Shown: positions 1-64,000 of the stretch, one piece after another
How positions within the stretch are numbered: the first letter of the stretch is position 1
How the letters are laid out: the number at the start of each line of letters is the position of its first letter
Source: Wenyingzhuangia marina
Lineage (GTDB): Bacteria; Bacteroidota; Bacteroidia; Flavobacteriales; Flavobacteriaceae
Assembly (NCBI RefSeq): GCF_900130035.1
Contig: NZ_FQXQ01000003.1
Location: 248,001-312,000, forward strand
Length of the DNA: 64,000 nt
Direction: 5' to 3'
Translations under genes and position numbers: made by a program
Notes under the pieces: model-generated
Told to the model about the DNA's origin: nothing
Databases searched by the model: none
Seen by the model: the letters and a program-made list of their open reading frames with translations, nothing else

Positions 1-1
1 A

Positions 2-163
2 ACACATTATAAGGTATTTAAGAAAGTTGAAGGAGAAGAAACTGTGAGTTATTTAACTCAACTAGCAAAAAATGAAAGAATAGAAGAGATTGCAGAGATG
101 CTTGGAGGAAAAGATAAAACACAATCTGCTATAGAGCATGCAACCCAATTGCTAAGTATTTAA
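2..163 (+). CDS. recN: DNA repair protein RecN, C-terminal end (partial)
   Basis: The open frame enters from the left edge and encodes the last 53 residues of a protein ending in a LLGG-type segment (MLGGKDKT) followed by an AIEHATQLL helix, which matches the C-terminus of RecN. RecN is an SMC-like ATPase that acts in recombinational repair of double-strand breaks in the cytoplasm. Only the C-terminal tail is visible, so the Walker motifs cannot be checked. It is read in the same direction as fabI, but the 136 bp between them carries repetitive non-coding sequence, so co-transcription is uncertain. The assignment rests on C-terminal similarity alone. Confidence 0.75.
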   Translation, partial: THYKVFKKVEGEETVSYLTQLAKNERIEEIAEMLGGKDKTQSAIEHATQLLSI

Positions 164-187
164 TTGGAAAAACTTATATTTGCCAAA

Positions 188-298
188 AGTATTTGGTAGC
201 TGGTATCAGGTAGTTGGTATCTAGTATTGATTGAAATGAATGAGTAATATATCAATCACCATTAACTACTAACCATTAACAATTAACCATTATTTACA
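188..298. repeat. Simple degenerate intergenic repeats
   Basis: The recN-fabI gap holds short reiterated words: GGTAGCTGGTATC / GGTAGTTGGTATC followed by AACCATTAAC / AATTAACCATTA. They have no coding potential and resemble the small low-complexity repeats seen elsewhere in this window between core genes (near 21.6 and 38.8 kb). The function is unknown. Confidence 0.4.
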
Positions 299-299
299 T

Positions 300-1115
300 A
301 TGTACAATTTATTAAAAGGTAAAAGAGGAATCATTTTTGGAGCTTTAGACTCTAATTCAATTGCTTGGAAAGTTGCAGAATCTGCACATGCAGAAGGAGC
401 AACTTTTGTTTTAACAAATGCCCCAATAGCAATGCGTATGGGAGAAATTAACGAATTAGCTGAAAAAACAGGTTCTGAAATTATTCCAGCGGATGTTACT
501 AAATTAGAAGACATCGAAAACTTAATTGAGAAATCAGTTGAGATTTTAGGAGGTAAAATTGATTTTGTTTTACACTCTATAGGAATGTCTGTAAACGTTC
601 GTAAAAAAATTCACTATACAGATAATAACTACGATTTTACACATAAAGGTTTTGATATTTCTGCATTGTCTTTTCACAAAGTAATGCAAGTTTTATACAA
701 AAAAGATGCGATGGCTGAGTGGGGATCTATTGTTGCTTTAACTTATATGGCAGCTCAAAGAGTATTTCCTGATTATAATGATATGGCTGATAATAAAGCT
801 TATTTAGAATCTATTGCTCGTTCATTTGGGTATTTCTTTGGTAGAGATCATAAGGTACGTGTAAATACCATTTCTCAATCTCCTACAGCAACTACTGCAG
901 GTAACGGAGTAAAAGGTTTCTCTGGATTTATTAATTATGCAGAAAAGATGTCTCCATTAGGAAACGCAACGGCTCAAGAATGTGCAGATTATACTATTAC
1001 TTTATTTTCTGATTTAACAAGAAAAGTAACTTTACAGAATTTATTCCACGATGGAGGTTTCTCTAACATGGGAGTTTCTAATGAAATTATGGCTGCTTTT
1101 GAAGATCAAGAATAG
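300..1115 (+). CDS. fabI: Enoyl-[acyl-carrier-protein] reductase (NADH), FabI type
   Basis: This enzyme reduces trans-2-enoyl-ACP in the last step of each fatty acid elongation cycle, in the cytoplasm. The 271 residues are the normal FabI length. The fold is an atypical short-chain dehydrogenase: an N-terminal GxxxxxSIAW nucleotide-binding loop (residues 14-23) and the FabI catalytic arrangement Y149...Y159-x6-K166, which parallels Tyr146/Tyr156/Lys163 of the E. coli enzyme. The ATG at 300 directly starts the conserved MYNLLKGKRG sequence. A strong hairpin terminator follows 16 bp after the stop, so the gene probably ends its transcript. Nothing in it is unusual. Confidence 0.95.
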   Translation: MYNLLKGKRGIIFGALDSNSIAWKVAESAHAEGATFVLTNAPIAMRMGEINELAEKTGSEIIPADVTKLEDIENLIEKSVEILGGKIDFVLHSIGMSVNVRKKIHYTDNNYDFTHKGFDISALSFHKVMQVLYKKDAMAEWGSIVALTYMAAQRVFPDYNDMADNKAYLESIARSFGYFFGRDHKVRVNTISQSPTATTAGNGVKGFSGFINYAEKMSPLGNATAQECADYTITLFSDLTRKVTLQNLFHDGGFSNMGVSNEIMAAFEDQE

Positions 1116-1130
1116 TTTAAAAAATATAAA

Positions 1131-1163
1131 AAAAGCCTTCACATTTGTGAAGGCTTTTTTTAT
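1131..1163 (+). terminator. Intrinsic terminator after fabI
   Basis: A perfect 11-bp stem (AAGCCTTCACA / TGTGAAGGCTT) with a TT loop is followed by a T-run. The A-run on the other side means it could also end transcription of the facing PepSY gene. Confidence 0.9.
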
Positions 1164-1181
1164 GCTATATGATAATTGTAT

Positions 1182-1682
1182 TTATATAAATAACAAAGCC
1201 AAAGTCAATAGAATTCCACCTAAAGTAAACCACATCCCTTTTTTAAAAATAGCTGTTTTGGGCATAAACATCCAAAAAGAAGAAATGGAAAAGAATAATA
1301 AAGAAACTCCAAAAAATACATTTAACCAATACAAAGGATCGTTAGAAGTTGCTTTGTGTAATTTGGTCATTTGTTTCATTACATAAGGTAGATCTTTAGT
1401 GGTGTAATTGGCGATTCCTGTTTGTTTGTTATATCGTCCATTTTCAAAAAAGACAATGTTGTTTTCTTCTTTTAAAATTTTAAAGTGCTTTTGTCTTAAA
1501 CTTTTACCTAATTCTTTATTGGGGATATTTTCTCCAATATTACGTTCAATAACTGTTTCTTTTTTTAAGAAATCGGTATTTCTAAAAACTAAAACAATTC
1601 CACTAAGTGCATAAACACTCATAATTCCAATTAAGAAAAATCCTAAATATCGATGGATGATTCTCATGTATTTATTTGTCAT
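1182..1682 (-). CDS. PepSY-associated membrane protein
   Basis: The 166-residue protein begins with a short cytoplasmic part and a hydrophobic helix (about residues 12-32, ending SGIVLVFRNTDF). A soluble region follows (about 35-105), and two more hydrophobic segments lie near 120-135 and 148-165. The opening IIHRYLGFFLIGIMSVYALSGIVL is typical of PepSY-TM proteins of Bacteroidota, which often accompany iron uptake or redox functions. No catalytic motif is visible. It is convergent with fabI and upstream of trxB on the same strand, but a hairpin at 1735-1768 separates the two. The precise role is unknown. Confidence 0.7.
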   Translation of the reverse strand: MTNKYMRIIHRYLGFFLIGIMSVYALSGIVLVFRNTDFLKKETVIERNIGENIPNKELGKSLRQKHFKILKEENNIVFFENGRYNKQTGIANYTTKDLPYVMKQMTKLHKATSNDPLYWLNVFFGVSLLFFSISSFWMFMPKTAIFKKGMWFTLGGILLTLALLFI

Positions 1683-1734
1683 TTTTTTTGATTTAAGACT
1701 GTGATTTATAATAAAGGTTTAAATATTGAAAAAT

Positions 1735-1768
1735 AAAAAAGGAAGCAATTTAAACTGCTTCCTTTTTT
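1735..1768 (-). terminator. Intrinsic terminator after trxB
   Basis: The stem GGAAGCA / TGCTTCC is flanked by A- and T-runs on both sides. It sits 22 bp beyond the trxB stop codon and upstream of the PepSY gene. Confidence 0.85.
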
Positions 1769-1789
1769 ATTTTATCTATCTCTTTAAGT

Positions 1790-2737
1790 TTACTCTAAGC
1801 TTCCTAAATAACGCTCAGCATCTAAAGCGGCCATACATCCAGTACCTGCAGCTGTAACTGCTTGTCTGTATTCGTGATCTTGTACATCACCTGCTGCAAA
1901 TACTCCAGGTTTGTTAGTTTTGGTAGATTTTCCGTGGGTAATTAAATAACCAGCATCGTTCATTTCTAACTGACCTTTAAAAATATCTGTATTTGGCGTG
2001 TGACCAATGGCAATAAAAACTCCAGTAACAGGAATTTCATGTTTTTCCTGAGTTTGATTGTTTACTACACGAACTCCTTCTACTACATTGTCTCCTAAAA
2101 CTTCATCTAGTTCAGTATTGTATAATACTTCAATATTTTCGGTTCTGTTCACTCTTTTTTCCATGGCTTTAGAGGCTCTAAAATAGTCTTTACGAACCAA
2201 CATAGTAACCTTGTTACAAATATTTGCCAAGTAAGTAGCTTCTTCTGCAGCAGTATCTCCAGCTCCAACTACAATTACATCTTGCTTACGGTAAAAGAAA
2301 CCATCACAAGTAGCACAAGCAGAAACTCCACCACCTTTTAAACGTTCTTCACTTTCTAAACCTAAATACTTTGCAGTTGCTCCTGTGGTAATAATAACAG
2401 TTTCAGCTTCTATTTGTTTGTTACCATCAATCGTTACTTTATGAATTCCACCAATTTCATCGCTAAAATCAACAGCAGTAGCCATTCCAAAACGGACTTC
2501 TGTTCCAAAACGTTCAGCTTGATTTTTTAAGTCTTCCATCATTGCAGTTCCATCCGTACCATTAGGATATCCAGGGAAATTGTCAACTTCTGTAGTAGTA
2601 GTTAATTGACCACCCATTTGCATTCCAGTGTACATTACAGGTTTTAAATCTGCTCTTGAAGCGTATATAGCAGCAGTGTAACCTGCAGGACCTGATCCAA
2701 TAATCAAGCATTTAATTCTTTCAATAGTATCTGACAT
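1790..2737 (-). CDS. trxB: Thioredoxin-disulfide reductase
   Basis: This flavoprotein uses NADPH to reduce thioredoxin in the cytoplasm; a thioredoxin gene is present at 41.6 kb. The 315-residue length is normal for low-molecular-weight TrxB. It shows the N-terminal FAD-binding GSGPAGYTAAIYA (residues 14-26), the redox-active CATC (C141 and C144), the NADPH loop GAGDTAAEEA, and the C-terminal FAD contact GVFAAGDVQD. The start MSDTIERIKCLIIGSGPAG gives the expected spacing to the first glycine loop. It is transcribed divergently from the glycosyltransferase pair across a 230-bp gap. Confidence 0.96.
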   Translation of the reverse strand: MSDTIERIKCLIIGSGPAGYTAAIYASRADLKPVMYTGMQMGGQLTTTTEVDNFPGYPNGTDGTAMMEDLKNQAERFGTEVRFGMATAVDFSDEIGGIHKVTIDGNKQIEAETVIITTGATAKYLGLESEERLKGGGVSACATCDGFFYRKQDVIVVGAGDTAAEEATYLANICNKVTMLVRKDYFRASKAMEKRVNRTENIEVLYNTELDEVLGDNVVEGVRVVNNQTQEKHEIPVTGVFIAIGHTPNTDIFKGQLEMNDAGYLITHGKSTKTNKPGVFAAGDVQDHEYRQAVTAAGTGCMAALDAERYLGSLE

Positions 2738-2967
2738 TTTCTAATATTTTTAGAATTTATGAGTCGCTAAAATAAATCTTTTTTACACTTTTAAACGTTA
2801 ATGTTTATAACTTTTAACAATCTAGCTATTGATTTTTTTAATAGTATTTTAGACAAGATAAAATGCCATGTTTATTCGTTTTCTATATCCATAAATAATT
2901 CTATTTTTACGTCACTGTTAAATAAAGATTAAGCAGTGTTAAATTTCCTAAGCTAGTCTATAACTAT

Positions 2968-3720
2968 ATGTTAGATACCACTAAAAATTATGATTTAATT
3001 ATTGTAATTCCTTCTTACAATGAGTCTAAATCATTACGAGAAAAAAAGTTTCTATCTTTTTTAAATAATAAAAGAGAAGTGGCTATTTGCTTTGTAAATG
3101 ATGGTTCTACAGATAATACTTTAGACATTTTAAAAGAGCTAGAAAATAAATCAGAAGATCAAATTGTAGTTTTTGATTGTATTGAAAATCAAGGTAAAGC
3201 AGGAGCAACTAAAATGGGGGTAAATTATTGTATCGAACATTTTAACTTTGATAAAATAGCTTATTTAGATGCTGATTTAGCAACTCCCCTTAAAGAGTGT
3301 TATAGAATTAGTAAAAAGTTAGATGGAAAATTGACTTTTGTTTTTGGTTCTAGAATTAAAAAATTAGGATCAAGAATTGAAAGGAGTTCTTTTCGATTTT
3401 TTACAGGAAGGGTTATTGCTACTTTTATTTCTAATATCTTAAAATTAGGAGTATATGATACTCAATGCGGAATAAAAGTATTTACCAAAGAGTTAAGCAT
3501 AGAGGTTTTTAACAAGCCATTTTTGTCTAAATGGTTATTTGATGTAGAGATTTTCTTTAGAATTATTCAGTTATATACTAGGGAGGTTGCTATTACCAAA
3601 ATGAAAGAAATCCCTTTAAGAAAATGGGTAGATAAAGGAGATTCTAAGGTTAAAATGAGCTACTTCTTTAAGTTATGGTTAGATTTGCTTAAAATTAATC
3701 AAGCTTATAAAAAACTATAA
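2968..3720 (+). CDS. Glycosyltransferase family 2 (polyprenyl-phosphate sugar synthase-like)
   Basis: The 250-residue protein is a GT-A fold transferase with IVIPSYNES (residues 12-20), NDGSTDNT (about 45-52) and the DADLATP metal-binding motif (about 98-104). These features are closest to the ALG5/DPM1-type enzymes that load a sugar onto a polyprenyl phosphate carrier at the cytoplasmic membrane. No transmembrane helix is evident. The next gene, 5 bp downstream, encodes an ArnT-like GT39 membrane transferase, which normally uses such lipid-linked sugars. The pair therefore probably makes and uses one lipid-linked donor, for lipid A or protein glycosylation; the sugar is unknown. Confidence 0.85.
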   Translation: MLDTTKNYDLIIVIPSYNESKSLREKKFLSFLNNKREVAICFVNDGSTDNTLDILKELENKSEDQIVVFDCIENQGKAGATKMGVNYCIEHFNFDKIAYLDADLATPLKECYRISKKLDGKLTFVFGSRIKKLGSRIERSSFRFFTGRVIATFISNILKLGVYDTQCGIKVFTKELSIEVFNKPFLSKWLFDVEIFFRIIQLYTREVAITKMKEIPLRKWVDKGDSKVKMSYFFKLWLDLLKINQAYKKL

Positions 3721-3725
3721 AATTC

Positions 3726-5135
3726 ATGTTAGCGAATATTAAAAAGTACGCTTTAGAAATTACAGTATTTTTTCTTGCAGCACTTCGTTTACTAGTAGGT
3801 GCATGGCTTCCATTATTAGATAAAACCGAAGCAAGATATGCAGAAATTGCACGTATTATGTACGATACAGGTAATTGGGTAACCCCACAAATAGATTATG
3901 GAGTGCCTTTTTGGGCAAAACCCCCGATGTCCACTTGGATTTCTGCTTTTAGTTATCAAATATTTGGTGTGAATGAGTTTGCTGCTCGTTTTCCTTCTTT
4001 TGTATTGCAAGTTTCTCTAATTATTTTTGTAGCCAAAGCGTTAGATTTTACCAAAAAACAGCTGTATTGGTTTGCATTAATTTTGTTTACCATTCCTGAA
4101 TATTACATCCATTGTGGAGTTGTTTCTACAGATTCTTCTTTGTTGGTAGGAATTACTTTTATTATGATTGGTTTTTGGAATTCTTTAAAAAATAATTATA
4201 ATCAAAGAGCGTGGAAGTTTGTTACTTGGTTAGGAGTTGCTATTGGAATGTTGGCCAAAGGACCTATTGTTTTGGTATTAACTGTGCCACCACTTTTTAT
4301 ATGGTCTTGTTTGTATAAAGGTCAACTATTAACGTTTTTTAAAAAAGCATTATGGTTGCCAGGAATGATTTTGGCTTTTGTTATTTCGTTTACATGGTAT
4401 TATTGGGCTGAAGCTAGAACTCCTGGTTTTATTGATTACTTTTTTGTTGGAGAACATTATAAGCGTTTTTTTGAATCTGGATGGCAAGGAGATAAATATG
4501 GCTTTGCCAAACAACAACCTATGGGGATGATTTGGCTATTCTTATTGCTTTTTTCTATTCCATGGATTCAATTTATTATTGTAAAAGTAATTAAGAAAAA
4601 AGAGGAGTTAATTAAAGATAAATGGGTAACATATTTATGGCTTTGGATGTTATGGACTCCAGTGTTTTTTACCATTTCTAAAAGTTTAATTCATACTTAT
4701 ACATTACCAAGTATGATTCCTTTAGGACTATTAGTGATGCATTATTTTGAAAGTTACCAAAAACAAAAAGCTTGGTTTGTTGGAGCCATGGTGGTTCCTG
4801 TATTGGTTTTTATAGGATTTATAGGAATGAATACTTTTTATAAAGATACCAATTGGCAAAACACAGATAAGCATTTATTAAAAGAAATGACTCATCAAGA
4901 GGTGACAGATGTATATGCTTGGGAATTTAAATCTTATTCTTCACAGTTTTATACCTCAGGAAAAATAAAAGTAATTGATACCGCTGAAGAGTTAGGTGAG
5001 TTGATGAAACAAGAAAATCCTTTTTATATTTTATCAAGAAATTCTCATTATAAAAATATGCCAGATGTTTTTAAAGAGCAGTTAACTCTTGTTGGAACCA
5101 ATAAAAAATCTCAATTATTTATATACAATCCGTAA
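3726..5135 (+). CDS. Glycosyltransferase family 39 (ArnT/PMT-like) membrane protein
   Basis: The 469-residue integral membrane protein has many hydrophobic helices and an early LLDKTEARYAEIAR motif (about residues 30-43). The DxxEARYAEIAR stretch is the signature acidic loop of ArnT/GT39 enzymes, which move a sugar from a polyprenyl phosphate to lipid A or protein on the outer face of the inner membrane. The LAKGPIVL motif (about 177-184) also fits. It follows the GT2 gene by 5 bp and likely shares its transcript. A bidirectional hairpin follows the stop codon. The acceptor cannot be predicted. Confidence 0.85.
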   Translation: MLANIKKYALEITVFFLAALRLLVGAWLPLLDKTEARYAEIARIMYDTGNWVTPQIDYGVPFWAKPPMSTWISAFSYQIFGVNEFAARFPSFVLQVSLIIFVAKALDFTKKQLYWFALILFTIPEYYIHCGVVSTDSSLLVGITFIMIGFWNSLKNNYNQRAWKFVTWLGVAIGMLAKGPIVLVLTVPPLFIWSCLYKGQLLTFFKKALWLPGMILAFVISFTWYYWAEARTPGFIDYFFVGEHYKRFFESGWQGDKYGFAKQQPMGMIWLFLLLFSIPWIQFIIVKVIKKKEELIKDKWVTYLWLWMLWTPVFFTISKSLIHTYTLPSMIPLGLLVMHYFESYQKQKAWFVGAMVVPVLVFIGFIGMNTFYKDTNWQNTDKHLLKEMTHQEVTDVYAWEFKSYSSQFYTSGKIKVIDTAEELGELMKQENPFYILSRNSHYKNMPDVFKEQLTLVGTNKKSQLFIYNP

Positions 5136-5137
5136 AA

Positions 5138-5174
5138 AAAAAAAGAGCTGTTACCAAATAACAGCTCTTTTTTT
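5138..5174. terminator. Bidirectional intrinsic terminator
   Basis: A 12-bp stem AAAGAGCTGTTA / TAACAGCTCTTT with a 5-nt loop is flanked by A- and T-runs. It separates the convergent GT39 and transglutaminase-like genes. Confidence 0.9.
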
Positions 5175-5180
5175 AGTTGC

Positions 5181-6086
5181 TTATAAAGCTTTTTTATAAG
5201 CAGATATGTGATTTAAGGAAGCTAATTTATCTTGAATATATTCTTGACAAGTAACTTTAACAGTGTATTTAGTAGTGTTTTTACCTACAGTAAAAATAAT
5301 TCCTTTTAAAGATGCACAATCGTTATAATCTTTTCCGTGAGCAATTTTAATATGATTAAAATCTGCTAACATATTGTTTGTAGGGTCAAAACCTACCCAA
5401 CCAATATTAGGAATATAACATTCTACCCAAGAGTGAATTTCTGAGTTACCAAAATAAGATTGGTCTTGATTTAAGAATCCTGAAACATACCTTGTAGGAA
5501 TATTGTGTTGTCTTGCTACTGCACAAAATAAGTGGGTAAAATCTTTAGCAACTCCTTTGTTATAATCAATAAGATCCTTTAATTCGGTTCTGATATTTGT
5601 AGCTCCAATTGTATAATAAAGAAATATAAAAACCCATTTATTCAAGGCTTTTAAGTTTTCAAAAGTTGTCTTTTTATCATCAAATAAAAAAATGTTTTTT
5701 TTATCAGAGGGTAATGTAGTTAAAACAGTATCTTTTAAAAAAGAATGATATTCAATTTTAAAAGGATCACTATTTAATTCTTCAATATCTTTTTTATAAG
5801 TTTTAGAATCTTGACTTTGAATTTCTATATTATTTTTAATCAAGGAAAATTCAGCTTCAAAAATAATATCTGTGATTTGATGTTTAGGAGTTACTTTAAA
5901 AGTATTGAATCCATAGCCGTTAATAGATTTATTGACTAAGGTGTTATATGAATCGTTAAAAATTGATGTTTCTAAAAACTGACTATCATTATTTTTAGGT
6001 TCAATTAAAAATTGCCACAAAGCATTATTCACGGGGTTTTCGTATGTATTATGGGTCACATACTTTATTTTATAATGATATTGCAT
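5181..6086 (-). CDS. Transglutaminase-like protein lacking the catalytic cysteine
   Basis: The 301-residue protein has an N-terminal beta-rich domain (YKIKYVTHNTYENPVN..., about 1-110) and a transglutaminase-like core (about 140-250). The core keeps the RYVSGF turn (199-204) and the His and Asp of the triad (H219 in EIHSWVE, D234 in GFDPTNN). The usual motif GvCxDFxHL reads GVAKDFTHL here, so the nucleophile position is A180 instead of Cys. As read, it should not catalyse the classical reaction. It is the third gene of an operon with an alpha-E protein and a cpATP-grasp protein, a trio common in bacteria and probably acting on peptide-like substrates. The sequence shows no signal peptide. Confidence 0.85.
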   Translation of the reverse strand: MQYHYKIKYVTHNTYENPVNNALWQFLIEPKNNDSQFLETSIFNDSYNTLVNKSINGYGFNTFKVTPKHQITDIIFEAEFSLIKNNIEIQSQDSKTYKKDIEELNSDPFKIEYHSFLKDTVLTTLPSDKKNIFLFDDKKTTFENLKALNKWVFIFLYYTIGATNIRTELKDLIDYNKGVAKDFTHLFCAVARQHNIPTRYVSGFLNQDQSYFGNSEIHSWVECYIPNIGWVGFDPTNNMLADFNHIKIAHGKDYNDCASLKGIIFTVGKNTTKYTVKVTCQEYIQDKLASLNHISAYKKAL

Positions 6087-6160
6087 AATATGTTAGTGTT
6101 ATAGGTATAACGTGCAAAGTTAATATATATAACATATTAATATATAAACATTAGTTATTT

Positions 6161-7093
6161 TTAATGCTTAAATAACTCATCTTCAATACTTATACAGATT
6201 TCATCTAGCTCACTAATAATTTCTTGAATAAACTTATCAAAACCTATTTCAATTTCGTTAATACGTTTATAATGATATTTGGCTCTTAGTTTACCAATTA
6301 AAAAAGCAGAAGATAAACTATGATGATTTTTATTTAAATAATCAATTTGACACTTGGCATTATTTAAACAGCTCATCACTGATTTTGGACATTCTGGATT
6401 TAAGATTAAAAAATCTAAAGTGTTTTTACTTGTAGGTGCTTTTTTATAATGACGTTTCATCATGTCAAAAGACTGAATACATTTTAACAAAATAGTCCAC
6501 TCATAAGAGGTGGCAAAATCTGTTTCATTTTGTACACTAAGTGCATCTTTGTATTTGGTATCTATAATTCTAATAACATCAGTAGCTCTTTCTAAATTAA
6601 TTCCCAAGTGGATGATCGCATAAGTATCATCATGCATCATGGTAGTAACTATATTTGCTTTAATTTGGGAAACAGCTTTAGATACATAGGTGGTAAATTC
6701 GTCTAACCCTCTTTCAGTAAAATACTCAATGGAGTAGTTATTAATGTAATGGTGTAGTTTGTTGATTGATTCATACAATTCTGTAGAAATCATATCTCTA
6801 GCACTAGAGGCATTGTCTCTAGCCATTCTAAAATAACTTTTAATAGAAAAAATTTTCTCATCATTTAATGCGGCATCAAAAAGAACTTTTTTCTCAAATA
6901 ATACCGTTTCTTTTTCTGGATCATCATCAACCATTCTAACTATAGAATTCAAAACAAATTGTCTTGATTGTGAGGTTTCGTTTGGTGCATCGAAAGAAGA
7001 AAAATAGTTCACATTTAAATATCTTGCAATGTGTTCAGTTCTTTCAAGGTATCTTCCCATCCAGAATAAATTGTTGGCTACTCTTGCTAACAT
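6161..7093 (-). CDS. Alpha-E domain-containing protein
   Basis: The 310-residue, mostly helical protein opens with MLARVANNLFWMGRYLERTEHIARYLNV, the hallmark N-terminus of the alpha-E family. The conserved arginine- and glutamate-rich helices GRYLERTEHIAR and RDNASSARDMIS are present. The biochemical activity of the family is not settled; it is nearly always found with circularly permuted ATP-grasp and transglutaminase-like proteins, as here. It starts 4 bp after the ATP-grasp gene, so translation is probably coupled. It is cytoplasmic by appearance. Confidence 0.88.
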   Translation of the reverse strand: MLARVANNLFWMGRYLERTEHIARYLNVNYFSSFDAPNETSQSRQFVLNSIVRMVDDDPEKETVLFEKKVLFDAALNDEKIFSIKSYFRMARDNASSARDMISTELYESINKLHHYINNYSIEYFTERGLDEFTTYVSKAVSQIKANIVTTMMHDDTYAIIHLGINLERATDVIRIIDTKYKDALSVQNETDFATSYEWTILLKCIQSFDMMKRHYKKAPTSKNTLDFLILNPECPKSVMSCLNNAKCQIDYLNKNHHSLSSAFLIGKLRAKYHYKRINEIEIGFDKFIQEIISELDEICISIEDELFKH

Positions 7094-7097
7094 AAAT

Positions 7098-8561
7098 CTA
7101 TCTTTTTAAAACCCAAGTATCCTTAGATCCACCACCTTGTGATGAGTTTACAATTAAATTTCCTTCTTTTAAAGCCACACGTGTAAGTCCACCTTTTAAA
7201 ACAAATTCTTTATCTTTTCCTAAAAGTGTAAAAGTTCTTAAATCTACATGTCTAGGCTCAAAACATTGTTTTTCGTCTATAAAAGTAGCATGTGTAGATA
7301 ATGCCATAATAGGTTGGGCAATATATTTTCTAGGATTTTCTTTAATTACTGCTTTTACTTTTTCGATTTCTTCTTTGGTTAATTTGTTACCAATTGAAAT
7401 TCCGTATCCACCAGACTCATCTACTGGTTTTACTACCAATTTATCTATGTTATCTAACACATAAGCCAGCTCTTTAGGTCTACTACAGTGATAAGTATGT
7501 ACATTGTTTAATATAGGCTCTTCATTTAAATAATATTTAATGATCTGTGGCATATAAGTATAAATAGCTTTGTCATCTGCAACTCCAGTTCCAGGTGCAT
7601 TTACTAAAGTTACATTCCCTTTTTTATAGGCTGCAAACAATCCTGGAACTCCAAGTACTGAATCAGGATTAAACTCTAAAGGATCAATAAAAGCATCATC
7701 AATTCGTCTGTAAATAACATCAATTTTAACAGGTCCATAAATGGTTTTCATGTAAACAAAATCTTTTTCAATAAAAAGATCTCTACCCTCTACCAACTCT
7801 ATTCCCATAGATTTTGCCAAGAAAGAATGTTCGTAATAAGCAGAGTTGTAAATACCAGGGGTAATGACTACACAGGTTGGTATGTCTACTCCAGCAGGTT
7901 TTACAGACTGCATAATTTCTAATAAGTTTTCGGAATAATTAGCTACAGGACAAGTAGGGTAGTTGTTAAATACACCAAACATGGCTCTTTTAAGAGCAAC
8001 CCTATTACTAACCACATAACTAACTCCAGAAGGACAACGTATGTTATCCTCTAGCACATAATATTCACCATCAGAATGTTTGATGACATCCGTTCCAGAA
8101 ATATGATTGTAAATGCCTCCGGGAGGCTCTAATCCATTCATTTGATCTAAGTAGTTTTCAGAACTACTGATCAATTCTATAGGAACAATTCCATCTTTAA
8201 TAATTTGTTTTTTGTGATAAACATCGTACAAAAATAAATTTAAAGCCTTACTTCTTTGTAAAGCTCCAGATTCTATATGATCCCATTCGTCAGCGGTAAT
8301 TATTTTAGGAAATAAATCAAAAGGGAATACTTTTTCTACAGTGGTTTTATCATAAACCTGAAAAGTAATCCCTTGGTTTAAGAACGATAACTTAGCTTTT
8401 TCATTTAATAATTTAAAGTCATCAACTTTATATTCATTAAATAATTTAAATAATTCTCCATAAGTATCTCTAATTTCTTTATCATTCTTAAAAATTTCAT
8501 CATAAAAAACTGGATTGGTTTTATACGATGAAAATATGGGTAATATTTTTTTAGATTCCAT
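7098..8561 (-). CDS. Circularly permuted ATP-grasp protein
   Basis: The 487-residue protein carries the cpATP-grasp signature blocks LEPPGGIYNHISGTDV..., VLEDNIRCPSGVSYV, DVIYRRIDDAFIDP and VKPVDESGGYGISIG, ending in VNSSQGGGSKDTW. These are predicted ATP- and metal-binding residues of a peptide-bond-forming or carboxylate-amine ligase type. It is first in an operon with alpha-E and transglutaminase-like genes. The triad is predicted to make and process a small peptide modification, but no product is established from sequence. The start MESKKILPIF is the first ATG of the open frame, and 506 bp of non-coding sequence lies upstream. Confidence 0.88.
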   Translation of the reverse strand: MESKKILPIFSSYKTNPVFYDEIFKNDKEIRDTYGELFKLFNEYKVDDFKLLNEKAKLSFLNQGITFQVYDKTTVEKVFPFDLFPKIITADEWDHIESGALQRSKALNLFLYDVYHKKQIIKDGIVPIELISSSENYLDQMNGLEPPGGIYNHISGTDVIKHSDGEYYVLEDNIRCPSGVSYVVSNRVALKRAMFGVFNNYPTCPVANYSENLLEIMQSVKPAGVDIPTCVVITPGIYNSAYYEHSFLAKSMGIELVEGRDLFIEKDFVYMKTIYGPVKIDVIYRRIDDAFIDPLEFNPDSVLGVPGLFAAYKKGNVTLVNAPGTGVADDKAIYTYMPQIIKYYLNEEPILNNVHTYHCSRPKELAYVLDNIDKLVVKPVDESGGYGISIGNKLTKEEIEKVKAVIKENPRKYIAQPIMALSTHATFIDEKQCFEPRHVDLRTFTLLGKDKEFVLKGGLTRVALKEGNLIVNSSQGGGSKDTWVLKR

Positions 8562-9067
8562 ACCTATTTGATTTATATAATAAAGAACGCATTTTTATAT
8601 TTTATCAGTGAAATTTTATGACAGTTTTTAAACTGTGATATGTCAGTTTGGAGTGTTTTTTAAGTTAAAGATCTGATTATCTATTGGTTATATTGTGTTG
8701 TGTTTTTGTTAATTAATTGATAAGAACAGATAAAGTTTTAAAATTGTTAGAATTATCTTCAAATTGTGTCTAAATGATTGAAATCAAGAAGGTTTCAAAT
8801 AGATACATTGCAATAAAAGGATATGTTTTGTTTCTTCTTTTTTTAATTAAAACATAGAATATTATAAAACTTAAAAAATAATGAAGGAAAATAATTAAAT
8901 AAGCAATCTTCTTACGGTTTTTAGGGAATTTCTTTAAAGTTATGATAGTTAAATAATTTGTTTTTTTAGGAATTTATTTTCAAATTATGATAGATATCAT
9001 ATTGTTAATCAAAATAATAAGTGACCTTTAAGTATGTAAATAATTAACAATTAAAAAATAAATTGAT
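8562..9067. promoter_or_regulatory. Gene-free divergent region upstream of pckA with an imperfect direct repeat
   Basis: This 506-bp gap lies between the divergent cpATP-grasp and pckA genes and has no plausible gene. Its main structure is a pair of related blocks at about 8918-8950 and 8962-8996. Both read roughly TTTTTAGGGAATTT then TATGATAG, with the two TATGATAG words at 8941 and 8986, 45 bp apart. This could be a regulator or RNA polymerase recognition region for gluconeogenic control of pckA. No perfect TAnnTTTG box was found near the pckA start. Confidence 0.4.
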
Positions 9068-10666
9068 ATGGAATTTAATTTAAAACAATACGGAATTGAA
9101 GTAACCGAAATTTACAGAAACAGTAGTGTACCTGTTTTGTACGAATTAGGTTTAAGATTAGAAAAAGGAACTGCTATTTCAGACACAGGAGCTTTATTAG
9201 TGTATTCTGGAAAGAAAACAGGAAGAAGTCCTAAAGACAAAAGGATTGTAAAACATCCAGACTCAGAAAAAAATATAGATTGGGGGGATATCAATATCGA
9301 TTTAGATGAACATACTTATATGGTAAATCATGAAAGAGCTATTGATTATTTAAATATTAAAGAACATTTATATGTAGTAGATGCTTATGCAGGTTGGGAT
9401 CCTAATTACAGAATAAAAGTTCGTATTATTTGTACCAGAGCTTATCATGCACTGTTTATGCAAAATATGCTTATTATGCCATCCAAACAAGAGTTGACAG
9501 ATTTTGGAGAACCAGATTATGTTATTTTTAATGCAGGTGGATTTAAAGCTAATAGCTATACAACTAAAATGACCTCTAAAACAAGTATTGATGTAAATTT
9601 AGAGAGAAAAGAAATTGTAATTCTAGGAACTGAATATGCCGGTGAAATGAAAAAAGGAATTTTTTCTGTCATGAATTATTTAATGCCTTTACAAGATGTT
9701 ATGTCAATGCATTGTTCTGCCAATGTTGGAGAAAAAGAAGATGTAACCATTTTATTTGGACTTTCTGGTACAGGAAAAACCACTTTAAGTGCCGATCCAA
9801 AACGTAAACTAATTGGAGATGATGAACATTGTTGGACTAATGAAGGAACTTTTAATATTGAAGGAGGGTGTTATGCAAAAGCTGTTGATCTAAGTCAGGA
9901 AAAAGAACCAGATATTTTTGGAGCTATTAAATTTGGAACTGTTTTAGAAAATGTAGGATATGCTGAAGAAACTAGAAGAGTTGATTATACAGATGTTTCT
10001 ATTACCGAAAACACTAGAGCTTCTTATCCAATAAATTATATTAACAATGCAAAAATACCATGTGTTGCTGGTCATCCTAAAAATATTATCTTCTTAACTT
10101 GTGATGCTTTTGGAGTGCTACCTCCTATAAGTAAACTAACTCCAGAACAAGCCAGTTATCACTTTATATCAGGATATACGGCTAAAGTTGCTGGAACAGA
10201 AATGGGAGTTACAGAACCACAAGCTACTTTTAGTGCTTGTTTTGGTGCAGCTTTTATGATGTGGCATCCTAATAAATATGCAGAGTTGTTATCTAATAAA
10301 ATAAAAGAACACAATACTACTGCTTGGTTGGTAAATACTGGATGGACAGGTGGTGCTTATGGTGTTGGAAATAGAATGAAATTAAAATACACCAGAGCCA
10401 TGATTGATGCCATTCATAATGAAGATTTTGGAGATGTTGAATTTGTAGTTGATGAAAATTTTGGATTCCAAATTCCTACAGTTTGTCCAAATGTTCCATC
10501 AGATATTTTAACACCAAAAAACACATGGACCGATAAAGAAGAGTACGAAAAAGTTAAAAACAAATTGATTTTATTATTCCAAAAAAACTTTAAACAATTT
10601 GAAGAAGGAGTAAACAAAGAAATTATAGAAGCAGGACCTATTGTTACAGAAAAAATAGTGTTATAA
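9068..10666 (+). CDS. pckA: Phosphoenolpyruvate carboxykinase (ATP)
   Basis: The enzyme interconverts oxaloacetate plus ATP and phosphoenolpyruvate plus CO2, the first committed step of gluconeogenesis, in the cytoplasm. The 532-residue length fits the ATP-dependent family. The P-loop GLSGTGKTTL spans residues 231-240, followed by the metal-binding GDDEHCW. The RSPKDK substrate arginine motif lies near 53-58. The gene stands alone, with a large upstream regulatory gap and a structured RNA-type hairpin downstream. Nothing is missing. Confidence 0.96.
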   Translation: MEFNLKQYGIEVTEIYRNSSVPVLYELGLRLEKGTAISDTGALLVYSGKKTGRSPKDKRIVKHPDSEKNIDWGDINIDLDEHTYMVNHERAIDYLNIKEHLYVVDAYAGWDPNYRIKVRIICTRAYHALFMQNMLIMPSKQELTDFGEPDYVIFNAGGFKANSYTTKMTSKTSIDVNLERKEIVILGTEYAGEMKKGIFSVMNYLMPLQDVMSMHCSANVGEKEDVTILFGLSGTGKTTLSADPKRKLIGDDEHCWTNEGTFNIEGGCYAKAVDLSQEKEPDIFGAIKFGTVLENVGYAEETRRVDYTDVSITENTRASYPINYINNAKIPCVAGHPKNIIFLTCDAFGVLPPISKLTPEQASYHFISGYTAKVAGTEMGVTEPQATFSACFGAAFMMWHPNKYAELLSNKIKEHNTTAWLVNTGWTGGAYGVGNRMKLKYTRAMIDAIHNEDFGDVEFVVDENFGFQIPTVCPNVPSDILTPKNTWTDKEEYEKVKNKLILLFQKNFKQFEEGVNKEIIEAGPIVTEKIVL

Positions 10667-10705
10667 AGAATAATAAAATCAACTTTGGTTGACTTTATTA
10701 AAGAG

Positions 10706-10788
10706 AACAGTTTTTTAATTTATTAATAATTTTTTAGTTGGATGTAATGCAACTGAATCTTGTTTGTAAGTTAAAAAACTGTTTTTTT
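10706..10788 (+). terminator. Large branched hairpin after pckA (probable terminator)
   Basis: A perfect 13-bp inverted repeat AACAGTTTTTTAA (10706-10718) / TTAAAAAACTGTT (10771-10783) runs into a T-stretch. The roughly 50-nt loop holds a second small stem AGTTG / CAACT. It is too large for a typical terminator loop, so it may also be a small structured RNA tail. Confidence 0.5.
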
Positions 10789-10835
10789 ATAAGAACACGA
10801 GGCTTTGTTTACAGTAACTTAATTACTTTATAAAA

Positions 10836-10868
10836 GACAACAGCTACCTTTAAATTAGATAGCTGTCG
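10836..10868 (-). terminator. Candidate terminator after the beta-propeller lipoprotein gene
   Basis: Read on the minus strand, ACAGCTATC / GGTAGCTGT (9 bp with one G-U) encloses an AT-rich loop. A weak TCTTTTAT tract follows. It lies about 65 bp past the stop codon at 10932. Confidence 0.45.
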
Positions 10869-10931
10869 CTTAAAAAATAGTTAAGTGTAGTTTTTAGTTA
10901 GTGTTTCTTTTATATGAAAAAAGATATTTTT

Positions 10932-12680
10932 TTATAATTTATTAAGCGTATCGTTATAATTACCAGTGATGGTTGGCGTTCCGTTTTTAGTAACAGTACC
11001 ATATATGGTAATACTAGAATCAGACCCTATAAAATCGATAGTTACATTGTTGTTAATCATTACATCACCATAAATAGTAACAGATCCTGAAACTTTTAGA
11101 TTAGCACCAGTATTAAATGTCATATTTCCATACACAACCATACTACCTTCAAGTTCTAGAATGGCATTGTCATTAATATTTAATGACAGGTATTTATTAT
11201 TGTAATTTCCTTGTGCCAAAGAACCACTCATCTTAAAATGACCGTTACTGTTTATATTTAATCCATTACTTACGGCTAAAGAACCACAAAAAGTAAGGTT
11301 TGCATTTACATTTAGTCCTTGTAAACTTGTAGAACCACTATAATATTTAGATTCGTTGCTATTAATATTTAACCAAGATCCACCATTATAAGTTGTGAAT
11401 TCTGGCCCGTCACAAACAATTGATGTTTCTCCAGAATTTGGATTATCTTCAACAGTTTTGATAATTTTTAAACCACCCTTTCCACTAGCTACAAAAATAT
11501 ATCCATTAGCACTTTGTACATAGTTGGTAGAACCATCTATGTCTAAAGTTCCTGTTTTGGTAATATTAGAAATACCTTTTTTTAAATCGTGAACTGTTAA
11601 ACCAGCTGCACCATTGGCCATAAATATGTGATCTTTTTCTACAGTAACCGCATTGGTCACTACTTCATTAGGGTCTATGTTATTATCAGTTATAGTTGGT
11701 AATTCAATCGTGTTTACGGGACTTCCGTTGTCTATATTATAAATTCCTAAACCTTTTTTTCCTTCAGCAACTAAAATATTGTTATTGTAAAAATCAATGG
11801 TTCTTTTAGATTCAGCAATATCGGTGCTAGTAGGAAAATTGCTGATTTCACTTAACGTAGAACTGTTGTATACAGACACTCCATCAGTACCACTTAAGAC
11901 TACAATTTTATTGTCATATTCTCCAATGGCTCTTAAATCATTTACGGAAACACTTTCTTGAAGTAATTGATTAGATATATCATATTTAGCCAACACTCCG
12001 TTTACTCCAGAAACACCATATATACCGTTTGTATTTGCTAAAACATCCGTAGCTACGTAGCTAGACATATTGATTAAAACAATATTGTCAGTTGGCAATC
12101 CATCTTCTAATTGCATTTTAATTAATACAGCAGGATTAGATTCATCAATATTTGTAGAAGAACTAGCTCCTGCAATATATAATGCATCGTTGTAATAGCT
12201 AATAGCACTAACGTCAGTATTAGGAAAAATAGCTCCTAAAGCAATACTAGGATTGTTTGGATCAGAAATATCAATAACATCAATAGCTCCTAAATATGTT
12301 GGCCCTTCAACGTTATATGATACATAAGCATATTTTTCGTGAATTACCACATGTGTTGCTCTTAGGGTTGTTTCGTTATGTATTGGGGCAGAAACTTCTG
12401 CGATTTGTACTAAAGGAATATTACTGGCTACATCATTTATGTTTGCTGCGTAAGTTTTGTATGCAACTCCAAGTTTTGATGATGTCAACTCAGGATCTTC
12501 ATCTGGAGCTTCTTTAATACTTATAACTCCTGCTTTAGCAGTATTTAATCGATTTGTTTGGTTGGAGTTATTTAAGATGACTTCTTTTTCTTGATTATTA
12601 AAGTCATTATCATCATTAGAGCTACAGCTTACAGCAAAAGCAAACAATGATAAAAAACTAATAGAGATAAATTTTTTCAC
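10932..12680 (-). CDS. LVIVD-like beta-propeller lipoprotein with beta-helical tail
   Basis: The 582-residue protein has a lipoprotein signal peptide (lipobox AVSC, Cys19) followed by an acidic, Asn-rich linker. A repeat region (about residues 70-410) has units of the form HEKYAYVSYNVEG...IDVIDISDPNNPS, DKIVVLSG and NGYIFVASGKGGLKII, as in LVIVD or WD-like propellers. From about 425 onward, strand repeats such as LNINSNGHFKMSGSL and LKVSGSVTIYGDVMINNN resemble a right-handed beta-solenoid of the polymer-forming type. It is probably surface-exposed or periplasmic. No enzymatic residues were recognised. It stands alone; a 16-mer found again at 32.0 kb lies about 80 bp upstream. Confidence 0.7.
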   Translation of the reverse strand: MKKFISISFLSLFAFAVSCSSNDDNDFNNQEKEVILNNSNQTNRLNTAKAGVISIKEAPDEDPELTSSKLGVAYKTYAANINDVASNIPLVQIAEVSAPIHNETTLRATHVVIHEKYAYVSYNVEGPTYLGAIDVIDISDPNNPSIALGAIFPNTDVSAISYYNDALYIAGASSSTNIDESNPAVLIKMQLEDGLPTDNIVLINMSSYVATDVLANTNGIYGVSGVNGVLAKYDISNQLLQESVSVNDLRAIGEYDNKIVVLSGTDGVSVYNSSTLSEISNFPTSTDIAESKRTIDFYNNNILVAEGKKGLGIYNIDNGSPVNTIELPTITDNNIDPNEVVTNAVTVEKDHIFMANGAAGLTVHDLKKGISNITKTGTLDIDGSTNYVQSANGYIFVASGKGGLKIIKTVEDNPNSGETSIVCDGPEFTTYNGGSWLNINSNESKYYSGSTSLQGLNVNANLTFCGSLAVSNGLNINSNGHFKMSGSLAQGNYNNKYLSLNINDNAILELEGSMVVYGNMTFNTGANLKVSGSVTIYGDVMINNNVTIDFIGSDSSITIYGTVTKNGTPTITGNYNDTLNKL

Positions 12681-12762
12681 AATATTGATTATAATTTATA
12701 GTAAAATTAAGTTATAAAAAATATTTTAAAGTAGAATATTAGTTTATCAGAAATATACTGTA

Positions 12763-12778
12763 GATGAATGGTTGTTTT
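12763..12778. repeat. Copy of 16-mer GATGAATGGTTGTTTT
   Basis: This word lies between the divergently placed lipoprotein and GH43 regions. It occurs twice more, in tandem, at 31968-32008. A chance recurrence of a 16-mer at three non-coding places is unlikely, so it may be a regulator site. Confidence 0.4.
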
Positions 12779-12831
12779 ATGTGGTTAAATGGCAATATAT
12801 AGCAGGTTGAAAAATGTGTTATATTTAAAAA

Positions 12832-12860
12832 AAAACTCCTGTGAAAACAGGAGTTTTTTT
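12832..12860 (-). terminator. Intrinsic terminator after the GH43 operon
   Basis: The stem AAACTCCTG / CAGGAGTTT with a TGAAAA loop and flanking A/T-runs sits just beyond the stop of the 12870-14780 gene. Confidence 0.9.
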
Positions 12861-12869
12861 TTAAATAAA

Positions 12870-14780
12870 TTATTTATAAATTCCCTTAGTAGTCATTTGT
12901 ATAGGTTTTATAGTTCCATTTTTGTTGTATTCTAACTTTTCTATACAAACAGATCTGCTATAACTGCTTCCATCGGTTTGGATAGCCCCATTATGATAAA
13001 TAAAGTATGTTTTTCCTTTAAAATCTACGATAGCCTGATGATTGGTATTACTATTTCCTGCAATTTCATTTAAAATTCCTTTGTACTCATAAGGACCTTC
13101 GATGTTATCTGCCATAGCATATGCAATTTTTTCAGGAAATCCAGAAGCATAACTTAGATAGTATTTCCCTTTGTACTGGTGTACCCATGGAGCTTCAGTA
13201 AAATCAAAATCTTTAAAATTAATTTGTTTGATATCTCCGTCAATTTCTATCATGTTATCTTTTAACTTGGCATAATAACATTCTCTATTTCCCCAAAAAA
13301 TCCAACTTTGACCATCTTCATCAGTGAAAATTGCGGGATCTATACAAGCCCATGAATGTGTTGAAGCAAAACAATCTTCATTGGTTAGTAATGGTTTTCC
13401 TAGAGCATCTTTAAAAGGTCCTTGGGGATTATCTGCAACTGCGACTCCAATACCACTCCAATTGGTACTAATATACCAGTAATATTTTCCGTTTTTTTCT
13501 ATTACATGCCCTGCATAGGCATCACCACTTTTTGCCCAAGAAAAATCTGTAATGTCAAGTGGAGTAGGGTGTTCTGTCCAGTTTTGCATATCTTTTGTAG
13601 AAAACACACACCAATCTTTCATTTTATACCCCCTTTGTCCTCCAGCAAAATCATGTCCTGCGTATAACCATAGTGTTTTATCAACTACAATTGCAGCAGG
13701 ATCGGCGGTGTATTTATGTGTAATAATTGGATTTCCCTCGGATTTAAATTGATAAGTTTCTTGTGGTAATAATTCTTTAGGAACTCCTCCCCATTTTTGG
13801 TTTAATTTTTTGGCTTCTTCTCTTGTAATTCCAATCACACTTCCATGTCTAGGGAAGAAGTTTTTGGTAAAGGATTCTGGCTTTTTGGTAAAGTTGTATA
13901 AGTCTTTACTTCTTTGGAATTCATATCTACCACTAGAATATAAATCATACATTAAAATGTATTCATCAGTATTGTTAAGTTTAAAAACGGAAGAACCTTC
14001 TACTGTTGTTTTTTGGTTAGCATAAAAATCTATGTATTCAAAACTTTCTTTCCAAGGTCCATATAAAGATTTACTAGTAGCTTGTTTGATTCCATTTTGA
14101 ATTTCTTTTCCATTCTTATCTTTGGTATTTCCTTTATAAAATAGGTGATACGTACCATCTTTATAAATAATATCACTATCTATAGCTCCATCTTTAGCGC
14201 TGTATAAAAGAGTAGGAGCGCTCTCAAAACCTGTAAAATCATCATTGGCATAAGCCCCATAAAAATCCAGTTTTAAGTTGTAATTAAAACGGATGGTAAA
14301 ATAAACTAAGTATTTTTTTACCACAGGATCATAAATAGTTTGCGGAGCCCAAACCCATTTGATGTCTTTAAATTTTACAGGATATTGCTTTTCTAAATCT
14401 ATCACAGAGGAAGTCCAGTCAATTAAATTATTAGAGTGTAGTAAGGTAATTCCTGGGTTGTGATCCCAACCATTTTTACGGGTATACATATCTGTGGCAA
14501 CCATGTAAAAATCATTGTTTTCTCCTCTTAAAATATGAGGGTCTCTAACTCCGCCTGTGTTAGATATTTTATCTGAAGGAATTATAGGTTGGTTATTGTT
14601 TAGAGCATTCCAGTGAATGGCATCATCACTAACTGCAAAACGAATTTGTTCTTGTTTTTCTCCAGGACCTTTTCCTTCAAAATAAGCAAATAAATAACCT
14701 TCAAGATTTTTATTTTGTGCAAATAATGATGATAAACTTAAGACCGTAAAAAGGATAGTTTTTATAAAATATTTATTCAT
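12870..14780 (-). CDS. Secreted two-domain glycoside hydrolase family 43 protein
   Basis: A 636-residue protein with an N-terminal signal peptide (cleavage near LFAQ-NKN). It has two five-blade propeller units of GH43 type. Domain 1 (about 25-330) has GVRDPHILRG, AIDSDIIYKDG and TVEGSSVFK as the base Asp, modulator Asp and acid Glu positions. Domain 2 (about 355-630) has YTADPAAIV, ACIDPAIFTDEDG and DFTEAPWVHQ in the same roles. The family removes arabinose or xylose residues from plant or algal polysaccharides; the substrate here is not predictable. Domain 1 resembles the upstream gene 13 bp away, so the pair arose by duplication and forms an operon. Confidence 0.85.
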   Translation of the reverse strand: MNKYFIKTILFTVLSLSSLFAQNKNLEGYLFAYFEGKGPGEKQEQIRFAVSDDAIHWNALNNNQPIIPSDKISNTGGVRDPHILRGENNDFYMVATDMYTRKNGWDHNPGITLLHSNNLIDWTSSVIDLEKQYPVKFKDIKWVWAPQTIYDPVVKKYLVYFTIRFNYNLKLDFYGAYANDDFTGFESAPTLLYSAKDGAIDSDIIYKDGTYHLFYKGNTKDKNGKEIQNGIKQATSKSLYGPWKESFEYIDFYANQKTTVEGSSVFKLNNTDEYILMYDLYSSGRYEFQRSKDLYNFTKKPESFTKNFFPRHGSVIGITREEAKKLNQKWGGVPKELLPQETYQFKSEGNPIITHKYTADPAAIVVDKTLWLYAGHDFAGGQRGYKMKDWCVFSTKDMQNWTEHPTPLDITDFSWAKSGDAYAGHVIEKNGKYYWYISTNWSGIGVAVADNPQGPFKDALGKPLLTNEDCFASTHSWACIDPAIFTDEDGQSWIFWGNRECYYAKLKDNMIEIDGDIKQINFKDFDFTEAPWVHQYKGKYYLSYASGFPEKIAYAMADNIEGPYEYKGILNEIAGNSNTNHQAIVDFKGKTYFIYHNGAIQTDGSSYSRSVCIEKLEYNKNGTIKPIQMTTKGIYK

Positions 14781-14793
14781 ATTATTTAATGTT

Positions 14794-15864
14794 TTACTTG
14801 TTAATAGAAAAATTCATATTCCAATATTTGGCAAGTTTTAAAGCTTCTTTTTTTGAAATAGAAATTACAGAACCATGTTTAGGTGAGGTAAAATTTGTTG
14901 TTTTCATAACGCCCTCATTAAAATGTCCAAGATTTTTAAAGTTGACAAAATCTGTGGTTTCTACAAATCCAAAATTATGAGGATTTATACTAAAGATATC
15001 GTACATCAATACCCATACATCTTTCCCGTTTCGTTTCCACATATTAGGAGCTTCGCAAGAACCTGGTTCAAAATCTATCCATTTAGGGTTGTATGTATAT
15101 CCTTTGTTAATTTCATCAGAAAAAGCAACTCTAATTCCTCCTGGATTTTCTTGAGCTACATAAGTCATACAATAACGACCGTCTGGCATTTGAATAATAT
15201 CAGCATCTAGTACTTGAACTTTTTCATTAGGATAGTCAAATAAAAGTTTTGGTTGGGTAGTGATTTTTGTAAAATCATCATTAGCATAAGCATAGTACAT
15301 TTTAGTTAATCCATGAGCCATTCTCATGGTAAAATACACCATCATTTTGTCCTCTTTTGGATCATAAATTGTTTGTGGAGCCCATGCACAACCTATTTCT
15401 TTTAGTTCCTCAAAAGCTTCATCAAAAAGAAAGTTGCTGTGAGTCCAATGAATCAAATCATAAGATTTCATCATTACAAAACCTCTATTATTTCCCCAAT
15501 CATATTTTTCAGAAGGTCTTTCCCATTCAGTATCTCTATAACCTAATTTTTTAGCAAAAAGGTGTAAATCAGTCATCACTAAATAATAAGCACCATCCTT
15601 TCCTTTGGTTATATGGGGATCTCTAATTCCTTTTTGGCTAGCAATAGTATCACCAGCAATTACTGCTTTTCCATTGTTAATATCAGTAAACGTGTAACCA
15701 TCAGAACTTAATGCAATATGTAGGCTATGGTCATCATCTTTAAAGTAAGTCATTAAATATGCAGATGAGTCATCTTTGTTTGTTGTTTTTAAAGATTGAC
15801 ATCCAGATAATGATGTAATTAATATTGTTATAAATAACAATGTTTTTAATGAAGTCGTTTTCAA
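14794..15864 (-). CDS. GH43-like lipoprotein
   Basis: The 356-residue lipoprotein (lipobox LSGC, Cys22) contains one five-blade propeller matching the first half of its downstream neighbour. Shared landmarks are GIRDPHITKGKDG (general base Asp), VLDADIIQMPDG (modulator Asp) and GSCEAPNMWKR (probable acid Glu), plus the paired CAWAPQTIYDP and HGSVISISKKEA segments. All three acidic positions are present, so it is probably active. It is the first gene of the two-gene operon and is preceded by a TATATTTG promoter that overlaps a perfect palindrome. Probably anchored in the outer membrane or periplasm for side-chain removal from an imported glycan. Confidence 0.82.
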   Translation of the reverse strand: MKTTSLKTLLFITILITSLSGCQSLKTTNKDDSSAYLMTYFKDDDHSLHIALSSDGYTFTDINNGKAVIAGDTIASQKGIRDPHITKGKDGAYYLVMTDLHLFAKKLGYRDTEWERPSEKYDWGNNRGFVMMKSYDLIHWTHSNFLFDEAFEELKEIGCAWAPQTIYDPKEDKMMVYFTMRMAHGLTKMYYAYANDDFTKITTQPKLLFDYPNEKVQVLDADIIQMPDGRYCMTYVAQENPGGIRVAFSDEINKGYTYNPKWIDFEPGSCEAPNMWKRNGKDVWVLMYDIFSINPHNFGFVETTDFVNFKNLGHFNEGVMKTTNFTSPKHGSVISISKKEALKLAKYWNMNFSINK

Positions 15865-15891
15865 GGCTTATGTTTTTAAATTTGATAAAAA

Positions 15892-15921
15892 CAAATATAA
15901 GTGTTTTTGTAACACTTATAT
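15892..15921 (-). promoter_or_regulatory. GH43 operon promoter -7 box overlapped by a perfect palindrome
   Basis: On the minus strand TATATTTG (15899-15892) is an exact Bacteroidota -7 box, 28 bp from the GH43 start. It overlaps an inverted repeat with 11-bp arms, ATATAAGTGTT (15895-15905) and AACACTTATAT (15911-15921), with a 5-nt spacer. This position suits a repressor operator of LacI/GntR-like geometry; the regulator is not in the window. Confidence 0.6.
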
Positions 15922-15991
15922 ATGAGGAGAACAAAAAATGTTATAAAAAAGGAGTTGGTAGGGAATATGTAAAGGAGTAGTTATAAAAAAT

Positions 15992-16025
15992 AAAAGCCTA
16001 TGAAAATTAATTTTCATAGGCTTTT
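15992..16025 (-). terminator. Intrinsic terminator of the tRNA cluster
   Basis: A 34-nt perfect palindrome starts AAAAGCCTATGAAAA and is followed on the minus strand by a T-rich tract. It lies immediately after tRNA-Pro, in the correct place to end the tRNA transcript. Confidence 0.9.
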
Positions 16026-16026
16026 G

Positions 16027-16101
16027 TCGGGGTGGCAGGATTCGAACCTGCGACCTCCTCGTCCCAAACGAGGCGCGATGACCGGGCTACGCTACACCCC
16101 G
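16027..16101 (-). tRNA. tRNA-Pro (TGG)
   Basis: Acceptor arms CGGGGTG / CACCCCG with discriminator A, a T-arm containing GGTTCGAATCC, and the loop TTTGGGA giving anticodon TGG. It is the last of five tRNAs on this strand, and no CCA is encoded. Confidence 0.95.
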
Positions 16102-16144
16102 AATAGTCATCTAAAAAAAAACACCAACTTAATGGTGTTCTTAG

Positions 16145-16217
16145 AGCGAAAGACCGGGTTCGAACCGGCGACATTCAGCTTGGAAGGCTGACGCTCTACC
16201 AACTGAGCTACTTTCGC
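16145..16217 (-). tRNA. tRNA-Gly (TCC), copy 3
   Basis: Acceptor GCGAAAG / CTTTCGC, D-arm GCTCAGTTGGTAGAGC, anticodon loop CTTCCAA (TCC) and T-loop GGTTCGAACCC. It is identical over 73 nt to the two copies upstream. Confidence 0.96.
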
Positions 16218-16254
16218 ATAATTAAATATATTTATAGTTTTATATAAAACTTAG

Positions 16255-16327
16255 AGCGAAAGACCGGGTTCGAACCGGCGACATTCAGCTTGGAAGGCTG
16301 ACGCTCTACCAACTGAGCTACTTTCGC
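16255..16327 (-). tRNA. tRNA-Gly (TCC), copy 2
   Basis: Identical to the neighbouring copies. The spacers between copies are AT-rich and differ from one another, so the duplication is limited to the tRNA itself and its immediate edges. Confidence 0.96.
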
Positions 16328-16364
16328 ATACTGTAAATATACTTAATTATTTTTAAAAAACTAG

Positions 16365-16437
16365 AGCGAAAGACCGGGTTCGAACCGGCGACATTCAGCT
16401 TGGAAGGCTGACGCTCTACCAACTGAGCTACTTTCGC
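16365..16437 (-). tRNA. tRNA-Gly (TCC), copy 1
   Basis: Same 73-nt sequence as copies 2 and 3, following tRNA-Met in the transcript. Confidence 0.96.
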
Positions 16438-16480
16438 TTATTTTTTTATTTGGTAATCATCTTTTTAAAAGAACTTTTAG

Positions 16481-16554
16481 TAGCGAAGACGGGAGTTGAA
16501 CCCGTGACCTCAGGGTTATGAATCCTGCGCTCTAACCAACTGAGCTACCTCGCC
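16481..16554 (-). tRNA. tRNA-Met (CAT), elongator-like
   Basis: The loop TTCATAA gives anticodon CAT. The acceptor GGCGAGG / CTTCGCT contains G1-U72 and the discriminator is A. The stem lacks the three G-C pairs of initiator tRNA, so it is an elongator Met (or an Ile2-type CAT tRNA). First gene of the cluster. Confidence 0.9.
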
Positions 16555-16671
16555 ATTGCGGATGCAAATATAAAGCATAACTCTGTTATGACAAAACAAA
16601 ATTTTAACTTTTTTTTAGTGTTTTTTTAGTTGATTTACTATCAATTTGTTACAATAAAAAAAGAGGATAAA

Positions 16672-18096
16672 CTATTCTTCTTCTCTGGCTCTTTCTAGTA
16701 ATCTTTGGTTGAATTCTTTACTATTTGTTTTAATTCCTAACTGTTTTAGGTTTTCAACTTTTACAATTAAATTTCCTCTACCGGTTAATTTTTTCATAGT
16801 AGTGTCATAAGTTCCTTCTACCGTTTTTAATTGTTTTCCTAATTTTATTAACTCTTCGGTAAGCCCTACAAATTGTTCATACAAACGAGAAGCTTGTAAG
16901 GCAATTTCCATAGCATTTTTTTGTTGCTTTTCATTTTTCCACATACTTTCAATAGTACGCAAAGTAGCCAGTAAAGTACTAGGGGTTACAATTACAATAT
17001 TTTTAGCAAAAGCTTTGTTGTACAGCTCGTTGTCTTGTTCTAAAGCTAAAGCAAATGCTGGCTCTATTGGAATAAACATCAATACAAAATCAGGAGATTC
17101 TATTTGATATAATTCTGAATATTTCTTTGCACTTAATTGTTCTATATGTCTGTTTAATGATAACAAATGCTCTTTGGCATATTGAGTTCTTTCTAATTCA
17201 TCATCAGAGCTGACTAACTTTTCATAAGCGGTTAGTGTAACTTTAGAATCTACAATCATCTTTCGATTGTCGGGTAGGTTGATGATGACATCTGGTCTTA
17301 AACGAGTTTTAGATTCCATGTCAGTATCAAAACTTTTTTCTAACTCGTATTCTCTTCCTTTTTCTAAACCTGATTTTTCTAACACACGTTCCAAAATCAT
17401 TTCTCCCCAGTTTCCTTGGGTTTTGCTGTCTCCTTTTAATGCTTTGGTCAAGTTTTCAGCATCTTTACTCATTTTATTATTTAAGTCTTTTAAGCTTTCA
17501 ATTTGCTGTCTTAAACCTGAGTTTCTGTCGATACTTTCTTTATTGGTGTCTTCAACTTTTTTCTCAAAAGATTGAATTTTTTCTTGAAGTGGTTTTAAAA
17601 TATCATTGATATTTTTCTGATTTTGATCTGAAAAAGTTTTAGATTTTTCTTCTAAAATTTTATTGGCTAAGTTTTCAAATTCTTTGGTGAATTTTTCTTG
17701 GAGCTTTTCAATTTCAGCTTTGTTCTCTCTTAAATCAGTAGTTAGTTCTTCTGTTTTGGCATTGGCTCTTTCTAAAGAAACAGCTAATAGCTCTTTTTCT
17801 TTAGAAAGTTCTGCTAATTGTTCTTCTTTTTGATGACGAAGTTGCTCTAAATCTGTTTTAGCATTTTCAATCAATCTTTCTTGTTCTTTTTTACTTTCTA
17901 ACAATGATTGTTCTAATCTTGCGATGTTTTCCTTTGCATTGTTTTGTTGATATTCTATTTCCTTTTGTAATAAATTGATTTTTTCGTTAGCAGATGCTAA
18001 GTCTTTTTCAGCTTGTAATCCACTAATTTTTTTAGCAATTACAAAACCAATCCCCCCACCTATTAAAAGACTTAATAGTATATATATCATTTCCAT
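16672..18096 (-). CDS. rmuC: DNA recombination protein RmuC
   Basis: The 474-residue protein has one N-terminal membrane helix (about 3-22) and a long coiled coil (about 25-210). The RmuC domain follows (about 215-445) with GDSKTQGNWGEMILERVLEKSGL and LRPDVIINLPDNRKMIVDSKVTL, the latter resembling a PD-(D/E)xK nuclease core. RmuC limits recombination between short inverted repeats; its mechanism is not fully established. It lies 21 bp after gcvT and probably shares its transcript. Length and order are usual for the family. Confidence 0.93.
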   Translation of the reverse strand: MEMIYILLSLLIGGGIGFVIAKKISGLQAEKDLASANEKINLLQKEIEYQQNNAKENIARLEQSLLESKKEQERLIENAKTDLEQLRHQKEEQLAELSKEKELLAVSLERANAKTEELTTDLRENKAEIEKLQEKFTKEFENLANKILEEKSKTFSDQNQKNINDILKPLQEKIQSFEKKVEDTNKESIDRNSGLRQQIESLKDLNNKMSKDAENLTKALKGDSKTQGNWGEMILERVLEKSGLEKGREYELEKSFDTDMESKTRLRPDVIINLPDNRKMIVDSKVTLTAYEKLVSSDDELERTQYAKEHLLSLNRHIEQLSAKKYSELYQIESPDFVLMFIPIEPAFALALEQDNELYNKAFAKNIVIVTPSTLLATLRTIESMWKNEKQQKNAMEIALQASRLYEQFVGLTEELIKLGKQLKTVEGTYDTTMKKLTGRGNLIVKVENLKQLGIKTNSKEFNQRLLERAREEE

Positions 18097-18117
18097 AAAA
18101 AAAGAGTCTTTAGTTGA

Positions 18118-19200
18118 TTATCCTTTGTAAAAAGGCAGTTTTACCACTTTGGCTTTGATTTGTTTTTTTCTAACTTCAATATAAATTTCATCACCTATTT
18201 TACTGTTCTCGGTAGTTACATATCCCAAACCAATGGCTTTGTTTAAACTAGGAGACATGGTTCCAGAAGTAACAATTCCAATTTCATTTCCATCAGCATC
18301 TACAATAGGGTAATCATGTCTTGCAATTCCTTTGTCAACAATTTCAAAACCGACTAATTTTTTAGAAACTCCATTTTCTTTTTGAGCTAAGATGTTTTCT
18401 TTGTTGATAAAATCTTTATTGAATTTTGTTACCCAACCCAAACCAGCTTCAATAGGAGAGGTCGTATCATTTATGTCGTTCCCGTATAAACAATACCCCA
18501 TTTCTAACCGTAGCGTATCACGAGCAGCCAATCCAATAGGTTTGATTCCGAATTCTTTTCCAGCTTCAAATACTTTATCCCATACTTGAGCTACTTCATC
18601 ATTTTTACAATAAATTTCAAAACCACCCGCACCAGTATATCCGGTAGCAGAAATAATAACATGTTCTATACCTGCAAAATCTCCTACCACAAATTTGTAA
18701 AAAGGAATAGCAGTCAAATCAACAGAAGTTAAACTTTGTAAAGCTTCAATGGTTTTAGGACCCTGAATAGCCAATAAAGAATATACATCAGAAAGATTTT
18801 TCATGGCCACATTTAAGTCATTATGTTTTTCTATCCAATTCCAATCTTTTTCAATATTAGAAGCATTTACCACTAAAAGATATAATTCTTCTTTTACACG
18901 GTAAATTAACAAATCATCTACAATTCCGCCTTCCTCATTAGGCATACAAGCGTATTGTGCATCACCGATAGCTAATTTACTAGCATCGTTTGAGGATATT
19001 TTTTGAATCAAGCCCAAAGCATTAGGACCTTCTAATAAAAATTCTCCCATGTGTGAAACATCAAAAACCCCAACAGCAGTTCTAACGGTTTCATGTTCTG
19101 CTTTAACTCCTTCGTATTGTACAGGCATGTTGAATCCTGCAAAAGGAACCATTTTAGCTCCTAATTGTTCGTGTATATGCGTAAGTGCTGTATTTTTCAT
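18118..19200 (-). CDS. gcvT: Aminomethyltransferase (glycine cleavage system T protein)
   Basis: This protein transfers the methylene group from the aminomethyl-lipoyl H protein to tetrahydrofolate, releasing ammonia, in glycine breakdown. The 360 residues are full length. Characteristic segments are [13 protein letters not shown] near the start, [15 protein letters not shown], the folate-binding [14 protein letters not shown], and the C-terminal [16 protein letters not shown]. The other gcv genes are not in the window. It follows the thrC terminator and precedes rmuC closely. Confidence 0.95.
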
Positions 19201-19230
19201 TGAAATTGATTATGAGAAACAAAAATAAAT

Positions 19231-19256
19231 AAAAAAATCCCCAAAAAGGGGATTTT
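19231..19256 (-). terminator. Intrinsic terminator after thrC
   Basis: On the minus strand the stem ATCCCC / GGGGAT with a 5-nt T loop is followed by a run of seven Ts. It separates the threonine operon from gcvT. Confidence 0.88.
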
Positions 19257-19279
19257 GATGTGGTGTATATGCACAGATA

Positions 19280-20578
19280 TTAAGATTTTAAAAAATCTGT
19301 CAATCCTTTGTAGTCTGAAATTTTAATAGACACTTTTGGTTTGTCAATTACAGCTTTAATTTGCTCTGGTAATTCTATAGTTTCTGCGACTCCAGGATAT
19401 AAAACATCCATAAATTTAACAGGGTGTGCAGTTTCTAAAAACACTCCTTGCGTATTCTCAGCAGTTTTTAAATAATTTTTTAAAGCCAAGTAACCAATAG
19501 CACCATGTGGTTCTGCTACATAATTGAACTTTTTATATAAGTGTCCCATGGCAGCAGTTGCTTCCTCATCGGTATAAGAATATCCTTTTAAGTTGCTACG
19601 TAATTTTTCTACATCAAAATCGTGTAGTTTTTCTATTCTGATAAAATTACTCGGTGCACCAACATCCATTGCATTAGAAATGGTTGCAATAGTAGGTTTT
19701 GGTTCGTATTTACCAGATTCTAGATAAGCAGGAACGACTCTATTTACGTTAGTACCTGTAATGAATTCTTTGATGTGCAATCCTAATTTTTGAGCAATCA
19801 TTCCTGCACAAATATTTCCAAAGTTTCCACTAGGAACAGAAAATACAATGTCTTTTGATTTGTCTTTTAATTGCTTGTAAGCAAAGAAAAAGTAAAAAGC
19901 TTGTGGTAACCAACGAGCAACATTGATAGAATTTGCAGAAGTTAATGTTCTATATTCTTTTAAAGATTCATCTAAAAACGCAGTTTTTACCATGTCTTGA
20001 CAATCGTCAAAAGCACCATCAACTTCTAATGCGGTAATGTTTTGTCCCAAGGCGGTTAATTGTTTTTCTTGTACATCAGAAACTTTACCGCTAGGGTATA
20101 AAATCACAACATTTACTCCTTGAACACCTAGAAACCCACTAGCTACAGCACCTCCTGTATCTCCAGAAGTAGCCACTAATACAGTGATGTCTTTGTCGTT
20201 TTTTTCTTTTTGATTAAAGTATCCTAAACAACGAGCCATAAAACGACCACCAACATCTTTAAATGCCATGGTTGGACCGTGAAATAACTCTAAAGACCCT
20301 ATATTTTCTTCAATAGGAACTACAGGGAAGTCAAAACACAAAGTTTCTTCTATAATTTGTTTTAAATCTTGTTCAGGAATTTCATCACCTACAAATTGTT
20401 TGATAACTTCATAAGCAATTTCGTTATTGCTGTAATGGTCTAAATTATCAATAAATTCTTTTGATAATGGTGTAATACTTTCAGGAAAATACAAACCTCT
20501 GTCTGGAGCAATTCCATTAACAACAGCATCTCTAAATGAGACTTCAGGAGCATTTTCGTTTAAACTAAAATATTTCAT
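19280..20578 (-). CDS. thrC: Threonine synthase
   Basis: A PLP enzyme that converts O-phosphohomoserine to threonine, the last step of the pathway encoded by this operon. The 432-residue length is normal. The PLP lysine is K107 in HGPTMAFKDVGGRFM, the phosphate-binding loop is ATSGDTGGAVASGF, and SANSINVARWLPQ marks the substrate side. It is third in thrA-thrB-thrC and lies 85 bp after thrB. Cytoplasmic. Confidence 0.96.
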   Translation of the reverse strand: MKYFSLNENAPEVSFRDAVVNGIAPDRGLYFPESITPLSKEFIDNLDHYSNNEIAYEVIKQFVGDEIPEQDLKQIIEETLCFDFPVVPIEENIGSLELFHGPTMAFKDVGGRFMARCLGYFNQKEKNDKDITVLVATSGDTGGAVASGFLGVQGVNVVILYPSGKVSDVQEKQLTALGQNITALEVDGAFDDCQDMVKTAFLDESLKEYRTLTSANSINVARWLPQAFYFFFAYKQLKDKSKDIVFSVPSGNFGNICAGMIAQKLGLHIKEFITGTNVNRVVPAYLESGKYEPKPTIATISNAMDVGAPSNFIRIEKLHDFDVEKLRSNLKGYSYTDEEATAAMGHLYKKFNYVAEPHGAIGYLALKNYLKTAENTQGVFLETAHPVKFMDVLYPGVAETIELPEQIKAVIDKPKVSIKISDYKGLTDFLKS

Positions 20579-20663
20579 TTTTTTTATGTTGATGTGTTTA
20601 TTCGTGTAATTGTTTATTCGTTTTTATCAGTTCAACGAATAAGCAATTACACGTATACACTTA

Positions 20664-21587
20664 TTATAAAATTTTTATTCCTTGATCGTTAATTTTTGAG
20701 ATGTGAACATCATATGCAACCCCAACTTTATCATAAACAGCTTTCATGGCTTCAGCTACTTTCATAGCGGTTTCTTCCCCTTTACTTAAAGCAAAAATAG
20801 AAGGTCCAGAACCAGAAATACCAGAACCCAAAGCACCAGCATTTTTACATTCTTCTTTTACTTTATCAAAAGCAGGAATTAAAATAGAACGAATTGGTTC
20901 TACAATTTCATCATGTAATGAACGAGATAGTAATTCGTAATCTTCCGTATATAAGGCACTTACTAAAGCTCCAATATTTCCCCATTGAGTAATGGCTGTT
21001 TTTAATCTTAATTTACTTTTTAAGATTTGTCGAGCATCAGCAGTTTTTACTTCAATTTGTGGGTGAATGACTGTTGCATATAACAATGAAGGTGTGTTTA
21101 ATTTGATGACATCTAATGGAGAAGTAGAACGTACCAATGTAAATCCACCCAATAGGGCAGGAGCAACATTGTCAGCATGTGGAACACCACTTGCTAATTC
21201 TTCACCTTTCATAGCGAATTCAATCAAATCATGATTACTAAATGGTTTTCCTAACAATTCATTTACCCCATAAACAGCACCAGCACTACTTGCAGCAGAA
21301 CTACCAATTCCACTACCTGGTTTGATGTTTTTGTAAATTTCAATTTCAAAACCATCAGTAGTATTGTTTAACTTTTCTAGCATGGCTAAAACAGCCACAC
21401 CTGCTACGTTTTTTTCGGTAGCCAAAGGTAAATCTTGTCCTATTATTTTAGTGATTTTTACCCCAGGAGTATCTACTTTGCGAATCACCATTTCATCACC
21501 TGTGGTGTCTAAACAAAGTCCTAAGACATCAAATCCACAAGAAACGTTGGCAATAGTACCTGGGCAAAATAATTTTATTTCTTTCAT
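20664..21587 (-). CDS. thrB: Homoserine kinase
   Basis: A GHMP-family kinase that phosphorylates homoserine with ATP to O-phosphohomoserine. The 307-residue protein shows the N-terminal CPGTIANVSCGFDVLGL, the ATP-binding motif KPGSGIGSSAASSAGA (about residues 90-105) and the C-terminal GSGISGSGPSIFAL. It is second in the threonine operon, 75 bp downstream of thrA; the gap holds a short AT-rich repeat. Confidence 0.96.
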   Translation of the reverse strand: MKEIKLFCPGTIANVSCGFDVLGLCLDTTGDEMVIRKVDTPGVKITKIIGQDLPLATEKNVAGVAVLAMLEKLNNTTDGFEIEIYKNIKPGSGIGSSAASSAGAVYGVNELLGKPFSNHDLIEFAMKGEELASGVPHADNVAPALLGGFTLVRSTSPLDVIKLNTPSLLYATVIHPQIEVKTADARQILKSKLRLKTAITQWGNIGALVSALYTEDYELLSRSLHDEIVEPIRSILIPAFDKVKEECKNAGALGSGISGSGPSIFALSKGEETAMKVAEAMKAVYDKVGVAYDVHISKINDQGIKIL

Positions 21588-21597
21588 TTTTTATTTA

Positions 21598-21659
21598 GTA
21601 TTGAGTACTGAGAACAGAGTAATGAGATACTCTATACTTAGTACTATGTACTCATTACT
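21598..21659. repeat. Intergenic repeat with TACTTAGTACT core
   Basis: The thrA-thrB spacer consists of reiterated words (TTGAGTACTGAGAA, TACTTAGTACTATGTACTCA). The 11-mer TACTTAGTACT at 21635-21645 recurs in the metH spacer at 38790-38800. It is non-coding and possibly a small dispersed repeat family. Confidence 0.5.
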
Positions 21660-21662
21660 TTT

Positions 21663-24116
21663 TTAACCTTTCCCAATTCTAATAATATCAGCAAAAATAC
21701 CAGAAGCAGTTACATCAGCTCCTGCACCAGCTCCTTTAACTATTAAAGGAAACTCAGGATATCTTTCTGTAAAAAACAATACAATGTTATCACTTCCTTG
21801 TAGGTTTGAGAATGGATGTTTACTATCTACTTCTTGCAAAGAAACATTTGCTTTACCATTTACAAATTCAGCTACATATTTTAATTCAGCATTGTTTGCC
21901 GCTGCTTTTTCTTTGATGGCTTCAAAATGAGCAGCCTCAGACACTAATGTCTTTTTAAAATCTGCAATTGATTCCGCCTCTAAACTTACTTTAGGCAAGA
22001 AAGATTTGTTTTCAATATCTTCTAAATTCATTTTAGCACCGCTTTCACGAGCCAAAATTAAAATTTTACGGGCAACATCTACACCACTTAAATCAATTCT
22101 TGGGTCTGGTTCAGTATATCCTAATTCTCCAGCTTGATCTACTATTTCTGCAAAATTAGCATCTCCAACAAAAGAGTTAAAGATAAAGTTTAAAGATCCT
22201 GAAGCCACCGCTTGAATTTTGATGATTTGATCTCCAGATTGCACCAAGTTATTTAAAGTGTTGATGATTGGTAATCCAGCTCCAACATTGGTTTCGAACA
22301 AATAAGGAGCATTGTATTCTTGAGATAATCTTTTTAACTCAGCATACACACTGTATTCTGATGAAGCGGCAATTTTGTTACAAGTCACCACTCCAATACT
22401 TTCTTTTAAATAACTAGCATATAAACCAGCAATGGTTGCATTGGCAGTATTGTCTACAAATACACTATTACTTAAGTTCATTTCTTTTACATGTTCGTGG
22501 AATAAATCAAGATTTAATTCCTCACCATTGTCAATTAAGTTTTGTTTCCAATCAGTAGAAATATCAATTCCTTCTTCGTTGAAAATCATTTTTTTAGAAT
22601 TTGCCATTCCAACAACTTCTATACTTAACTGTAATTTATCTAATAAATAAGCTTTTTGCTTTTCTATTTGTTCTAGTAATTTTCCTCCAACGTTACCAAC
22701 ACCTACTACAAATAGGTTTAATTTGGTAATGTGACCTTCAAAAAATTCAGCATGTAAACCGTTTAATGCTTTTTTAACATTTTTGGCATCAATAACTGTA
22801 GAAATATTTCTTTCTGAAGCTCCTTGAGCAATGGCGTGAATATTTACGTTGTCTTTTCCTAAAGCACTAAACATTCTACCACTAATTCCTTGATGACTTT
22901 TCATTTCTTCTCCAACAATAGCTACAATAGCCATATTGGTTTGTGTGTGTAAAGGATCAATTTTTCCTAAGCTTAATTCAAAAGCAAATTCATCTTGAAT
23001 AGCCAATTCAGCTTTTTCAACATCATTTCCATCAATAGCGATACAAATAGAATGTTCTGAAGAAGCTTGAGTAATTAAGATCACATTTACTTTTTTCTCA
23101 GACAAAGCACTGAACAATCTTTTAGAAACTCCTGGAATTCCAATCAATCCATTACCTTCTACAGTTGCTAAGGCAATATTGTCTATATGACTAATTCCTT
23201 TTACCACACCACCCCCTTTGATGTTTTCATTGGTAATAAAAGAACCTGCATCTTCTGGATGAAAAGTATTCTTTATATATAAAGGAATGTTTTTAGTCAT
23301 GACAGGTTGAACAGTTGGTGGATATAAAACTGAAGCTCCAAAATGAGACAATTCCATCGCCTCACTATAAGACAAAGTTTTAATAGGTTCTGCTTGTTTT
23401 ACCAATTTAGGATTGGCAGTGTACATTCCACTTACATCTGTCCAAATTTCTAATTGTTCTACTTCTAAAGCAGCCGCCAAAATAGCAGCAGTATAATCAG
23501 AACCACCACGACCTAAAGTAGTTTTTTCTCCTTGTTGGTTACAAGCAATAAAACCAGGTAAAACAGTAATGTTATGATTGTGATTAGCAAAATATTCTTT
23601 GATGTTGTTATCTGTAACATCAATAATAGGAGCTGCATTTCCATAATTATTATTGGTAATAATTAATTCACCACTATTTTTATAAACAGCATCAATTTCT
23701 TGACATTGTAAAGCTTTGGTAATAATAAAAGTTGATAAAAACTCTCCATAACTAACAATAGTATCATTAGTCTTTGCAGAAAGTTCTTGCAATAAAAACA
23801 CACCTTCAAGAATGTTTTCTAATTCATTAAATATTTTTTTAACACCACTTAATACACCACTTTGATTGTTAACCGGAATTAATTCACGAACAATATCAAA
23901 ATGATTGTTTTCTAATTCGCTTAAACCAACGTTATAAGTGTCGTCTTGCTTTTGTGCTTTTGATGCAATGTTGATTAAAGCATCAGTAGTTTTGTTAATG
24001 GCAGAAAAAACGACTGCAATTTGATTGTTTTCGCTGCTTGATTTTAAGATATCAATAACGCGATTAATATTTGCTGCTGAGGCGATTGAAGAACCACCGA
24101 ATTTTAAAATTTTCAT
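21663..24116 (-). CDS. thrA: Bifunctional aspartate kinase / homoserine dehydrogenase I
   Basis: This fusion enzyme catalyses the first and third steps from aspartate to homoserine. The 817 residues divide into an N-terminal aspartokinase (KFGGSSIASAANI at 4-16, LGRGGSDYTAA near 205), two central ACT-type regulatory domains (about 310-460, with AIVAIVGEEMK and GASERNIS), and a C-terminal homoserine dehydrogenase (NAD loop VVGVGNVGGKLLEQ near 470, then LGYTEPDPRIDLSGVDVARK). Feedback inhibition by threonine is usual for the family. It heads thrABC and has a 170-nt leader with a possible attenuator. Confidence 0.96.
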   Translation of the reverse strand: MKILKFGGSSIASAANINRVIDILKSSSENNQIAVVFSAINKTTDALINIASKAQKQDDTYNVGLSELENNHFDIVRELIPVNNQSGVLSGVKKIFNELENILEGVFLLQELSAKTNDTIVSYGEFLSTFIITKALQCQEIDAVYKNSGELIITNNNYGNAAPIIDVTDNNIKEYFANHNHNITVLPGFIACNQQGEKTTLGRGGSDYTAAILAAALEVEQLEIWTDVSGMYTANPKLVKQAEPIKTLSYSEAMELSHFGASVLYPPTVQPVMTKNIPLYIKNTFHPEDAGSFITNENIKGGGVVKGISHIDNIALATVEGNGLIGIPGVSKRLFSALSEKKVNVILITQASSEHSICIAIDGNDVEKAELAIQDEFAFELSLGKIDPLHTQTNMAIVAIVGEEMKSHQGISGRMFSALGKDNVNIHAIAQGASERNISTVIDAKNVKKALNGLHAEFFEGHITKLNLFVVGVGNVGGKLLEQIEKQKAYLLDKLQLSIEVVGMANSKKMIFNEEGIDISTDWKQNLIDNGEELNLDLFHEHVKEMNLSNSVFVDNTANATIAGLYASYLKESIGVVTCNKIAASSEYSVYAELKRLSQEYNAPYLFETNVGAGLPIINTLNNLVQSGDQIIKIQAVASGSLNFIFNSFVGDANFAEIVDQAGELGYTEPDPRIDLSGVDVARKILILARESGAKMNLEDIENKSFLPKVSLEAESIADFKKTLVSEAAHFEAIKEKAAANNAELKYVAEFVNGKANVSLQEVDSKHPFSNLQGSDNIVLFFTERYPEFPLIVKGAGAGADVTASGIFADIIRIGKG

Positions 24117-24292
24117 ATGAATTGAGGAATGATTGAGAAAAAAAACAGTACTTGATTTTTAATGAAAGTCATATCAATTAAAGTACAAGATTTTACGGTT
24201 TATATATATAAATAACAAAGACAACCCCAAAGGGTAGTAAAGAAAGAAGTTGTTAAATATGTAGTCTCTGTATTTTTCACGCATCAAAATTA
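24117..24292 (-). promoter_or_regulatory. thrA promoter and leader with candidate attenuator hairpin
   Basis: A minus-strand TAATTTTG box (24292-24285) fits the TAnnTTTG consensus and would give a leader of about 160 nt. Near its end, GTACTT / AAGTAC (24186-24181 and 24153-24148 on the minus strand) can pair, and a run of eight Ts (24145-24138) follows, about 20 nt before the thrA start. This is the layout of an intrinsic attenuator, but the stem is short and no threonine-rich leader peptide was found. Confidence 0.4.
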
Positions 24293-24387
24293 AGAAATTA
24301 TTTAAAACAGCACCTTTAATTTTTATAAAATTAATTATAAATAAGGCAATAAAAACTTTGATATTCCATATATAGTTATAAGAATTG

Positions 24388-24395
24388 TATATTTG
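24388..24395 (+). promoter_or_regulatory. Promoter -7 box of the acyl-CoA dehydrogenase gene
   Basis: TATATTTG exactly matches the TAnnTTTG consensus of the Bacteroidota housekeeping sigma factor, 31 bp before the start codon. No TTTG at the ideal -33 spacing was found. Confidence 0.6.
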
Positions 24396-24425
24396 CGACA
24401 TTATTAAATTAGACAATTACAATTT

Positions 24426-25934
24426 ATGTCAATAAAAGATATTACAAATATTTCTTATGATACCTTTTTAAAAGATTTCAAAGATACTTTAAAAAGCGTT
24501 TTTTATGAGAAAGATGATATTCAGAAGTTTAGCCAATTAAGAGGGTTTCCATCTTTGGTTTTTAGAGATATCATGGCTAAAAAACCCTTATCAGTAGCAA
24601 TTCCTACCGAATATGGGGGAAGAGGCGTAAAGGTAAAAGAGTGTTTAGGGGTTTTAGAAGCTGCTTCATATGAGTCTTTACCACTTTCTTTAACTTTTGG
24701 AATTAACATTGCTTTGTTTTTAGAGCCTGTAGCTAAATATGCCAAACCAGAAGTAAAAGTACCAATTTTTAAACGTTTCTTAGAAGAAAGAAACATGGGA
24801 GGATTGATGATTACAGAGCCTAGTTTTGGATCTGATGCTTTAAGCATGGAAACATCAAACACCTTTAAAGATGGAAAATACCATATTGAAGGATATAAGC
24901 ACTGGCAAGGATTAACGGGATTAGCTGATTATTGGTTAATTACTTCTCGTAAAAAAGGAGAAGATGGAAGATTAGGTAGGGATATCGATTTTTTTATTGC
25001 TGATAACCAAGATCCAGAACAAAGAGTAATTGTTGATGAATATTACAACAATGCTGGTTTGTATGCTATTCCTTATGGAAATAACAAATTAGATTTAAAG
25101 GTTCCTGAAAATCAGAAATTAGAAGGAGGAAGCACAGGTATTAAGTTAATGTTAGACTTGTTACATCGTTCTAGAATGCAATTTCCTGGTATGGCCATGG
25201 GATTCATAAAAAGAATGATGGATGAAGCTATTGAACACTGTAGCAATAGAATAGTAGGAGGTAAAAACTTACTGGCTTTAGACAAAGTAAGAGAGCAAAT
25301 AGCTAATATTCAATCTGCTTTTACAGTTTGTTCTGCAATGTGTGCAAGAAGTTCTGAACATAGTGGAATAGACAATGAATTAGCAATGGATCAGGTGGAA
25401 GCAAATAGTATGAAATCTGTGATTACAGATATGATGCAGTTTTCGGCACAAACATTAGTTCAGTTATCAGGTTCTTCAGGTTATAAAGAAGAAAATATTG
25501 GAGCTAGAGGAATTATGGATAGTAGAGCGTTTATGATTTTTGAAGGATCAAACGAAATGTTATATACTCAGATTTCAGAAGCTGTAATGAAATTGATGAA
25601 ACGTCAGAAAGTCACTAATTTATTTGAGTTTCTAAAAGGATACGATTTGACAATTAAATCTTCAGATTTCTTTAAAGATGTCTTAAATTTTAATTTAAAC
25701 ATGGAGCTACCACAACGTAAAATGGTAGACTTAGGAAAAATTATTGGTAGAGTTGTTTCTGCTAATTTTGTAATTGATTTAGGGGTTAAGGGATTTAGAT
25801 CTGATTTGGTTTCAGAATGTATTACTTCTTTAAAACATGAAGTAACTGCATGCGTAAGTTCTTTAACGTTTCAAGAAAATACAAACTTAATTACTGATTA
25901 TAAACAAGATAGTACTTGGTTGAACTTAGTGTAA
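24426..25934 (+). CDS. Acyl-CoA dehydrogenase family protein
   Basis: The 502-residue protein has the acyl-CoA dehydrogenase fold. It has an N-terminal helical domain, a central beta domain with LMITEPSFGSDALSMETS (about 120-140) and the W-containing substrate loop, and a C-terminal helical domain with the FAD-contact motif MIFEGSNEMLYTQ (about 373-385). The family oxidises acyl-CoA to enoyl-CoA with FAD. The extra C-terminal extension of roughly 100 residues is longer than in classic short-chain enzymes, so the substrate is uncertain. It is a single gene with its own promoter and terminator. Confidence 0.85.
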   Translation: MSIKDITNISYDTFLKDFKDTLKSVFYEKDDIQKFSQLRGFPSLVFRDIMAKKPLSVAIPTEYGGRGVKVKECLGVLEAASYESLPLSLTFGINIALFLEPVAKYAKPEVKVPIFKRFLEERNMGGLMITEPSFGSDALSMETSNTFKDGKYHIEGYKHWQGLTGLADYWLITSRKKGEDGRLGRDIDFFIADNQDPEQRVIVDEYYNNAGLYAIPYGNNKLDLKVPENQKLEGGSTGIKLMLDLLHRSRMQFPGMAMGFIKRMMDEAIEHCSNRIVGGKNLLALDKVREQIANIQSAFTVCSAMCARSSEHSGIDNELAMDQVEANSMKSVITDMMQFSAQTLVQLSGSSGYKEENIGARGIMDSRAFMIFEGSNEMLYTQISEAVMKLMKRQKVTNLFEFLKGYDLTIKSSDFFKDVLNFNLNMELPQRKMVDLGKIIGRVVSANFVIDLGVKGFRSDLVSECITSLKHEVTACVSSLTFQENTNLITDYKQDSTWLNLV

Positions 25935-25957
25935 GATTTTGTCAATAGGAGATAGGG

Positions 25958-25990
25958 ATAGCGATGTTTTTACATCGCTATTTTTTTTTA
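25958..25990 (+). terminator. Intrinsic terminator after the acyl-CoA dehydrogenase gene
   Basis: The 10-bp stem ATAGCGATGT / ACATCGCTAT with a 4-nt T loop is followed by a long T-run. Confidence 0.93.
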
Positions 25991-26006
25991 AAAAAGTTTT
26001 ATTTTT

Positions 26007-26039
26007 TTGTTGTGTAAATGTAAAAAGGTTGTATATTTG
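26007..26039 (+). promoter_or_regulatory. tRNA-Asp (copy 1) promoter
   Basis: A -33-like TTTG (about 26006-26009) and an exact TATATTTG -7 box (26032-26039) precede the tRNA. The stretch from GTTGTATATTTG to the tRNA is identical at the second tRNA-Asp gene (box at 42107-42114). Confidence 0.75.
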
Positions 26040-26056
26040 CCACCGCTAACAGCAAC

Positions 26057-26130
26057 GGTCTGGTAGTTCAGCTGGTTAGAATACCTGCCTGTCACGCAGG
26101 GGGTCGCGGGTTCGAGTCCCGTCCAGACCG
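26057..26130 (+). tRNA. tRNA-Asp (GTC), copy 1
   Basis: Acceptor GGTCTGG / CCAGACC with discriminator G, loop CTGTCAC giving GTC, and T-loop GGTTCGAGTCC. Sequence is identical to the copy at 42132. An integrative element begins in the terminator hairpin just downstream. Confidence 0.97.
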
Positions 26131-26152
26131 CAAGAGAAACATCAAACTATTA

Positions 26153-26189
26153 CAAAACCTTATAAACATTATGTTTGTAAGGTTTTTTT
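26153..26189 (+). other. tRNA-Asp terminator hairpin, putative attL of element 1
   Basis: The hairpin CAAAACCTTATAAAC...GTTTGTAAGGTTTTTTT is 22 bp after the tRNA. Near-copies occur after the second tRNA-Asp (42228-42264) and, without any tRNA, at 31632-31667. The third, orphan copy marks the likely other end of the element, so recombination probably uses this hairpin. Confidence 0.6.
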
Positions 26190-26301
26190 ATTTGTGATGA
26201 TTTGAATGAAAACCAAAATATTTCATATATTAGGTCAGTAATTCGGTTAGTACAATTTAAACCTTAAAAATACTAACCTCTTTACCTTGAAAAGATACTA
26301 T

Positions 26302-26319
26302 TAGTTTGATTTGACTTTC
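26302..26319 (+). promoter_or_regulatory. 18-bp motif upstream of integrase (copy in element 1)
   Basis: TAGTTTGATTTGACTTTC occurs 32 bp before the integrase start, identically at 42378-42395, and in inverted orientation before the excisionase-like gene (44821-44838). It is a candidate shared site for an element regulator or integrase. Confidence 0.55.
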
Positions 26320-26350
26320 GTCCAATGTTTCACCACAAAAGACGATTACT

Positions 26351-27607
26351 ATGTTATCATCAAACACTTATTCATTACTTACCTGGTTGTACACGCAAAA
26401 AGTTGAACCAGGATTTGCAATTATTTATTTTAGAATTACTATCAATTCTAAACGAGCTAACATTAGTTTAAATAAGAAAATTAAAATTGATTCTTGGGAT
26501 AATTCTAAGTCGAAAGCACGTGGGAATACTCAAGATACTCGAATTTTAAATCATTTTTTAAAAGAAGAAGAATCAAAAATCGCTAATTCCTATAGAGAGT
26601 TAGAATTAGAAGGGAAACTCATCACAGCTCAATTAGTAAAGGCTTGATATCTAGGAACCGACCAAAAGCATAAAACTTTACAAGATTTAGTGACTTATCA
26701 CAATCAATTTGTAGAGAAAAAAATCCATAAAAATACGTTACGTAGTTACAAGACTTCTCAAACTTATCTTTTTTCCTATTTAAAAGAATTACTAAAAACT
26801 ACCGATTTATATCTTAAAGAATTGGACTATCAATTTTTATTGGGATTTGAATCATATCTACGCAATTACAAGCCTACCAATGGACAAACAAGCATTCAGA
26901 ACAATACGGTAATGAAACACATTCAAAGACTCCGTAAAATGGTTAAAATGGCTGTTGAAATGGGATGGATTAATAAAGACCCTTTTATAAGGTTCTCTCC
27001 TACTATCGAAAAGAAACAACGAGAATATTTATCGGAAACAGAATTAGAGAAAATTCAAAACTATCATTCAAACATTTCAAGATTACGTTTGGTTAAAGAT
27101 CTGTTTTTATTTAGTTGTTATACAGGTTTATCATACATCGATATTAGAAATTTATCTTCAGATAATATTGTAAAAGGAATTGATGGTGATAATTGGATAT
27201 TTACAAAAAGACAAAAAACAGGAACTTCTGTAAAAGTTCCTTTGTTGAAACCTGCTGAAAACATCATAAATTCATATTACGAAAACTTACGTGTTTTACA
27301 TTCAAAACTATTACTACCAACTATTTCCAATCAAAAAGTAAATAGCTATTTAAAAGAAATTGCAGATTGTTGTGGAATTACTAAGAATTTAACATTTCAT
27401 ATGGCACGTCATACCTTTGCTACAACAGTTACTTTATCTAATGGAATCCCTATTGAAACGGTCTCAAAAATGTTAGGACATACCAAGTTGTCTACCACCC
27501 AGATTTACGCAAAAATTGTAGACAAAAAAGTAAGTGAAGATATGAGTATTCTTAGAACTAAATTTTCAGAAAACTCATATTTGACACAAGAAGTTAAAGT
27601 TTCATAG
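26351..27607 (+). pseudogene. Tyrosine integrase interrupted by a stop codon (element 1)
   Basis: The frame has exactly the length of the intact integrase at 42427 (1257 bp) and is about 85-90 percent identical by eye. Codon 99, AGG (Arg) in the intact copy, is TGA here (26645-26647). There is no frameshift. The N-terminal arm-binding part and the core-binding plus catalytic part are therefore separated; the second part could be translated only from an internal ATG at 26690. The catalytic HxxR, LGHT and YAKI motifs remain intact, which suggests recent inactivation. An ancestral CGA codon would need one C-to-T change. Confidence 0.88.
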
Positions 27608-27625
27608 TGCTCAATTAAGAAAAGT

Positions 27626-27672
27626 GGGGACTTAAGTCCCCCGTGCAGCAAATCTCTGTACTTCTTGTGCAG
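27626..27672 (+). other. Two adjacent hairpins after the pseudo-integrase
   Basis: The perfect palindrome GGGGACTTAAGTCCCC (27626-27641) is followed by CTCTGTAC / GTGCAGAG (27652-27672, one wobble). Neither is followed by a T-run, so they are not classical terminators. The GC-rich palindromes stand out in this AT-rich region. Confidence 0.5.
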
Positions 27673-27745
27673 AGTGATTTAGTACTTTTTCTATAGTAGC
27701 AATTGTATTTATTTCGTAAAGATAGCGAAACCTGTTTGGGATAAA

Positions 27746-28390
27746 TTATTTTTGGGTTTCAATTTTGTTTAATCTTTTATTTAATTCTAGAATCTCTTTT
27801 TGTTGTTGTATAGTATACAAAGTCAATTCCTCAATCTTTTGTAACAACTTATTAGTCATTTCCGAAACTTTTAAGTCATTTTTTTTAAACTCTTCAGCAG
27901 ATGGTATTTCAGGTAAGTGTCTGTTTTGTTTAATGTAATTTTCAACTTCAGTTAACGGTTTTAATTTATAATCCTCATCAAATACCCAATCTGCAGCATC
28001 ACTTAAACTTACTTTTACTTCTTTAGACCAAATAGTTCCATTGACAGAGAGCTCATGTTTAGGATCTGTGATTCTTATTCCAATATTTCCATTTTGATGA
28101 ATTCTTAATCGTTCATTTCCTTTAGTACCAATAGCTATTGCATAACCTGTATATGAAAGATATGCTTCTTGAGTGTTATCAGTTCTTTTAAAAGAAAAGA
28201 ATTTTTGTTCTTCATTAGATATTCCTTCTAGTAAAGGAATACTACCATTTCCGTTTCCTTTGACATGTAATGGTCTAAGTGGTGTAATTCCAATCCCTAC
28301 ATTACCATTAGGTAATTCAATAATTTGCGCATTTAGCGTAACTATAAATAGGAGTGAAGAAAAGATATTTAATATAGTAGTCTTTTTCAT
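27746..28390 (-). CDS. Secreted tail-fibre-like protein
   Basis: The 214-residue protein has a signal peptide (cleavage near LNAQ-IIE) and a GNVGIGITPLRPLHVKG repeat of the type found in phage tail-spike and Bacteroidota surface proteins. A central beta segment follows, then YKLKPLTEVENYIKQNRHLPEIPSAEEFKK and a C-terminal coiled coil (about 175-214). This tail motif is common in flavobacterial secreted proteins annotated as tail fibre or chaperone-like. The function is unknown. It lies inside element 1 and a fragment of a related C-terminus lies directly upstream. Confidence 0.7.
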   Translation of the reverse strand: MKKTTILNIFSSLLFIVTLNAQIIELPNGNVGIGITPLRPLHVKGNGNGSIPLLEGISNEEQKFFSFKRTDNTQEAYLSYTGYAIAIGTKGNERLRIHQNGNIGIRITDPKHELSVNGTIWSKEVKVSLSDAADWVFDEDYKLKPLTEVENYIKQNRHLPEIPSAEEFKKNDLKVSEMTNKLLQKIEELTLYTIQQQKEILELNKRLNKIETQK

Positions 28391-28393
28391 GGT

Positions 28394-28534
28394 TTATTTT
28401 TTAGTGTTAAGTATAATTTTTTCTAAAACTTGTAATCTGTTTTCTAAAGATTTTTCCTTTTTATTTTGTGTATTTATTTTTTTTTCTTGTTCAATAGCAT
28501 AAAGAGTCAATTCCTCAATCTTCTGTAAAAGTTT
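28394..28534 (-). pseudogene. C-terminal remnant of a second tail-fibre-like gene
   Basis: Reading the minus strand gives KLLQKIEELTLYAIEQEKK..., ending in a stop at 28394. It matches the coiled-coil end of the adjacent intact protein (LLQKIEELTLYTIQQQKE). No start codon or N-terminal part precedes it, so this is the truncated tail of a paralogue, 3 bp from the intact gene's start. Confidence 0.7.
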
Positions 28535-29064
28535 GTGTATATGATACAATAGATCATAGAAACAGTGCTCCTGAGAAAAAGTATTGTTTTTTCATAGTTT
28601 TTTTAACAAGTATAAGGAAGTAAATCTATTTTAAAAAAAAAAAGTGCCATAAAAAATGATTGCTTTTTATGACAAATGATGTTAATTTCCAATTTACTCA
28701 GATAGTTATTGAGCTCTTTTAGCCCTAATTATGATAATAGTAATCGTTTTATATAAATATAAACAGTCTACTTTATATGTTTTTCTATATATCTAAATAG
28801 CCATATTTTATATCAAATACACAAGTAAACCATATGCAAGTATTTATTATGCACTAGCAAAGAATTACGTTAAAAATTTTTCTATCCCAGAATTTTCAGT
28901 TGCAGAAAAGAGGTGCTTTATGAAATTAAAAAGACGAAGTACTATTAATAAATATCTGCTTTTTAAATATATAGAGTGATTTAATTTTAAGATATAAAAT
29001 GACGACATTATAAAATCATTTCTTTTAAAAAAAGTTTTTTATAAATAGCCAGAACAAACTTTTA
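28535..29064. other. Gene-free AT-rich stretch within element 1
   Basis: About 530 bp with stop codons in all frames and no recognisable gene, hairpin terminator or strong repeat. Probably decayed element DNA. Confidence 0.5.
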
Positions 29065-29628
29065 TTATGCGAAAATATCAATATAAGTTACTTCATCACT
29101 AATAGGGATTATACCATGTTTATAAGATGCGTTAAAATATAAACTGTCACCTGATTTAAGAATATATTCAGTGTCTCCTACTTGCATTTTCATACTACCT
29201 TCTATAACATAGACAAATTCTTCCCCTTCATGCGATAAATGATGAGGGATTACTTCTCCTTTTCTTGCTACAAATAAAAAAGGTTGCATTTTTTTACCGT
29301 GATATTGAGATGCGTATGGAAAAATCATGTATCCTTTTTCAGTTTTTACTAAATTTTCCATCGCTGTTTTCTTATTGGTAATACTTGTTTTATCCCAAGT
29401 TTCTTGTTCTAATAAGCCCGAAACAGACGTTCCTAATGTAGATGCTATTTTAACCAATGTAGCAACAGAAGGAGTTGTTTTATCATTTTCAATTTTAGAT
29501 ATCATACTCTTCGATAAACCACAATGATCAGCTATTTCTTGTAATGTTCGTTTTTGGTTTATTCGCAACAATTTTATTCTAGCCCCTACCTTAAGATTTT
29601 TTACTGTTATATTTTTGTTTTCTTCCAT
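29065..29628 (-). CDS. XRE-family regulator with C-terminal cupin
   Basis: The 187-residue protein has an N-terminal helix-turn-helix (GARIKLLRINQKRTLQEIADHCGLSKSMISKIENDKTTPSVATLVKIASTLGTSVS, about residues 16-72) and a C-terminal cupin (about 115-185) with HHLSHEGEEFVYVIEGSMKMQVGDTEYILKSGD. Such HTH-cupin proteins sense a small ligand and control nearby metabolic genes. It is divergent from the GH39 gene, whose promoter carries a palindrome, so it may regulate that gene and itself. The ligand is unknown. Confidence 0.88.
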   Translation of the reverse strand: MEENKNITVKNLKVGARIKLLRINQKRTLQEIADHCGLSKSMISKIENDKTTPSVATLVKIASTLGTSVSGLLEQETWDKTSITNKKTAMENLVKTEKGYMIFPYASQYHGKKMQPFLFVARKGEVIPHHLSHEGEEFVYVIEGSMKMQVGDTEYILKSGDSLYFNASYKHGIIPISDEVTYIDIFA

Positions 29629-29766
29629 TTCTTTTATGAAATAATAGGTTCAATCTGTAATTAATATTTGAGTCTTAGTAATGTGTAAATATCCAAAAAG
29701 CATTTTATTATTTATGTTGATAAAATAAATTAAAATAGAAATAATCTGATTTTAAGAATAAAAAAT

Positions 29767-29787
29767 TATATTTGTCAACTTAGTTGA
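29767..29787 (+). promoter_or_regulatory. GH39 promoter with adjacent palindrome
   Basis: TATATTTG (29767-29774) is an exact -7 box, immediately followed by the palindrome TCAACT-T-AGTTGA (29775-29787), about where transcription would start. This suits repression by the divergent XRE-cupin protein, which is an inference. Confidence 0.5.
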
Positions 29788-29851
29788 ATAAAAAGAAACA
29801 TGTTTGATTTATGCAAACTTACGGAAATCCTGAATAAATAAAATTATTATT

Positions 29852-31534
29852 ATGTCTAAACTACTAAAGTATTGTCTTGCAGTAATTATATTACAATATT
29901 TAACTGCTCCATTACACGCACAAAGTCCAGAAATTACTGTAGATCTTAAAGAAGAAATAGCTCCAATGAATCCTGTATGGGCATGGTTTGGTTATGATGA
30001 GCCTAATTATACTTATATGAGAGATGGTAAAAAACTTCTTAGTGAAATTGCTGATTTAAGTCCTACTCCAGTATATGTTCGTACACATGGCTTACTTGTT
30101 AGTGGTAATGGTGAAGCAGCTCTTAAGTGGGGTTCTACCAATGCTTATACAGAAGATAGTCAGGGGAACCCAGTTTACAATTGGAAAATTGTAGATAGTA
30201 TTTTTGATACCTATGTTTCTCGTGGTATGAAACCATTAGCACAAATAGGTTTTATGCCTAAAGCACTTTCGACACATCCAGAGCCATACCGTCATTACTG
30301 GAAGCCTGGAGATCCATATACAGATATTATTACTGGATGGGCTTATCCTCCAAAAGATTATGATAAATGGAGGAATTTGGTATATGAATGGGTTAAACAT
30401 TCGGTCGATCGCTATGGTAAAGAAGAGGTTGAAAGTTGGTACTGGGAAGTTTGGAATGAACCAAATGGTCATTATTGGAAAGGAACTCGAGAAGAGTTTT
30501 ATAAAATGTATGATTATGCAGCTGATGGATTAAAGCGAGCTTTGCCAACAGCAAAAATAGGAGGGATTAATATTGCAGGAACTCGAGGTAGGGGAGCTCA
30601 AGAATGGACTAAAGATTTTATTAAACATTGCATTAGTGGTGTTAATTACGCCACTGGAAAAAAAGGATCCCCTATGGATGCTATTCTTTTTCATGCAAAG
30701 GGTTGGCCAAAATTAGTAGAAGGAGTTGTTAGAATGGATATGTCTCCTCAGTTAAACGATATTCAAGCAGGGTTTAAATTGGCGATGTCCTATCCAGAAA
30801 CTAAAGACCTTCCACTTATAATAGGAGAGTCAGATCCAGAAGGTTGTGCAGCATGTGGTATGGCAACTAATCCAGAGAATGCTTATAGAAATGGGACTAT
30901 GTATTCTAGTTATACAGCTGCTTCTTTTGCTAGAAAATACATTTTAGCTGACCAGACAAAAGTAAACTTTCTTGGTGCAGTATCTTGGTCTTTTGAGTTT
31001 GAGAATCAGCCATGGTTTTATGGTTATCGAGATCTTGCTACGAATGGTGTTGATAAACCAGTACTTAATGTTTTTAGAATGTTTGGAATGATGTCAGGAA
31101 AACGTTTAGTGGTAAATAGTAATAGGATGTATCCGATAGAAGAAGTTCTAAAATCAAGTATTCGTGGAACGCAGTCTGATATTGGTGCATTGGCGACTAA
31201 AGATTCAAAATCTGCAGCTGTAATGGTTTGGAATTATCATGATGATGATAAACCAGGCCCTACAGAAATGGTGAATTTAACTATTAAGAATATTCCTGCT
31301 AAAAAAGTTATTTTGAGTATTTATTTAATAGATAAAGAAAATAGCAATTCTTATGAAGTATGGAAGGGAATGGGGTCTCCTCAAAATCCTACGCAAGAAC
31401 AAATAGATATATTAGAGAAATCTGGAAAACTAAAATGTATTTCATCAAAAAAAATAAAAACACATTCATCTAAAGCATTAGTTTCTTTGGGATTAGAACG
31501 TCAAGCTGTTGCTTTAATAAAATTAGATTGGTAA
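29852..31534 (+). CDS. Secreted glycoside hydrolase, GH39-like
   Basis: The 560-residue protein has a signal peptide (cleavage near LHAQ-SPE) and a TIM barrel of clan GH-A (about 40-400). The acid/base Glu is E203 in EVWNEPNGHYW and the nucleophile is probably E326 in LPLIIGESDPEG. A C-terminal beta-sandwich (about 430-560) follows, as in GH39 beta-xylosidases and related enzymes. The substrate cannot be told; GH39 members act on xylosides, iduronides and algal polysaccharides. It is the main cargo of element 1, paired with the divergent XRE-cupin regulator. Confidence 0.78.
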   Translation: MSKLLKYCLAVIILQYLTAPLHAQSPEITVDLKEEIAPMNPVWAWFGYDEPNYTYMRDGKKLLSEIADLSPTPVYVRTHGLLVSGNGEAALKWGSTNAYTEDSQGNPVYNWKIVDSIFDTYVSRGMKPLAQIGFMPKALSTHPEPYRHYWKPGDPYTDIITGWAYPPKDYDKWRNLVYEWVKHSVDRYGKEEVESWYWEVWNEPNGHYWKGTREEFYKMYDYAADGLKRALPTAKIGGINIAGTRGRGAQEWTKDFIKHCISGVNYATGKKGSPMDAILFHAKGWPKLVEGVVRMDMSPQLNDIQAGFKLAMSYPETKDLPLIIGESDPEGCAACGMATNPENAYRNGTMYSSYTAASFARKYILADQTKVNFLGAVSWSFEFENQPWFYGYRDLATNGVDKPVLNVFRMFGMMSGKRLVVNSNRMYPIEEVLKSSIRGTQSDIGALATKDSKSAAVMVWNYHDDDKPGPTEMVNLTIKNIPAKKVILSIYLIDKENSNSYEVWKGMGSPQNPTQEQIDILEKSGKLKCISSKKIKTHSSKALVSLGLERQAVALIKLDW

Positions 31535-31631
31535 TCAATTTAGAAGTAATAAGAAAGAGTTTAAAAAATATAACTTTACTTATGTAAGTGTTTTTTATTA
31601 AATTGAATTTTAAGAAAAAGTTAATTTCTTT

Positions 31632-31667
31632 CAAAACCTTGTAAACCTCATGTTTATAAGGTTTTTT
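31632..31667 (+). other. Orphan copy of the tRNA-Asp terminator hairpin, putative attR of element 1
   Basis: CAAAACCTTGTAAACC...ATGTTTATAAGGTTTTTTA matches the hairpins found after both tRNA-Asp genes but has no tRNA before it. It lies 98 bp after the GH39 gene and is the expected right end of the element. Confidence 0.55.
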
Positions 31668-32021
31668 ATGTATGTGTTTTTTGCTAAGTATATTTTAAGG
31701 TAATTATCAATTAGTGAGATTAAAAAAAGCCCTAAGTGCTATTCTTAGGGCTTTGATGTATTCTTAAATACATTTGAGTTTTGTTACGTTAAAGTAACTT
31801 GTTTTTGTTTGGTCGAAAAATTGTTGCTAAGTCTACCAAACTTCTTTTCTCTTTTTATACATCGACTAAAATGTATAAAGAAGATTGCTATGAAAAAGTT
31901 GTTGTTACTTCAAAGATACGTCTATGGTCTTTTTCTTTTTAATCTTATTCGGTGACTCGTTCTTTAGTATCGATGAATGGTTGTTTTTTATCGATGAATG
32001 GTTGTTTTGAGTAGAGCAATT
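31668..32021. other. Gene-free stretch with a tandem 21-bp repeat
   Basis: About 350 bp without a gene. It holds the hairpin at 31726-31754 and two tandem copies of a 21-bp unit (ATCGATGAATGGTTGTTTT plus two bases) at 31968-32008. The core 16-mer also occurs at 12763. A 21-bp period equals two helical turns, which suits tandem protein binding. Confidence 0.5.
31726..31754 (+). terminator. Orphan intrinsic hairpin
   Basis: An 11-bp stem AAAGCCCTAAG / CTTAGGGCTTT with a 7-nt loop. It has no complete gene directly before it on either strand, apart from the gamma-glutamylcyclotransferase-like gene far to the right. It may have served a gene lost on element insertion. Confidence 0.5.
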
Positions 32022-32330
32022 TTAAGAAGAGATATAGACCCAGGCCTCTATTCCTGAACATAACTCAACAACAATTCTTTTATATTCATTACCCTCATAT
32101 TCATCACAAATCAATATTTCTTGATCTGATAAATCATAACATGTCCCTTTAATTACTTTAGTTGATTTATTATTTTTAACTAAAATAGGATATATTACTC
32201 CGTCTAAAGTTATTTCTTGTTTTTCAAACCCTACAATTGAATCAATACTCCCTTTTAGAGTTTTATTAAAAAGTGCTAATTGTACAGATTTATCTTGTAA
32301 TGTTCCGTAGGTAAAGAGTTTATGCATCAA
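32022..32330 (-). CDS. Gamma-glutamylcyclotransferase (AIG2-like) family protein
   Basis: The 102-residue protein starts with the family hallmark LFTYGTLQDKSVQ (residues 5-17), which binds the substrate in the YGTL loop. It retains an acidic CDEYEGNEYKR segment (about 75-85) bearing the catalytic Glu. The family releases 5-oxoproline from gamma-glutamyl amines or peptides. The cytoplasmic product is short but complete. It is transcribed divergently from the exonuclease gene. Confidence 0.85.
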   Translation of the reverse strand: MMHKLFTYGTLQDKSVQLALFNKTLKGSIDSIVGFEKQEITLDGVIYPILVKNNKSTKVIKGTCYDLSDQEILICDEYEGNEYKRIVVELCSGIEAWVYISS

Positions 32331-32411
32331 TAAAAAGAATTAGGAATTAAAAGCTATAAATTTAAGTCTTTCAGTTGATTTTTTTAAATTTACTCATCTT
32401 ATAATTATCAC

Positions 32412-33188
32412 ATGAATTTAGAATTAAACAGACCCATTGTTTTCTTTGATTTGGAAACAACAGGTATCAATATAGCTACAGATAGAATTGTTGAAATATC
32501 AATACTAAAAGTATTTCCTAACGGAAATAAAGAAAGTAAAACTTGGTTGGTAAATCCAGAAGTTAAAATTCCTAAAGAAGCTTCAGATATTCATGGAATT
32601 ACCAATGAAAAAGTTGCAAATGAGCCAACTTTTAAAGAATTGGCTTCAAAAGTACACGAGTTGATTAAAGGTTGTGATTTGGCTGGTTTTAACTCTAACA
32701 GATTTGACGTACCACTTTTAGCAGAGGAAATGTTAAGAGCGGAAGTTGATTTTGATTTAACAAACATAAAATTTGTTGATGTTCAAACTATTTTTCATAA
32801 AAAAGAACAAAGAACATTAAGTGCCGGATATCAATTTTACTGCAATAAAGAATTAGAAGGAGCACATTCTGCAGAAGCTGATACCAATGCTACTTATGAA
32901 ATTTTGTTAGCTCAAATAGAAAAATACGACGATATAGGAAACACAGTTAATGAATTAAGTGCATATTCTTCTCATCAAAAAAGAGCAGATTTTGCAGGTT
33001 TTATACAGTTTAATGATAATGATATAGAGATTTTTACGTTTGGTAAATATAAAAACCGAACTGTTTTAGAAGTATTAGCTGAAAATCCAGGATATTATAA
33101 TTGGATTATGAATGCTGATTTTCCTTTATACACAAAAAAGGTTTTAACCAATATTAGGTTAAAATCATTAAATACAAAATTAAAATAA
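32412..33188 (+). CDS. 3'-5' exonuclease (DEDD, DNA polymerase III epsilon-like)
   Basis: The 258-residue protein has the exonuclease motifs FFDLETTGIN (residues 11-20, catalytic Asp and Glu), GFNSNRFDVPLL (about 94-105) and HSAEADTNATYEIL (about 150-163, HxxxxD). A C-terminal segment IEIFTFGKYKNRTVLEVLAENPGYYNWIM resembles the small domain found in flavobacterial DnaQ-like exonucleases. It is a cytoplasmic nuclease for proofreading or DNA processing. The next gene begins 1 bp after its stop, so they are co-transcribed. Confidence 0.9.
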   Translation: MNLELNRPIVFFDLETTGINIATDRIVEISILKVFPNGNKESKTWLVNPEVKIPKEASDIHGITNEKVANEPTFKELASKVHELIKGCDLAGFNSNRFDVPLLAEEMLRAEVDFDLTNIKFVDVQTIFHKKEQRTLSAGYQFYCNKELEGAHSAEADTNATYEILLAQIEKYDDIGNTVNELSAYSSHQKRADFAGFIQFNDNDIEIFTFGKYKNRTVLEVLAENPGYYNWIMNADFPLYTKKVLTNIRLKSLNTKLK

Positions 33189-33189
33189 T

Positions 33190-33675
33190 ATGTACGTACC
33201 CTACAATACTTTACCCGATACTGCTCGTGTGTGGATTTATCAATCTAACCGAAAGTTTAACGAGCAAGAAAAAGAAAAAATAAGTGAAATGACCACTGAT
33301 TTTGTGGAGCAATGGACAAGACATGGAGAAAATGTTCGAGGGAGTTTTACAATGCTATACGATCAGTTTTTAATCATCGCTGTAGATCAAAATTTTGTAG
33401 AAGTTTCAGGTTGCTCAATTGATGCTTCTGTGAAATTAGTACAACAAATACAGGTGCAATTTCAAGTAGACATGCTAAATAAACTGGCTATTGCTTATAA
33501 AGAAGGTGATGAAATTAAAATAACTCCTATGGCTAATTTCACACAACTGGCAAAAGCGGGAACGGTAAAATCAGACACAGTTGTTTTTAACAACATGGTT
33601 AATTCTAAAAAAGGAGTTGCTACTTTGTGGGAGGTGCCAGCAGCAGAAAGTTGGCATGCTCGTTTTTTTAACTAG
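33190..33675 (+). CDS. Conserved flavobacterial protein of unknown function
   Basis: The 161-residue protein begins MYVPYNTLPDTARVWIYQSNRKF and has no signal peptide or membrane segment. Proteins with this start are often labelled ABC transporter ATPase in flavobacterial genomes, but no Walker A, signature or Walker B motif is present here, so that label is not supported. It starts 1 bp after the exonuclease gene and its end lies 16 bp before the GH3 gene, so it is in a three-gene operon. The function is unknown. Confidence 0.8.
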   Translation: MYVPYNTLPDTARVWIYQSNRKFNEQEKEKISEMTTDFVEQWTRHGENVRGSFTMLYDQFLIIAVDQNFVEVSGCSIDASVKLVQQIQVQFQVDMLNKLAIAYKEGDEIKITPMANFTQLAKAGTVKSDTVVFNNMVNSKKGVATLWEVPAAESWHARFFN

Positions 33676-33691
33676 ATTCCCCCTCTCTCAT

Positions 33692-36628
33692 ATGAAATAT
33701 ACTTTTTTATTATTCGTTTCATTAAATTTTGCTCTGTTTGGTCAAAACTTAAATGAAACTAAAAATACTATTGCAAAACCTTTAATATCAAAAGATAGTT
33801 TGGCTCAAAAAGTTTGGGTAGATAGCTTATTGTCTAAAATGACTTTAGATGAAAAAATAGGTCAACTATTTATGGTACAAGCCTATTCTAATAAAAATGA
33901 TAACCATAAGCAAGAAATTATCAATTTAATAGAAAAGCATCATATTGGTGGAATGATATTTATGCAAGGAAGTCCAGAAAAACAGATCAACTTGTATAAC
34001 GATTATCAATCTAAAAGTAAAGTTCCTTTGTTGGTGGGGTTTGATGGCGAATGGGGGTTGTCTATGCGTATAAAACCATCTTTTGCTTATCCTTGGAACA
34101 TGACTTTGGGAGCTGTGCAAAATGATTCGTTAATTTATCAAGTAGGAAAACAAATAGGAAAACATTGTAAAGAAGTTGGGGTGCATATTAATTTTGCTCC
34201 TGTGGTAGATATCAATACCAATCCTAAAAACCCAATCATCGGAAATAGATCTTTTGGAGAAGATAGGGAGAATGTTACTCAAAAATCAATTGCATTTATT
34301 AACGGAATGCAAAGTGTTGGTGTGTTGGCAAATGCAAAACATTTTCCTGGACATGGAGATACCGCTTCAGATTCTCACAAAACTTTACCAGTAGTAAATT
34401 TTGATATTAACAGGCTGGATAGTATTGAAATGTATCCATATAAGCAATTAGCACAATCTAATTTGGCAAGTGTTATGGTTGCTCATTTAGACGTACCAGC
34501 TTTAAAAACTGAAAAAGGCAGACCTACTTCTATTTCTAAAAAAGTAATTACTGATTTACTAAAAAATAAAATTGGATTTAAAGGATTGGTGTTTACAGAT
34601 GCTTTAAATATGAATGGTGTAGCAAGTTATACAACTGCTGACCAAGTAGCATTAGAAGCTTTTAAGGCTGGAAATGATATGTTACTAATTCCCGTTGATG
34701 TTGAAAAAGGAATTGCAACCATTCACAAAGCAATTACCGATAGTTTGATATCAGAAAAAAGATTAGACAGTTCTGTTGTAAAAGTATTACAAGCAAAATA
34801 TTGGGCAGGTTTAAATGAATTAGAGTTGTTAAAAACAACCAACATTCAGCAAAGAATTCACACAGTAGAAGATGATTTATTATTTAAAAAAGTAGCAGAA
34901 AATGCTATTACTTTGGTAAATAACAATCATGACTTTCTACCTTTAAAAAGATTAGATACTTTAAGTATTGCTTCTATTTCTTTAGGAGATGAAAGTAGTA
35001 GTGAATTTGTGGAAATTCTTAATAAGTATAAAAATATTAATATTGTTAAAGGTGTTGATCAAGGGAACTTTAAGAATAAGTTAGTTAAATATAATACAGT
35101 TATTATAGGTGTTCATAAGTCTGATGCGAATCCTTGGAAATCCTTTGAAATTTCTAATGCTGAAATAAGTTTGATTAATGCAATATCCAAAACTAAAAAA
35201 GTAATATTAACAGTGTTTGCAAGTCCATATGCACTACTTAAGTTGAATGGATTTAAAAATATTTCAAATGTTATTGTTGCTTATCAAAACAATCCTGTTT
35301 TTCAATCTGTAGCTGCACAGCAAATTTTTGGAGCTTTACCTTTTTTAGGAAAATTACCTGTTTCGGTTGCTAAAGAACATGTTGTAGGTAGTGGAATTGT
35401 TACAAAATCTATCAATAGATTACAATATGGAACTCCAGATGAAGTTGGTATGAATACTGCTAAATTATCTAAAATAGATTCTATAGCAAATATTGTAATT
35501 TCAGGAAAAATGTCTCCAGGCCTACAGGTGCTAGTTGCTAAGGATAATAAAGTAGTTTTTGAAAAATCATATGGATATTACACGTATGATAAACAGCAAA
35601 AAGTAAACAACAACTCCATGTATGATTTAGCTTCGTTGACAAAAATATTGGGAGCTTTTCCTTTGTATCTAAAAGCTTTTGAGGATGGTGTTTATCATTT
35701 AGATGATACTTTAGGAGATTTGTTACCCATGTATAAAGATAGTCCATTGGGGGATTTATTAGTGATTGATATGTTTGCGCATCAATCTGGTTTAAAAGCT
35801 TGGATTCCTTATTATTTAAAAACATTAGATAGTGTATCTAATAAGCCTATGTCAAAATGGTATCAACCTACAAAAGGGAATGGTTATAATGTTAAAGTGG
35901 CTGAAAATATATTTATGAAAGATGAATATATAGATAGCATTTATGAAACTATAAAAATAACACCTCTTAGAAAAAAAAGAGATTATATGTATAGTGGTTT
36001 GCCTTTTTTGTTGTTTAAAAAAATATTAGAAAATCATTATCATAAACCTATGGATGTACTGTTGGCTGAAAACTTCACCAATTCTTTAGGAGCTGACAAA
36101 CTATTATATACACCACTCAATAAATATAAAAAAGATAGTATTGTTCCATCTGAAGAAGATCATTATTATAGATACCAGAGGCTACAAGGAAATGTTCACG
36201 ACATGGCTGCTGCAATGTTTGGAGGTGTTACAGGAAATGCTGGGCTTTTTGGTAATGCAAATAATGTTGCTAAAATGATGCAATTGTATTTAAATAAAGG
36301 AGTTTATGGAGATCATAAATATTTTAAATCTAACACCTTTAACAATTTTAACAAGTCTTATTTTAGAAATAGAGACAATAGAAGAGCATTAATTTTAGAC
36401 AAACCTTCTTTTGATTCAAAAGTTCTTAATACTTGTAATTGTGTTTCTTCTAAAAGTTTTGGGCACAGTGGGTTTACTGGAACTTTTGCATGGGCTGACC
36501 CAGAGACTAATCTTATTTATATATTTCTATCTAATCGAACTTACCCAACCATGGATAATAATCTACTAGGTAAAAAAGACATTAGAACCAATATTCAACA
36601 ACTTATACAAGATGCTGTTATTGAATAA
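33692..36628 (+). CDS. GH3 glycosidase fused to a serine hydrolase (beta-lactamase fold)
   Basis: With the ATG at 33692 the protein has 978 residues and a signal peptide (cleavage near LFGQ-NLN). The open frame reaches further upstream, but that part overlaps the preceding gene. The N-terminal GH3 domain (about 40-390) has KHFPGHGDTASDSH (about 216-229), the NagZ-type loop with catalytic His, and the nucleophile D303 in FTDALNMNGV. A second GH3 sub-domain runs to about 580. The C-terminal part (about 600-970) is a class C beta-lactamase-like hydrolase with the SxxK motif in YDLASLTKILG and a HSGFTG motif. This fusion is seen in many Bacteroidota and is likely periplasmic, acting on cell-wall muropeptides. 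Confidence 0.88.
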   Translation: MKYTFLLFVSLNFALFGQNLNETKNTIAKPLISKDSLAQKVWVDSLLSKMTLDEKIGQLFMVQAYSNKNDNHKQEIINLIEKHHIGGMIFMQGSPEKQINLYNDYQSKSKVPLLVGFDGEWGLSMRIKPSFAYPWNMTLGAVQNDSLIYQVGKQIGKHCKEVGVHINFAPVVDINTNPKNPIIGNRSFGEDRENVTQKSIAFINGMQSVGVLANAKHFPGHGDTASDSHKTLPVVNFDINRLDSIEMYPYKQLAQSNLASVMVAHLDVPALKTEKGRPTSISKKVITDLLKNKIGFKGLVFTDALNMNGVASYTTADQVALEAFKAGNDMLLIPVDVEKGIATIHKAITDSLISEKRLDSSVVKVLQAKYWAGLNELELLKTTNIQQRIHTVEDDLLFKKVAENAITLVNNNHDFLPLKRLDTLSIASISLGDESSSEFVEILNKYKNINIVKGVDQGNFKNKLVKYNTVIIGVHKSDANPWKSFEISNAEISLINAISKTKKVILTVFASPYALLKLNGFKNISNVIVAYQNNPVFQSVAAQQIFGALPFLGKLPVSVAKEHVVGSGIVTKSINRLQYGTPDEVGMNTAKLSKIDSIANIVISGKMSPGLQVLVAKDNKVVFEKSYGYYTYDKQQKVNNNSMYDLASLTKILGAFPLYLKAFEDGVYHLDDTLGDLLPMYKDSPLGDLLVIDMFAHQSGLKAWIPYYLKTLDSVSNKPMSKWYQPTKGNGYNVKVAENIFMKDEYIDSIYETIKITPLRKKRDYMYSGLPFLLFKKILENHYHKPMDVLLAENFTNSLGADKLLYTPLNKYKKDSIVPSEEDHYYRYQRLQGNVHDMAAAMFGGVTGNAGLFGNANNVAKMMQLYLNKGVYGDHKYFKSNTFNNFNKSYFRNRDNRRALILDKPSFDSKVLNTCNCVSSKSFGHSGFTGTFAWADPETNLIYIFLSNRTYPTMDNNLLGKKDIRTNIQQLIQDAVIE

Positions 36629-36993
36629 TTCTGCATTTTTAAGTACTCTTTTATACTTCTTTCTATCAATTAATTTATTTACATCTCATTTGTTAGTATA
36701 AATTTTCGCTTATTTTTAGTAAACATATATTTATATGCAAAAAAAATATGTTTCTGTTTTTTTTAAAAAGATATAGATTAATTTTTAATGTTTTGTTTTT
36801 CAATGCTTTAATCATTATAAAGCTCGTTTATTAAAAAGTATTTTTTTAATAAGGTATTTTTTACTATCTTAAGGTAGACTTAAAATAACCTATTAATTAA
36901 CCTCATTGTTTCACATTAAAATAATAGAAATGAATTGTAAAAAATAAAATAAAATTATTTCATTGATGGAGTGATGAACAAATCTTTAATGCT
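36629..36993. other. Gene-free AT-rich intergenic stretch
   Basis: 365 bp with no gene, terminator hairpin or repeat that I can identify, lying before the small outer-membrane protein gene. It presumably contains that gene's promoter. Confidence 0.4.
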
Positions 36994-37512
36994 ATGAAGA
37001 TACGTTCGTTGTTGTTGTTTGTAATGATTGTTGCCTCATTACAAGTTTTTGCCCAAAAAAAAGGAATTATCCAAGTTTCTTTAGACCCAACTATGTTGGT
37101 TAATGGACCTTATAGTGATAGTCAAAACGGAGCATTAGATTTTTTAATTAAAGCCTCTATAGGTAATCCTAAAAATGAATTAGGATTGTATTATGAAAGA
37201 TTTAAAGCGATGGATTACACTAGCGCTGGAGTATTGTATAATCACAAAATGGAATTAGCTAAAGTTTCATCAGTGTTAAGCAATATGATTGGTTTAATTG
37301 GATTAGATGCAGGGTACATTAGAAGAGATCTTGCAAAAAGATCAGATGCTTTTACTGTATCGTTAAACGCTGAGTTAAGGTACTTAGTAAGTAAGAATTT
37401 CGGAGTGAATTTAACTTCTAATTACAGAGTGAGAGGAGATTTAATTGATTTATACAATGACAAAACTCCTTTCATCTTTAGTGGATATGTAGGATTGTTT
37501 GTAATTCTATAA
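36994..37512 (+). CDS. Small secreted protein, probable outer-membrane beta-barrel
   Basis: The 172-residue protein has a clear signal peptide (MKIRSLLLFVMIVASLQVFAQ-KKG). The mature part has alternating hydrophobic strands (ELGLYYERFKAM, SAGVLYNHKMEL, FTVSLNAELRYLVSK, FIFSGYVGLFVIL) ending in a hydrophobic C-terminus, as in small outer-membrane barrels. I do not recognise a named family. It is a single gene. Confidence 0.65.
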   Translation: MKIRSLLLFVMIVASLQVFAQKKGIIQVSLDPTMLVNGPYSDSQNGALDFLIKASIGNPKNELGLYYERFKAMDYTSAGVLYNHKMELAKVSSVLSNMIGLIGLDAGYIRRDLAKRSDAFTVSLNAELRYLVSKNFGVNLTSNYRVRGDLIDLYNDKTPFIFSGYVGLFVIL

Positions 37513-37641
37513 TATAACTACCTCTTTAAATCACATTATCTAAGCACATAATTTAAGTGTTTAGATAATGTGATTTCTTATTTTAATATATAAGCAAGTT
37601 TTTATCTAAAACTTCCCTTTAACATAAACCTTTAAAGCTTT

Positions 37642-37674
37642 CTTTTGTTAAAGCTATAAACCTTATATTTGCAA
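37642..37674 (+). promoter_or_regulatory. metH promoter
   Basis: A TTTTG element (about 37643-37647) is followed 18 bp later by an exact TATATTTG (37664-37671). The distance and sequence match the -33/-7 layout of flavobacterial promoters. The start codon lies about 60 bp downstream. Confidence 0.7.
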
Positions 37675-37731
37675 ATTGGAAATAAGGGTAAGATATTTTT
37701 GTATTTACGACCCAATAGCCAAACAAAATTT

Positions 37732-38742
37732 ATGGCAAATATTAGAGAAGAACTTAAGAAAAGAATTTTAGTGTTAGATGGTGCTATGGGTACCATGATT
37801 CAACAATATAAATTTACAGAAGAAGATTATAGAGGTGAACAATTTAAGGATTGGCATGTTTCTGTAAAAGGTAATAATGATATGTTATCTATTACACAGC
37901 CCAATGCTATCAAAGAAATTCATGCAAAATACTTTGAAGCTGGAGCAGATATCGCAGAAACCAATACATTTTCTAGTACAACCATTGCCATGGCTGACTA
38001 TGAAATGGAAAATTATGTTTATCAATTAAATTATGAGTCTGCTAAGATAGCCAAAGAAGTAGCAGATGAATTTACAGCTAAAGAGCCACATAAACCACGT
38101 TTTGTAGCAGGATCTATAGGGCCTACCAACAGAACATTAAGCATGTCTCCAGATGTAAATGATCCAGGATATAGAGCAGTAACTTTTGACGAGTTACGCA
38201 TTGCCTACAAGCAACAAACAGAAGCTCTGTTAGATGGTGGTGTTGATGTGTTATTGGTTGAAACTGTTTTTGATACTTTAAACGCTAAAGCTGCTTTATT
38301 TGCTATTGAAGAAGTAAAAGAAGAAAGAGGAATTGATGTGCCTATTATGTTAAGTGGTACAATTACAGATGCCTCCGGAAGAACTTTATCAGGGCAAACA
38401 GCAGAAGCCTTTTTAATCTCAGTTTCTCACATTCCGTTACTAAGTGTAGGATTAAATTGTGCACTGGGAGCTGATGCATTGGTACCTCACTTGGAAGCTA
38501 TTGCAAGTAATACTCAATATGGAGTATCTGCGCATCCAAATGCTGGATTGCCAAATGCTTTTGGTGAATATGATGAAAGTCCATCACAAATGGCTGCTCA
38601 AATTCAAGGATATTTTGATAAGGATTTAATCAATATTATTGGAGGTTGTTGTGGAACCACACCAGCTCATATTAAAGCTATTGCAGATATTGCAGCATTG
38701 GCAAAACCAAGACTAATTGCGGAGCAATTAAGTACAAAGTAA
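37732..38742 (+). CDS. metH: Methionine synthase, N-terminal subunit (homocysteine-binding)
   Basis: The protein starts [20 protein letters not shown]; an in-frame TTG further up lies within the promoter. Its 336 residues correspond to the homocysteine S-methyltransferase domain of MetH, with [10 protein letters not shown] and the zinc-binding cysteines (C in GLNCALGA and [13 protein letters not shown]). It transfers a methyl group from methylcobalamin to homocysteine. The remaining MetH domains are in the next gene, so the enzyme is split in two. It is followed by a 76-bp spacer with a repeat. Confidence 0.93.
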
Positions 38743-38755
38743 AGAGAAATAAGTA

Positions 38756-38808
38756 GTTAGTAATACATAATGAGTTTCTATGTACTTTGTACTTAGTACT
38801 CACTACGA
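38756..38808. repeat. Intergenic repeat with TACTTAGTACT core
   Basis: The metH spacer is made of short iterated words and shares TACTTAGTACT (38790-38800) with the thrA-thrB spacer. It could be read through in frame with the next gene, but it does not resemble MetH. Confidence 0.45.
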
Positions 38809-38818
38809 AGCGAGAGGA

Positions 38819-41515
38819 ATGAGCAAAATAAAACAAACAAAATACATGAAGTTATCAGGATTAGAACCTTTGGTTTTAGGTCCTGATATGAATTTTATTA
38901 ATGTTGGAGAAAGAACAAATGTAGCTGGTTCTAAAATGTTCTTAAGGTTAATCAAAGAAGAAAAATTTGATGAAGCTTTATCTGTTGCCTTACATCAAGT
39001 AGAAGGTGGTGCTCAAATCATTGATATTAACATGGATGATGGTTTAATTGATGGAAAAGAATCTATGGTTCGTTTTCTTAATTTAATCATGGCCGAACCT
39101 GATATTGCCCGTGTTCCAATTATGATTGACTCTTCTAAATGGGATATCATTGAAGCTGGTTTACAAGTGGTTCAAGGAAAATGTGTAGTAAACTCTATTT
39201 CTTTAAAAGAAGGTGAAGAAGTTTTTAAAGAACATGTTCGTAAATTAAAAATGTATGGAGCTGCTGTTATTGTCATGGCTTTTGATGAAGTTGGACAAGC
39301 AGATAATTATCAACGTAGATGTGAAATAGCAGAACGTTCTTATCGCATTATGGTAGATGAATGTGGATTTCCATCAGAAGATATTATTTTCGATTTAAAT
39401 ATATTTCCTGTAGCTACAGGAATGGAGGAACACAGAAGAAATGCGATTGATTTTATAGAAGCAACACATTGGGTTCGTACCAATTTACCAAATGTTAGTG
39501 TTAGTGGTGGTGTGAGTAATGTGTCTTTTTCTTTTAGAGGAAATAATCCTGTTAGAGAAGCAATGCACTCTGTCTTCTTATATCATGCTATTAAAAAAGG
39601 AATGAACATGGGGATTGTAAATCCAGCCATGTTAGAAGTATATGATGACATTCCAAAAGATTTATTAGAATATGTAGAAGATGTAATTTTGGACAGACGT
39701 GATGATGCCACAGAACGTTTGTTAGATTTTGCAGAAAGTTTTAAAGGAGAAGTAAAATCTGAAGCTCAAAAATTAGCTTGGAGAGACTTGCCTTTACAAG
39801 AAAGAATCACCCACGGATTGGTAAAAGGTATTGATCAATTTATTGTGGAGGATGTAGAAGAAGCTCGTTTGCAAGTAGCCAAACCTTTAGAAGTGATTGA
39901 AGGTCATTTAATGATTGGAATGGGAGTGGTAGGAGACTTGTTTGGTGAAGGGAAAATGTTCTTACCACAGGTTGTGAAATCAGCTCGTGTCATGAAAAGA
40001 GCCGTAGCTCACTTAATGCCATTTATCGAGGCAGCAAAAGATGAAAATAGTCCGCCACAAGGAAAAGTATTGTTGGCAACCGTAAAAGGAGATGTGCACG
40101 ATATTGGTAAAAATATTGTAGGAGTAGTATTGGCCTGTAACAACTATCAAATAGTTGATCTAGGTGTAATGGTGGCTCCTGAAAAAATATTACAAGCTGC
40201 CATTGATGAAAAAGTTGATGTGATTGGGTTGAGTGGATTGATTACTCCATCCCTAGATGAAATGGTGCATATTGCCAAAGAAATGAAACGATTGAATTTT
40301 ACCATTCCTTTGTTAATTGGTGGGGCTACAACATCAAAAGCACATACTGCTGTAAAGATTGCACCAGAATATGATGGTGGAGTTGTACATGTTTTAGATG
40401 CTTCTCGTTCTGTACCTGTTACTAGTACTTTGATTGGTGAGGACAAAAAGATTTCACAAGCTTTTAAAGACAAAACCTATGCTGAATATGATAAAGTTCG
40501 TGAAGGATTTTTAAGTAGAGGTCGTAAAAAAGTATATTTACCTTTAGCAGAAGCTAGAGCAAACAACTATAAATTAGAGTTTAATACTGATACAGTTTAT
40601 ACTCCTAACAAAACCGGTGTACAAGTAATAAATGATTTACCATTAGAAGAATTACTTCCGTTTTTTGATTGGACACCCTTTTTCCAATCATGGGAATTAC
40701 ACGGTAAATTTCCTGCTATTTTAGAAGATGAAATTGTAGGAGAGCAATCGAAAGATTTGTACAAAGATGCAAAAGAAATGCTTGATAAAATAGTTAAGGA
40801 AAAATGGTTTGTAGCGAAGGCTGTTTATGGTTTATTTCCAGCCAATACCGTAAATTCTGATGATATAGAAATCTATACAGATAATTCTAGAGTAGAGACT
40901 ATACAAACTATGTTGACGTTACGTCAGCAATCTAAAAAAGCAGCAGGTAAACCACATATTGCTTTGTCAGATTATGTAGCTCCTAAAGAAACTGGTATAG
41001 AAGATTATATTGGAGCTTTTTGTGTAACAGCAGGTTTTGGAGTAGAAGAAAAGGCAGAAGAGTACAAGCAAAATTTAGATGATTATAACAGTATTATGGT
41101 AAAAGCATTGGCAGATAGATTTGCCGAGGCATTTGCTGAATACTTACACGATAAGATTCGTAAACAAGATTGGGGATATGCCAAAGGAGAAGATTTATCT
41201 AATGAAGAATTGATAAAGGAGTCTTATCAAGGAATTCGTCCTGCTCCAGGCTATCCATCTTGTCCAGATCATACCGAAAAAACACAATTATGGGAGCTTT
41301 TAAGCGTTAAAGAAAATATTGGGGTAGAATTAACCGATAGTTTAGCGATGTTCCCAACAGCATCTGTTTCTGGTCATTATTTTGCGCATAAAGATGCTCG
41401 TTACTTTGGATTGGGTAAAATTACCAAAGAACAAGTACATGATTTTGCGAACAGACGTGGGTTAAGCAATGCTGAGGCTGAAAGATGGTTAAGTCCGAAC
41501 ATGGCAGAGGAATAA
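38819..41515 (+). CDS. metH: Methionine synthase, C-terminal subunit (folate, cobalamin and activation domains)
   Basis: With the ATG at 38819 the protein has 898 residues. It begins with a pterin-binding domain (about 15-290; [13 protein letters not shown]). A cobalamin cap and Rossmann domain follow (about 320-570) with [12 protein letters not shown], the DxHxxG motif whose His binds cobalt. The C-terminal activation domain (about 600-890) has [17 protein letters not shown], which binds S-adenosylmethionine. Together with the preceding gene it reconstitutes a complete cobalamin-dependent methionine synthase. The open frame extends upstream into the repeat spacer, so the longer start is unlikely. 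Confidence 0.93.
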
Positions 41516-41572
41516 AATTTGTAAGTATAAAAACGATTGATAGACCTATAAGCAAAAGCGATTATATAAAAC

Positions 41573-41602
41573 TTTGATTAGTTGAATAATTGTATATTTT
41601 TG
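41573..41602 (+). promoter_or_regulatory. trxA promoter
   Basis: TTTG (41573-41576), an 18-bp spacer and TATTTTTG (41595-41602) fit the TTTG/TAnnTTTG consensus, 41 bp before the start codon. Confidence 0.7.
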
Positions 41603-41642
41603 TTAGAATAAAAGAATAAAGTAAAACTTAAAAAAATAAATT

Positions 41643-41960
41643 ATGGCATTAGAAATTACAGATGCAACGTTTGAAGAAGTAGTATTGCAATCAGACAAGC
41701 CAGTATTGGTGGACTTTTGGGCAGCTTGGTGTGGACCATGTAGAATGGTAGCTCCTATTATTGATGAATTAACTGAAGAATATGAAGGAAAAGCTGTTAT
41801 AGGGAAAGTAGATGTAGATGCAAACCAAGAATTTGCTGCAAAATATGGAGTCCGTAACATTCCTACTGTATTAGTTTTTAAAGGAGGAGAAGTAGTAGAT
41901 AAGCAAGTAGGAGTAGCTCCAAAAGCGACTTATGCAGCTAAAATTGATGCAGCTATTTAA
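41643..41960 (+). CDS. trxA: Thioredoxin
   Basis: The 105-residue protein is a standard thioredoxin with the redox motif WCGPC (C30 and C33) and the cis-proline loop NIPTVLVFKGG. It serves as the cytoplasmic disulfide reductant and is reduced by the TrxB encoded at 1.8 kb. It has its own promoter and a terminator, so it is a single transcription unit. Confidence 0.97.
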   Translation: MALEITDATFEEVVLQSDKPVLVDFWAAWCGPCRMVAPIIDELTEEYEGKAVIGKVDVDANQEFAAKYGVRNIPTVLVFKGGEVVDKQVGVAPKATYAAKIDAAI

Positions 41961-41983
41961 TCTTTCTACATTTAGATATAAAA

Positions 41984-42012
41984 AAAGATTACCTACTGGT
42001 AATCTTTTTTTA
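41984..42012 (+). terminator. Intrinsic terminator after trxA
   Basis: The stem AAAGATTACC / GGTAATCTTT with a TACT loop is followed by a T-run. Confidence 0.93.
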
Positions 42013-42131
42013 TATCTAAAATTCTGGTTTTAAGTAAACTATCATTTTTAATAAAAAAAACATTAAAAAAAGCTTAAAAACCCTTTGTGCAACTGTGATT
42101 TAGTTGTATATTTGCCACCGCTAACAGCAAC

Positions 42132-42205
42132 GGTCTGGTAGTTCAGCTGGTTAGAATACCTGCCTGTCACGCAGGGGGTCGCGGGTTCGAGTCCCGTCCA
42201 GACCG
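42132..42205 (+). tRNA. tRNA-Asp (GTC), copy 2
   Basis: Identical over all 74 nt to the copy at 26057, including the promoter-proximal GTTGTATATTTG stretch. It is the integration target of element 2. Confidence 0.97.
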
Positions 42206-42227
42206 CAAGAGAAAAGTCAATCTCTTC

Positions 42228-42264
42228 CAAAACCTTATAAACACTATGTTTATAAGGTTTTTTT
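42228..42264 (+). other. tRNA-Asp terminator hairpin, putative attL of element 2
   Basis: CAAAACCTTATAAACAC...TTTATAAGGTTTTTTT is a near-copy of the hairpin at 26153-26189. No further copy was found between here and the end of the window, so the right end of element 2 is probably outside it. Confidence 0.55.
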
Positions 42265-42377
42265 ATTTGTGTTGATTTGAATGAAAACCAAAATATTTCA
42301 TATATTAGGTCAGTAATTCGGTTAGTACAAATATAGAACTTAAAATTACTAACCTCTTTACCTCGAAAAGATACTAT

Positions 42378-42395
42378 TAGTTTGATTTGACTTTC
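42378..42395 (+). promoter_or_regulatory. 18-bp motif upstream of integrase (element 2)
   Basis: TAGTTTGATTTGACTTTC, 31 bp before the start codon, the same as in element 1 and inverted before the gene at 44865. Confidence 0.55.
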
Positions 42396-42426
42396 GTCCA
42401 ATGTTTAACCACAAAAGACGATTACT

Positions 42427-43683
42427 ATGGTATCATCAAACACTTATTCATTACTTACCTGGTTATATACTCAAAAAGTAGAACCTGGTTTTGCAACTAT
42501 TTATTTTAGAATTACTATCAATTCTAAACGAGCCAACATTAGTTTAAACAAGAAAGTTAAAATTGATTCATGGGATAATTCTAAGTCTAAATTCAAAGGA
42601 AATTCAAATGAAGCGAGAATTATAAACCAATATTTAAAAGAGGAAGAGTCTAAAATTGCAAAAGCATACCAGGAACTAGAATACGAAGAAAAACTAATTA
42701 CAGCACAATTAGTAAAAGCAAGGTATCTAGGTACTGACCAAAAACACAAATCTTTACAAGATTTGATTACTTATCACAATCAATTTGTGGAGAAAAAAAT
42801 TCATAAGGACACTTTACGTAGTTACAAAACATCTCAAAAGTATTTATGGTCCTATATTAATGAAAAGTTAAATACATCGAATATTTACCTAAAAGAATTA
42901 GACTATCAATTTCTTTTAGGCTTTGAAACTTATCTAAGAAGCTACCAACCTACAAACGGTCAGTTAAAAATTCAGAATAATACAGTCATGAAACACATTC
43001 AAAGACTTCGTAAAATGATAAAGATGGCGGTTGAATTGGAATGGATTAACAAAGACCCTTTTATTAGATTCTCTCCTACTATCGAAAAGAAACAAAGAGA
43101 ATATTTAACGGAAAACGAATTGAATAAAATTCAAAACTATCATTCAAAAATAGAACGACTTCGTTTGGTAAAAGACCTGTTTTTATTTAGTTGCTATACA
43201 GGTTTATCTTATATCGATATCAGAAATTTATCTCCAGATAATATTGCAAAAGGAATTGATGGTAATAATTGGATTATCACCAAAAGACAAAAAACAGGAA
43301 TTTCTGTAAAAGTACCTTTGTTAGAACCTGCTGAAAAGTTGATAAAATCATCTACCGAAAACTACCGAAAAATTGATTTCAATAAAATCTTTCCAACCAT
43401 CTCTAATCAAAAGGTAAATAGCTACTTAAAAGAGATTGCAGATTGTTGTGGCATTACTAAAAATTTAACCTTTCACATGGCTAGACATACCTTTGCTACT
43501 ACAGTTACTTTATCTAATGGTATTCCTATTGAAACCGTATCTAAAATGTTAGGACACACCAAGCTTACCACAACACAGATTTACGCAAAAATTATAGACA
43601 AAAAAGTGAGTGAAGACATGAGTATTCTTAGAAATAAATTCTCAGAAAACTCACATTTGGCACGAAAAAACAAAGTTTCATAA
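42427..43683 (+). CDS. Tyrosine-type integrase (IntDOT-like)
   Basis: The 418-residue protein has an N-terminal arm-type DNA-binding part (about 5-100), a core-binding SAM-like domain (about 105-215) and a catalytic domain (about 220-400). Catalytic residues seen are H350-x-x-R353, H377 in MLGHT and the nucleophile Y386 in QIYAKI. The first catalytic Arg position reads CYTGLS with S261, as in the CTnDOT integrase, where this Arg is also replaced by Ser. It sits directly after the tRNA-Asp terminator that it probably uses as target. A stop-codon-inactivated twin lies at 26351. Confidence 0.93.
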   Translation: MVSSNTYSLLTWLYTQKVEPGFATIYFRITINSKRANISLNKKVKIDSWDNSKSKFKGNSNEARIINQYLKEEESKIAKAYQELEYEEKLITAQLVKARYLGTDQKHKSLQDLITYHNQFVEKKIHKDTLRSYKTSQKYLWSYINEKLNTSNIYLKELDYQFLLGFETYLRSYQPTNGQLKIQNNTVMKHIQRLRKMIKMAVELEWINKDPFIRFSPTIEKKQREYLTENELNKIQNYHSKIERLRLVKDLFLFSCYTGLSYIDIRNLSPDNIAKGIDGNNWIITKRQKTGISVKVPLLEPAEKLIKSSTENYRKIDFNKIFPTISNQKVNSYLKEIADCCGITKNLTFHMARHTFATTVTLSNGIPIETVSKMLGHTKLTTTQIYAKIIDKKVSEDMSILRNKFSENSHLARKNKVS

Positions 43684-43703
43684 CACTCAATTTGAGTGTT
43701 TTA
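43682..43703 (+). terminator. Intrinsic terminator after the integrase
   Basis: The stem AACACTCA / TGAGTGTT with a 3-nt loop and a short T-run overlaps the stop codon. Confidence 0.65.
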
Positions 43704-43801
43704 CATAAATTTTAATCATTTTTAACTGCGTGATTTCTCAGGCAGGATATTATTTATTTGATTAATAAAATAAATTCATAGTCTTTAAAAATTTAGATAC
43801 T

Positions 43802-44650
43802 ATGAAAAGGATTTTAGATTTAGTTAAAAATTATGAAAACACGATTAAGAAAATTGAAAGTAAACATCTTAAAAAAGAAGATGAACTAAAATTAAAACTC
43901 AAAGAAGCTAAGAAACACTTGCATCAAATAAGAGTTTACGTTAGGACTTTATCATTTAAAAACACTCAAGAAGAAATAAACTTTTTTAAAAACATCAAGC
44001 CTAGTATTTGTGGAGAGATTAAATTTTTAAAATTACAAATGGCTTATAAAACTGAAAAGCCATTTGTTTCCGTAGAAAAACAAAAGAAATACATCCACAG
44101 AGAGCTTAGGAGGTTAGAATCTAAAAAAAAGAAAAACATCAATTTTTATAGGTATATAAAACAAGGCCAAACAGCTTTGGATGATAAGTACTTTATTAGA
44201 GGAAATGAGCAATTGGCTTTGTTTTCACAAACAGATTATCCAGATATAGATCCTGAATTTACCACCTCTCATGATTTATTAGCAAGTGAGGTTGTTACTT
44301 ATCATTTACTTTCAAATTATTTTAAACAAGAGCTTCATTGCTTGTCGAATCTTGAAGCGGGTTGTTATGATACATTATCAAATAACCTTATGACAAATAA
44401 CTTCACTTGGACAGCTTCAAAAACAGACTTAGTTGAGCTTATATATGCTTTAAAAATTTCAGGTGTAATTAATAGTGGAGATACGCCTATAAAAGAAATT
44501 ACTCAAGCCTTTGGAAAATTATTTAATATTGAATTAGGTAGTTATTACAAAACGTATTCTGATATTAAAAACAGAACTTCTAATCAAACGAAATTTTTAG
44601 ACCAGTTGGCATTAAATCTAGTTAAAAAGCTTGAATTGGATAATATTTAA
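43802..44650 (+). CDS. rteC: RteC-like protein
   Basis: The 282-residue protein has the RteC pattern: a lysine-rich N-terminal coiled coil (about 1-110) and a C-terminal domain (about 130-280) with DIDPEFTTSHDLLASEVVTYHLL and FTWTASKTDLVELIYALKISGVINSG. The C-terminal part resembles the winged-helix region of RteC, which activates excision genes in CTnDOT-type conjugative transposons. It supports assignment of this region to an integrative element. Two hairpins follow before the next gene. Confidence 0.87.
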   Translation: MKRILDLVKNYENTIKKIESKHLKKEDELKLKLKEAKKHLHQIRVYVRTLSFKNTQEEINFFKNIKPSICGEIKFLKLQMAYKTEKPFVSVEKQKKYIHRELRRLESKKKKNINFYRYIKQGQTALDDKYFIRGNEQLALFSQTDYPDIDPEFTTSHDLLASEVVTYHLLSNYFKQELHCLSNLEAGCYDTLSNNLMTNNFTWTASKTDLVELIYALKISGVINSGDTPIKEITQAFGKLFNIELGSYYKTYSDIKNRTSNQTKFLDQLALNLVKKLELDNI

Positions 44651-44679
44651 AAAACGTAAGTTTTTGGAACTTACGTTTT
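44651..44679 (+). terminator. Hairpin after rteC
   Basis: A 10-bp stem AAAACGTAAG / CTTACGTTTT with a 9-nt loop and T-rich ends, starting directly after the rteC stop. Confidence 0.7.
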
Positions 44680-44710
44680 CACCTTTTTTTTTTTAAAATC
44701 TGCATTAGAC

Positions 44711-44746
44711 AAAAACCTCAACCCTTATAAACGTTGAGGTTTTTTG
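44711..44746 (+). terminator. Second hairpin after rteC
   Basis: AAACCTCAAC / GTTGAGGTTT with a 10-nt loop and a T-run. It doubles the terminator before the excisionase-like gene. Confidence 0.75.
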
Positions 44747-44820
44747 TTTTAAAATAAATTTATAGTAAGTTCCAAAAACTACCGAATAAAATCCATCAAA
44801 GCTTTGCAATTTTGAAAAAT

Positions 44821-44838
44821 GAAAGTCAAATCAAACTA
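44821..44838 (-). promoter_or_regulatory. Inverted copy of the 18-bp element motif
   Basis: GAAAGTCAAATCAAACTA is the exact reverse complement of the motif before the integrase genes (26302 and 42378). It lies 26 bp before the excisionase-like start codon. Confidence 0.6.
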
Positions 44839-44864
44839 TTAGTGAACCATTAAAATTGCAAATT

Positions 44865-45137
44865 ATGCCAAAAGAAATTATTACTACAGATGATTTAAGA
44901 GATTTTAAATTAGAAATGTTAGAAGAGTTTAAAAAAATATTTAAATCTCACGCTTCTACTAAAACCAAGAAGTATTTAAAGTCTAACGAAGTTATGGAAC
45001 TACTTCAAGTGAGTCCAGGAACACTTCAAACATTACGCATCAACGGAACGTTACCCTACACCAAAATAGGCGGGATTATCTATTATGAAGCTGAAGAAAT
45101 TCAGAAAGTCATGGACAAGAATAAAGTCAATCATTGA
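44865..45137 (+). CDS. Excisionase-like helix-turn-helix protein
   Basis: The 90-residue protein has an N-terminal acidic helix and a MerR/excisionase-type HTH (about 40-85): KKYLKSNEVMELLQVSPGTLQTLRINGTLPYTKIGGIIYYEAEEI. Such small proteins act as recombination directionality factors or local regulators in Bacteroidota integrative elements. An upstream in-frame TTG is less likely than this ATG. It is followed 4 bp later by the replication-type protein gene, so the two form an operon. Confidence 0.85.
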   Translation: MPKEIITTDDLRDFKLEMLEEFKKIFKSHASTKTKKYLKSNEVMELLQVSPGTLQTLRINGTLPYTKIGGIIYYEAEEIQKVMDKNKVNH

Positions 45138-45141
45138 GATT

Positions 45142-45624
45142 ATGTCAGAAGTCAATTACATAAAACACTTAAAAGTTTTTTATGATAAAATAATTGATGA
45201 CCAACGCTTTAATCCAACTCACATTAGTCTCTACATGGCTTTGTTTCAATTATGGAATGTGAATAGGTTTCAAACTCCTTTTTATGTAAACAGAAATGAA
45301 GTCATGATTATGGCTAAAATAGGTTCAAAAACAACTTACCACAAATGTATTCGTGATCTAAATAAATGGAAATTCATAAAATACAAACCTTCACAAAATC
45401 CATTTAAAAGTAGCGAAGTCAACATGTACAATTTTTGGACTAGTAATGGACAAGTACTGGGACAAGATGTGGGACAGGTAGTGGAACAACCTGTGGGACA
45501 AGCACTGGTATCTTATTATAAACATAATAAACATATAAAACGTAATAAACATTATAAACAGGAAAATCAAAATTCTGATTATTTAAAAGTTGAAAATGAC
45601 AAAGATTATAGCCAACCGTTATGA
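45142..45624 (+). CDS. Small replication/regulatory protein of integrative elements
   Basis: The protein of 160 residues (MSEVNYIKHLKVFYDKII...) has an N-terminal winged-helix-like part (about 1-100) with NPTHISLYMALFQLWNVNRF and ARIGSKTTYHKCIRDLNKWKFIKY-like segments. An unusual short tandem with the pattern GQxxxQ (GQVLGQDVGQVVEQPVGQ, about 109-126) and a lysine- and asparagine-rich tail follow. Similar proteins lie next to excisionase-like genes in Bacteroidota elements, often labelled replication or transcriptional proteins. The exact role is unknown. The longer upstream start overlaps the HTH gene and is less likely. Confidence 0.7.
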   Translation: MSEVNYIKHLKVFYDKIIDDQRFNPTHISLYMALFQLWNVNRFQTPFYVNRNEVMIMAKIGSKTTYHKCIRDLNKWKFIKYKPSQNPFKSSEVNMYNFWTSNGQVLGQDVGQVVEQPVGQALVSYYKHNKHIKRNKHYKQENQNSDYLKVENDKDYSQPL

Positions 45625-45942
45625 ACTATTTTTCGGAGTTCTGAACTCGTTTCAGAAAACAAAAAATAAAAGTTCCGTCCGATTTAAGTAATCTAAATTT
45701 TTAATCAAAAGACAACAAAATTTTGTAAAAATGACATACAAGGTTATTTCGTAAAAATGGATTTGAAATTTTCGTAAAAGAAAAAGCTGTTTGAGCCCGA
45801 GTACTCGGGTGAGTTCTTTTTCTTTAGAAAATGAGAATAGCATTTTAGAAATGTTCTTGAAGTCTTGACTTTTTGGTTCGTTTTGTGTCAAGACAAAATG
45901 AACGTAGAGAAATAAAACTTTAAAAATTTTAAAAAGAACTCT
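45625..45942 (+). other. Structured non-coding segment of element 2
   Basis: The 318-bp gap contains the perfect palindrome CCCGAGTACTCGGG (45796-45809), flanked by A-rich and T-rich arms (AAAGAAAAA / TTTTTCTTT). It also contains two overlapping hairpins: GTCTTGAC (45862-45869) / GTCAAGAC (45887-45894), and GTTCGTTTTGT (45876-45886) / ACAAAATGAAC (45893-45903). The two cannot form at once. It could be an origin of replication or transfer, or an RNA switch upstream of the ATPase. Confidence 0.5.
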
Positions 45943-46593
45943 ATGCACCCACACATCATACACGAAAAAGAAACCCTATTCGAATTAGGAACCATAGAAA
46001 ACAACATCATTCACTACGATTTCGATAAAATCGTAGGCTACCTCAACTACAAAGGAAGATTAACCTTTGGAAAAAACTTTAAAATCTACGAAGATGATAT
46101 GTTTTTACTTTACAAGCTTTGCTTGTATTTTATCAGAGATTATAAAAACTGTGAAAAATACGGTTTAGATCCCCACAAAGGAATTTTACTTTCTGGTCCC
46201 GTAGGTTGTGGAAAAACAAGTTGGATGAAATTATTAAAACATATTTCTCCAAATGTAATTAACTATGAAGTCATTCCTAGCAGATTCTTAACCTTTCAAT
46301 TCAATAGCAAAGGTTTTGAGGTTATTGAGAAATACGGTTCTGGATTTTCATTTTGTTTTGATGATTTAGGTGTTGAACCCGATGGAAAACACTTTGGACA
46401 AGATTGTAATGTCATGGGAGAAATATTACTCTCCAGGTATGATTTATTCATCCAAAACAAAAAATTAACCTTTGCTACTACAAACCTCAATGCAGAAGAA
46501 ATTGATGAACGTTACGGTTCTAGAGTTCGTTCTAGAATGCGACAACTTTTTAATCTAGTGGCTTTTGATAAGAATTGTAGGGATAAAAGGTAA
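45943..46593 (+). CDS. P-loop ATPase of the integrative element (DnaC/IstB-like)
   Basis: The 216-residue protein has Walker A GPVGCGKTS (85-93), Walker B FSFCFDDLG (about 135-143), a sensor-1 like TFATTNL (about 180) and a C-terminal arginine-rich RYGSRVRSRMRQLFNLV that probably contains the Arg finger. It looks like a AAA+ helicase loader or similar DNA-processing ATPase. It is the last backbone gene of element 2. Its final 33 codons occur again, diverged, at 63239. Confidence 0.85.
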   Translation: MHPHIIHEKETLFELGTIENNIIHYDFDKIVGYLNYKGRLTFGKNFKIYEDDMFLLYKLCLYFIRDYKNCEKYGLDPHKGILLSGPVGCGKTSWMKLLKHISPNVINYEVIPSRFLTFQFNSKGFEVIEKYGSGFSFCFDDLGVEPDGKHFGQDCNVMGEILLSRYDLFIQNKKLTFATTNLNAEEIDERYGSRVRSRMRQLFNLVAFDKNCRDKR

Positions 46594-46616
46594 CCTCAAT
46601 TTAATGTTTAATAAAA

Positions 46617-46647
46617 AACGATACATCTAATAATTGATGTATCGTTT
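46617..46647. terminator. Bidirectional terminator between the ATPase and DUF4960 genes
   Basis: The 12-bp stem AAACGATACATC / GATGTATCGTTT with a 7-nt loop separates two convergent genes. It is flanked by A- and T-rich sequence. Confidence 0.85.
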
Positions 46648-46676
46648 AATCTAATTAAAAATATTAAGAGGGTATC

Positions 46677-47948
46677 TTATTTTATTATTTTAGAAAAATA
46701 AGTTTTCTTAGAATCAGTGTCAGTCACTTTAAGAATATAAATACCATTTGCATAGTTGCTAAAGTTTATTTTTTTAGATGTGGTTGTTATAATTGCTCTT
46801 CCACTTAAATCGTATACATCAGCTTCAACTTTCCCTGTATAATTGATGTTTAAATCGTTCACAACAGGATTTGGGTAGACAGATATTTCATCAGAATTGT
46901 AAATGTTGTTTGATGATAAAGTAACACCTGTATCAACCAAACTCTTCAAGGTGTTTTCAGTTAGTAATTTAACATTATTGTTATTTCCTGTTCCAGGAGC
47001 ATACCAATCATAAACACCAGACCCATACCAAACAATAGTTCCGTGTCCTCCTGTTCTTGGATTGAACTGAGCTCCTTGGATTTCGTTTCCATCACAATTG
47101 TCTAGTAATATTTCTGCATTTAAAGTACTTTCAAATTCAGTTCTACGATCAGCAATTGTTCCACCAATATCATCATAAATTCTTCCAAAATCTAAATTGT
47201 ATTGACAAGCACGGTTTTTCTTTTCAGTGTCAGCTGATAAAAACTCAATCGATAGTGTAGAAAAAGAACAGGTAGCAACAGTAGTTGTAATATCTGAAAT
47301 ATATGAACTAGAAGAATCACCACTCCAATTAGCACCCCAAGCATCTGCGGTATTTGCAGCATTAACTGTAACATCTCCAAAAGTTTGGTTTGGTCTATAT
47401 TCCCATGGATTAGTTAAACCATCAAAAGTTCCAATAACCTCTAAAGCTTTTCCTGCATAGTTTCCTAAAAAGATATTTCCTCCAGCTTCATAAAAAGAAC
47501 GAATACTACTAATAAAAGCATCTTCTAAAGCAATACATGCAGCATCACCACCATTCCATTCAAAACCAGTTTCTTTAATTACACAATGTCTTGTTACACC
47601 ATCTCCTTCAGTAGTTCCCCTAGGCCATTCATTTAAACGTTCAGGATAAGTTGCACCATCACTTTGTATCCAAATAGCATCATAACTACTGATGTCAGCA
47701 CCTTCAGCTACATCTTGAAATGAAAAATATGTTCCACTAATATCTGCTTGAGACGGAATAAAAACATCCATAAACCATACAGCGGCAGCTCTATCGTCAT
47801 CATAAGTGAATCCATCAGCAGCTGCAGGAATATTATCATTATAAGTAGGAGCTTGTCCTAAAAAAGCGATGCTCTTAGATTGTGCTTTTAAATTGTAGCA
47901 TTGTAATAAAAAAGAGACAGCAATTAATTTTAAAGTAATTGTTTTCAT
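46677..47948 (-). CDS. DUF4960-like protein with T9SS C-terminal sorting domain
   Basis: The 423-residue protein has a signal peptide (cleavage near LKAQ-SKS). A large domain (about 25-345) shares IAFLGxA, AAVWFMDVF...YFSFQDVAEGADISSYDAIWI and IVWYGSGVYDWYAPG...NVKLLTENTLKSL with the lipoprotein at 50861. The C-terminal 69 residues (ISVYPNPVVNDLNI...YFSKIIK) form a type A T9SS sorting domain, so the protein is probably secreted or attached outside. The domain is DUF4960-like, known from fructan loci; no enzyme activity is established. It has its own promoter (see the dyad at 48144). Confidence 0.8.
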   Translation of the reverse strand: MKTITLKLIAVSFLLQCYNLKAQSKSIAFLGQAPTYNDNIPAAADGFTYDDDRAAAVWFMDVFIPSQADISGTYFSFQDVAEGADISSYDAIWIQSDGATYPERLNEWPRGTTEGDGVTRHCVIKETGFEWNGGDAACIALEDAFISSIRSFYEAGGNIFLGNYAGKALEVIGTFDGLTNPWEYRPNQTFGDVTVNAANTADAWGANWSGDSSSSYISDITTTVATCSFSTLSIEFLSADTEKKNRACQYNLDFGRIYDDIGGTIADRRTEFESTLNAEILLDNCDGNEIQGAQFNPRTGGHGTIVWYGSGVYDWYAPGTGNNNNVKLLTENTLKSLVDTGVTLSSNNIYNSDEISVYPNPVVNDLNINYTGKVEADVYDLSGRAIITTTSKKINFSNYANGIYILKVTDTDSKKTYFSKIIK

Positions 47949-48030
47949 TTTAGAATAATTTAAAGTTTATTAATAATAGTTTGTGTTATATTCTAAATTA
48001 TTGACAAATAAATGATGATTGTTTTGTGTT

Positions 48031-48171
48031 TGTTTCAAACTAATAAGGATTTGATAAGTAGTTCAAAGAGATGTAAAGACTCCTTGTTTTATATAGGTTT
48101 CAACGGTGACTTAAATCGAATTTTATTTTTTTAATTATGATTATGTAACTAGTACTTATGGTATAGTTACA
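48031..48171 (-). promoter_or_regulatory. Candidate PUL promoter/operator 2 (before the T9SS DUF4960 gene)
   Basis: Inverted half-sites TGTAAC (48144-48149) and GTTACA (48166-48171) have 16 bp between them. A TGTTTCAAACTA word (48031-48042; minus strand TAGTTTGAAACA) lies 102 bp from the first half-site. The same parts at the same spacing occur before the MFS gene (60081-60221). The TAnTTTG element is one base short of the usual -7 box. Confidence 0.65.
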
Positions 48172-48320
48172 GTATATTTTATATGTTGGTACTAAGAGTA
48201 AATGGTTACATAATTAAGAGAGCAATAAAAAGATTACAAATGACAGATTTAATAAAGTAGCAGATGAAACATATTATTTTAAAACGCAGAAAAAGTTCTA
48301 ATGATTAGGTGTTTAAACAT

Positions 48321-48356
48321 AAAAAAAGCATCTAAGTTTATTTTTAGATGCCTTTT
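48321..48356 (-). terminator. Terminator of the main fructan operon
   Basis: A stem with GCATCTAA / TTAGATGC and flanking A- and T-runs lies 24 bp beyond the fructokinase stop codon on the minus strand. Confidence 0.85.
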
Positions 48357-48379
48357 AATATTAAAACTTAACAATTGTT

Positions 48380-49288
48380 TTATTGTTTTTGAGGGTTTAA
48401 AAAGTGATAAATATCTTCTTCTTTGATTTCTGGGTTGGCCCCTTCGTGTCCTGCTACAATAGAACCTATGGCACAAGCAAAATCAATTGCTTTTTGTGGA
48501 TTTCCATTACTTAGTAATTGTGTTATCAACGAAGCTAAAAAAGAATCTCCAGCACCTACTGTATCAATTACTTTTATTAAAAAACCAGCATTATAATACA
48601 AAATACCTTTCCATAACAATACTGCTCCATGTTTCCCTTTTGTAACACAAATAGAATCAGTATTTGTGTATTGAGAAATGAAGTGAATATTTTCTTCAAT
48701 AGATTTTGAGGTTGAACCTAGTTCTGCAGAAATTTCTAACAATTCTTCATCATTAAACTTAATAAAATCAGCATGACTCATTAAGTTTTTTAAAGTATCT
48801 ATTTTGTAATGTGAAGCTCTTAAGTTTACATCAAATACTTTATAAGATTTATTGTTTTTTAACAAGTTGTAAAGCGTTGTTCTGGAAACTTCATCACGAC
48901 AAGCCAAACTTCCATACAAGAAAACATCAGAAGAGGAAACAATATTTTTTAGACTTTGGTTAATTTCTATTTTATCCCATGCTGATGGATGCTCAATAGT
49001 ATAGGTAGCAGAACCACTCTTACTAAGTTCTACTGTAACAACTCCAGTGTCATAGTTGTTTTTTATAATAATTCCCGAAGTGTCTATTCCATGATTATTA
49101 ATATAGTCGACAAGAGTACTTCCATCCTTATCATTACCCACAGCACTAATCATAGTTACAGGAAAACCAAAAGATTTAATTCTTAAGGCTAAATTTAAAG
49201 GGGCTCCACCAATTTTTTTAGCAGTTTTAAAAACATCAAACAATACTTCGCCGTAGCTAACAAATTTTAGGTCTTTATTATGAAACAT
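48380..49288 (-). CDS. Fructokinase (PfkB family)
   Basis: The 302-residue protein is a PfkB-type sugar kinase with GGAPLNLALRIKSFG (27-41) in the substrate region and DTVGAGDSF (242-250) with the catalytic base D248. It probably phosphorylates imported fructose in the cytoplasm. It is the last gene of the operon and begins 1 bp after the endo-GH32 stop codon. Placement in a locus with two GH32 enzymes and an MFS porter makes fructose the likely substrate. Confidence 0.88.
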   Translation of the reverse strand: MFHNKDLKFVSYGEVLFDVFKTAKKIGGAPLNLALRIKSFGFPVTMISAVGNDKDGSTLVDYINNHGIDTSGIIIKNNYDTGVVTVELSKSGSATYTIEHPSAWDKIEINQSLKNIVSSSDVFLYGSLACRDEVSRTTLYNLLKNNKSYKVFDVNLRASHYKIDTLKNLMSHADFIKFNDEELLEISAELGSTSKSIEENIHFISQYTNTDSICVTKGKHGAVLLWKGILYYNAGFLIKVIDTVGAGDSFLASLITQLLSNGNPQKAIDFACAIGSIVAGHEGANPEIKEEDIYHFLNPQKQ

Positions 49289-49289
49289 A

Positions 49290-50849
49290 TTAATAAGGAT
49301 TTTTTATGGTTAAGTTTGAGAATACAGTTTGATTGTTTTCACTAAAAAAACTCCATTTTTTTCCTGTAACATCATATAATCTATTGCTAAATGCAACCTC
49401 ATCGTTAATATAAAGCACACAAATATCTTCATTTGTGGTAATGCTGACTTTGTATTCAGTATTAGCAGTAAAATTAAAAGGGACATGGTTTAGATATAAA
49501 TCATTTCCATCATTAACATTGTAAGCTGCTACTCTGTTAAAACCAGGTTCAAAAGCAATTTTAAAAGCAGTATTACTTTCTGTTTCATGATTTAATAATA
49601 CTCCAAAATCTCCATTAGATTGCATCTCAATTTTAAATTCAATATGATTTGATTTTTTTAAGCTATTAAAAGAAATAATTGCATCACTAGAAGTTCCATC
49701 TAAAATAAAAGTATTATTGTTTTGAGTAACAGTACCCATTATATTTTCTACAGTTAATGTTGCATTGTTTGTGTAAACAGGAGCAATGCTTTCAAGTTGT
49801 TTAACACTTAAAGTACCATCGTTGTTTTGAATAAGTTCATGTGTAACAATATTACCTCCCCATTCTTTATTTCCTGTATTATTTTCTGGTGATTTTCTAG
49901 CAGTCCAACCAAATAAATAACGTTTGTTTCCATCTGAAGCAGTTTTGGCTGCATATAAATAGCTTCCATCAAAACGATCTAAAGTAGGAGTTGTCCATGG
50001 TCCGTTAGGAGAGTTTGCTATTCTATAATGTGTACCTGTATGACTACTCCAGTTTTCTGAAAAGATTAAATACCAATAGGCTCCCATTTTAAAGATATCA
50101 GCACACTCTAACATTAAATAGTTTTCTTGTGGTGTGGTAGTGTAAATAGGATTTTGTACTGTCCAATTGTTTGTTGCAGGATCATCAGAAGTAAATAATA
50201 AAACGACAGCTTTTCTGGCAGGGTCTGTTTGTGTAGACATCAACATCCAATATTTCCCATCTTCTTCATTATAGAATACATGTGGGTCTCTAAAATCAAA
50301 ATCAGTATAACCAGTAGGAGCAGTTATCTTAAAATCGTCAATTTTAGTCCAATTTTCTAAATCTGTACTCGTAGCACACAAAACACTTTCTCTAGGGTTA
50401 TTTTGAACAAAAGGAGTGTTTCCATTATGTCCTGTATAGTAAAAATAATAGGTGTCTCCAACTTTAACCACAGAACCTGTTCCTACTCCAAAGTCAGGCT
50501 CATCTGAAGCTCCATAAGGAATCATTCTACCTTTATAATTAAACTCTGTAAAATTAGTTGTTTCAAAATTATGTATGTCATGAAACCCTTTACCGGCAGG
50601 TTTTGTTTTGGCATCGTGTAAAAAGAATAAATTAAACTTACCATCATTATAATAAGGCATAATATCTCCTACATAACCAGAGGTGTAATATGGATCTGTT
50701 TCTCCCAACCATTGTTCTGGTGGTAGTGGATATACGTTTGTTTGAGTCTCTGGATCTACAGGGACTTGAGTAAATGCGTCATCATCATTTGAGCAAGCCA
50801 AAATGGTAAACACGGATAGGTATGTAAATATTTTATTAGTTAAGTTCAT
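49290..50849 (-). CDS. GH32 lipoprotein, probable endo-levanase
   Basis: The 519-residue lipoprotein (lipobox LACS, Cys19) has an acidic leader SNDDDAF, typical of surface-exposed lipoproteins in Bacteroidota. A five-blade propeller carries the GH32 triad D62 (YVGDIMPYY), D188 (FRDPH) and E248 (LECADIFK). A beta-sandwich follows (about 370-519). The nucleophile block GDIMPYY departs from the exo-type WMNDPNG and resembles the GWVGDPMPYY-like block of Bacteroides endo-levanases such as BT1760. It therefore probably cuts the fructan outside the cell, before SusCD uptake. Confidence 0.83.
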   Translation of the reverse strand: MNLTNKIFTYLSVFTILACSNDDDAFTQVPVDPETQTNVYPLPPEQWLGETDPYYTSGYVGDIMPYYNDGKFNLFFLHDAKTKPAGKGFHDIHNFETTNFTEFNYKGRMIPYGASDEPDFGVGTGSVVKVGDTYYFYYTGHNGNTPFVQNNPRESVLCATSTDLENWTKIDDFKITAPTGYTDFDFRDPHVFYNEEDGKYWMLMSTQTDPARKAVVLLFTSDDPATNNWTVQNPIYTTTPQENYLMLECADIFKMGAYWYLIFSENWSSHTGTHYRIANSPNGPWTTPTLDRFDGSYLYAAKTASDGNKRYLFGWTARKSPENNTGNKEWGGNIVTHELIQNNDGTLSVKQLESIAPVYTNNATLTVENIMGTVTQNNNTFILDGTSSDAIISFNSLKKSNHIEFKIEMQSNGDFGVLLNHETESNTAFKIAFEPGFNRVAAYNVNDGNDLYLNHVPFNFTANTEYKVSITTNEDICVLYINDEVAFSNRLYDVTGKKWSFFSENNQTVFSNLTIKNPY

Positions 50850-50860
50850 CTTTTTAAATT

Positions 50861-52261
50861 TTAATTATCTGCTAAATAGTTTAGACTATTTGCTGTTAAA
50901 AGTTTGATATTATCAATAAAACCATTGGCTTGACTTGGTGTTCCACTGCTGTCATCTTCATTATACCAATCATAAGCACCCATAGAAATAACAACTGTTT
51001 TAATATCAGAAGTACCTCCAGGGAATTCAGCAATGGTTACACGACCGTTTAATCCATCATCCCATGCTTCACTAGCTAGATTATTTCCTCCAGTTTGATC
51101 TCTCCATCCAGCACCATCATTATATCCTCCCCACTCTGGTAAAAACCACCATGCAGTATGGTTTAATCTAAATGTTCCTGCTTCTAATAAATTGGCTTTT
51201 CCTGTAGCAAAAGTGTCTAACCCCAAAAAGATAGGATGATCTTCATGACTTACAAATGACATTCCCCATGAATTACCATCTACAAACCCATTTGGCGGAA
51301 AATCTCCAAAAACATTATTAGGCCCTTTACCTGAAGGAACAATATTCAATGCTTCTACATATTGAGAGGCAAATGTGGTTAATAATAAGTTACCTCCATT
51401 AGTTTGATATGTTTTTAATGCAGTTGTAACACTAGCATCTAAAGCAATAGTTGGTAGACTAGTAGCTTCATCATAATGCCACCAAATAACATCAATACCT
51501 TCTAAAGAAGCTCCGTTTTTAATATCTGTAAAAGAAATGTACTGAGCTCCTGCGTAGTTGGCAAACAACCAGTTTGATGCAGCAATTTCGTCTAAATTTG
51601 AGATTGCTTGTTTAGAAGCTGATGTTCCTAAAAAGGCAATGACTGGTCCGCTAAGAGGAGTGGTGATATTTACTGTATATTCTTCTGTCAATCCTGTTGA
51701 AATGACATTGAATTTTACTGGACTAGAAAAATCAATAGTGCTACCAGAGGTAATACTGGCAGTCACTCCTTCAGATAATTCAAGGGTAGGTTGCAATGCT
51801 GTCAGGTCAGTACCTTCAGGCATGGTAAGCGCAATAACTTTGGAGTTGTGATTGATACTTGCTGAAAGTTCTCCAATCTTAAAACTTGTAATGGGTTTTT
51901 GAGTACTAACGTTAACCGCATATTTTTTAAAGATATTTCCACCATAAACATTATAAGTAACAGTATTGCTAAAATCAATACTAGTTCCTAGTTCAGGGAT
52001 AATAGTAGTTCCGTTTGGAATAAAAATTTCTGGAGTAATAGCAGTAATATCTGTTCCATAAGGTAGCGTAGCTGTTATCTTACTTTCTTTATTATTGATT
52101 TCTGCACTGATATTATTTACAGTAAACGAATTAATGTTTACAGAAACATTGGTAACAAAAGCAGATTCATCAAAGTTGTCTTCACAAGCTGATAAAAGAC
52201 TCACTAAAAATAGAAGGGCACATGACAGCAATCCTATTTGTTTATTTATTATTTTTTTCAT
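50861..52261 (-). CDS. Surface glycan-binding lipoprotein with DUF4960-like domain
   Basis: The 466-residue lipoprotein (lipobox LSAC, Cys26) has two N-terminal immunoglobulin-like modules (about 35-120 and 125-205) with the repeated pattern ITSFKIGEL...GSTIDFSSPVKFNV, then the DUF4960-like domain (about 207-466; IAFLGTSASKQAISN, YNVWWHYDE-type segment, VISMGAYDWYNEDD). It occupies the SusE/SusF position after SusD, like BT1761 in the B. thetaiotaomicron levan locus, so it is a likely surface fructan-binding protein. It begins 18 bp after SusD. Confidence 0.8.
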   Translation of the reverse strand: MKKIINKQIGLLSCALLFLVSLLSACEDNFDESAFVTNVSVNINSFTVNNISAEINNKESKITATLPYGTDITAITPEIFIPNGTTIIPELGTSIDFSNTVTYNVYGGNIFKKYAVNVSTQKPITSFKIGELSASINHNSKVIALTMPEGTDLTALQPTLELSEGVTASITSGSTIDFSSPVKFNVISTGLTEEYTVNITTPLSGPVIAFLGTSASKQAISNLDEIAASNWLFANYAGAQYISFTDIKNGASLEGIDVIWWHYDEATSLPTIALDASVTTALKTYQTNGGNLLLTTFASQYVEALNIVPSGKGPNNVFGDFPPNGFVDGNSWGMSFVSHEDHPIFLGLDTFATGKANLLEAGTFRLNHTAWWFLPEWGGYNDGAGWRDQTGGNNLASEAWDDGLNGRVTIAEFPGGTSDIKTVVISMGAYDWYNEDDSSGTPSQANGFIDNIKLLTANSLNYLADN

Positions 52262-52279
52262 CGTTTAGCTTTTTTAGAG

Positions 52280-53974
52280 TTAGTATCTTTTGTTTTGTTT
52301 GTATAGACCTTGGCTGAAATTAATTTGTGCCAATGGAATAGGGCAGAACTCTTCTTTGTTCTTGTCAAAACCAGCATCTAGGTAATATCCTCTTTTTGTT
52401 TTCTCTTCAGCATAGTATGCGTTTAATGTTTCTGAAGCAACTCCCCATCTAACCAAATCAAAAAATCGGTAACCTTCCATGGCAAATTCTAACCTACGTT
52501 CCCAACGTAAAGCTTTGCGAGCAAAATCTTGACTCCACACACAGTTTACCCCATCTTCATACTGACTAATTAAATTGTTTGAAGTATAGCTACTTGTTAA
52601 AGTTGTACTTGCAGCAGCTCTTGCTCTAATTTGGTTGATGATTGGTAAAGCATCATTGTGTTGTCCCATTTCTATCAACGCTTCAGCTCTAATTAATAAT
52701 ACATCAGCATAACGAATTAGGATTCTGTTTTTTGAATTCCCATAAAAAGGATCGATATTTACAAAACAACCACAGTCTGGTTGTACATTTTCTTTTAAAG
52801 AAGCAAAATATCCATAGGTTCCAGGAGATCTGTTCCAGCTTTCTTCATAGATATAATCCTCTGCATATTTAAAAGGCAATCCAGGAATGGCTACAGTGTG
52901 ATATAATCTTGGATCTACATCAAAACTATTTAATTGATTATAATCTAAATCAGTATCATTAAAAGTGTCAAACATTGGCAATCCATCTGCAGTAGTTTTA
53001 AAGGCATTAACTAAATTTTGACTAGGTTTATGAAAATCACAACAACCCAAACCTTGTGGTACCGATAATACATCTCCAAAATTTAATCTTCCATGCAAAG
53101 TTCCATCATTATCTGAATACTGTACAGCAAACACAGATTCAGAACCATTTTCATAACTACCTGGTAAAAAGTTAAATCCAAAATCAGCTTCTAAAGAATA
53201 AGTTCCTATAACTTGATCTGTAGCATTAATTACTTTTTGTAATGTTTGTTGATTGATATTGGTTACATTGTAATCCTCATCTTGCTCATAAGCCTGGTAC
53301 AATCTTGTTTTAGCCAAATAAGCATAAGCAGCATATTGGTTTACACGACCTACTTGTGATTGGGTAGGTGGAGTGTTGTTTGCTGCAAATTCAAAATCAG
53401 TAGCAATGTTTTCCCAAAGTTGATCGTCAGTTAATGCTCTGTTTGACACCAAACCATATTCTTCTGGGACTGTATCTTCAGTTACATAAGGAATGTTTTT
53501 AAACATAATTTTAAGCATAAAGTAAAAATGACCTCTTAGAAAATGCATTTCACCCAATCTTGATTTTTTTTGAGGGAATTCTTGTTCTGTAATCTGATTT
53601 AATGCTGCAATAGCTTTGTTTGCTCTAGAAATCCCTACATAGTAATTATACCATAGTTTGTCTAATTCGGCAAAGTCAGTACGAATATTATTTGAGATTT
53701 CAAAAAAGTGAAAAGCTTGAATATCGTTGGTTCCACTACCTCCTTTATAAGCATCATCTGCTCTAACATTTCCATATGGCCATAAACTAAATGGGGTGTC
53801 ATAATGGTCGTTTCCTAAAGCAGCATAAGCTGAAGTAATAAAACCATCCACATTATCAGCATTAATAACATCTTCTTCAGACAATACGCCTTTTGGTTTA
53901 ATTTCTAAAAAGTCCTCGCAGGACACAGTTGTGAATAATAATAAACAACTAAATATATATACAATCGTTTTCAT
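52280..53974 (-). CDS. SusD/RagB-type nutrient-binding lipoprotein
   Basis: The 564-residue lipoprotein (lipobox VSC, Cys19) begins EDFLEIKPKGVLSEEDV, the standard SusD N-terminus. It contains the TPR-like helical pattern and the C-terminal FFDLVRWGVASETL and CPIPLAQINFSQGLYKQN blocks. It forms the lid over the SusC channel in the outer membrane and binds the oligosaccharide. It lies 16 bp after SusC in the fructan operon. Confidence 0.95.
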   Translation of the reverse strand: MKTIVYIFSCLLLFTTVSCEDFLEIKPKGVLSEEDVINADNVDGFITSAYAALGNDHYDTPFSLWPYGNVRADDAYKGGSGTNDIQAFHFFEISNNIRTDFAELDKLWYNYYVGISRANKAIAALNQITEQEFPQKKSRLGEMHFLRGHFYFMLKIMFKNIPYVTEDTVPEEYGLVSNRALTDDQLWENIATDFEFAANNTPPTQSQVGRVNQYAAYAYLAKTRLYQAYEQDEDYNVTNINQQTLQKVINATDQVIGTYSLEADFGFNFLPGSYENGSESVFAVQYSDNDGTLHGRLNFGDVLSVPQGLGCCDFHKPSQNLVNAFKTTADGLPMFDTFNDTDLDYNQLNSFDVDPRLYHTVAIPGLPFKYAEDYIYEESWNRSPGTYGYFASLKENVQPDCGCFVNIDPFYGNSKNRILIRYADVLLIRAEALIEMGQHNDALPIINQIRARAAASTTLTSSYTSNNLISQYEDGVNCVWSQDFARKALRWERRLEFAMEGYRFFDLVRWGVASETLNAYYAEEKTKRGYYLDAGFDKNKEEFCPIPLAQINFSQGLYKQNKRY

Positions 53975-53990
53975 GATTATTAAGTTTTAA

Positions 53991-56900
53991 TTAAAGTGAA
54001 ATGTTTAATCCTAAAGTAAATGTTAATGGTAATGGATAACCAAATCCTGGATTTTCAGGATCAATACCTGTAAAATTAGACGAACTAATGGTTAGTAAAT
54101 TTTGTGCATTTACATATACTCTAAAGTTTTGGATTTTATAGGTTTCTATGATTTTTTTAGGAATTGTATACCCTAATTGTAATACACGCAGTTTTAAATA
54201 ACTACCGTTTTCTATATAATAAGTTGAAAACCTTGATTCAGCATTACTATCAACAGTAGTTAATGCAGGAATAGTTGAGTTTGGATTTTGTGGAGACCAA
54301 GCGTTTAATAATCGGGTTCCTTTGTTTGATCCTACATCATCAACACTCCAAAAATCGGTTTGATACTTTGTTTGGTTAACTACATCTATATCACCTACAC
54401 CTTGCCAAAAAGTTGTCAAGTCAAAATTCTTATAACCTAAAGAAACATTAAATCCATAGTTAAAACCAGGGTTTGGATTTCCTATCCACGTTCTGTCCTC
54501 ACTGTCAATAGTTCCATCATTATTTAAATCTTTATACCTAATACGTCCTAAACCTTTTCCAGGTTGAATAGCAGAGTTTTCAACTTCTTGTTGTGATGTA
54601 AACAGTCCATCGGCTACATGTCCGTACATAGAATTAATAGGTCTTCCTAGAATATTATCATCTAGACCATTTCCTCCGTAATTGTTCTTTACTTCTTCAG
54701 GAAGTTTTGTGATTTGATTTCTGTTTGCAGAAAGGTTTGCCGACATTTCATATTTTAATCCCCAGTCAGTATTGTTTTTATAATTCAAAGCAAATTCAAT
54801 TCCTTCATTTTCCATAGAAGCTCCATTAACCCATCTATTACCACCTTCACCAATGACTCCTAAATATGGAGGAAGTACTAAGATATCTTCAGTTACTTTT
54901 TTATAAACATCAACACTACCTGTTAATCTTTGATTAAAGAAACCAAAGTCAAGACCAATATTTGTTTGAGTGGTAGTTTCCCATTTTAAATCATCGTTTC
55001 CTGTTTGAGTGGCAATAAAACCAGAAGGTAACAACCCTGAACCTGCTCCTGATAAGTCATAAGCAGTTCCGTAAGAGGTGTTCCAAGTAGGATCCCCACC
55101 AGCATAATTGGCTAAGTATAAAGAATAAATAGCTTCGTTACTAATTTCTTGATTACCAGTTTGTCCCCAACCTGTACGTAGTTTTAAATCTGAAAAGAAG
55201 GCTAAATTATTTTTGGCAAATTCTTCTTTGTTAATTCTCCATCCTGCAGAAAAGGCAGGAAAGGTACCAAAGCGATTGTTTTTTCCAAATCTAGAAGAAC
55301 CATCTCTTCTAATGGTTGCAGAAAATAAGTAACGACTATCATAATCATAAGTAGCTTTTCCAAAATAGGATAACAAACTATATGAACTAGCTGAACCATA
55401 GGTATAAGCTTCTCCTGTACCTGCATCCGGATACATATAATCAGGATCTTCTGTTATAAAATCTTCTTTTCTTAAAGTAGTGTTTCTCGCATCTTCTTTA
55501 AACATCTCTGTACCTGCTAATAAATTAATATTATGATTGTTCAATTTTAAATCATATTGTACAGTATTAGTCCATGTCCATTTTAGATTGTTTGACTGCT
55601 CAATAGAAACAGAGTTTTGATCATTCTTTAAATATCCAGATACATAACTACGTTGTAAAGATCTTTTGTGAAAATCACTAAGATCCAACCCAAAACTAGT
55701 TTTAAAAGTAAGGTTGTCTATTGGTCTTAACTCGGCATAAGTATTACCAAACAAGCGCATATAGCTATAACCATTGTCTTTATTGTATTCTAATAGTCTA
55801 ACAGGGTTTTGTCTATCATTCATTCCTCCAACAGGACCTCCCCATCCTTTTCCATCTACAGTTCGAACTGGAATAATAGGTAAAGCTCTTAAAGCAGGGT
55901 CTAAAACTCCTGGATCTGAAACCTCGTTGGTTCTGTTGATAGTAAAGTTTTCTCCAATTTTTAATTTTCCATCAAAAAAATTATAAGAAGAATTGATACG
56001 AGAAGACAAGCGTTTAAAATTAGTAGTTTTTACAATTCCTACATTATCATAATATCCCAAAGAAAACATATAAGCTCCTTTTTCAGAACCATTAGACATA
56101 GATAGATTTACCGAATTAGCTTTTCCTAATTGAGAAATTTCATCATACCAATTGGTGTTTGAAGACTTAATGGTTTGCTCTGTGTTTAAATATTCTGGAA
56201 CTAACACATTATTCAGTGTAGGTTTTCCATTATAAACTCCCCAGTTAAACTGATAACTTAAGTTGTTTGTATTAGGATCTATACCATCGTTTATATTTGC
56301 TTGCCATAATACTTGTCCATATTCTTTAGCGTTTAAAACGTCTAATTTATTAGCATAGTTAGATAGGGTTGAATAGTAATCTAGATTAAGTCTCATTTTT
56401 CCTTCTTTTCCCTGTTTGGTTGTAATAATAATAACACCATTAGAAGCTCTAGAACCGTAAATACTTGCCGAAGATGCATCTTTTAATACTTGTATAGATT
56501 GAATATCATTCGGGTTTAATTCATGCATACCTCCTTTGGTTGGTACTCCATCAATTACATACAAAGGATCGGTGTTGTTTAAAGTACCAATACCTCTAAT
56601 ATTTATTTTAGTATTTCCTCCACTAGGAGAACCATCGGTAGAAATATTTACTCCTGCTAAACGACCTTGTAAAGCTTTTATAGGGTTAGGTTCTGTTTGT
56701 TTGTTAAGTTCATCCATATCTACCACAGAAACAGCTCCAGTAATGTCTGCTTTTTTCTGTGAGGTATATCCGGTAACGATTACTTCATCTAATTGTTCGT
56801 TACTAGGGTTTAGTTTGATGTTTAGAGTAGCATTGTTATTTATAACTACTATTTTAGTTGTATATCCTAAATAACTAAGCTCTAAACTTTCACCTATTGA

Positions 56901-57089
56901 GATATTATTGATGATAAAATTTCCGTCAAAATCGGTAATGGTTCCAATTGATTTTCCCTTGATGACAATAGATACACCAGGTAGCGGCATATTATCTTCA
57001 GAAGATACAACAGTACCTTTCACTTCTATTTCTTGAGCCATTAAAACAGTGAGCTGAAGAAAGAATAAAAGAATTAATTTATACTTCAT
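53991..57089 (-). CDS. SusC-type TonB-dependent outer-membrane transporter
   Basis: The 1032-residue protein has a signal peptide (cleavage near LMAQ-EIE) and a carboxypeptidase-like regulatory domain (about 22-100). A TonB-box-like DEVIVTGY segment (about 101-108) precedes the plug (about 115-225, GRLAGVNISTDGSPSGG, LYVIDGVP, SIYGSRASNGVIIITTKQG), and the rest is a 22-strand barrel ending PLTFTLGLNISL. It imports fructo-oligosaccharides across the outer membrane with SusD. It lies 17 bp after the exo-GH32 gene. Confidence 0.95.
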   Translation of the reverse strand: MKYKLILLFFLQLTVLMAQEIEVKGTVVSSEDNMPLPGVSIVIKGKSIGTITDFDGNFIINNISIGESLELSYLGYTTKIVVINNNATLNIKLNPSNEQLDEVIVTGYTSQKKADITGAVSVVDMDELNKQTEPNPIKALQGRLAGVNISTDGSPSGGNTKINIRGIGTLNNTDPLYVIDGVPTKGGMHELNPNDIQSIQVLKDASSASIYGSRASNGVIIITTKQGKEGKMRLNLDYYSTLSNYANKLDVLNAKEYGQVLWQANINDGIDPNTNNLSYQFNWGVYNGKPTLNNVLVPEYLNTEQTIKSSNTNWYDEISQLGKANSVNLSMSNGSEKGAYMFSLGYYDNVGIVKTTNFKRLSSRINSSYNFFDGKLKIGENFTINRTNEVSDPGVLDPALRALPIIPVRTVDGKGWGGPVGGMNDRQNPVRLLEYNKDNGYSYMRLFGNTYAELRPIDNLTFKTSFGLDLSDFHKRSLQRSYVSGYLKNDQNSVSIEQSNNLKWTWTNTVQYDLKLNNHNINLLAGTEMFKEDARNTTLRKEDFITEDPDYMYPDAGTGEAYTYGSASSYSLLSYFGKATYDYDSRYLFSATIRRDGSSRFGKNNRFGTFPAFSAGWRINKEEFAKNNLAFFSDLKLRTGWGQTGNQEISNEAIYSLYLANYAGGDPTWNTSYGTAYDLSGAGSGLLPSGFIATQTGNDDLKWETTTQTNIGLDFGFFNQRLTGSVDVYKKVTEDILVLPPYLGVIGEGGNRWVNGASMENEGIEFALNYKNNTDWGLKYEMSANLSANRNQITKLPEEVKNNYGGNGLDDNILGRPINSMYGHVADGLFTSQQEVENSAIQPGKGLGRIRYKDLNNDGTIDSEDRTWIGNPNPGFNYGFNVSLGYKNFDLTTFWQGVGDIDVVNQTKYQTDFWSVDDVGSNKGTRLLNAWSPQNPNSTIPALTTVDSNAESRFSTYYIENGSYLKLRVLQLGYTIPKKIIETYKIQNFRVYVNAQNLLTISSSNFTGIDPENPGFGYPLPLTFTLGLNISL

Positions 57090-57106
57090 AATTTAGTTTT
57101 TATAGT

Positions 57107-58702
57107 TTAGTTTATGTTTAATTGGTTAGCCTTTAATATCGATATTTCTGCATCTTTCTCCGAAGATTCAATAGAAAGGTTCATATATGGTTGGTTTGTG
57201 AAAAATATTTCAGTCAATACCTCTTCTCCATTATTAAAGAAGATCTCTATAGATGTTTTATCTAATATGATTTTAAATGCTGCAGAGTTATGTCTCTTGT
57301 CTAAGTTTGCTTTTGATATTTTATTAGCAAAATCATTAGAAAAGTTAATAATTCCTGATTTCTTACGATCTATAAACAAGAAGTTTTCTTTATTGTTAAT
57401 TCCAAATTTTAAAGTATCTCCAATAGTATTGTTTAAAGAAAAAGTATAAGTGTCAGTCTTCATGTTTCTTAAGCTAACATCAATTACTGATTTAGATAAA
57501 TCTAATTCATCCCCTTTTAACAAAATGGTATTGTTTTTAAATACTATATTTTTTTTGGTAATGGTTTCTTTAAAATAATTACCCAATTGTGTTACAGGAG
57601 TTGATATTAACTTATATTCTGAACTAGAGTATGATAGTTTTAACTCTCGTGGTAGCGTCATACTACTTCTCCAGGTTTCAGTAGGAACATCTTGTGCATA
57701 TTGCCAGTTAGACATCCATCCAATATAAGTAGGATTAGCACTAGGGCTGTTGTTCCAAGTAACACCTGCATAGTTGTCTTTTCCAGAATCTAACCACAAA
57801 GCTTCTTTTTTACTTAATTGATTTTTAAACAGAGGGTCTAACTTAAAAGTTTTTCCATCAAAATCTCCAATAAAATATTGAGTTGCAGAACCTCCATTAG
57901 GTCCCCCAGGATTTAAACTTTGCAACAGAACCCATTTTGTGTTTGCAGAGTCGTTTATCTTCATTGGAAAAAAATCAGGACATTCCCAAACACCTCCATG
58001 AGCACCAATATTTTGACCAAATTCTGATAAATATGTCCAATCTATTAAGTTTTTTGAACTATAAAATTGTGCTCGGTCATTGGCTGCTAAAGTCATAATC
58101 CATTGTTGATGAATGTCATCCCATGTAACTTTAGGGTCTCTAAAATTTTTAATACCTGGGTTTTTAAGAACTGGATTGTTTGAGTATTTTGTCCAAGTCA
58201 TTCCGTTATCTAATGAATAGGCTATTCCTTGACTTTCAATATCAATTTTTCCTGCTTTTTCTTTAATAGGATCATGATAGGTATAAATAGCAACAACAGG
58301 AGTGCGGGTTTCATCTCCAAAACCAGAAGTATTGTGATGGTCTACCACTGCACTTCCTGAAAATATATATCCTAATTTATCTGGATACAAAGCAATAGGT
58401 TGTTGTTTCCAAGCTATTAAATCTGTACTAGTGGCATGCCCCCAGTGCATAGGTCCCCATTTGTTTCCGTTCGGATAATACTGAAAATACAAATGATAAG
58501 TTCCGTCTAAATAAAACATTCCATTAGGATCATTCATCCAATTTTCTTCAGGAGTGAAATGGAAATTAGGTCTATATAATTGCTCTTCCGTAAGAACAAC
58601 CTTTTTTTCTAATGTAGGAGAACTCTTCTTCTCGTTTTTATGAATACTGTTACAGCCTATTATGGCTATAAGGAGTAGTCCTGTTAGTGTAAGTTTTTTC
58701 AT
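57107..58702 (-). CDS. GH32 lipoprotein, probable exo-fructanase
   Basis: The 531-residue lipoprotein (lipobox IIGC, Cys17) has the complete GH32 triad: D58 in WMNDPNG, D189 in FRDPK and E240 in WECPDF. A five-blade propeller (about 45-360) is followed by a beta-sandwich (about 380-531). The WMNDPNG motif fits exo-type invertase, levanase or fructanase activity, so it probably releases fructose from oligosaccharides in the periplasm. Its start overlaps the stop codon of the MFS gene (ATGA), which suggests translational coupling. The linkage preference (beta-2,1 or beta-2,6) cannot be read from the sequence. Confidence 0.88.
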   Translation of the reverse strand: MKKLTLTGLLLIAIIGCNSIHKNEKKSSPTLEKKVVLTEEQLYRPNFHFTPEENWMNDPNGMFYLDGTYHLYFQYYPNGNKWGPMHWGHATSTDLIAWKQQPIALYPDKLGYIFSGSAVVDHHNTSGFGDETRTPVVAIYTYHDPIKEKAGKIDIESQGIAYSLDNGMTWTKYSNNPVLKNPGIKNFRDPKVTWDDIHQQWIMTLAANDRAQFYSSKNLIDWTYLSEFGQNIGAHGGVWECPDFFPMKINDSANTKWVLLQSLNPGGPNGGSATQYFIGDFDGKTFKLDPLFKNQLSKKEALWLDSGKDNYAGVTWNNSPSANPTYIGWMSNWQYAQDVPTETWRSSMTLPRELKLSYSSSEYKLISTPVTQLGNYFKETITKKNIVFKNNTILLKGDELDLSKSVIDVSLRNMKTDTYTFSLNNTIGDTLKFGINNKENFLFIDRKKSGIINFSNDFANKISKANLDKRHNSAAFKIILDKTSIEIFFNNGEEVLTEIFFTNQPYMNLSIESSEKDAEISILKANQLNIN

Positions 58703-60018
58703 TGATATTTATTTTCTAGTTTTTGACTTAATTTTTCTAGTGTAATTCCTTTGGTTTCAGGCATCATAAATTTTACAAAGATCAATTGAAACACCATAGC
58801 TATAGTAAAGATGAGAAACACTGTTCCTGCTCCAATAGAGGAGAATAAAAAGGGAATTAAAGAAGGGATTATAGCAGCGAGTACCCAATGAGTTGAGCTT
58901 CCAAATGCTTGTCCTGAAGCTCTTAAATGATTTGGAAATATTTCCGAAATAAAAACCCAAATAACAGCTCCTTGACCAATGGCATGAGAAGCTATAAATA
59001 GGAATAAAAAAATGGGAACCGCCATTCCAGTCCATCCTAAATAAAATGCAGCAGAGACTAATCCTAATGAAATAATATAGCCTATAGACCCAAAATACAT
59101 AAGTGTTTTTCTTCCTAATTTATCTATTAAGAACACCCCTAATAAAGTAAAAATCATATTAACAATACCTACACCAATACTACTTAACAATGCAGTTCTT
59201 TCTCCTAAACCTGCTTCTTCAAAAATTCTAGGAGCATAGTATAGAAATGCATTGATTCCAGATAATTGATTAAAAAAGGCCATTAAAAAAGCAAGGATTA
59301 ATGGAAATCTGTATTTTTTCATGAAAATGTTTTCATGTTTTAAATTATCATTACTATTATTAATTCCTTGAATGATTTTTTCCACATCCTGATTAGGATC
59401 GATGGTGTTTAAAATAACTTTAGCTTCGTTTATTCTTCCTTTAGAAATTAACCAACGTGGACTTTGTGGAATGGTAAGAACAAAGAGTGTATAGATAACC
59501 GCAGGAATGGCTTCAACTCCTACCATCCATCTCCAATCGTTTTCACTAATACCGTTTAATAAATAGTTAGATAAAAAAGCAACTAAGATTCCAAACACAA
59601 TATTAAATTGGTAAAGAGATACCAATCGACCTCTATCTTTTGCTGGAGCAATTTCTGAAATATAAGTGGGAGCAGCAATAGTAGAAACCCCTACACCAAG
59701 TCCACCAATAAATCTAAAAACTGCAAAAGTAATTGGATCATTAGCCATTCCAGACCCAATGGCCGAGACTGCATAAAATATACCTATAATTAATAAGGTA
59801 TGTTTTCTTCCTATTTTATTGGTTGGAATTCCTCCTAAAAGAGCACCTATAACTGTACCCCATAATGCCATAGCCATGACAACTGATCCATGAAATGCAT
59901 CTGAGGTATTCCATAATAGTTGTAGTTTTTTATCAGCACCAGAAATAACAACGGTATCAAATCCAAAAAGGAAACCTGCTAGAGCTGCTGTGATAGACCA
60001 CATTAAAATTTTTCTCAT
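58699..60018 (-). CDS. MFS sugar porter (probable fructose transporter)
   Basis: With the ATG at 60018 the protein has 439 residues (MRKILMWSITAALAGFLFGFDT); an in-frame TTG further upstream is less likely. It has 12 membrane helices and sugar-porter motifs: GGIPTNKIGRKHTL, RFIGGLGVGVSTIAAPTYISEIAP, PQSPRWLISKGR and PETKGITLEKL at the C-terminus. It moves a monosaccharide, probably fructose from the GH32 enzymes, across the inner membrane. It is the first gene of the seven-gene operon and overlaps the exo-GH32 gene by 4 bp. Confidence 0.9.
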   Translation of the reverse strand: MRKILMWSITAALAGFLFGFDTVVISGADKKLQLLWNTSDAFHGSVVMAMALWGTVIGALLGGIPTNKIGRKHTLLIIGIFYAVSAIGSGMANDPITFAVFRFIGGLGVGVSTIAAPTYISEIAPAKDRGRLVSLYQFNIVFGILVAFLSNYLLNGISENDWRWMVGVEAIPAVIYTLFVLTIPQSPRWLISKGRINEAKVILNTIDPNQDVEKIIQGINNSNDNLKHENIFMKKYRFPLILAFLMAFFNQLSGINAFLYYAPRIFEEAGLGERTALLSSIGVGIVNMIFTLLGVFLIDKLGRKTLMYFGSIGYIISLGLVSAAFYLGWTGMAVPIFLFLFIASHAIGQGAVIWVFISEIFPNHLRASGQAFGSSTHWVLAAIIPSLIPFLFSSIGAGTVFLIFTIAMVFQLIFVKFMMPETKGITLEKLSQKLENKYQ

Positions 60019-60030
60019 TTTCGTAAATAT

Positions 60031-60047
60031 TTTAGTTGTCAACTAAA
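60031..60047 (-). promoter_or_regulatory. Palindrome in the MFS gene leader
   Basis: The perfect palindrome TTTAGTTG-T-CAACTAAA lies 13 bp before the MFS start codon, inside the likely 5' leader. It could be an operator or an RNA hairpin affecting translation. There is no equivalent before the T9SS DUF4960 gene. Confidence 0.4.
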
Positions 60048-60080
60048 TTATTAATGAAATTGAGAGTTTTATTTTAAAGA

Positions 60081-60244
60081 TGTTTCAAAGTATTGTGGTT
60101 TTTTGAATTAATGCTATTAAATGTCTTAATCCTTTAGCAATAAAGAGGTTTAGGTTTTTTTTATATATCCTAAAGATTATAGAATTACAGTCATGTAACA
60201 TCGTATTAAGAATATGTTACATGATTGATATTGTATGTAACATA
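60081..60244 (-). promoter_or_regulatory. Candidate PUL promoter/operator 1 (before the MFS gene)
   Basis: A 10-bp inverted repeat CATGTAACAT (60192-60201) / ATGTTACATG (60214-60223) contains TGTAAC (60194-60199) and GTTACA (60216-60221) separated by 16 bp. A third TGTAAC lies at 60236-60241. The word TGTTTCAAAGTA (60081-60092; minus strand TACTTTGAAACA) is 102 bp away, as in promoter 2 at 48.0-48.2 kb. The dyad lies about 176 bp upstream of the MFS start and is a candidate HTCS binding site. Confidence 0.65.
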
Positions 60245-60260
60245 TATTTATTCATTATCT

Positions 60261-63017
60261 TTATTCATTATCTTTATTAGAATTGGATTTTCTATATGAA
60301 TTTGGAGACATACCGAATTTATTTTTGAAAACTGTTGAAAAGTAATTAGGAGATGAGAATCCATTTTTATAGGCAATTTCGGAAATGGTTAAGGTAGATT
60401 TGTCTAACATTTCTTTTGCAATATCTAACTTAAAGTTGTTGATGTAATCACTTACATTAATGCCAAAAATAGCTTTTACTTTTCTATATAATTGCACACG
60501 TGAAATGTGTAATGATTCTGCTAAATTTTCAACAGAGAAATCAGAGTTGTCTATGTTTTTATTGATGTAACTATTTAATTTACTTACAAACTCTTGCTCT
60601 ATGTTTCCAAAAGATTTGTTTGAAGTAAGTTTGTTAATATTATTAGTGTAATAATATCTTAACTTTTCTCTATTGTAAAGTAATGATTTGATGGATTGTG
60701 TTAAAATGGAATAATTAAAAGGTTTTGTAAGGAATAAATCTGCACCAGATTTTAATCCCTGCATATAAGATTCTTGATTACCTAAAGCCGTTAAAATAAT
60801 AGTAGGTATGTGAGAGGTTCTTAAATCATTTTTTAATATTTCACAGATTTCAAAACCATTTTTAAGCGGTAAGTTTACGTCGCAAATAATAATATCTGGA
60901 ATGTGCTCAAATGCTTGTTCTGTAGCATCAGTTCCATCTGACAACATAATTTGAAACTCATTTTGAAGTTTGTTTTTTAAGAAGAAAGACAAGTCTTTAT
61001 TGTCTTCTATAATCAAAATAGAGGCTTTGTCTCCTGTAGATACTATTTCATCAGCATAGTCGTCCTCATCTGGTATTATTTCAGAAGTCATGTTTAAAAG
61101 ATTTGCATCTATAACTTCAGGTTCTGTAATTATTTGATCTTCGTTAAAATGAGTGTTTCCTTTAAATAAAGTGATCGTAAACTCTGTTCCTTGAAAAGAA
61201 CTTACTTCTATTTTTCCCAAATGTAATTCTATAAATTGTTTGCTTAAATGTAATCCAATTCCAGAGCTGTTTTTACGGTTATTTGATCCTTTAAAAAAGG
61301 CTTCAAAAACATTACTCATTTCATCTTCTGGAATTCCAATACCATTGTCTTTAAAAGTGATGGTTACATTATTCCCTTTTTTATTATCATGAATAATAAT
61401 ATCTATTTTACCATTATCAGGGGTGAATTTAAATGCATTTGAGAGTAAATTAAAGTAGACTTTATCCATTAAATTCCTGTCAAAAAACAATTCTAAATCT
61501 TGGTTGTTTGTTGTTAATTCAAACTTAATATTTCGCTTTTTTGCTTCACTTTCAAAATCTCTATAAAGTCCGTTAGAAAAATCATAAACGTTGGTTTTAG
61601 AAGCTCTCATGTTAAACATTTTGTCTTCAATTTTTCTAAAATCTAATAGGTTGTTTATGAGTCTTAAAAGTCTGTTTGAATTTTTATTAATTAATTCAAT
61701 TTCATAACTAGGTTTACTCCCTTTGTTTTTTGAATTTTCTCTTAAAGATTCTATGGAACTCAATATTAATGTAATAGGAGTTTTAAATTCATGAGACAAT
61801 CCTGTGAAAAAATTAAATTTAGCATCGTTACTTTCTTTAACTTCATTGGCTATTTTTTCAATTTGATTTCTTTGAATAGTTATTTTTTCGTTGTTTAAAG
61901 TTAATTGCCTATTCCTTTTTCTTACTGTAAAAATTAAATAAATACTATAGATGGTTAAACTTAAAATAACGATTAAAACAAACACAGATAGTTTTAATAG
62001 GTTGTTTTGAGAATAGTACAATTGTTTCTGTTTTTTAATGGCACTTACTTGATTTTCAATAATAGCTTGTTGTTCATCAATTTTATCAAATTGATTTCGC
62101 ATAATATCTACATTAAAACGATCAATAATTGTAGTACCAAGTACTTGTCTTTTAGCTACAGTTTCTTTATGGTGTATTTTAATAGCTGTTTCAATAGCCT
62201 CTACTGCTCCGGTAGGATATAAAATAGTTGCACTAAACTTTCCATCAAGTATCATTTGAATTCCACCAACCGAACTATTTAGTCCATCTACACCAATAAA
62301 TTTAAGTTGATTTTCTACTCCAGATTTTCTTGCAATTTCCCATGCTTTTCCTGCTAAGTCATCATTAAAAGCAAATAAATAATCAACCTTATTCTCTTTT
62401 AATGAGTCTAGTGTACGTTTAAAGTCATCAACAGGAAGTCCTTTAAAACTTTTAATAATATGAACATTTGGAAGTTTGTCTAAAACTTCATGGAATCCTT
62501 TGCTTCTTTCACGTGTAGGAGAAGAATTATCGTCTCCTTTTATTTCTAACACATTGATTTCTTTATTTGTTGAGGAAGCAATATATTGTGCAGCTTGTCT
62601 CCCAACCTCAATGTTGTCAGCACCTATATAAGTAGTGTATTTGTTAGAGTTAATTTTTCTGTCTAGTAAAATAATAGGAATTCCATAACTATAAGCTTTT
62701 TCAATAACAGGAACCAAGGCATCTGGATCTATTGGAGAAACAATAATAACATCAACCTTTTTATCAATAAATGTTTGAATGTTTTTAATTTGGTTTTCTA
62801 CAACATCATCAGCTTTTAAAATAGTTAGCTCAACTTCTGAATGTAAAGAAGCCTGAATTTCCATAGAATAATTCATAGCAGTCCTCCATGGGTGTCCACC
62901 TAATCCTTGTGAAAAACCAATTTTAATACTTGAATCTTCATTATTTATTGTTTGATTACATGCCCAAAAAAGGATTGAACTTGTTACAATAATTATTTTA
63001 AATATTTTAGAAGTCAT
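60261..63017 (-). CDS. Hybrid two-component system (HTCS) sensor-regulator with sugar-binding sensor domain
   Basis: With the ATG at 63017 the protein has 918 residues; a start 14 codons earlier is possible. The positions that follow count from the longer start. A lipobox-like FWAC ends the signal region (C34). A periplasmic type I binding-protein domain (about 45-320; IGFSQGLGGHPWRTAMNYSME, VSPIDPDALVPVI, LLDRKIN) resembles the fructose-sensing domain of BT1754. A membrane helix (about 356-378), a histidine kinase (H423 in GLSHEFKTPITLI, then N- and G-boxes), a receiver (D727 in IIICDVNLPLKNG) and an AraC-type HTH (about 820-930) follow. It lies upstream of the operon on the same strand and is its probable activator. 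Confidence 0.92.
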   Translation of the reverse strand: MTSKIFKIIIVTSSILFWACNQTINNEDSSIKIGFSQGLGGHPWRTAMNYSMEIQASLHSEVELTILKADDVVENQIKNIQTFIDKKVDVIIVSPIDPDALVPVIEKAYSYGIPIILLDRKINSNKYTTYIGADNIEVGRQAAQYIASSTNKEINVLEIKGDDNSSPTRERSKGFHEVLDKLPNVHIIKSFKGLPVDDFKRTLDSLKENKVDYLFAFNDDLAGKAWEIARKSGVENQLKFIGVDGLNSSVGGIQMILDGKFSATILYPTGAVEAIETAIKIHHKETVAKRQVLGTTIIDRFNVDIMRNQFDKIDEQQAIIENQVSAIKKQKQLYYSQNNLLKLSVFVLIVILSLTIYSIYLIFTVRKRNRQLTLNNEKITIQRNQIEKIANEVKESNDAKFNFFTGLSHEFKTPITLILSSIESLRENSKNKGSKPSYEIELINKNSNRLLRLINNLLDFRKIEDKMFNMRASKTNVYDFSNGLYRDFESEAKKRNIKFELTTNNQDLELFFDRNLMDKVYFNLLSNAFKFTPDNGKIDIIIHDNKKGNNVTITFKDNGIGIPEDEMSNVFEAFFKGSNNRKNSSGIGLHLSKQFIELHLGKIEVSSFQGTEFTITLFKGNTHFNEDQIITEPEVIDANLLNMTSEIIPDEDDYADEIVSTGDKASILIIEDNKDLSFFLKNKLQNEFQIMLSDGTDATEQAFEHIPDIIICDVNLPLKNGFEICEILKNDLRTSHIPTIILTALGNQESYMQGLKSGADLFLTKPFNYSILTQSIKSLLYNREKLRYYYTNNINKLTSNKSFGNIEQEFVSKLNSYINKNIDNSDFSVENLAESLHISRVQLYRKVKAIFGINVSDYINNFKLDIAKEMLDKSTLTISEIAYKNGFSSPNYFSTVFKNKFGMSPNSYRKSNSNKDNE

Positions 63018-63060
63018 TGAGTTTATATTATATGATTTCAGAATAAATCTACCAAACATG

Positions 63061-63136
63061 AAAGAATTACAAAGTATAAAGAATTACAAAGTATATTAAA
63101 TACTTATAGATACAATTATACTTATAAAATATAAGT
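63061..63136. repeat. Tandem 17-bp repeat and palindrome upstream of the HTCS gene
   Basis: AAAGAATTACAAAGTAT occurs twice in direct tandem (63061-63077 and 63078-63094), about 45-77 bp before the HTCS start. The AT-rich palindrome ACTTATA-AAA-TATAAGT follows at 63120-63136. These could bind a regulator of the sensor gene; no TGTAAC site is seen here. Confidence 0.45.
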
Positions 63137-63238
63137 AAATACAAAAAATAATTCTAATTAATTTAAATAAAGCTTGGATTATGGAATCATATTAAATCGT
63201 AATAAATTCGATTGTAGTCATGTATATTAAATACACAA

Positions 63239-63337
63239 GAAATTGATAAACGTTACGGTTCTAGAGTTCGTTCTAGAATGAGACAATTATTTAATTTAGT
63301 TGCTTTTGATAAAAATTGTAGGCATAAAAGGAATTAA
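63239..63337 (+). pseudogene. 3' fragment of the element ATPase gene
   Basis: An in-frame 33-codon stretch reads EIDKRYGSRVRSRMRQLFN... and ends in a stop codon. It matches the end of the ATPase at 46497-46591, with about 8 differences in 93 bp. It has no 5' part. The divergence suggests a relic of a related element rather than a fresh copy. Confidence 0.85.
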
Positions 63338-63411
63338 TTATATAATTTTATTAAATTATTTTAATCTTTCTTTCTGAATATTTATTATAATTATCTCCAA
63401 TAATGTTTTTT

Positions 63412-64000
63412 ATGAATAAAAATTACCTAATAAAAATTATTGAAATAAAATGCTTATTGATTGTAATTATCTTATTTCTTTTTCCCAACCCAATAGTAGC
63501 ACAAAGTAAGTTATTGAATAATTTAAGGCAAACAATTGACTCATCTAGTGTGTATGATAAAGAAAAATTACAAGAAATTAGTTTTTTGAAAAAAAAACTT
63601 AGAGAAGTTAATATGTCTAATTTTTCTCAGAGCTTTGATTTAAATCTTAAACTATTTGATCAGTATAAAGTTTTTAAAAGTGATTCTGCTTACTATTTCA
63701 GTGTTAAAATGAAAGAAATTGCAGAGCTTTCAAAAGATTCAGTACTTATATCTAAAAGTTTATTAAAACTTGCGGATATTTCTACTTCAGTTGGAATGTA
63801 TAAAGAAGCTATTGATTTTCTAGAATCTATTAAATTGAAGAATATTAGTAGAGAAGATAGGCCCTTTTATTATGGTGTTTTTGGTAGAAGCTACAGTGAT
63901 ATGGCTGAATATACAAGTATTCCCTATTATAAAAATAAATATCAAAACTTAGCAAAAGGATATAGAGAAAAAATATTAAATCTTACTACAGAAGGAAGTT
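63412..64000 (+). CDS. TPR-like membrane-associated protein, N-terminal part (partial)
   Basis: The frame opens at ATG 63412 (an ATG at 63403 is an alternative) and runs off the window. It has a signal peptide or membrane anchor (LLIVIILFLFPNPIVAQ-SKL) followed by helical, TPR-like sequence (DSAYYFSVKMKEIAELSKDSVLISKSLLKLADISTSVGMYKEAIDFLESI). This resembles the N-terminal region of the DUF6377 group of Bacteroidota regulators, which end in a membrane helix and an HTH, but the end is not visible. It lies just outside the ATPase relic and could be native or part of a further element. Confidence 0.6.
   Translation, partial: MNKNYLIKIIEIKCLLIVIILFLFPNPIVAQSKLLNNLRQTIDSSSVYDKEKLQEISFLKKKLREVNMSNFSQSFDLNLKLFDQYKVFKSDSAYYFSVKMKEIAELSKDSVLISKSLLKLADISTSVGMYKEAIDFLESIKLKNISREDRPFYYGVFGRSYSDMAEYTSIPYYKNKYQNLAKGYREKILNLTTEGS

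Follow-up and report, generated by a model that had tools for sequence, protein, structure and literature searches.

The 64,000-nucleotide stretch of Wenyingzhuangia marina DNA analysed here (the window) carries two minus-strand promoters with common sequence elements at matching distances, one ahead of a sugar transporter operon and one ahead of a gene for a secreted DUF4960 protein, raising the question of whether both answer to one regulator and what the shared spacing signifies. The initial annotation drew attention to a dyad, TGTAAC-N16-GTTACA, and to a word, TGTTTCAAA(C/G)TA, and these observations were reproduced: perfect dyads lie at 48144-48171 and 60194-60221 with no further copy in the window, the word at 48031-48042 and 60081-60092 provides the window's sole two perfect matches, the gap from word to dyad is 102 bp in both promoters, and the dyads stand 196 bp and 176 bp from start codons that were checked (ATG 47948 and ATG 60018, respectively). 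Genome-wide, the exact dyad occurs four times in 3.24 Mb, the remaining two copies falling inside open frames 528 and 274 codons long. No exact dyad appeared in 200 randomizations of the window by a first-order Markov model, and dyads with up to two mismatches are not rare (7 observed in the window vs 4.4 expected). Compared in register, the promoters are identical at 92 of 180 positions vs a mean of 58.6 at other offsets (sd 5.5, best 73), and both contain AATAATTTAG, overlooked earlier, at position +169 counted from where the dyad begins. Weaker shared matches reported earlier (ATGT, TCCTT, AGGTTT) did not emerge as motifs in relatives.

Judging from the comparisons below, both promoters are likely targets of the adjacent fructose-type hybrid two-component regulator (HTCS), each with two operators, A and B (Table 1). 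The neighbours of the HTCS gene (GH32, SusCD, MFS and PfkB) form a fructan gene neighbourhood, and the 932-aa protein, whose Peripla_BP_4 sensor domain we take to correspond to COG1879, is presumed to be the binder of A and B.

Table 1. Genes and putative control elements of the two promoters, in window positions.
Feature	Position	Strand	Details
HTCS	60261..63059	-	932 aa; Peripla_BP_4 sensor, HisKA/HATPase, receiver, AraC-type HTH (Pfam scan)
Extra half-site, MFS operon	60236..60242	-	TGTTACA; third tandem copy, 21 bp upstream of A
Site A, MFS operon	60186..60221	-	Half-sites TGTAACA (from 60221) and TGTTACA (from 60200), period 21 bp; includes the dyad of the initial annotation
Site B, MFS operon	60070..60110	-	B2 TTTGAAACATCTTTAAAATA (60089-60070), degenerate B1 near 60110-60096; includes the shared word
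Likely -7 box, MFS operon	60043..60050	-	TAATTTAG; 38 bp downstream of B2's TTG
MFS sugar transporter (fructose-type)	58699..60018	-	Heads the operon; start codon ATG 60018
GH32 enzyme	57107..58702	-	
SusC	53991-57089	-	
SusD	52280-53974	-	
DUF4960 protein	50861-52261	-	In SusE/F position
BT1760-like GH32	49290-50849	-	
PfkB sugar kinase	48380-49288	-	
Terminator-like hairpin	48319..48354	-	GGCATCTAA stem and T7, 3' of the kinase gene
Site A, T9SS DUF4960 gene	48136..48171	-	TGTAACT (from 48171) and AGTTACA (from 48150), period 21 bp
Site B, T9SS DUF4960 gene	48020..48060	-	B2 TTTGAAACAAACACAAAACA (48039-48020), B1-like CTTATCAAATCC upstream; includes the shared word
Likely -7 box, T9SS DUF4960 gene	47993..48000	-	TAATTTAG
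Secreted DUF4960 protein	46677..47948	-	423 aa; Por secretion tail

In site A, xGTAACA is repeated in tandem and in the same direction with a period of 20-22 bp, the A1-A2 period being 20, 21 or 22 bp in 13, 9 and 6 of 28 promoters, respectively. The dyad had been taken for an inverted repeat, but the 28 relatives show a direct one (motif similarity 9.4 in direct orientation and -9.9 for the reverse complement, with a column-permuted maximum of 4.4), and the second half-site of A reads GTAAC in 18/28 relatives and GTTAC in 8/28. Bacteroides HTCS motifs are predicted to be direct repeats averaging 21 bp (excerpts of PMC3878776), and site A has the ~21-bp direct repeat by which operators of HTCS-controlled PUL promoters are recognized.

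The conserved part of B2 is TTGnAACAT. Read in the same direction, B2 is similar to A2 and A1, a similarity equalled by 0 and 3 of 1000 permutations, respectively. The window has a weak B1, and the B1-B2 similarity is within chance (235 of 1000 permutations reach the same). The shared word, previously assigned to an unusual TAnTTTG promoter, covers the downstream half of this tandem site; on the sequence comparison its TTTGAAACA is half of B and not the -7 box, and TAnTTTG is found at B2 in 2/28 promoters, both from the window's genus. The likely -7 box, TAATTTAG, agrees with TAnnTTTG at 7 of 8 positions, departing at one, and occupies equivalent positions in the two promoters, 38 bp beyond the TTG of B2. 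The spacing from the TTG of B2 to the -7 box (TAnnTTnG or TAnnTTG) is 38 bp in 25/28 promoters, the hand-chosen boxes of L082/L086 and L079 lying 22 and 46 bp from B2, and by eye neither window promoter has a clear -33 element. The flavobacterial sigma-A -7 box is TAnnTTTG and the SM5 box TAnnTTGY (excerpts of PMC9723704), and the putative -7 elements here are TAnnTTAG- or TAnnTTGY-like.

Across the Flavobacteriaceae, the interval separating the HTCS gene from the transporter gene again contains A and B, and a de novo motif search given no positions recovered A1, B2, A2 and B1 from 32 non-redundant HTCS-MFS intergenic regions. Both A2 and B2 were placed in 27/32 non-redundant promoters, with spacings of 112 (9), 113 (11), 114 (5) and 115 (2) bp. 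This count omits 5/32 (L079, L082, L107, L108, L110), of which L107, L108 and L110 were later recovered by combined score or profile at a spacing of 115, L107 and L108 being weak by score; the spacing in L082/L086 is 102. The near-duplicates L086 and L093 were removed before counting, L093 still being among the 28 of the B2-to-(-7) count; L081 and L085 (transporter distant) and L111-L113 (no transporter) are without an HTCS-MFS intergenic region, and the positions of A1, A2 and B2 were transferred into the spacing count by hand. The A-B spacer itself is unalignable (48% identity vs 45% shuffled), and the distance from HTCS stop to A2 ranges over 20-369, unlike the near-constant A-B length. A mid-spacer palindrome, YTGAWnWTCAR, which resembles an IHF-type site, lies 54-55 bp before B2 in approximately half of species. 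The 113-bp spacing is not universal, since it differs outside the Flavobacteriaceae: with half-sites located by eye, it is 97-99 in three Pedobacter, 100 in Lacihabitans, 110 in two others and 89-96 in six Hymenobacter. The spacing differences are not whole helical turns, and strict helical phasing across the phylum finds no support.

The layout was linked to the regulator using a profile trained on 24 promoters, with the window's genus left out. In the organism's own genome the two window promoters rank first and second (E 2.9e-11 and 4.7e-6); matches from the third on (E 0.023 or worse) are partial and number twelve, seven of which were inspected, for nearby ORFs only. When the window alone was searched, the DUF4960 promoter matched just in its B-to-(-7) part. 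Across 397 family genomes, taken from their handles to be the identical set in HTCS count and profile search, a match at E<=7.5e-10 was found in 30/36 genomes with the HTCS vs 0/361 without it, the latter giving weak matches only (12/361, best 1.3e-5). Twenty-four of the 30 are sources of training sequences and six are not, one of these six (G213) near-duplicating a training sequence; the HTCS genomes with no profile match are 6/36 (G029, G186, G280, G339, G348, G404). By locus, 30/39 HTCS genes have a match. Transporters 75-80% identical but not adjoining an HTCS showed the architecture in 0/18 cases (best score 2.4), and 10/12 HTCS-linked loci scored >=44, most being training loci of that score. 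Operator presence tracks the HTCS rather than the target gene. Further named flavobacterial loci matched the profile in 10/14 cases at E<=1e-8, the 14 being those of 80 named loci with the sensor domain matched; L153 and L215, on the same contigs as training loci, were excluded from the held-out count. The Bacteroides loci fetched gave no profile match at E<=1. A loose layout pattern was also run on 40 genomes, yielding 29 places (14 HTCS-MFS, the two DUF4960 promoters of G000 and G003, and 13 elsewhere, the third place in G000 falling within an 841-codon frame); it was rejected as a poor filter, since a reversed control pattern yields 23 matches.

Because the profile ranks both promoters top in the genome and tracks the HTCS, the secreted T9SS DUF4960 gene probably belongs to the HTCS regulon; the proposals of the initial annotation that both promoters bear an HTCS operator and that the secreted protein shares the regulon find support in the sequence evidence. 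The DUF4960 promoter keeps the 113-bp A-B spacing, and the orthologous gene lies directly 3' of the kinase gene in three other genomes. A 75-base stretch at the terminator-like hairpin folds at -18.9 kcal/mol, and in the window's genus this hairpin together with a second A-B-(-7) layout would make the secreted DUF4960 gene its own regulon unit.

In the proposed mechanism, sugar on the periplasmic domain would lead to receiver phosphorylation and bring AraC-domain dimers onto A and B. By sequence conservation, B is a tandem pair whose end lies immediately 5' of the promoter, with its TTG preceding the -7 box by 38 bp, and the dimer bound there may touch RNA polymerase at a promoter that by eye has no clear -33 element. 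A would be a tandem half-site pair ~160-185 bp before the predicted start site, and a second dimer there, ~113 bp upstream, may assist through cooperative contact made possible by bending or looping of the spacer, as the fixed spacer length suggests. It is conceivable, though unlikely, that two dimers or one tetramer of the membrane-tethered HTCS bridge A and B over a ~113-bp bend as a compact, membrane-anchored enhancer loop, aided by the mid-spacer palindrome in approximately half of species.

The identical geometry of the two promoters could have been inherited rather than independently constrained if the DUF4960 promoter arose by duplication of the MFS promoter, and here we regard the evidence as evenly balanced. 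The in-register identities, the identical AATAATTTAG and TTTGAAACA, and a z of 3.1 when the DUF4960 spacer is compared with an MFS spacer from a different genus (L077, G021) are consistent with duplication, but the window's own two spacers have no clear homology (z 1.0, vs 6.4 between DUF4960 orthologues). Duplication would bear on origin and not on function: both copies retain the elements in G000 and G003.

We are somewhat more doubtful that B alone is the activating HTCS site, with the constant distance inherited from a single ancestral promoter and A serving separately in storage, in autoregulation of the adjoining HTCS gene or as a site for another AraC-type regulator. A1 does adjoin the 3' end of the HTCS gene, in many genomes beginning 0-51 bp past its stop and elsewhere 105-155 bp past it; within one family the -7 box is inherited as a single unit with A and B, and A-B spacings vary between families. 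However, the spacer is near saturation yet varies in length by 3 bp, compared with hundreds for the stretch upstream of A, A and B have a half-site in common, and the second promoter of the same genome keeps 113 bp despite the lack of clear spacer homology. The reading of the initial annotation, an inverted-repeat HTCS operator with a TAnTTTG promoter at the word, is highly improbable: within the window alone A holds a perfect dyad and the word holds TAnTTTG, but among relatives the direct match is far above the inverted one, the second half-site is mostly GTAAC, TAnTTTG is rare at B2, and a conserved -7 box sits 38 bp further downstream.

HTCS direct repeats were already known, and what appears new is the variation in which the operator is doubled at a fixed distance. 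This layout is not described in the excerpts of PMC5061871, PMC12125979, PMC3878776, PMC11501099, PMC10766802 and PMC3404733, and our literature search found no paper on DNA looping or tandem sites in connection with HTCS, on TAnnTTTG in connection with HTCS, or on HTCS in flavobacteria together with fructan and GH32. HTCS proteins govern much of glycan use in Bacteroidota, and the conserved layout (A and B ~113 bp apart, then 38 bp to the -7 box) opens the way in which a membrane-bound AraC-type regulator contacts its promoter to a direct spacing experiment. The layout is also a genome-searchable signature of fructose HTCS regulons in flavobacteria, and would link the secreted DUF4960 protein to fructan use.

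E. coli AraC occupies tandem half-sites, spaced ~21 bp, beside the araBAD promoter and also a distant site, which represses by looping. Unlike AraC, the regulator here is membrane-tethered, and both sites are half-site pairs, ~113 bp apart. The window HTCS has a BT1754-like domain layout: HTCS_Fru/BT1754 of Bacteroides thetaiotaomicron likewise has a sensor of the periplasmic-binding-protein type, a regulon of inner-membrane transporter, fructokinase and GH32 enzymes, and predicted ~21-bp direct-repeat operators, no fixed-distance operator pair being reported for it in the excerpted literature (PMC3878776, PMC11501099). Intact BT1754 has been found on DNA by ChIP-seq (excerpts of PMC3404733). 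For SusR-like regulators of Bacteroides, the direct repeats are separated by a constant, long interval of 67 or 77 bp, and binding on the same face was proposed (excerpts of PMC3878776). They belong to a different regulator family, and there the two far-apart sites make up one operator, whereas here each would be a complete tandem operator.

Both TGTAAC-N16-GTTACA dyads and both accompanying words described in the initial annotation were confirmed, with a word-dyad distance of 102 bp in each of the two pairs. Across the 3.24 Mb genome four exact copies of the dyad were found, the other two lying within long open frames. Relatives were sampled by querying 397 genomes of the family Flavobacteriaceae with the sensor of the hybrid two-component regulator (HTCS, aa 1-360, E≤1e-30), which returned 39 loci in 36/397 genomes; the 38 lying outside the window were fetched. 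In 33/38 fetched loci an MFS gene in the same orientation lay 177-554 bp past the HTCS gene, giving 34 HTCS-MFS intergenic regions including that of the window. Removal of near-duplicates left 32/34 for motif finding.

Features of the fructan locus (window positions)
Feature	Strand	Position	Remark
Fructan PUL gene order	minus		HTCS, MFS transporter, GH32, SusC, SusD, DUF4960 protein, GH32, PfkB kinase
Last gene, after PfkB kinase	minus		DUF4960 protein with Por secretion tail
HTCS gene	minus	60261-63059	
MFS operon start codon	minus	60018	ATG
Dyad, MFS promoter		60194-60221	within site A
Word, MFS promoter		60081-60092	at B2
DUF4960 start codon	minus	47948	
Dyad, DUF4960 promoter		48144-48171	within site A
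Word, DUF4960 promoter		48031-48042	at B2
Terminator-like hairpin		48319-48354	kinase and DUF4960 genes likewise separated in L115

Alignment and motif finding blind to position (32 regions) both identified four half-sites: A1 (GTAaCAatTTTaaA) and A2 (GTAACA), forming site A, and B1 (TTAAC) and B2 (TTGnAACATnnnTAAAA), forming site B nearer the promoter. The A1 and A2 motifs were similar in direct orientation (9.4) and not when inverted (-9.9; permuted maximum 4.4), indicating that the dyad, read initially as an inverted operator, is a direct repeat; it appears inverted because GTWAC is almost self-complementary. Permuted motifs reached the B2-A2 match in 0/1000 cases, B2-A1 in 3/1000, B1-A1 in 4/1000 and B1-A2 in 20/1000, and B1 did not match B2 (235/1000). 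The proposal of a TAnTTTG promoter was likewise not supported, as this sequence is found at B2 in 2/28 promoters, only in the window's genus. A likely -7 box (TAnnTTnG or TAnnTTG, following the consensus in PMC9723704) lies 38 bp from the TTG of B2 in 25/28 promoters and reads TAATTTAG in both window promoters; L078, L083 and L100 lack either form at this distance.

The A1-A2 period was 20 bp in 13/28, 21 bp in 9/28 and 22 bp in 6/28 promoters. Among the 27/32 promoters in which both half-sites were placed, the A2-B2 distance was 112 bp in 9, 113 bp in 11, 114 bp in 5 and 115 bp in 2. Identity of the A-B spacer between genomes was 48% versus 45% for shuffled sequence, and the distance from HTCS stop to A2 ranged from 20 to 369 bp. 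By eye, the L082/L086 sub-group has an A2-B2 distance of 102 bp, shorter than the rest by 11 bp, or about one helical turn. A palindrome, YTGAWnWTCAR (≤1 mismatch), stands 54-55 bp before B2 in 14/26 promoters (e.g. L087, L096, L101), compared with a mean of 1.3 and maximum of 5 promoters on resampling; it is absent from the window's two promoters, where the best candidates have 3 and 2 mismatches and lie elsewhere in the spacer. In both orientations it resembles an IHF-type site.

With a combined score (A1 + A2 + B2) trained without the window's genus, the two promoters gave the two highest values of the window, 46.0 and 25.6; the site with the next score, 12.9, overlaps the top-ranked one. 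Across the 38 relatives' stretches, the best score not adjacent to an HTCS gene was 18.4, inside a SusD gene. A profile built from 24 promoters, again omitting the window's genus, matched both promoters nearly full length in the whole genome (E 2.9e-11 and 4.7e-6), with a third match at E 0.023; in a window-only search the DUF4960 promoter was matched solely over the B-to-(-7) part (E 7.8e-6). Scanning the 397 genomes under stricter filters gave E≤0.001 in 42, and E≤7.5e-10 in 30/36 HTCS-bearing genomes, of which 24 constitute the training set and six lie outside it (G000, G003, G036, G060, G379 and G213, the last a near-duplicate of a training sequence). Genomes without the HTCS gave weak matches in 12/361 cases (best 1.3e-5). 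Two matches per genome occurred in G000 and G003 only, the second being the DUF4960 promoter.

A similar transporter (E≤1e-90) is present in 179/397 genomes and is common without the HTCS. Eighteen loci encoding a transporter 75-80% identical and not adjoining an HTCS gene (16 from genomes without the HTCS, two from elsewhere in HTCS genomes) had a top combined score of 2.4 and only two weak profile matches (0.013, 0.33). Scores of at least 44 were obtained for 10/12 HTCS-linked loci, most being training loci; the other two scored 14.8 and 3.7, and one of the 12 (L323) was missed by the profile.

Ten of 14 additional flavobacterial loci outside training matched at E≤1e-8, among them Kaistella haifensis, Flavobacterium glycines, F. 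panacis, two Galbibacter and Zunongwangia pacifica. Matches were weak in L145 (0.0099) and L179 (0.00031, partial), and no match was found in L147 (Tamlana) or L154, whose contig stops inside the gene. In Flavobacterium sp. Sd200 a second match (L152:5693-5871, minus strand), divergent from the HTCS gene and directed toward a BT1760-like GH32 gene, perhaps marks another doubled regulon. Outside the family, four Hymenobacter, one Lacihabitans, one Pedobacter and one Chitinophagaceae locus matched at 4.6e-6 to 0.03, and A-B spacing by eye was 89-96 in Hymenobacter (six), 100 in Lacihabitans, 97-99 in Pedobacter (three) and 110 in L155 and L189. Bacteroides loci gave no match with E≤1.

Site A, site B and the likely -7 box are all found in the DUF4960 promoter of the window's genus. 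Orthologues begin 31 (G144), 31 (G339) and 49 bp (G146) past the kinase gene, with no profile match upstream; G186 has a homologue (41% identical) upstream of the kinase. G392 (L120) retains a broken copy 132 bp after the kinase gene, of which the first ~116 residues alone were found, split over two frames. Since the gap in the window's genus is 431 and 417 bp and holds a terminator-like hairpin, versus 31-49 bp in L116-L118, the secreted gene seems to have departed from the operon there. A recent promoter copy is not evident, given that homology between the window's two spacers is not clear (z 1.0); a z of 3.1 between the DUF4960 spacer and another genus's MFS spacer may reflect an old duplication.

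Taken together, sequence comparison supports placing the secreted protein in the same regulon. The conserved two-operator layout is the more interesting result; HTCS binding, phosphorylation dependence and looping are inferred. In a literature search with limited coverage of subscription papers, none of the texts consulted described HTCS operators paired at a fixed distance. For 16 Bacteroides HTCSs, PMC3878776 predicts direct repeats with a mean of 21 bp, and it identifies BT1754 as the fructose HTCS; PMC3404733 demonstrates DNA binding by an intact HTCS through BT1754 ChIP-seq. In that ChIP-seq study the strongest site fell in the 3′ part of the BT1754 gene, and in the loci described here site A comes just downstream of the HTCS coding sequence. 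Because genes are ordered differently in the Bacteroides loci, this parallel is only suggestive.
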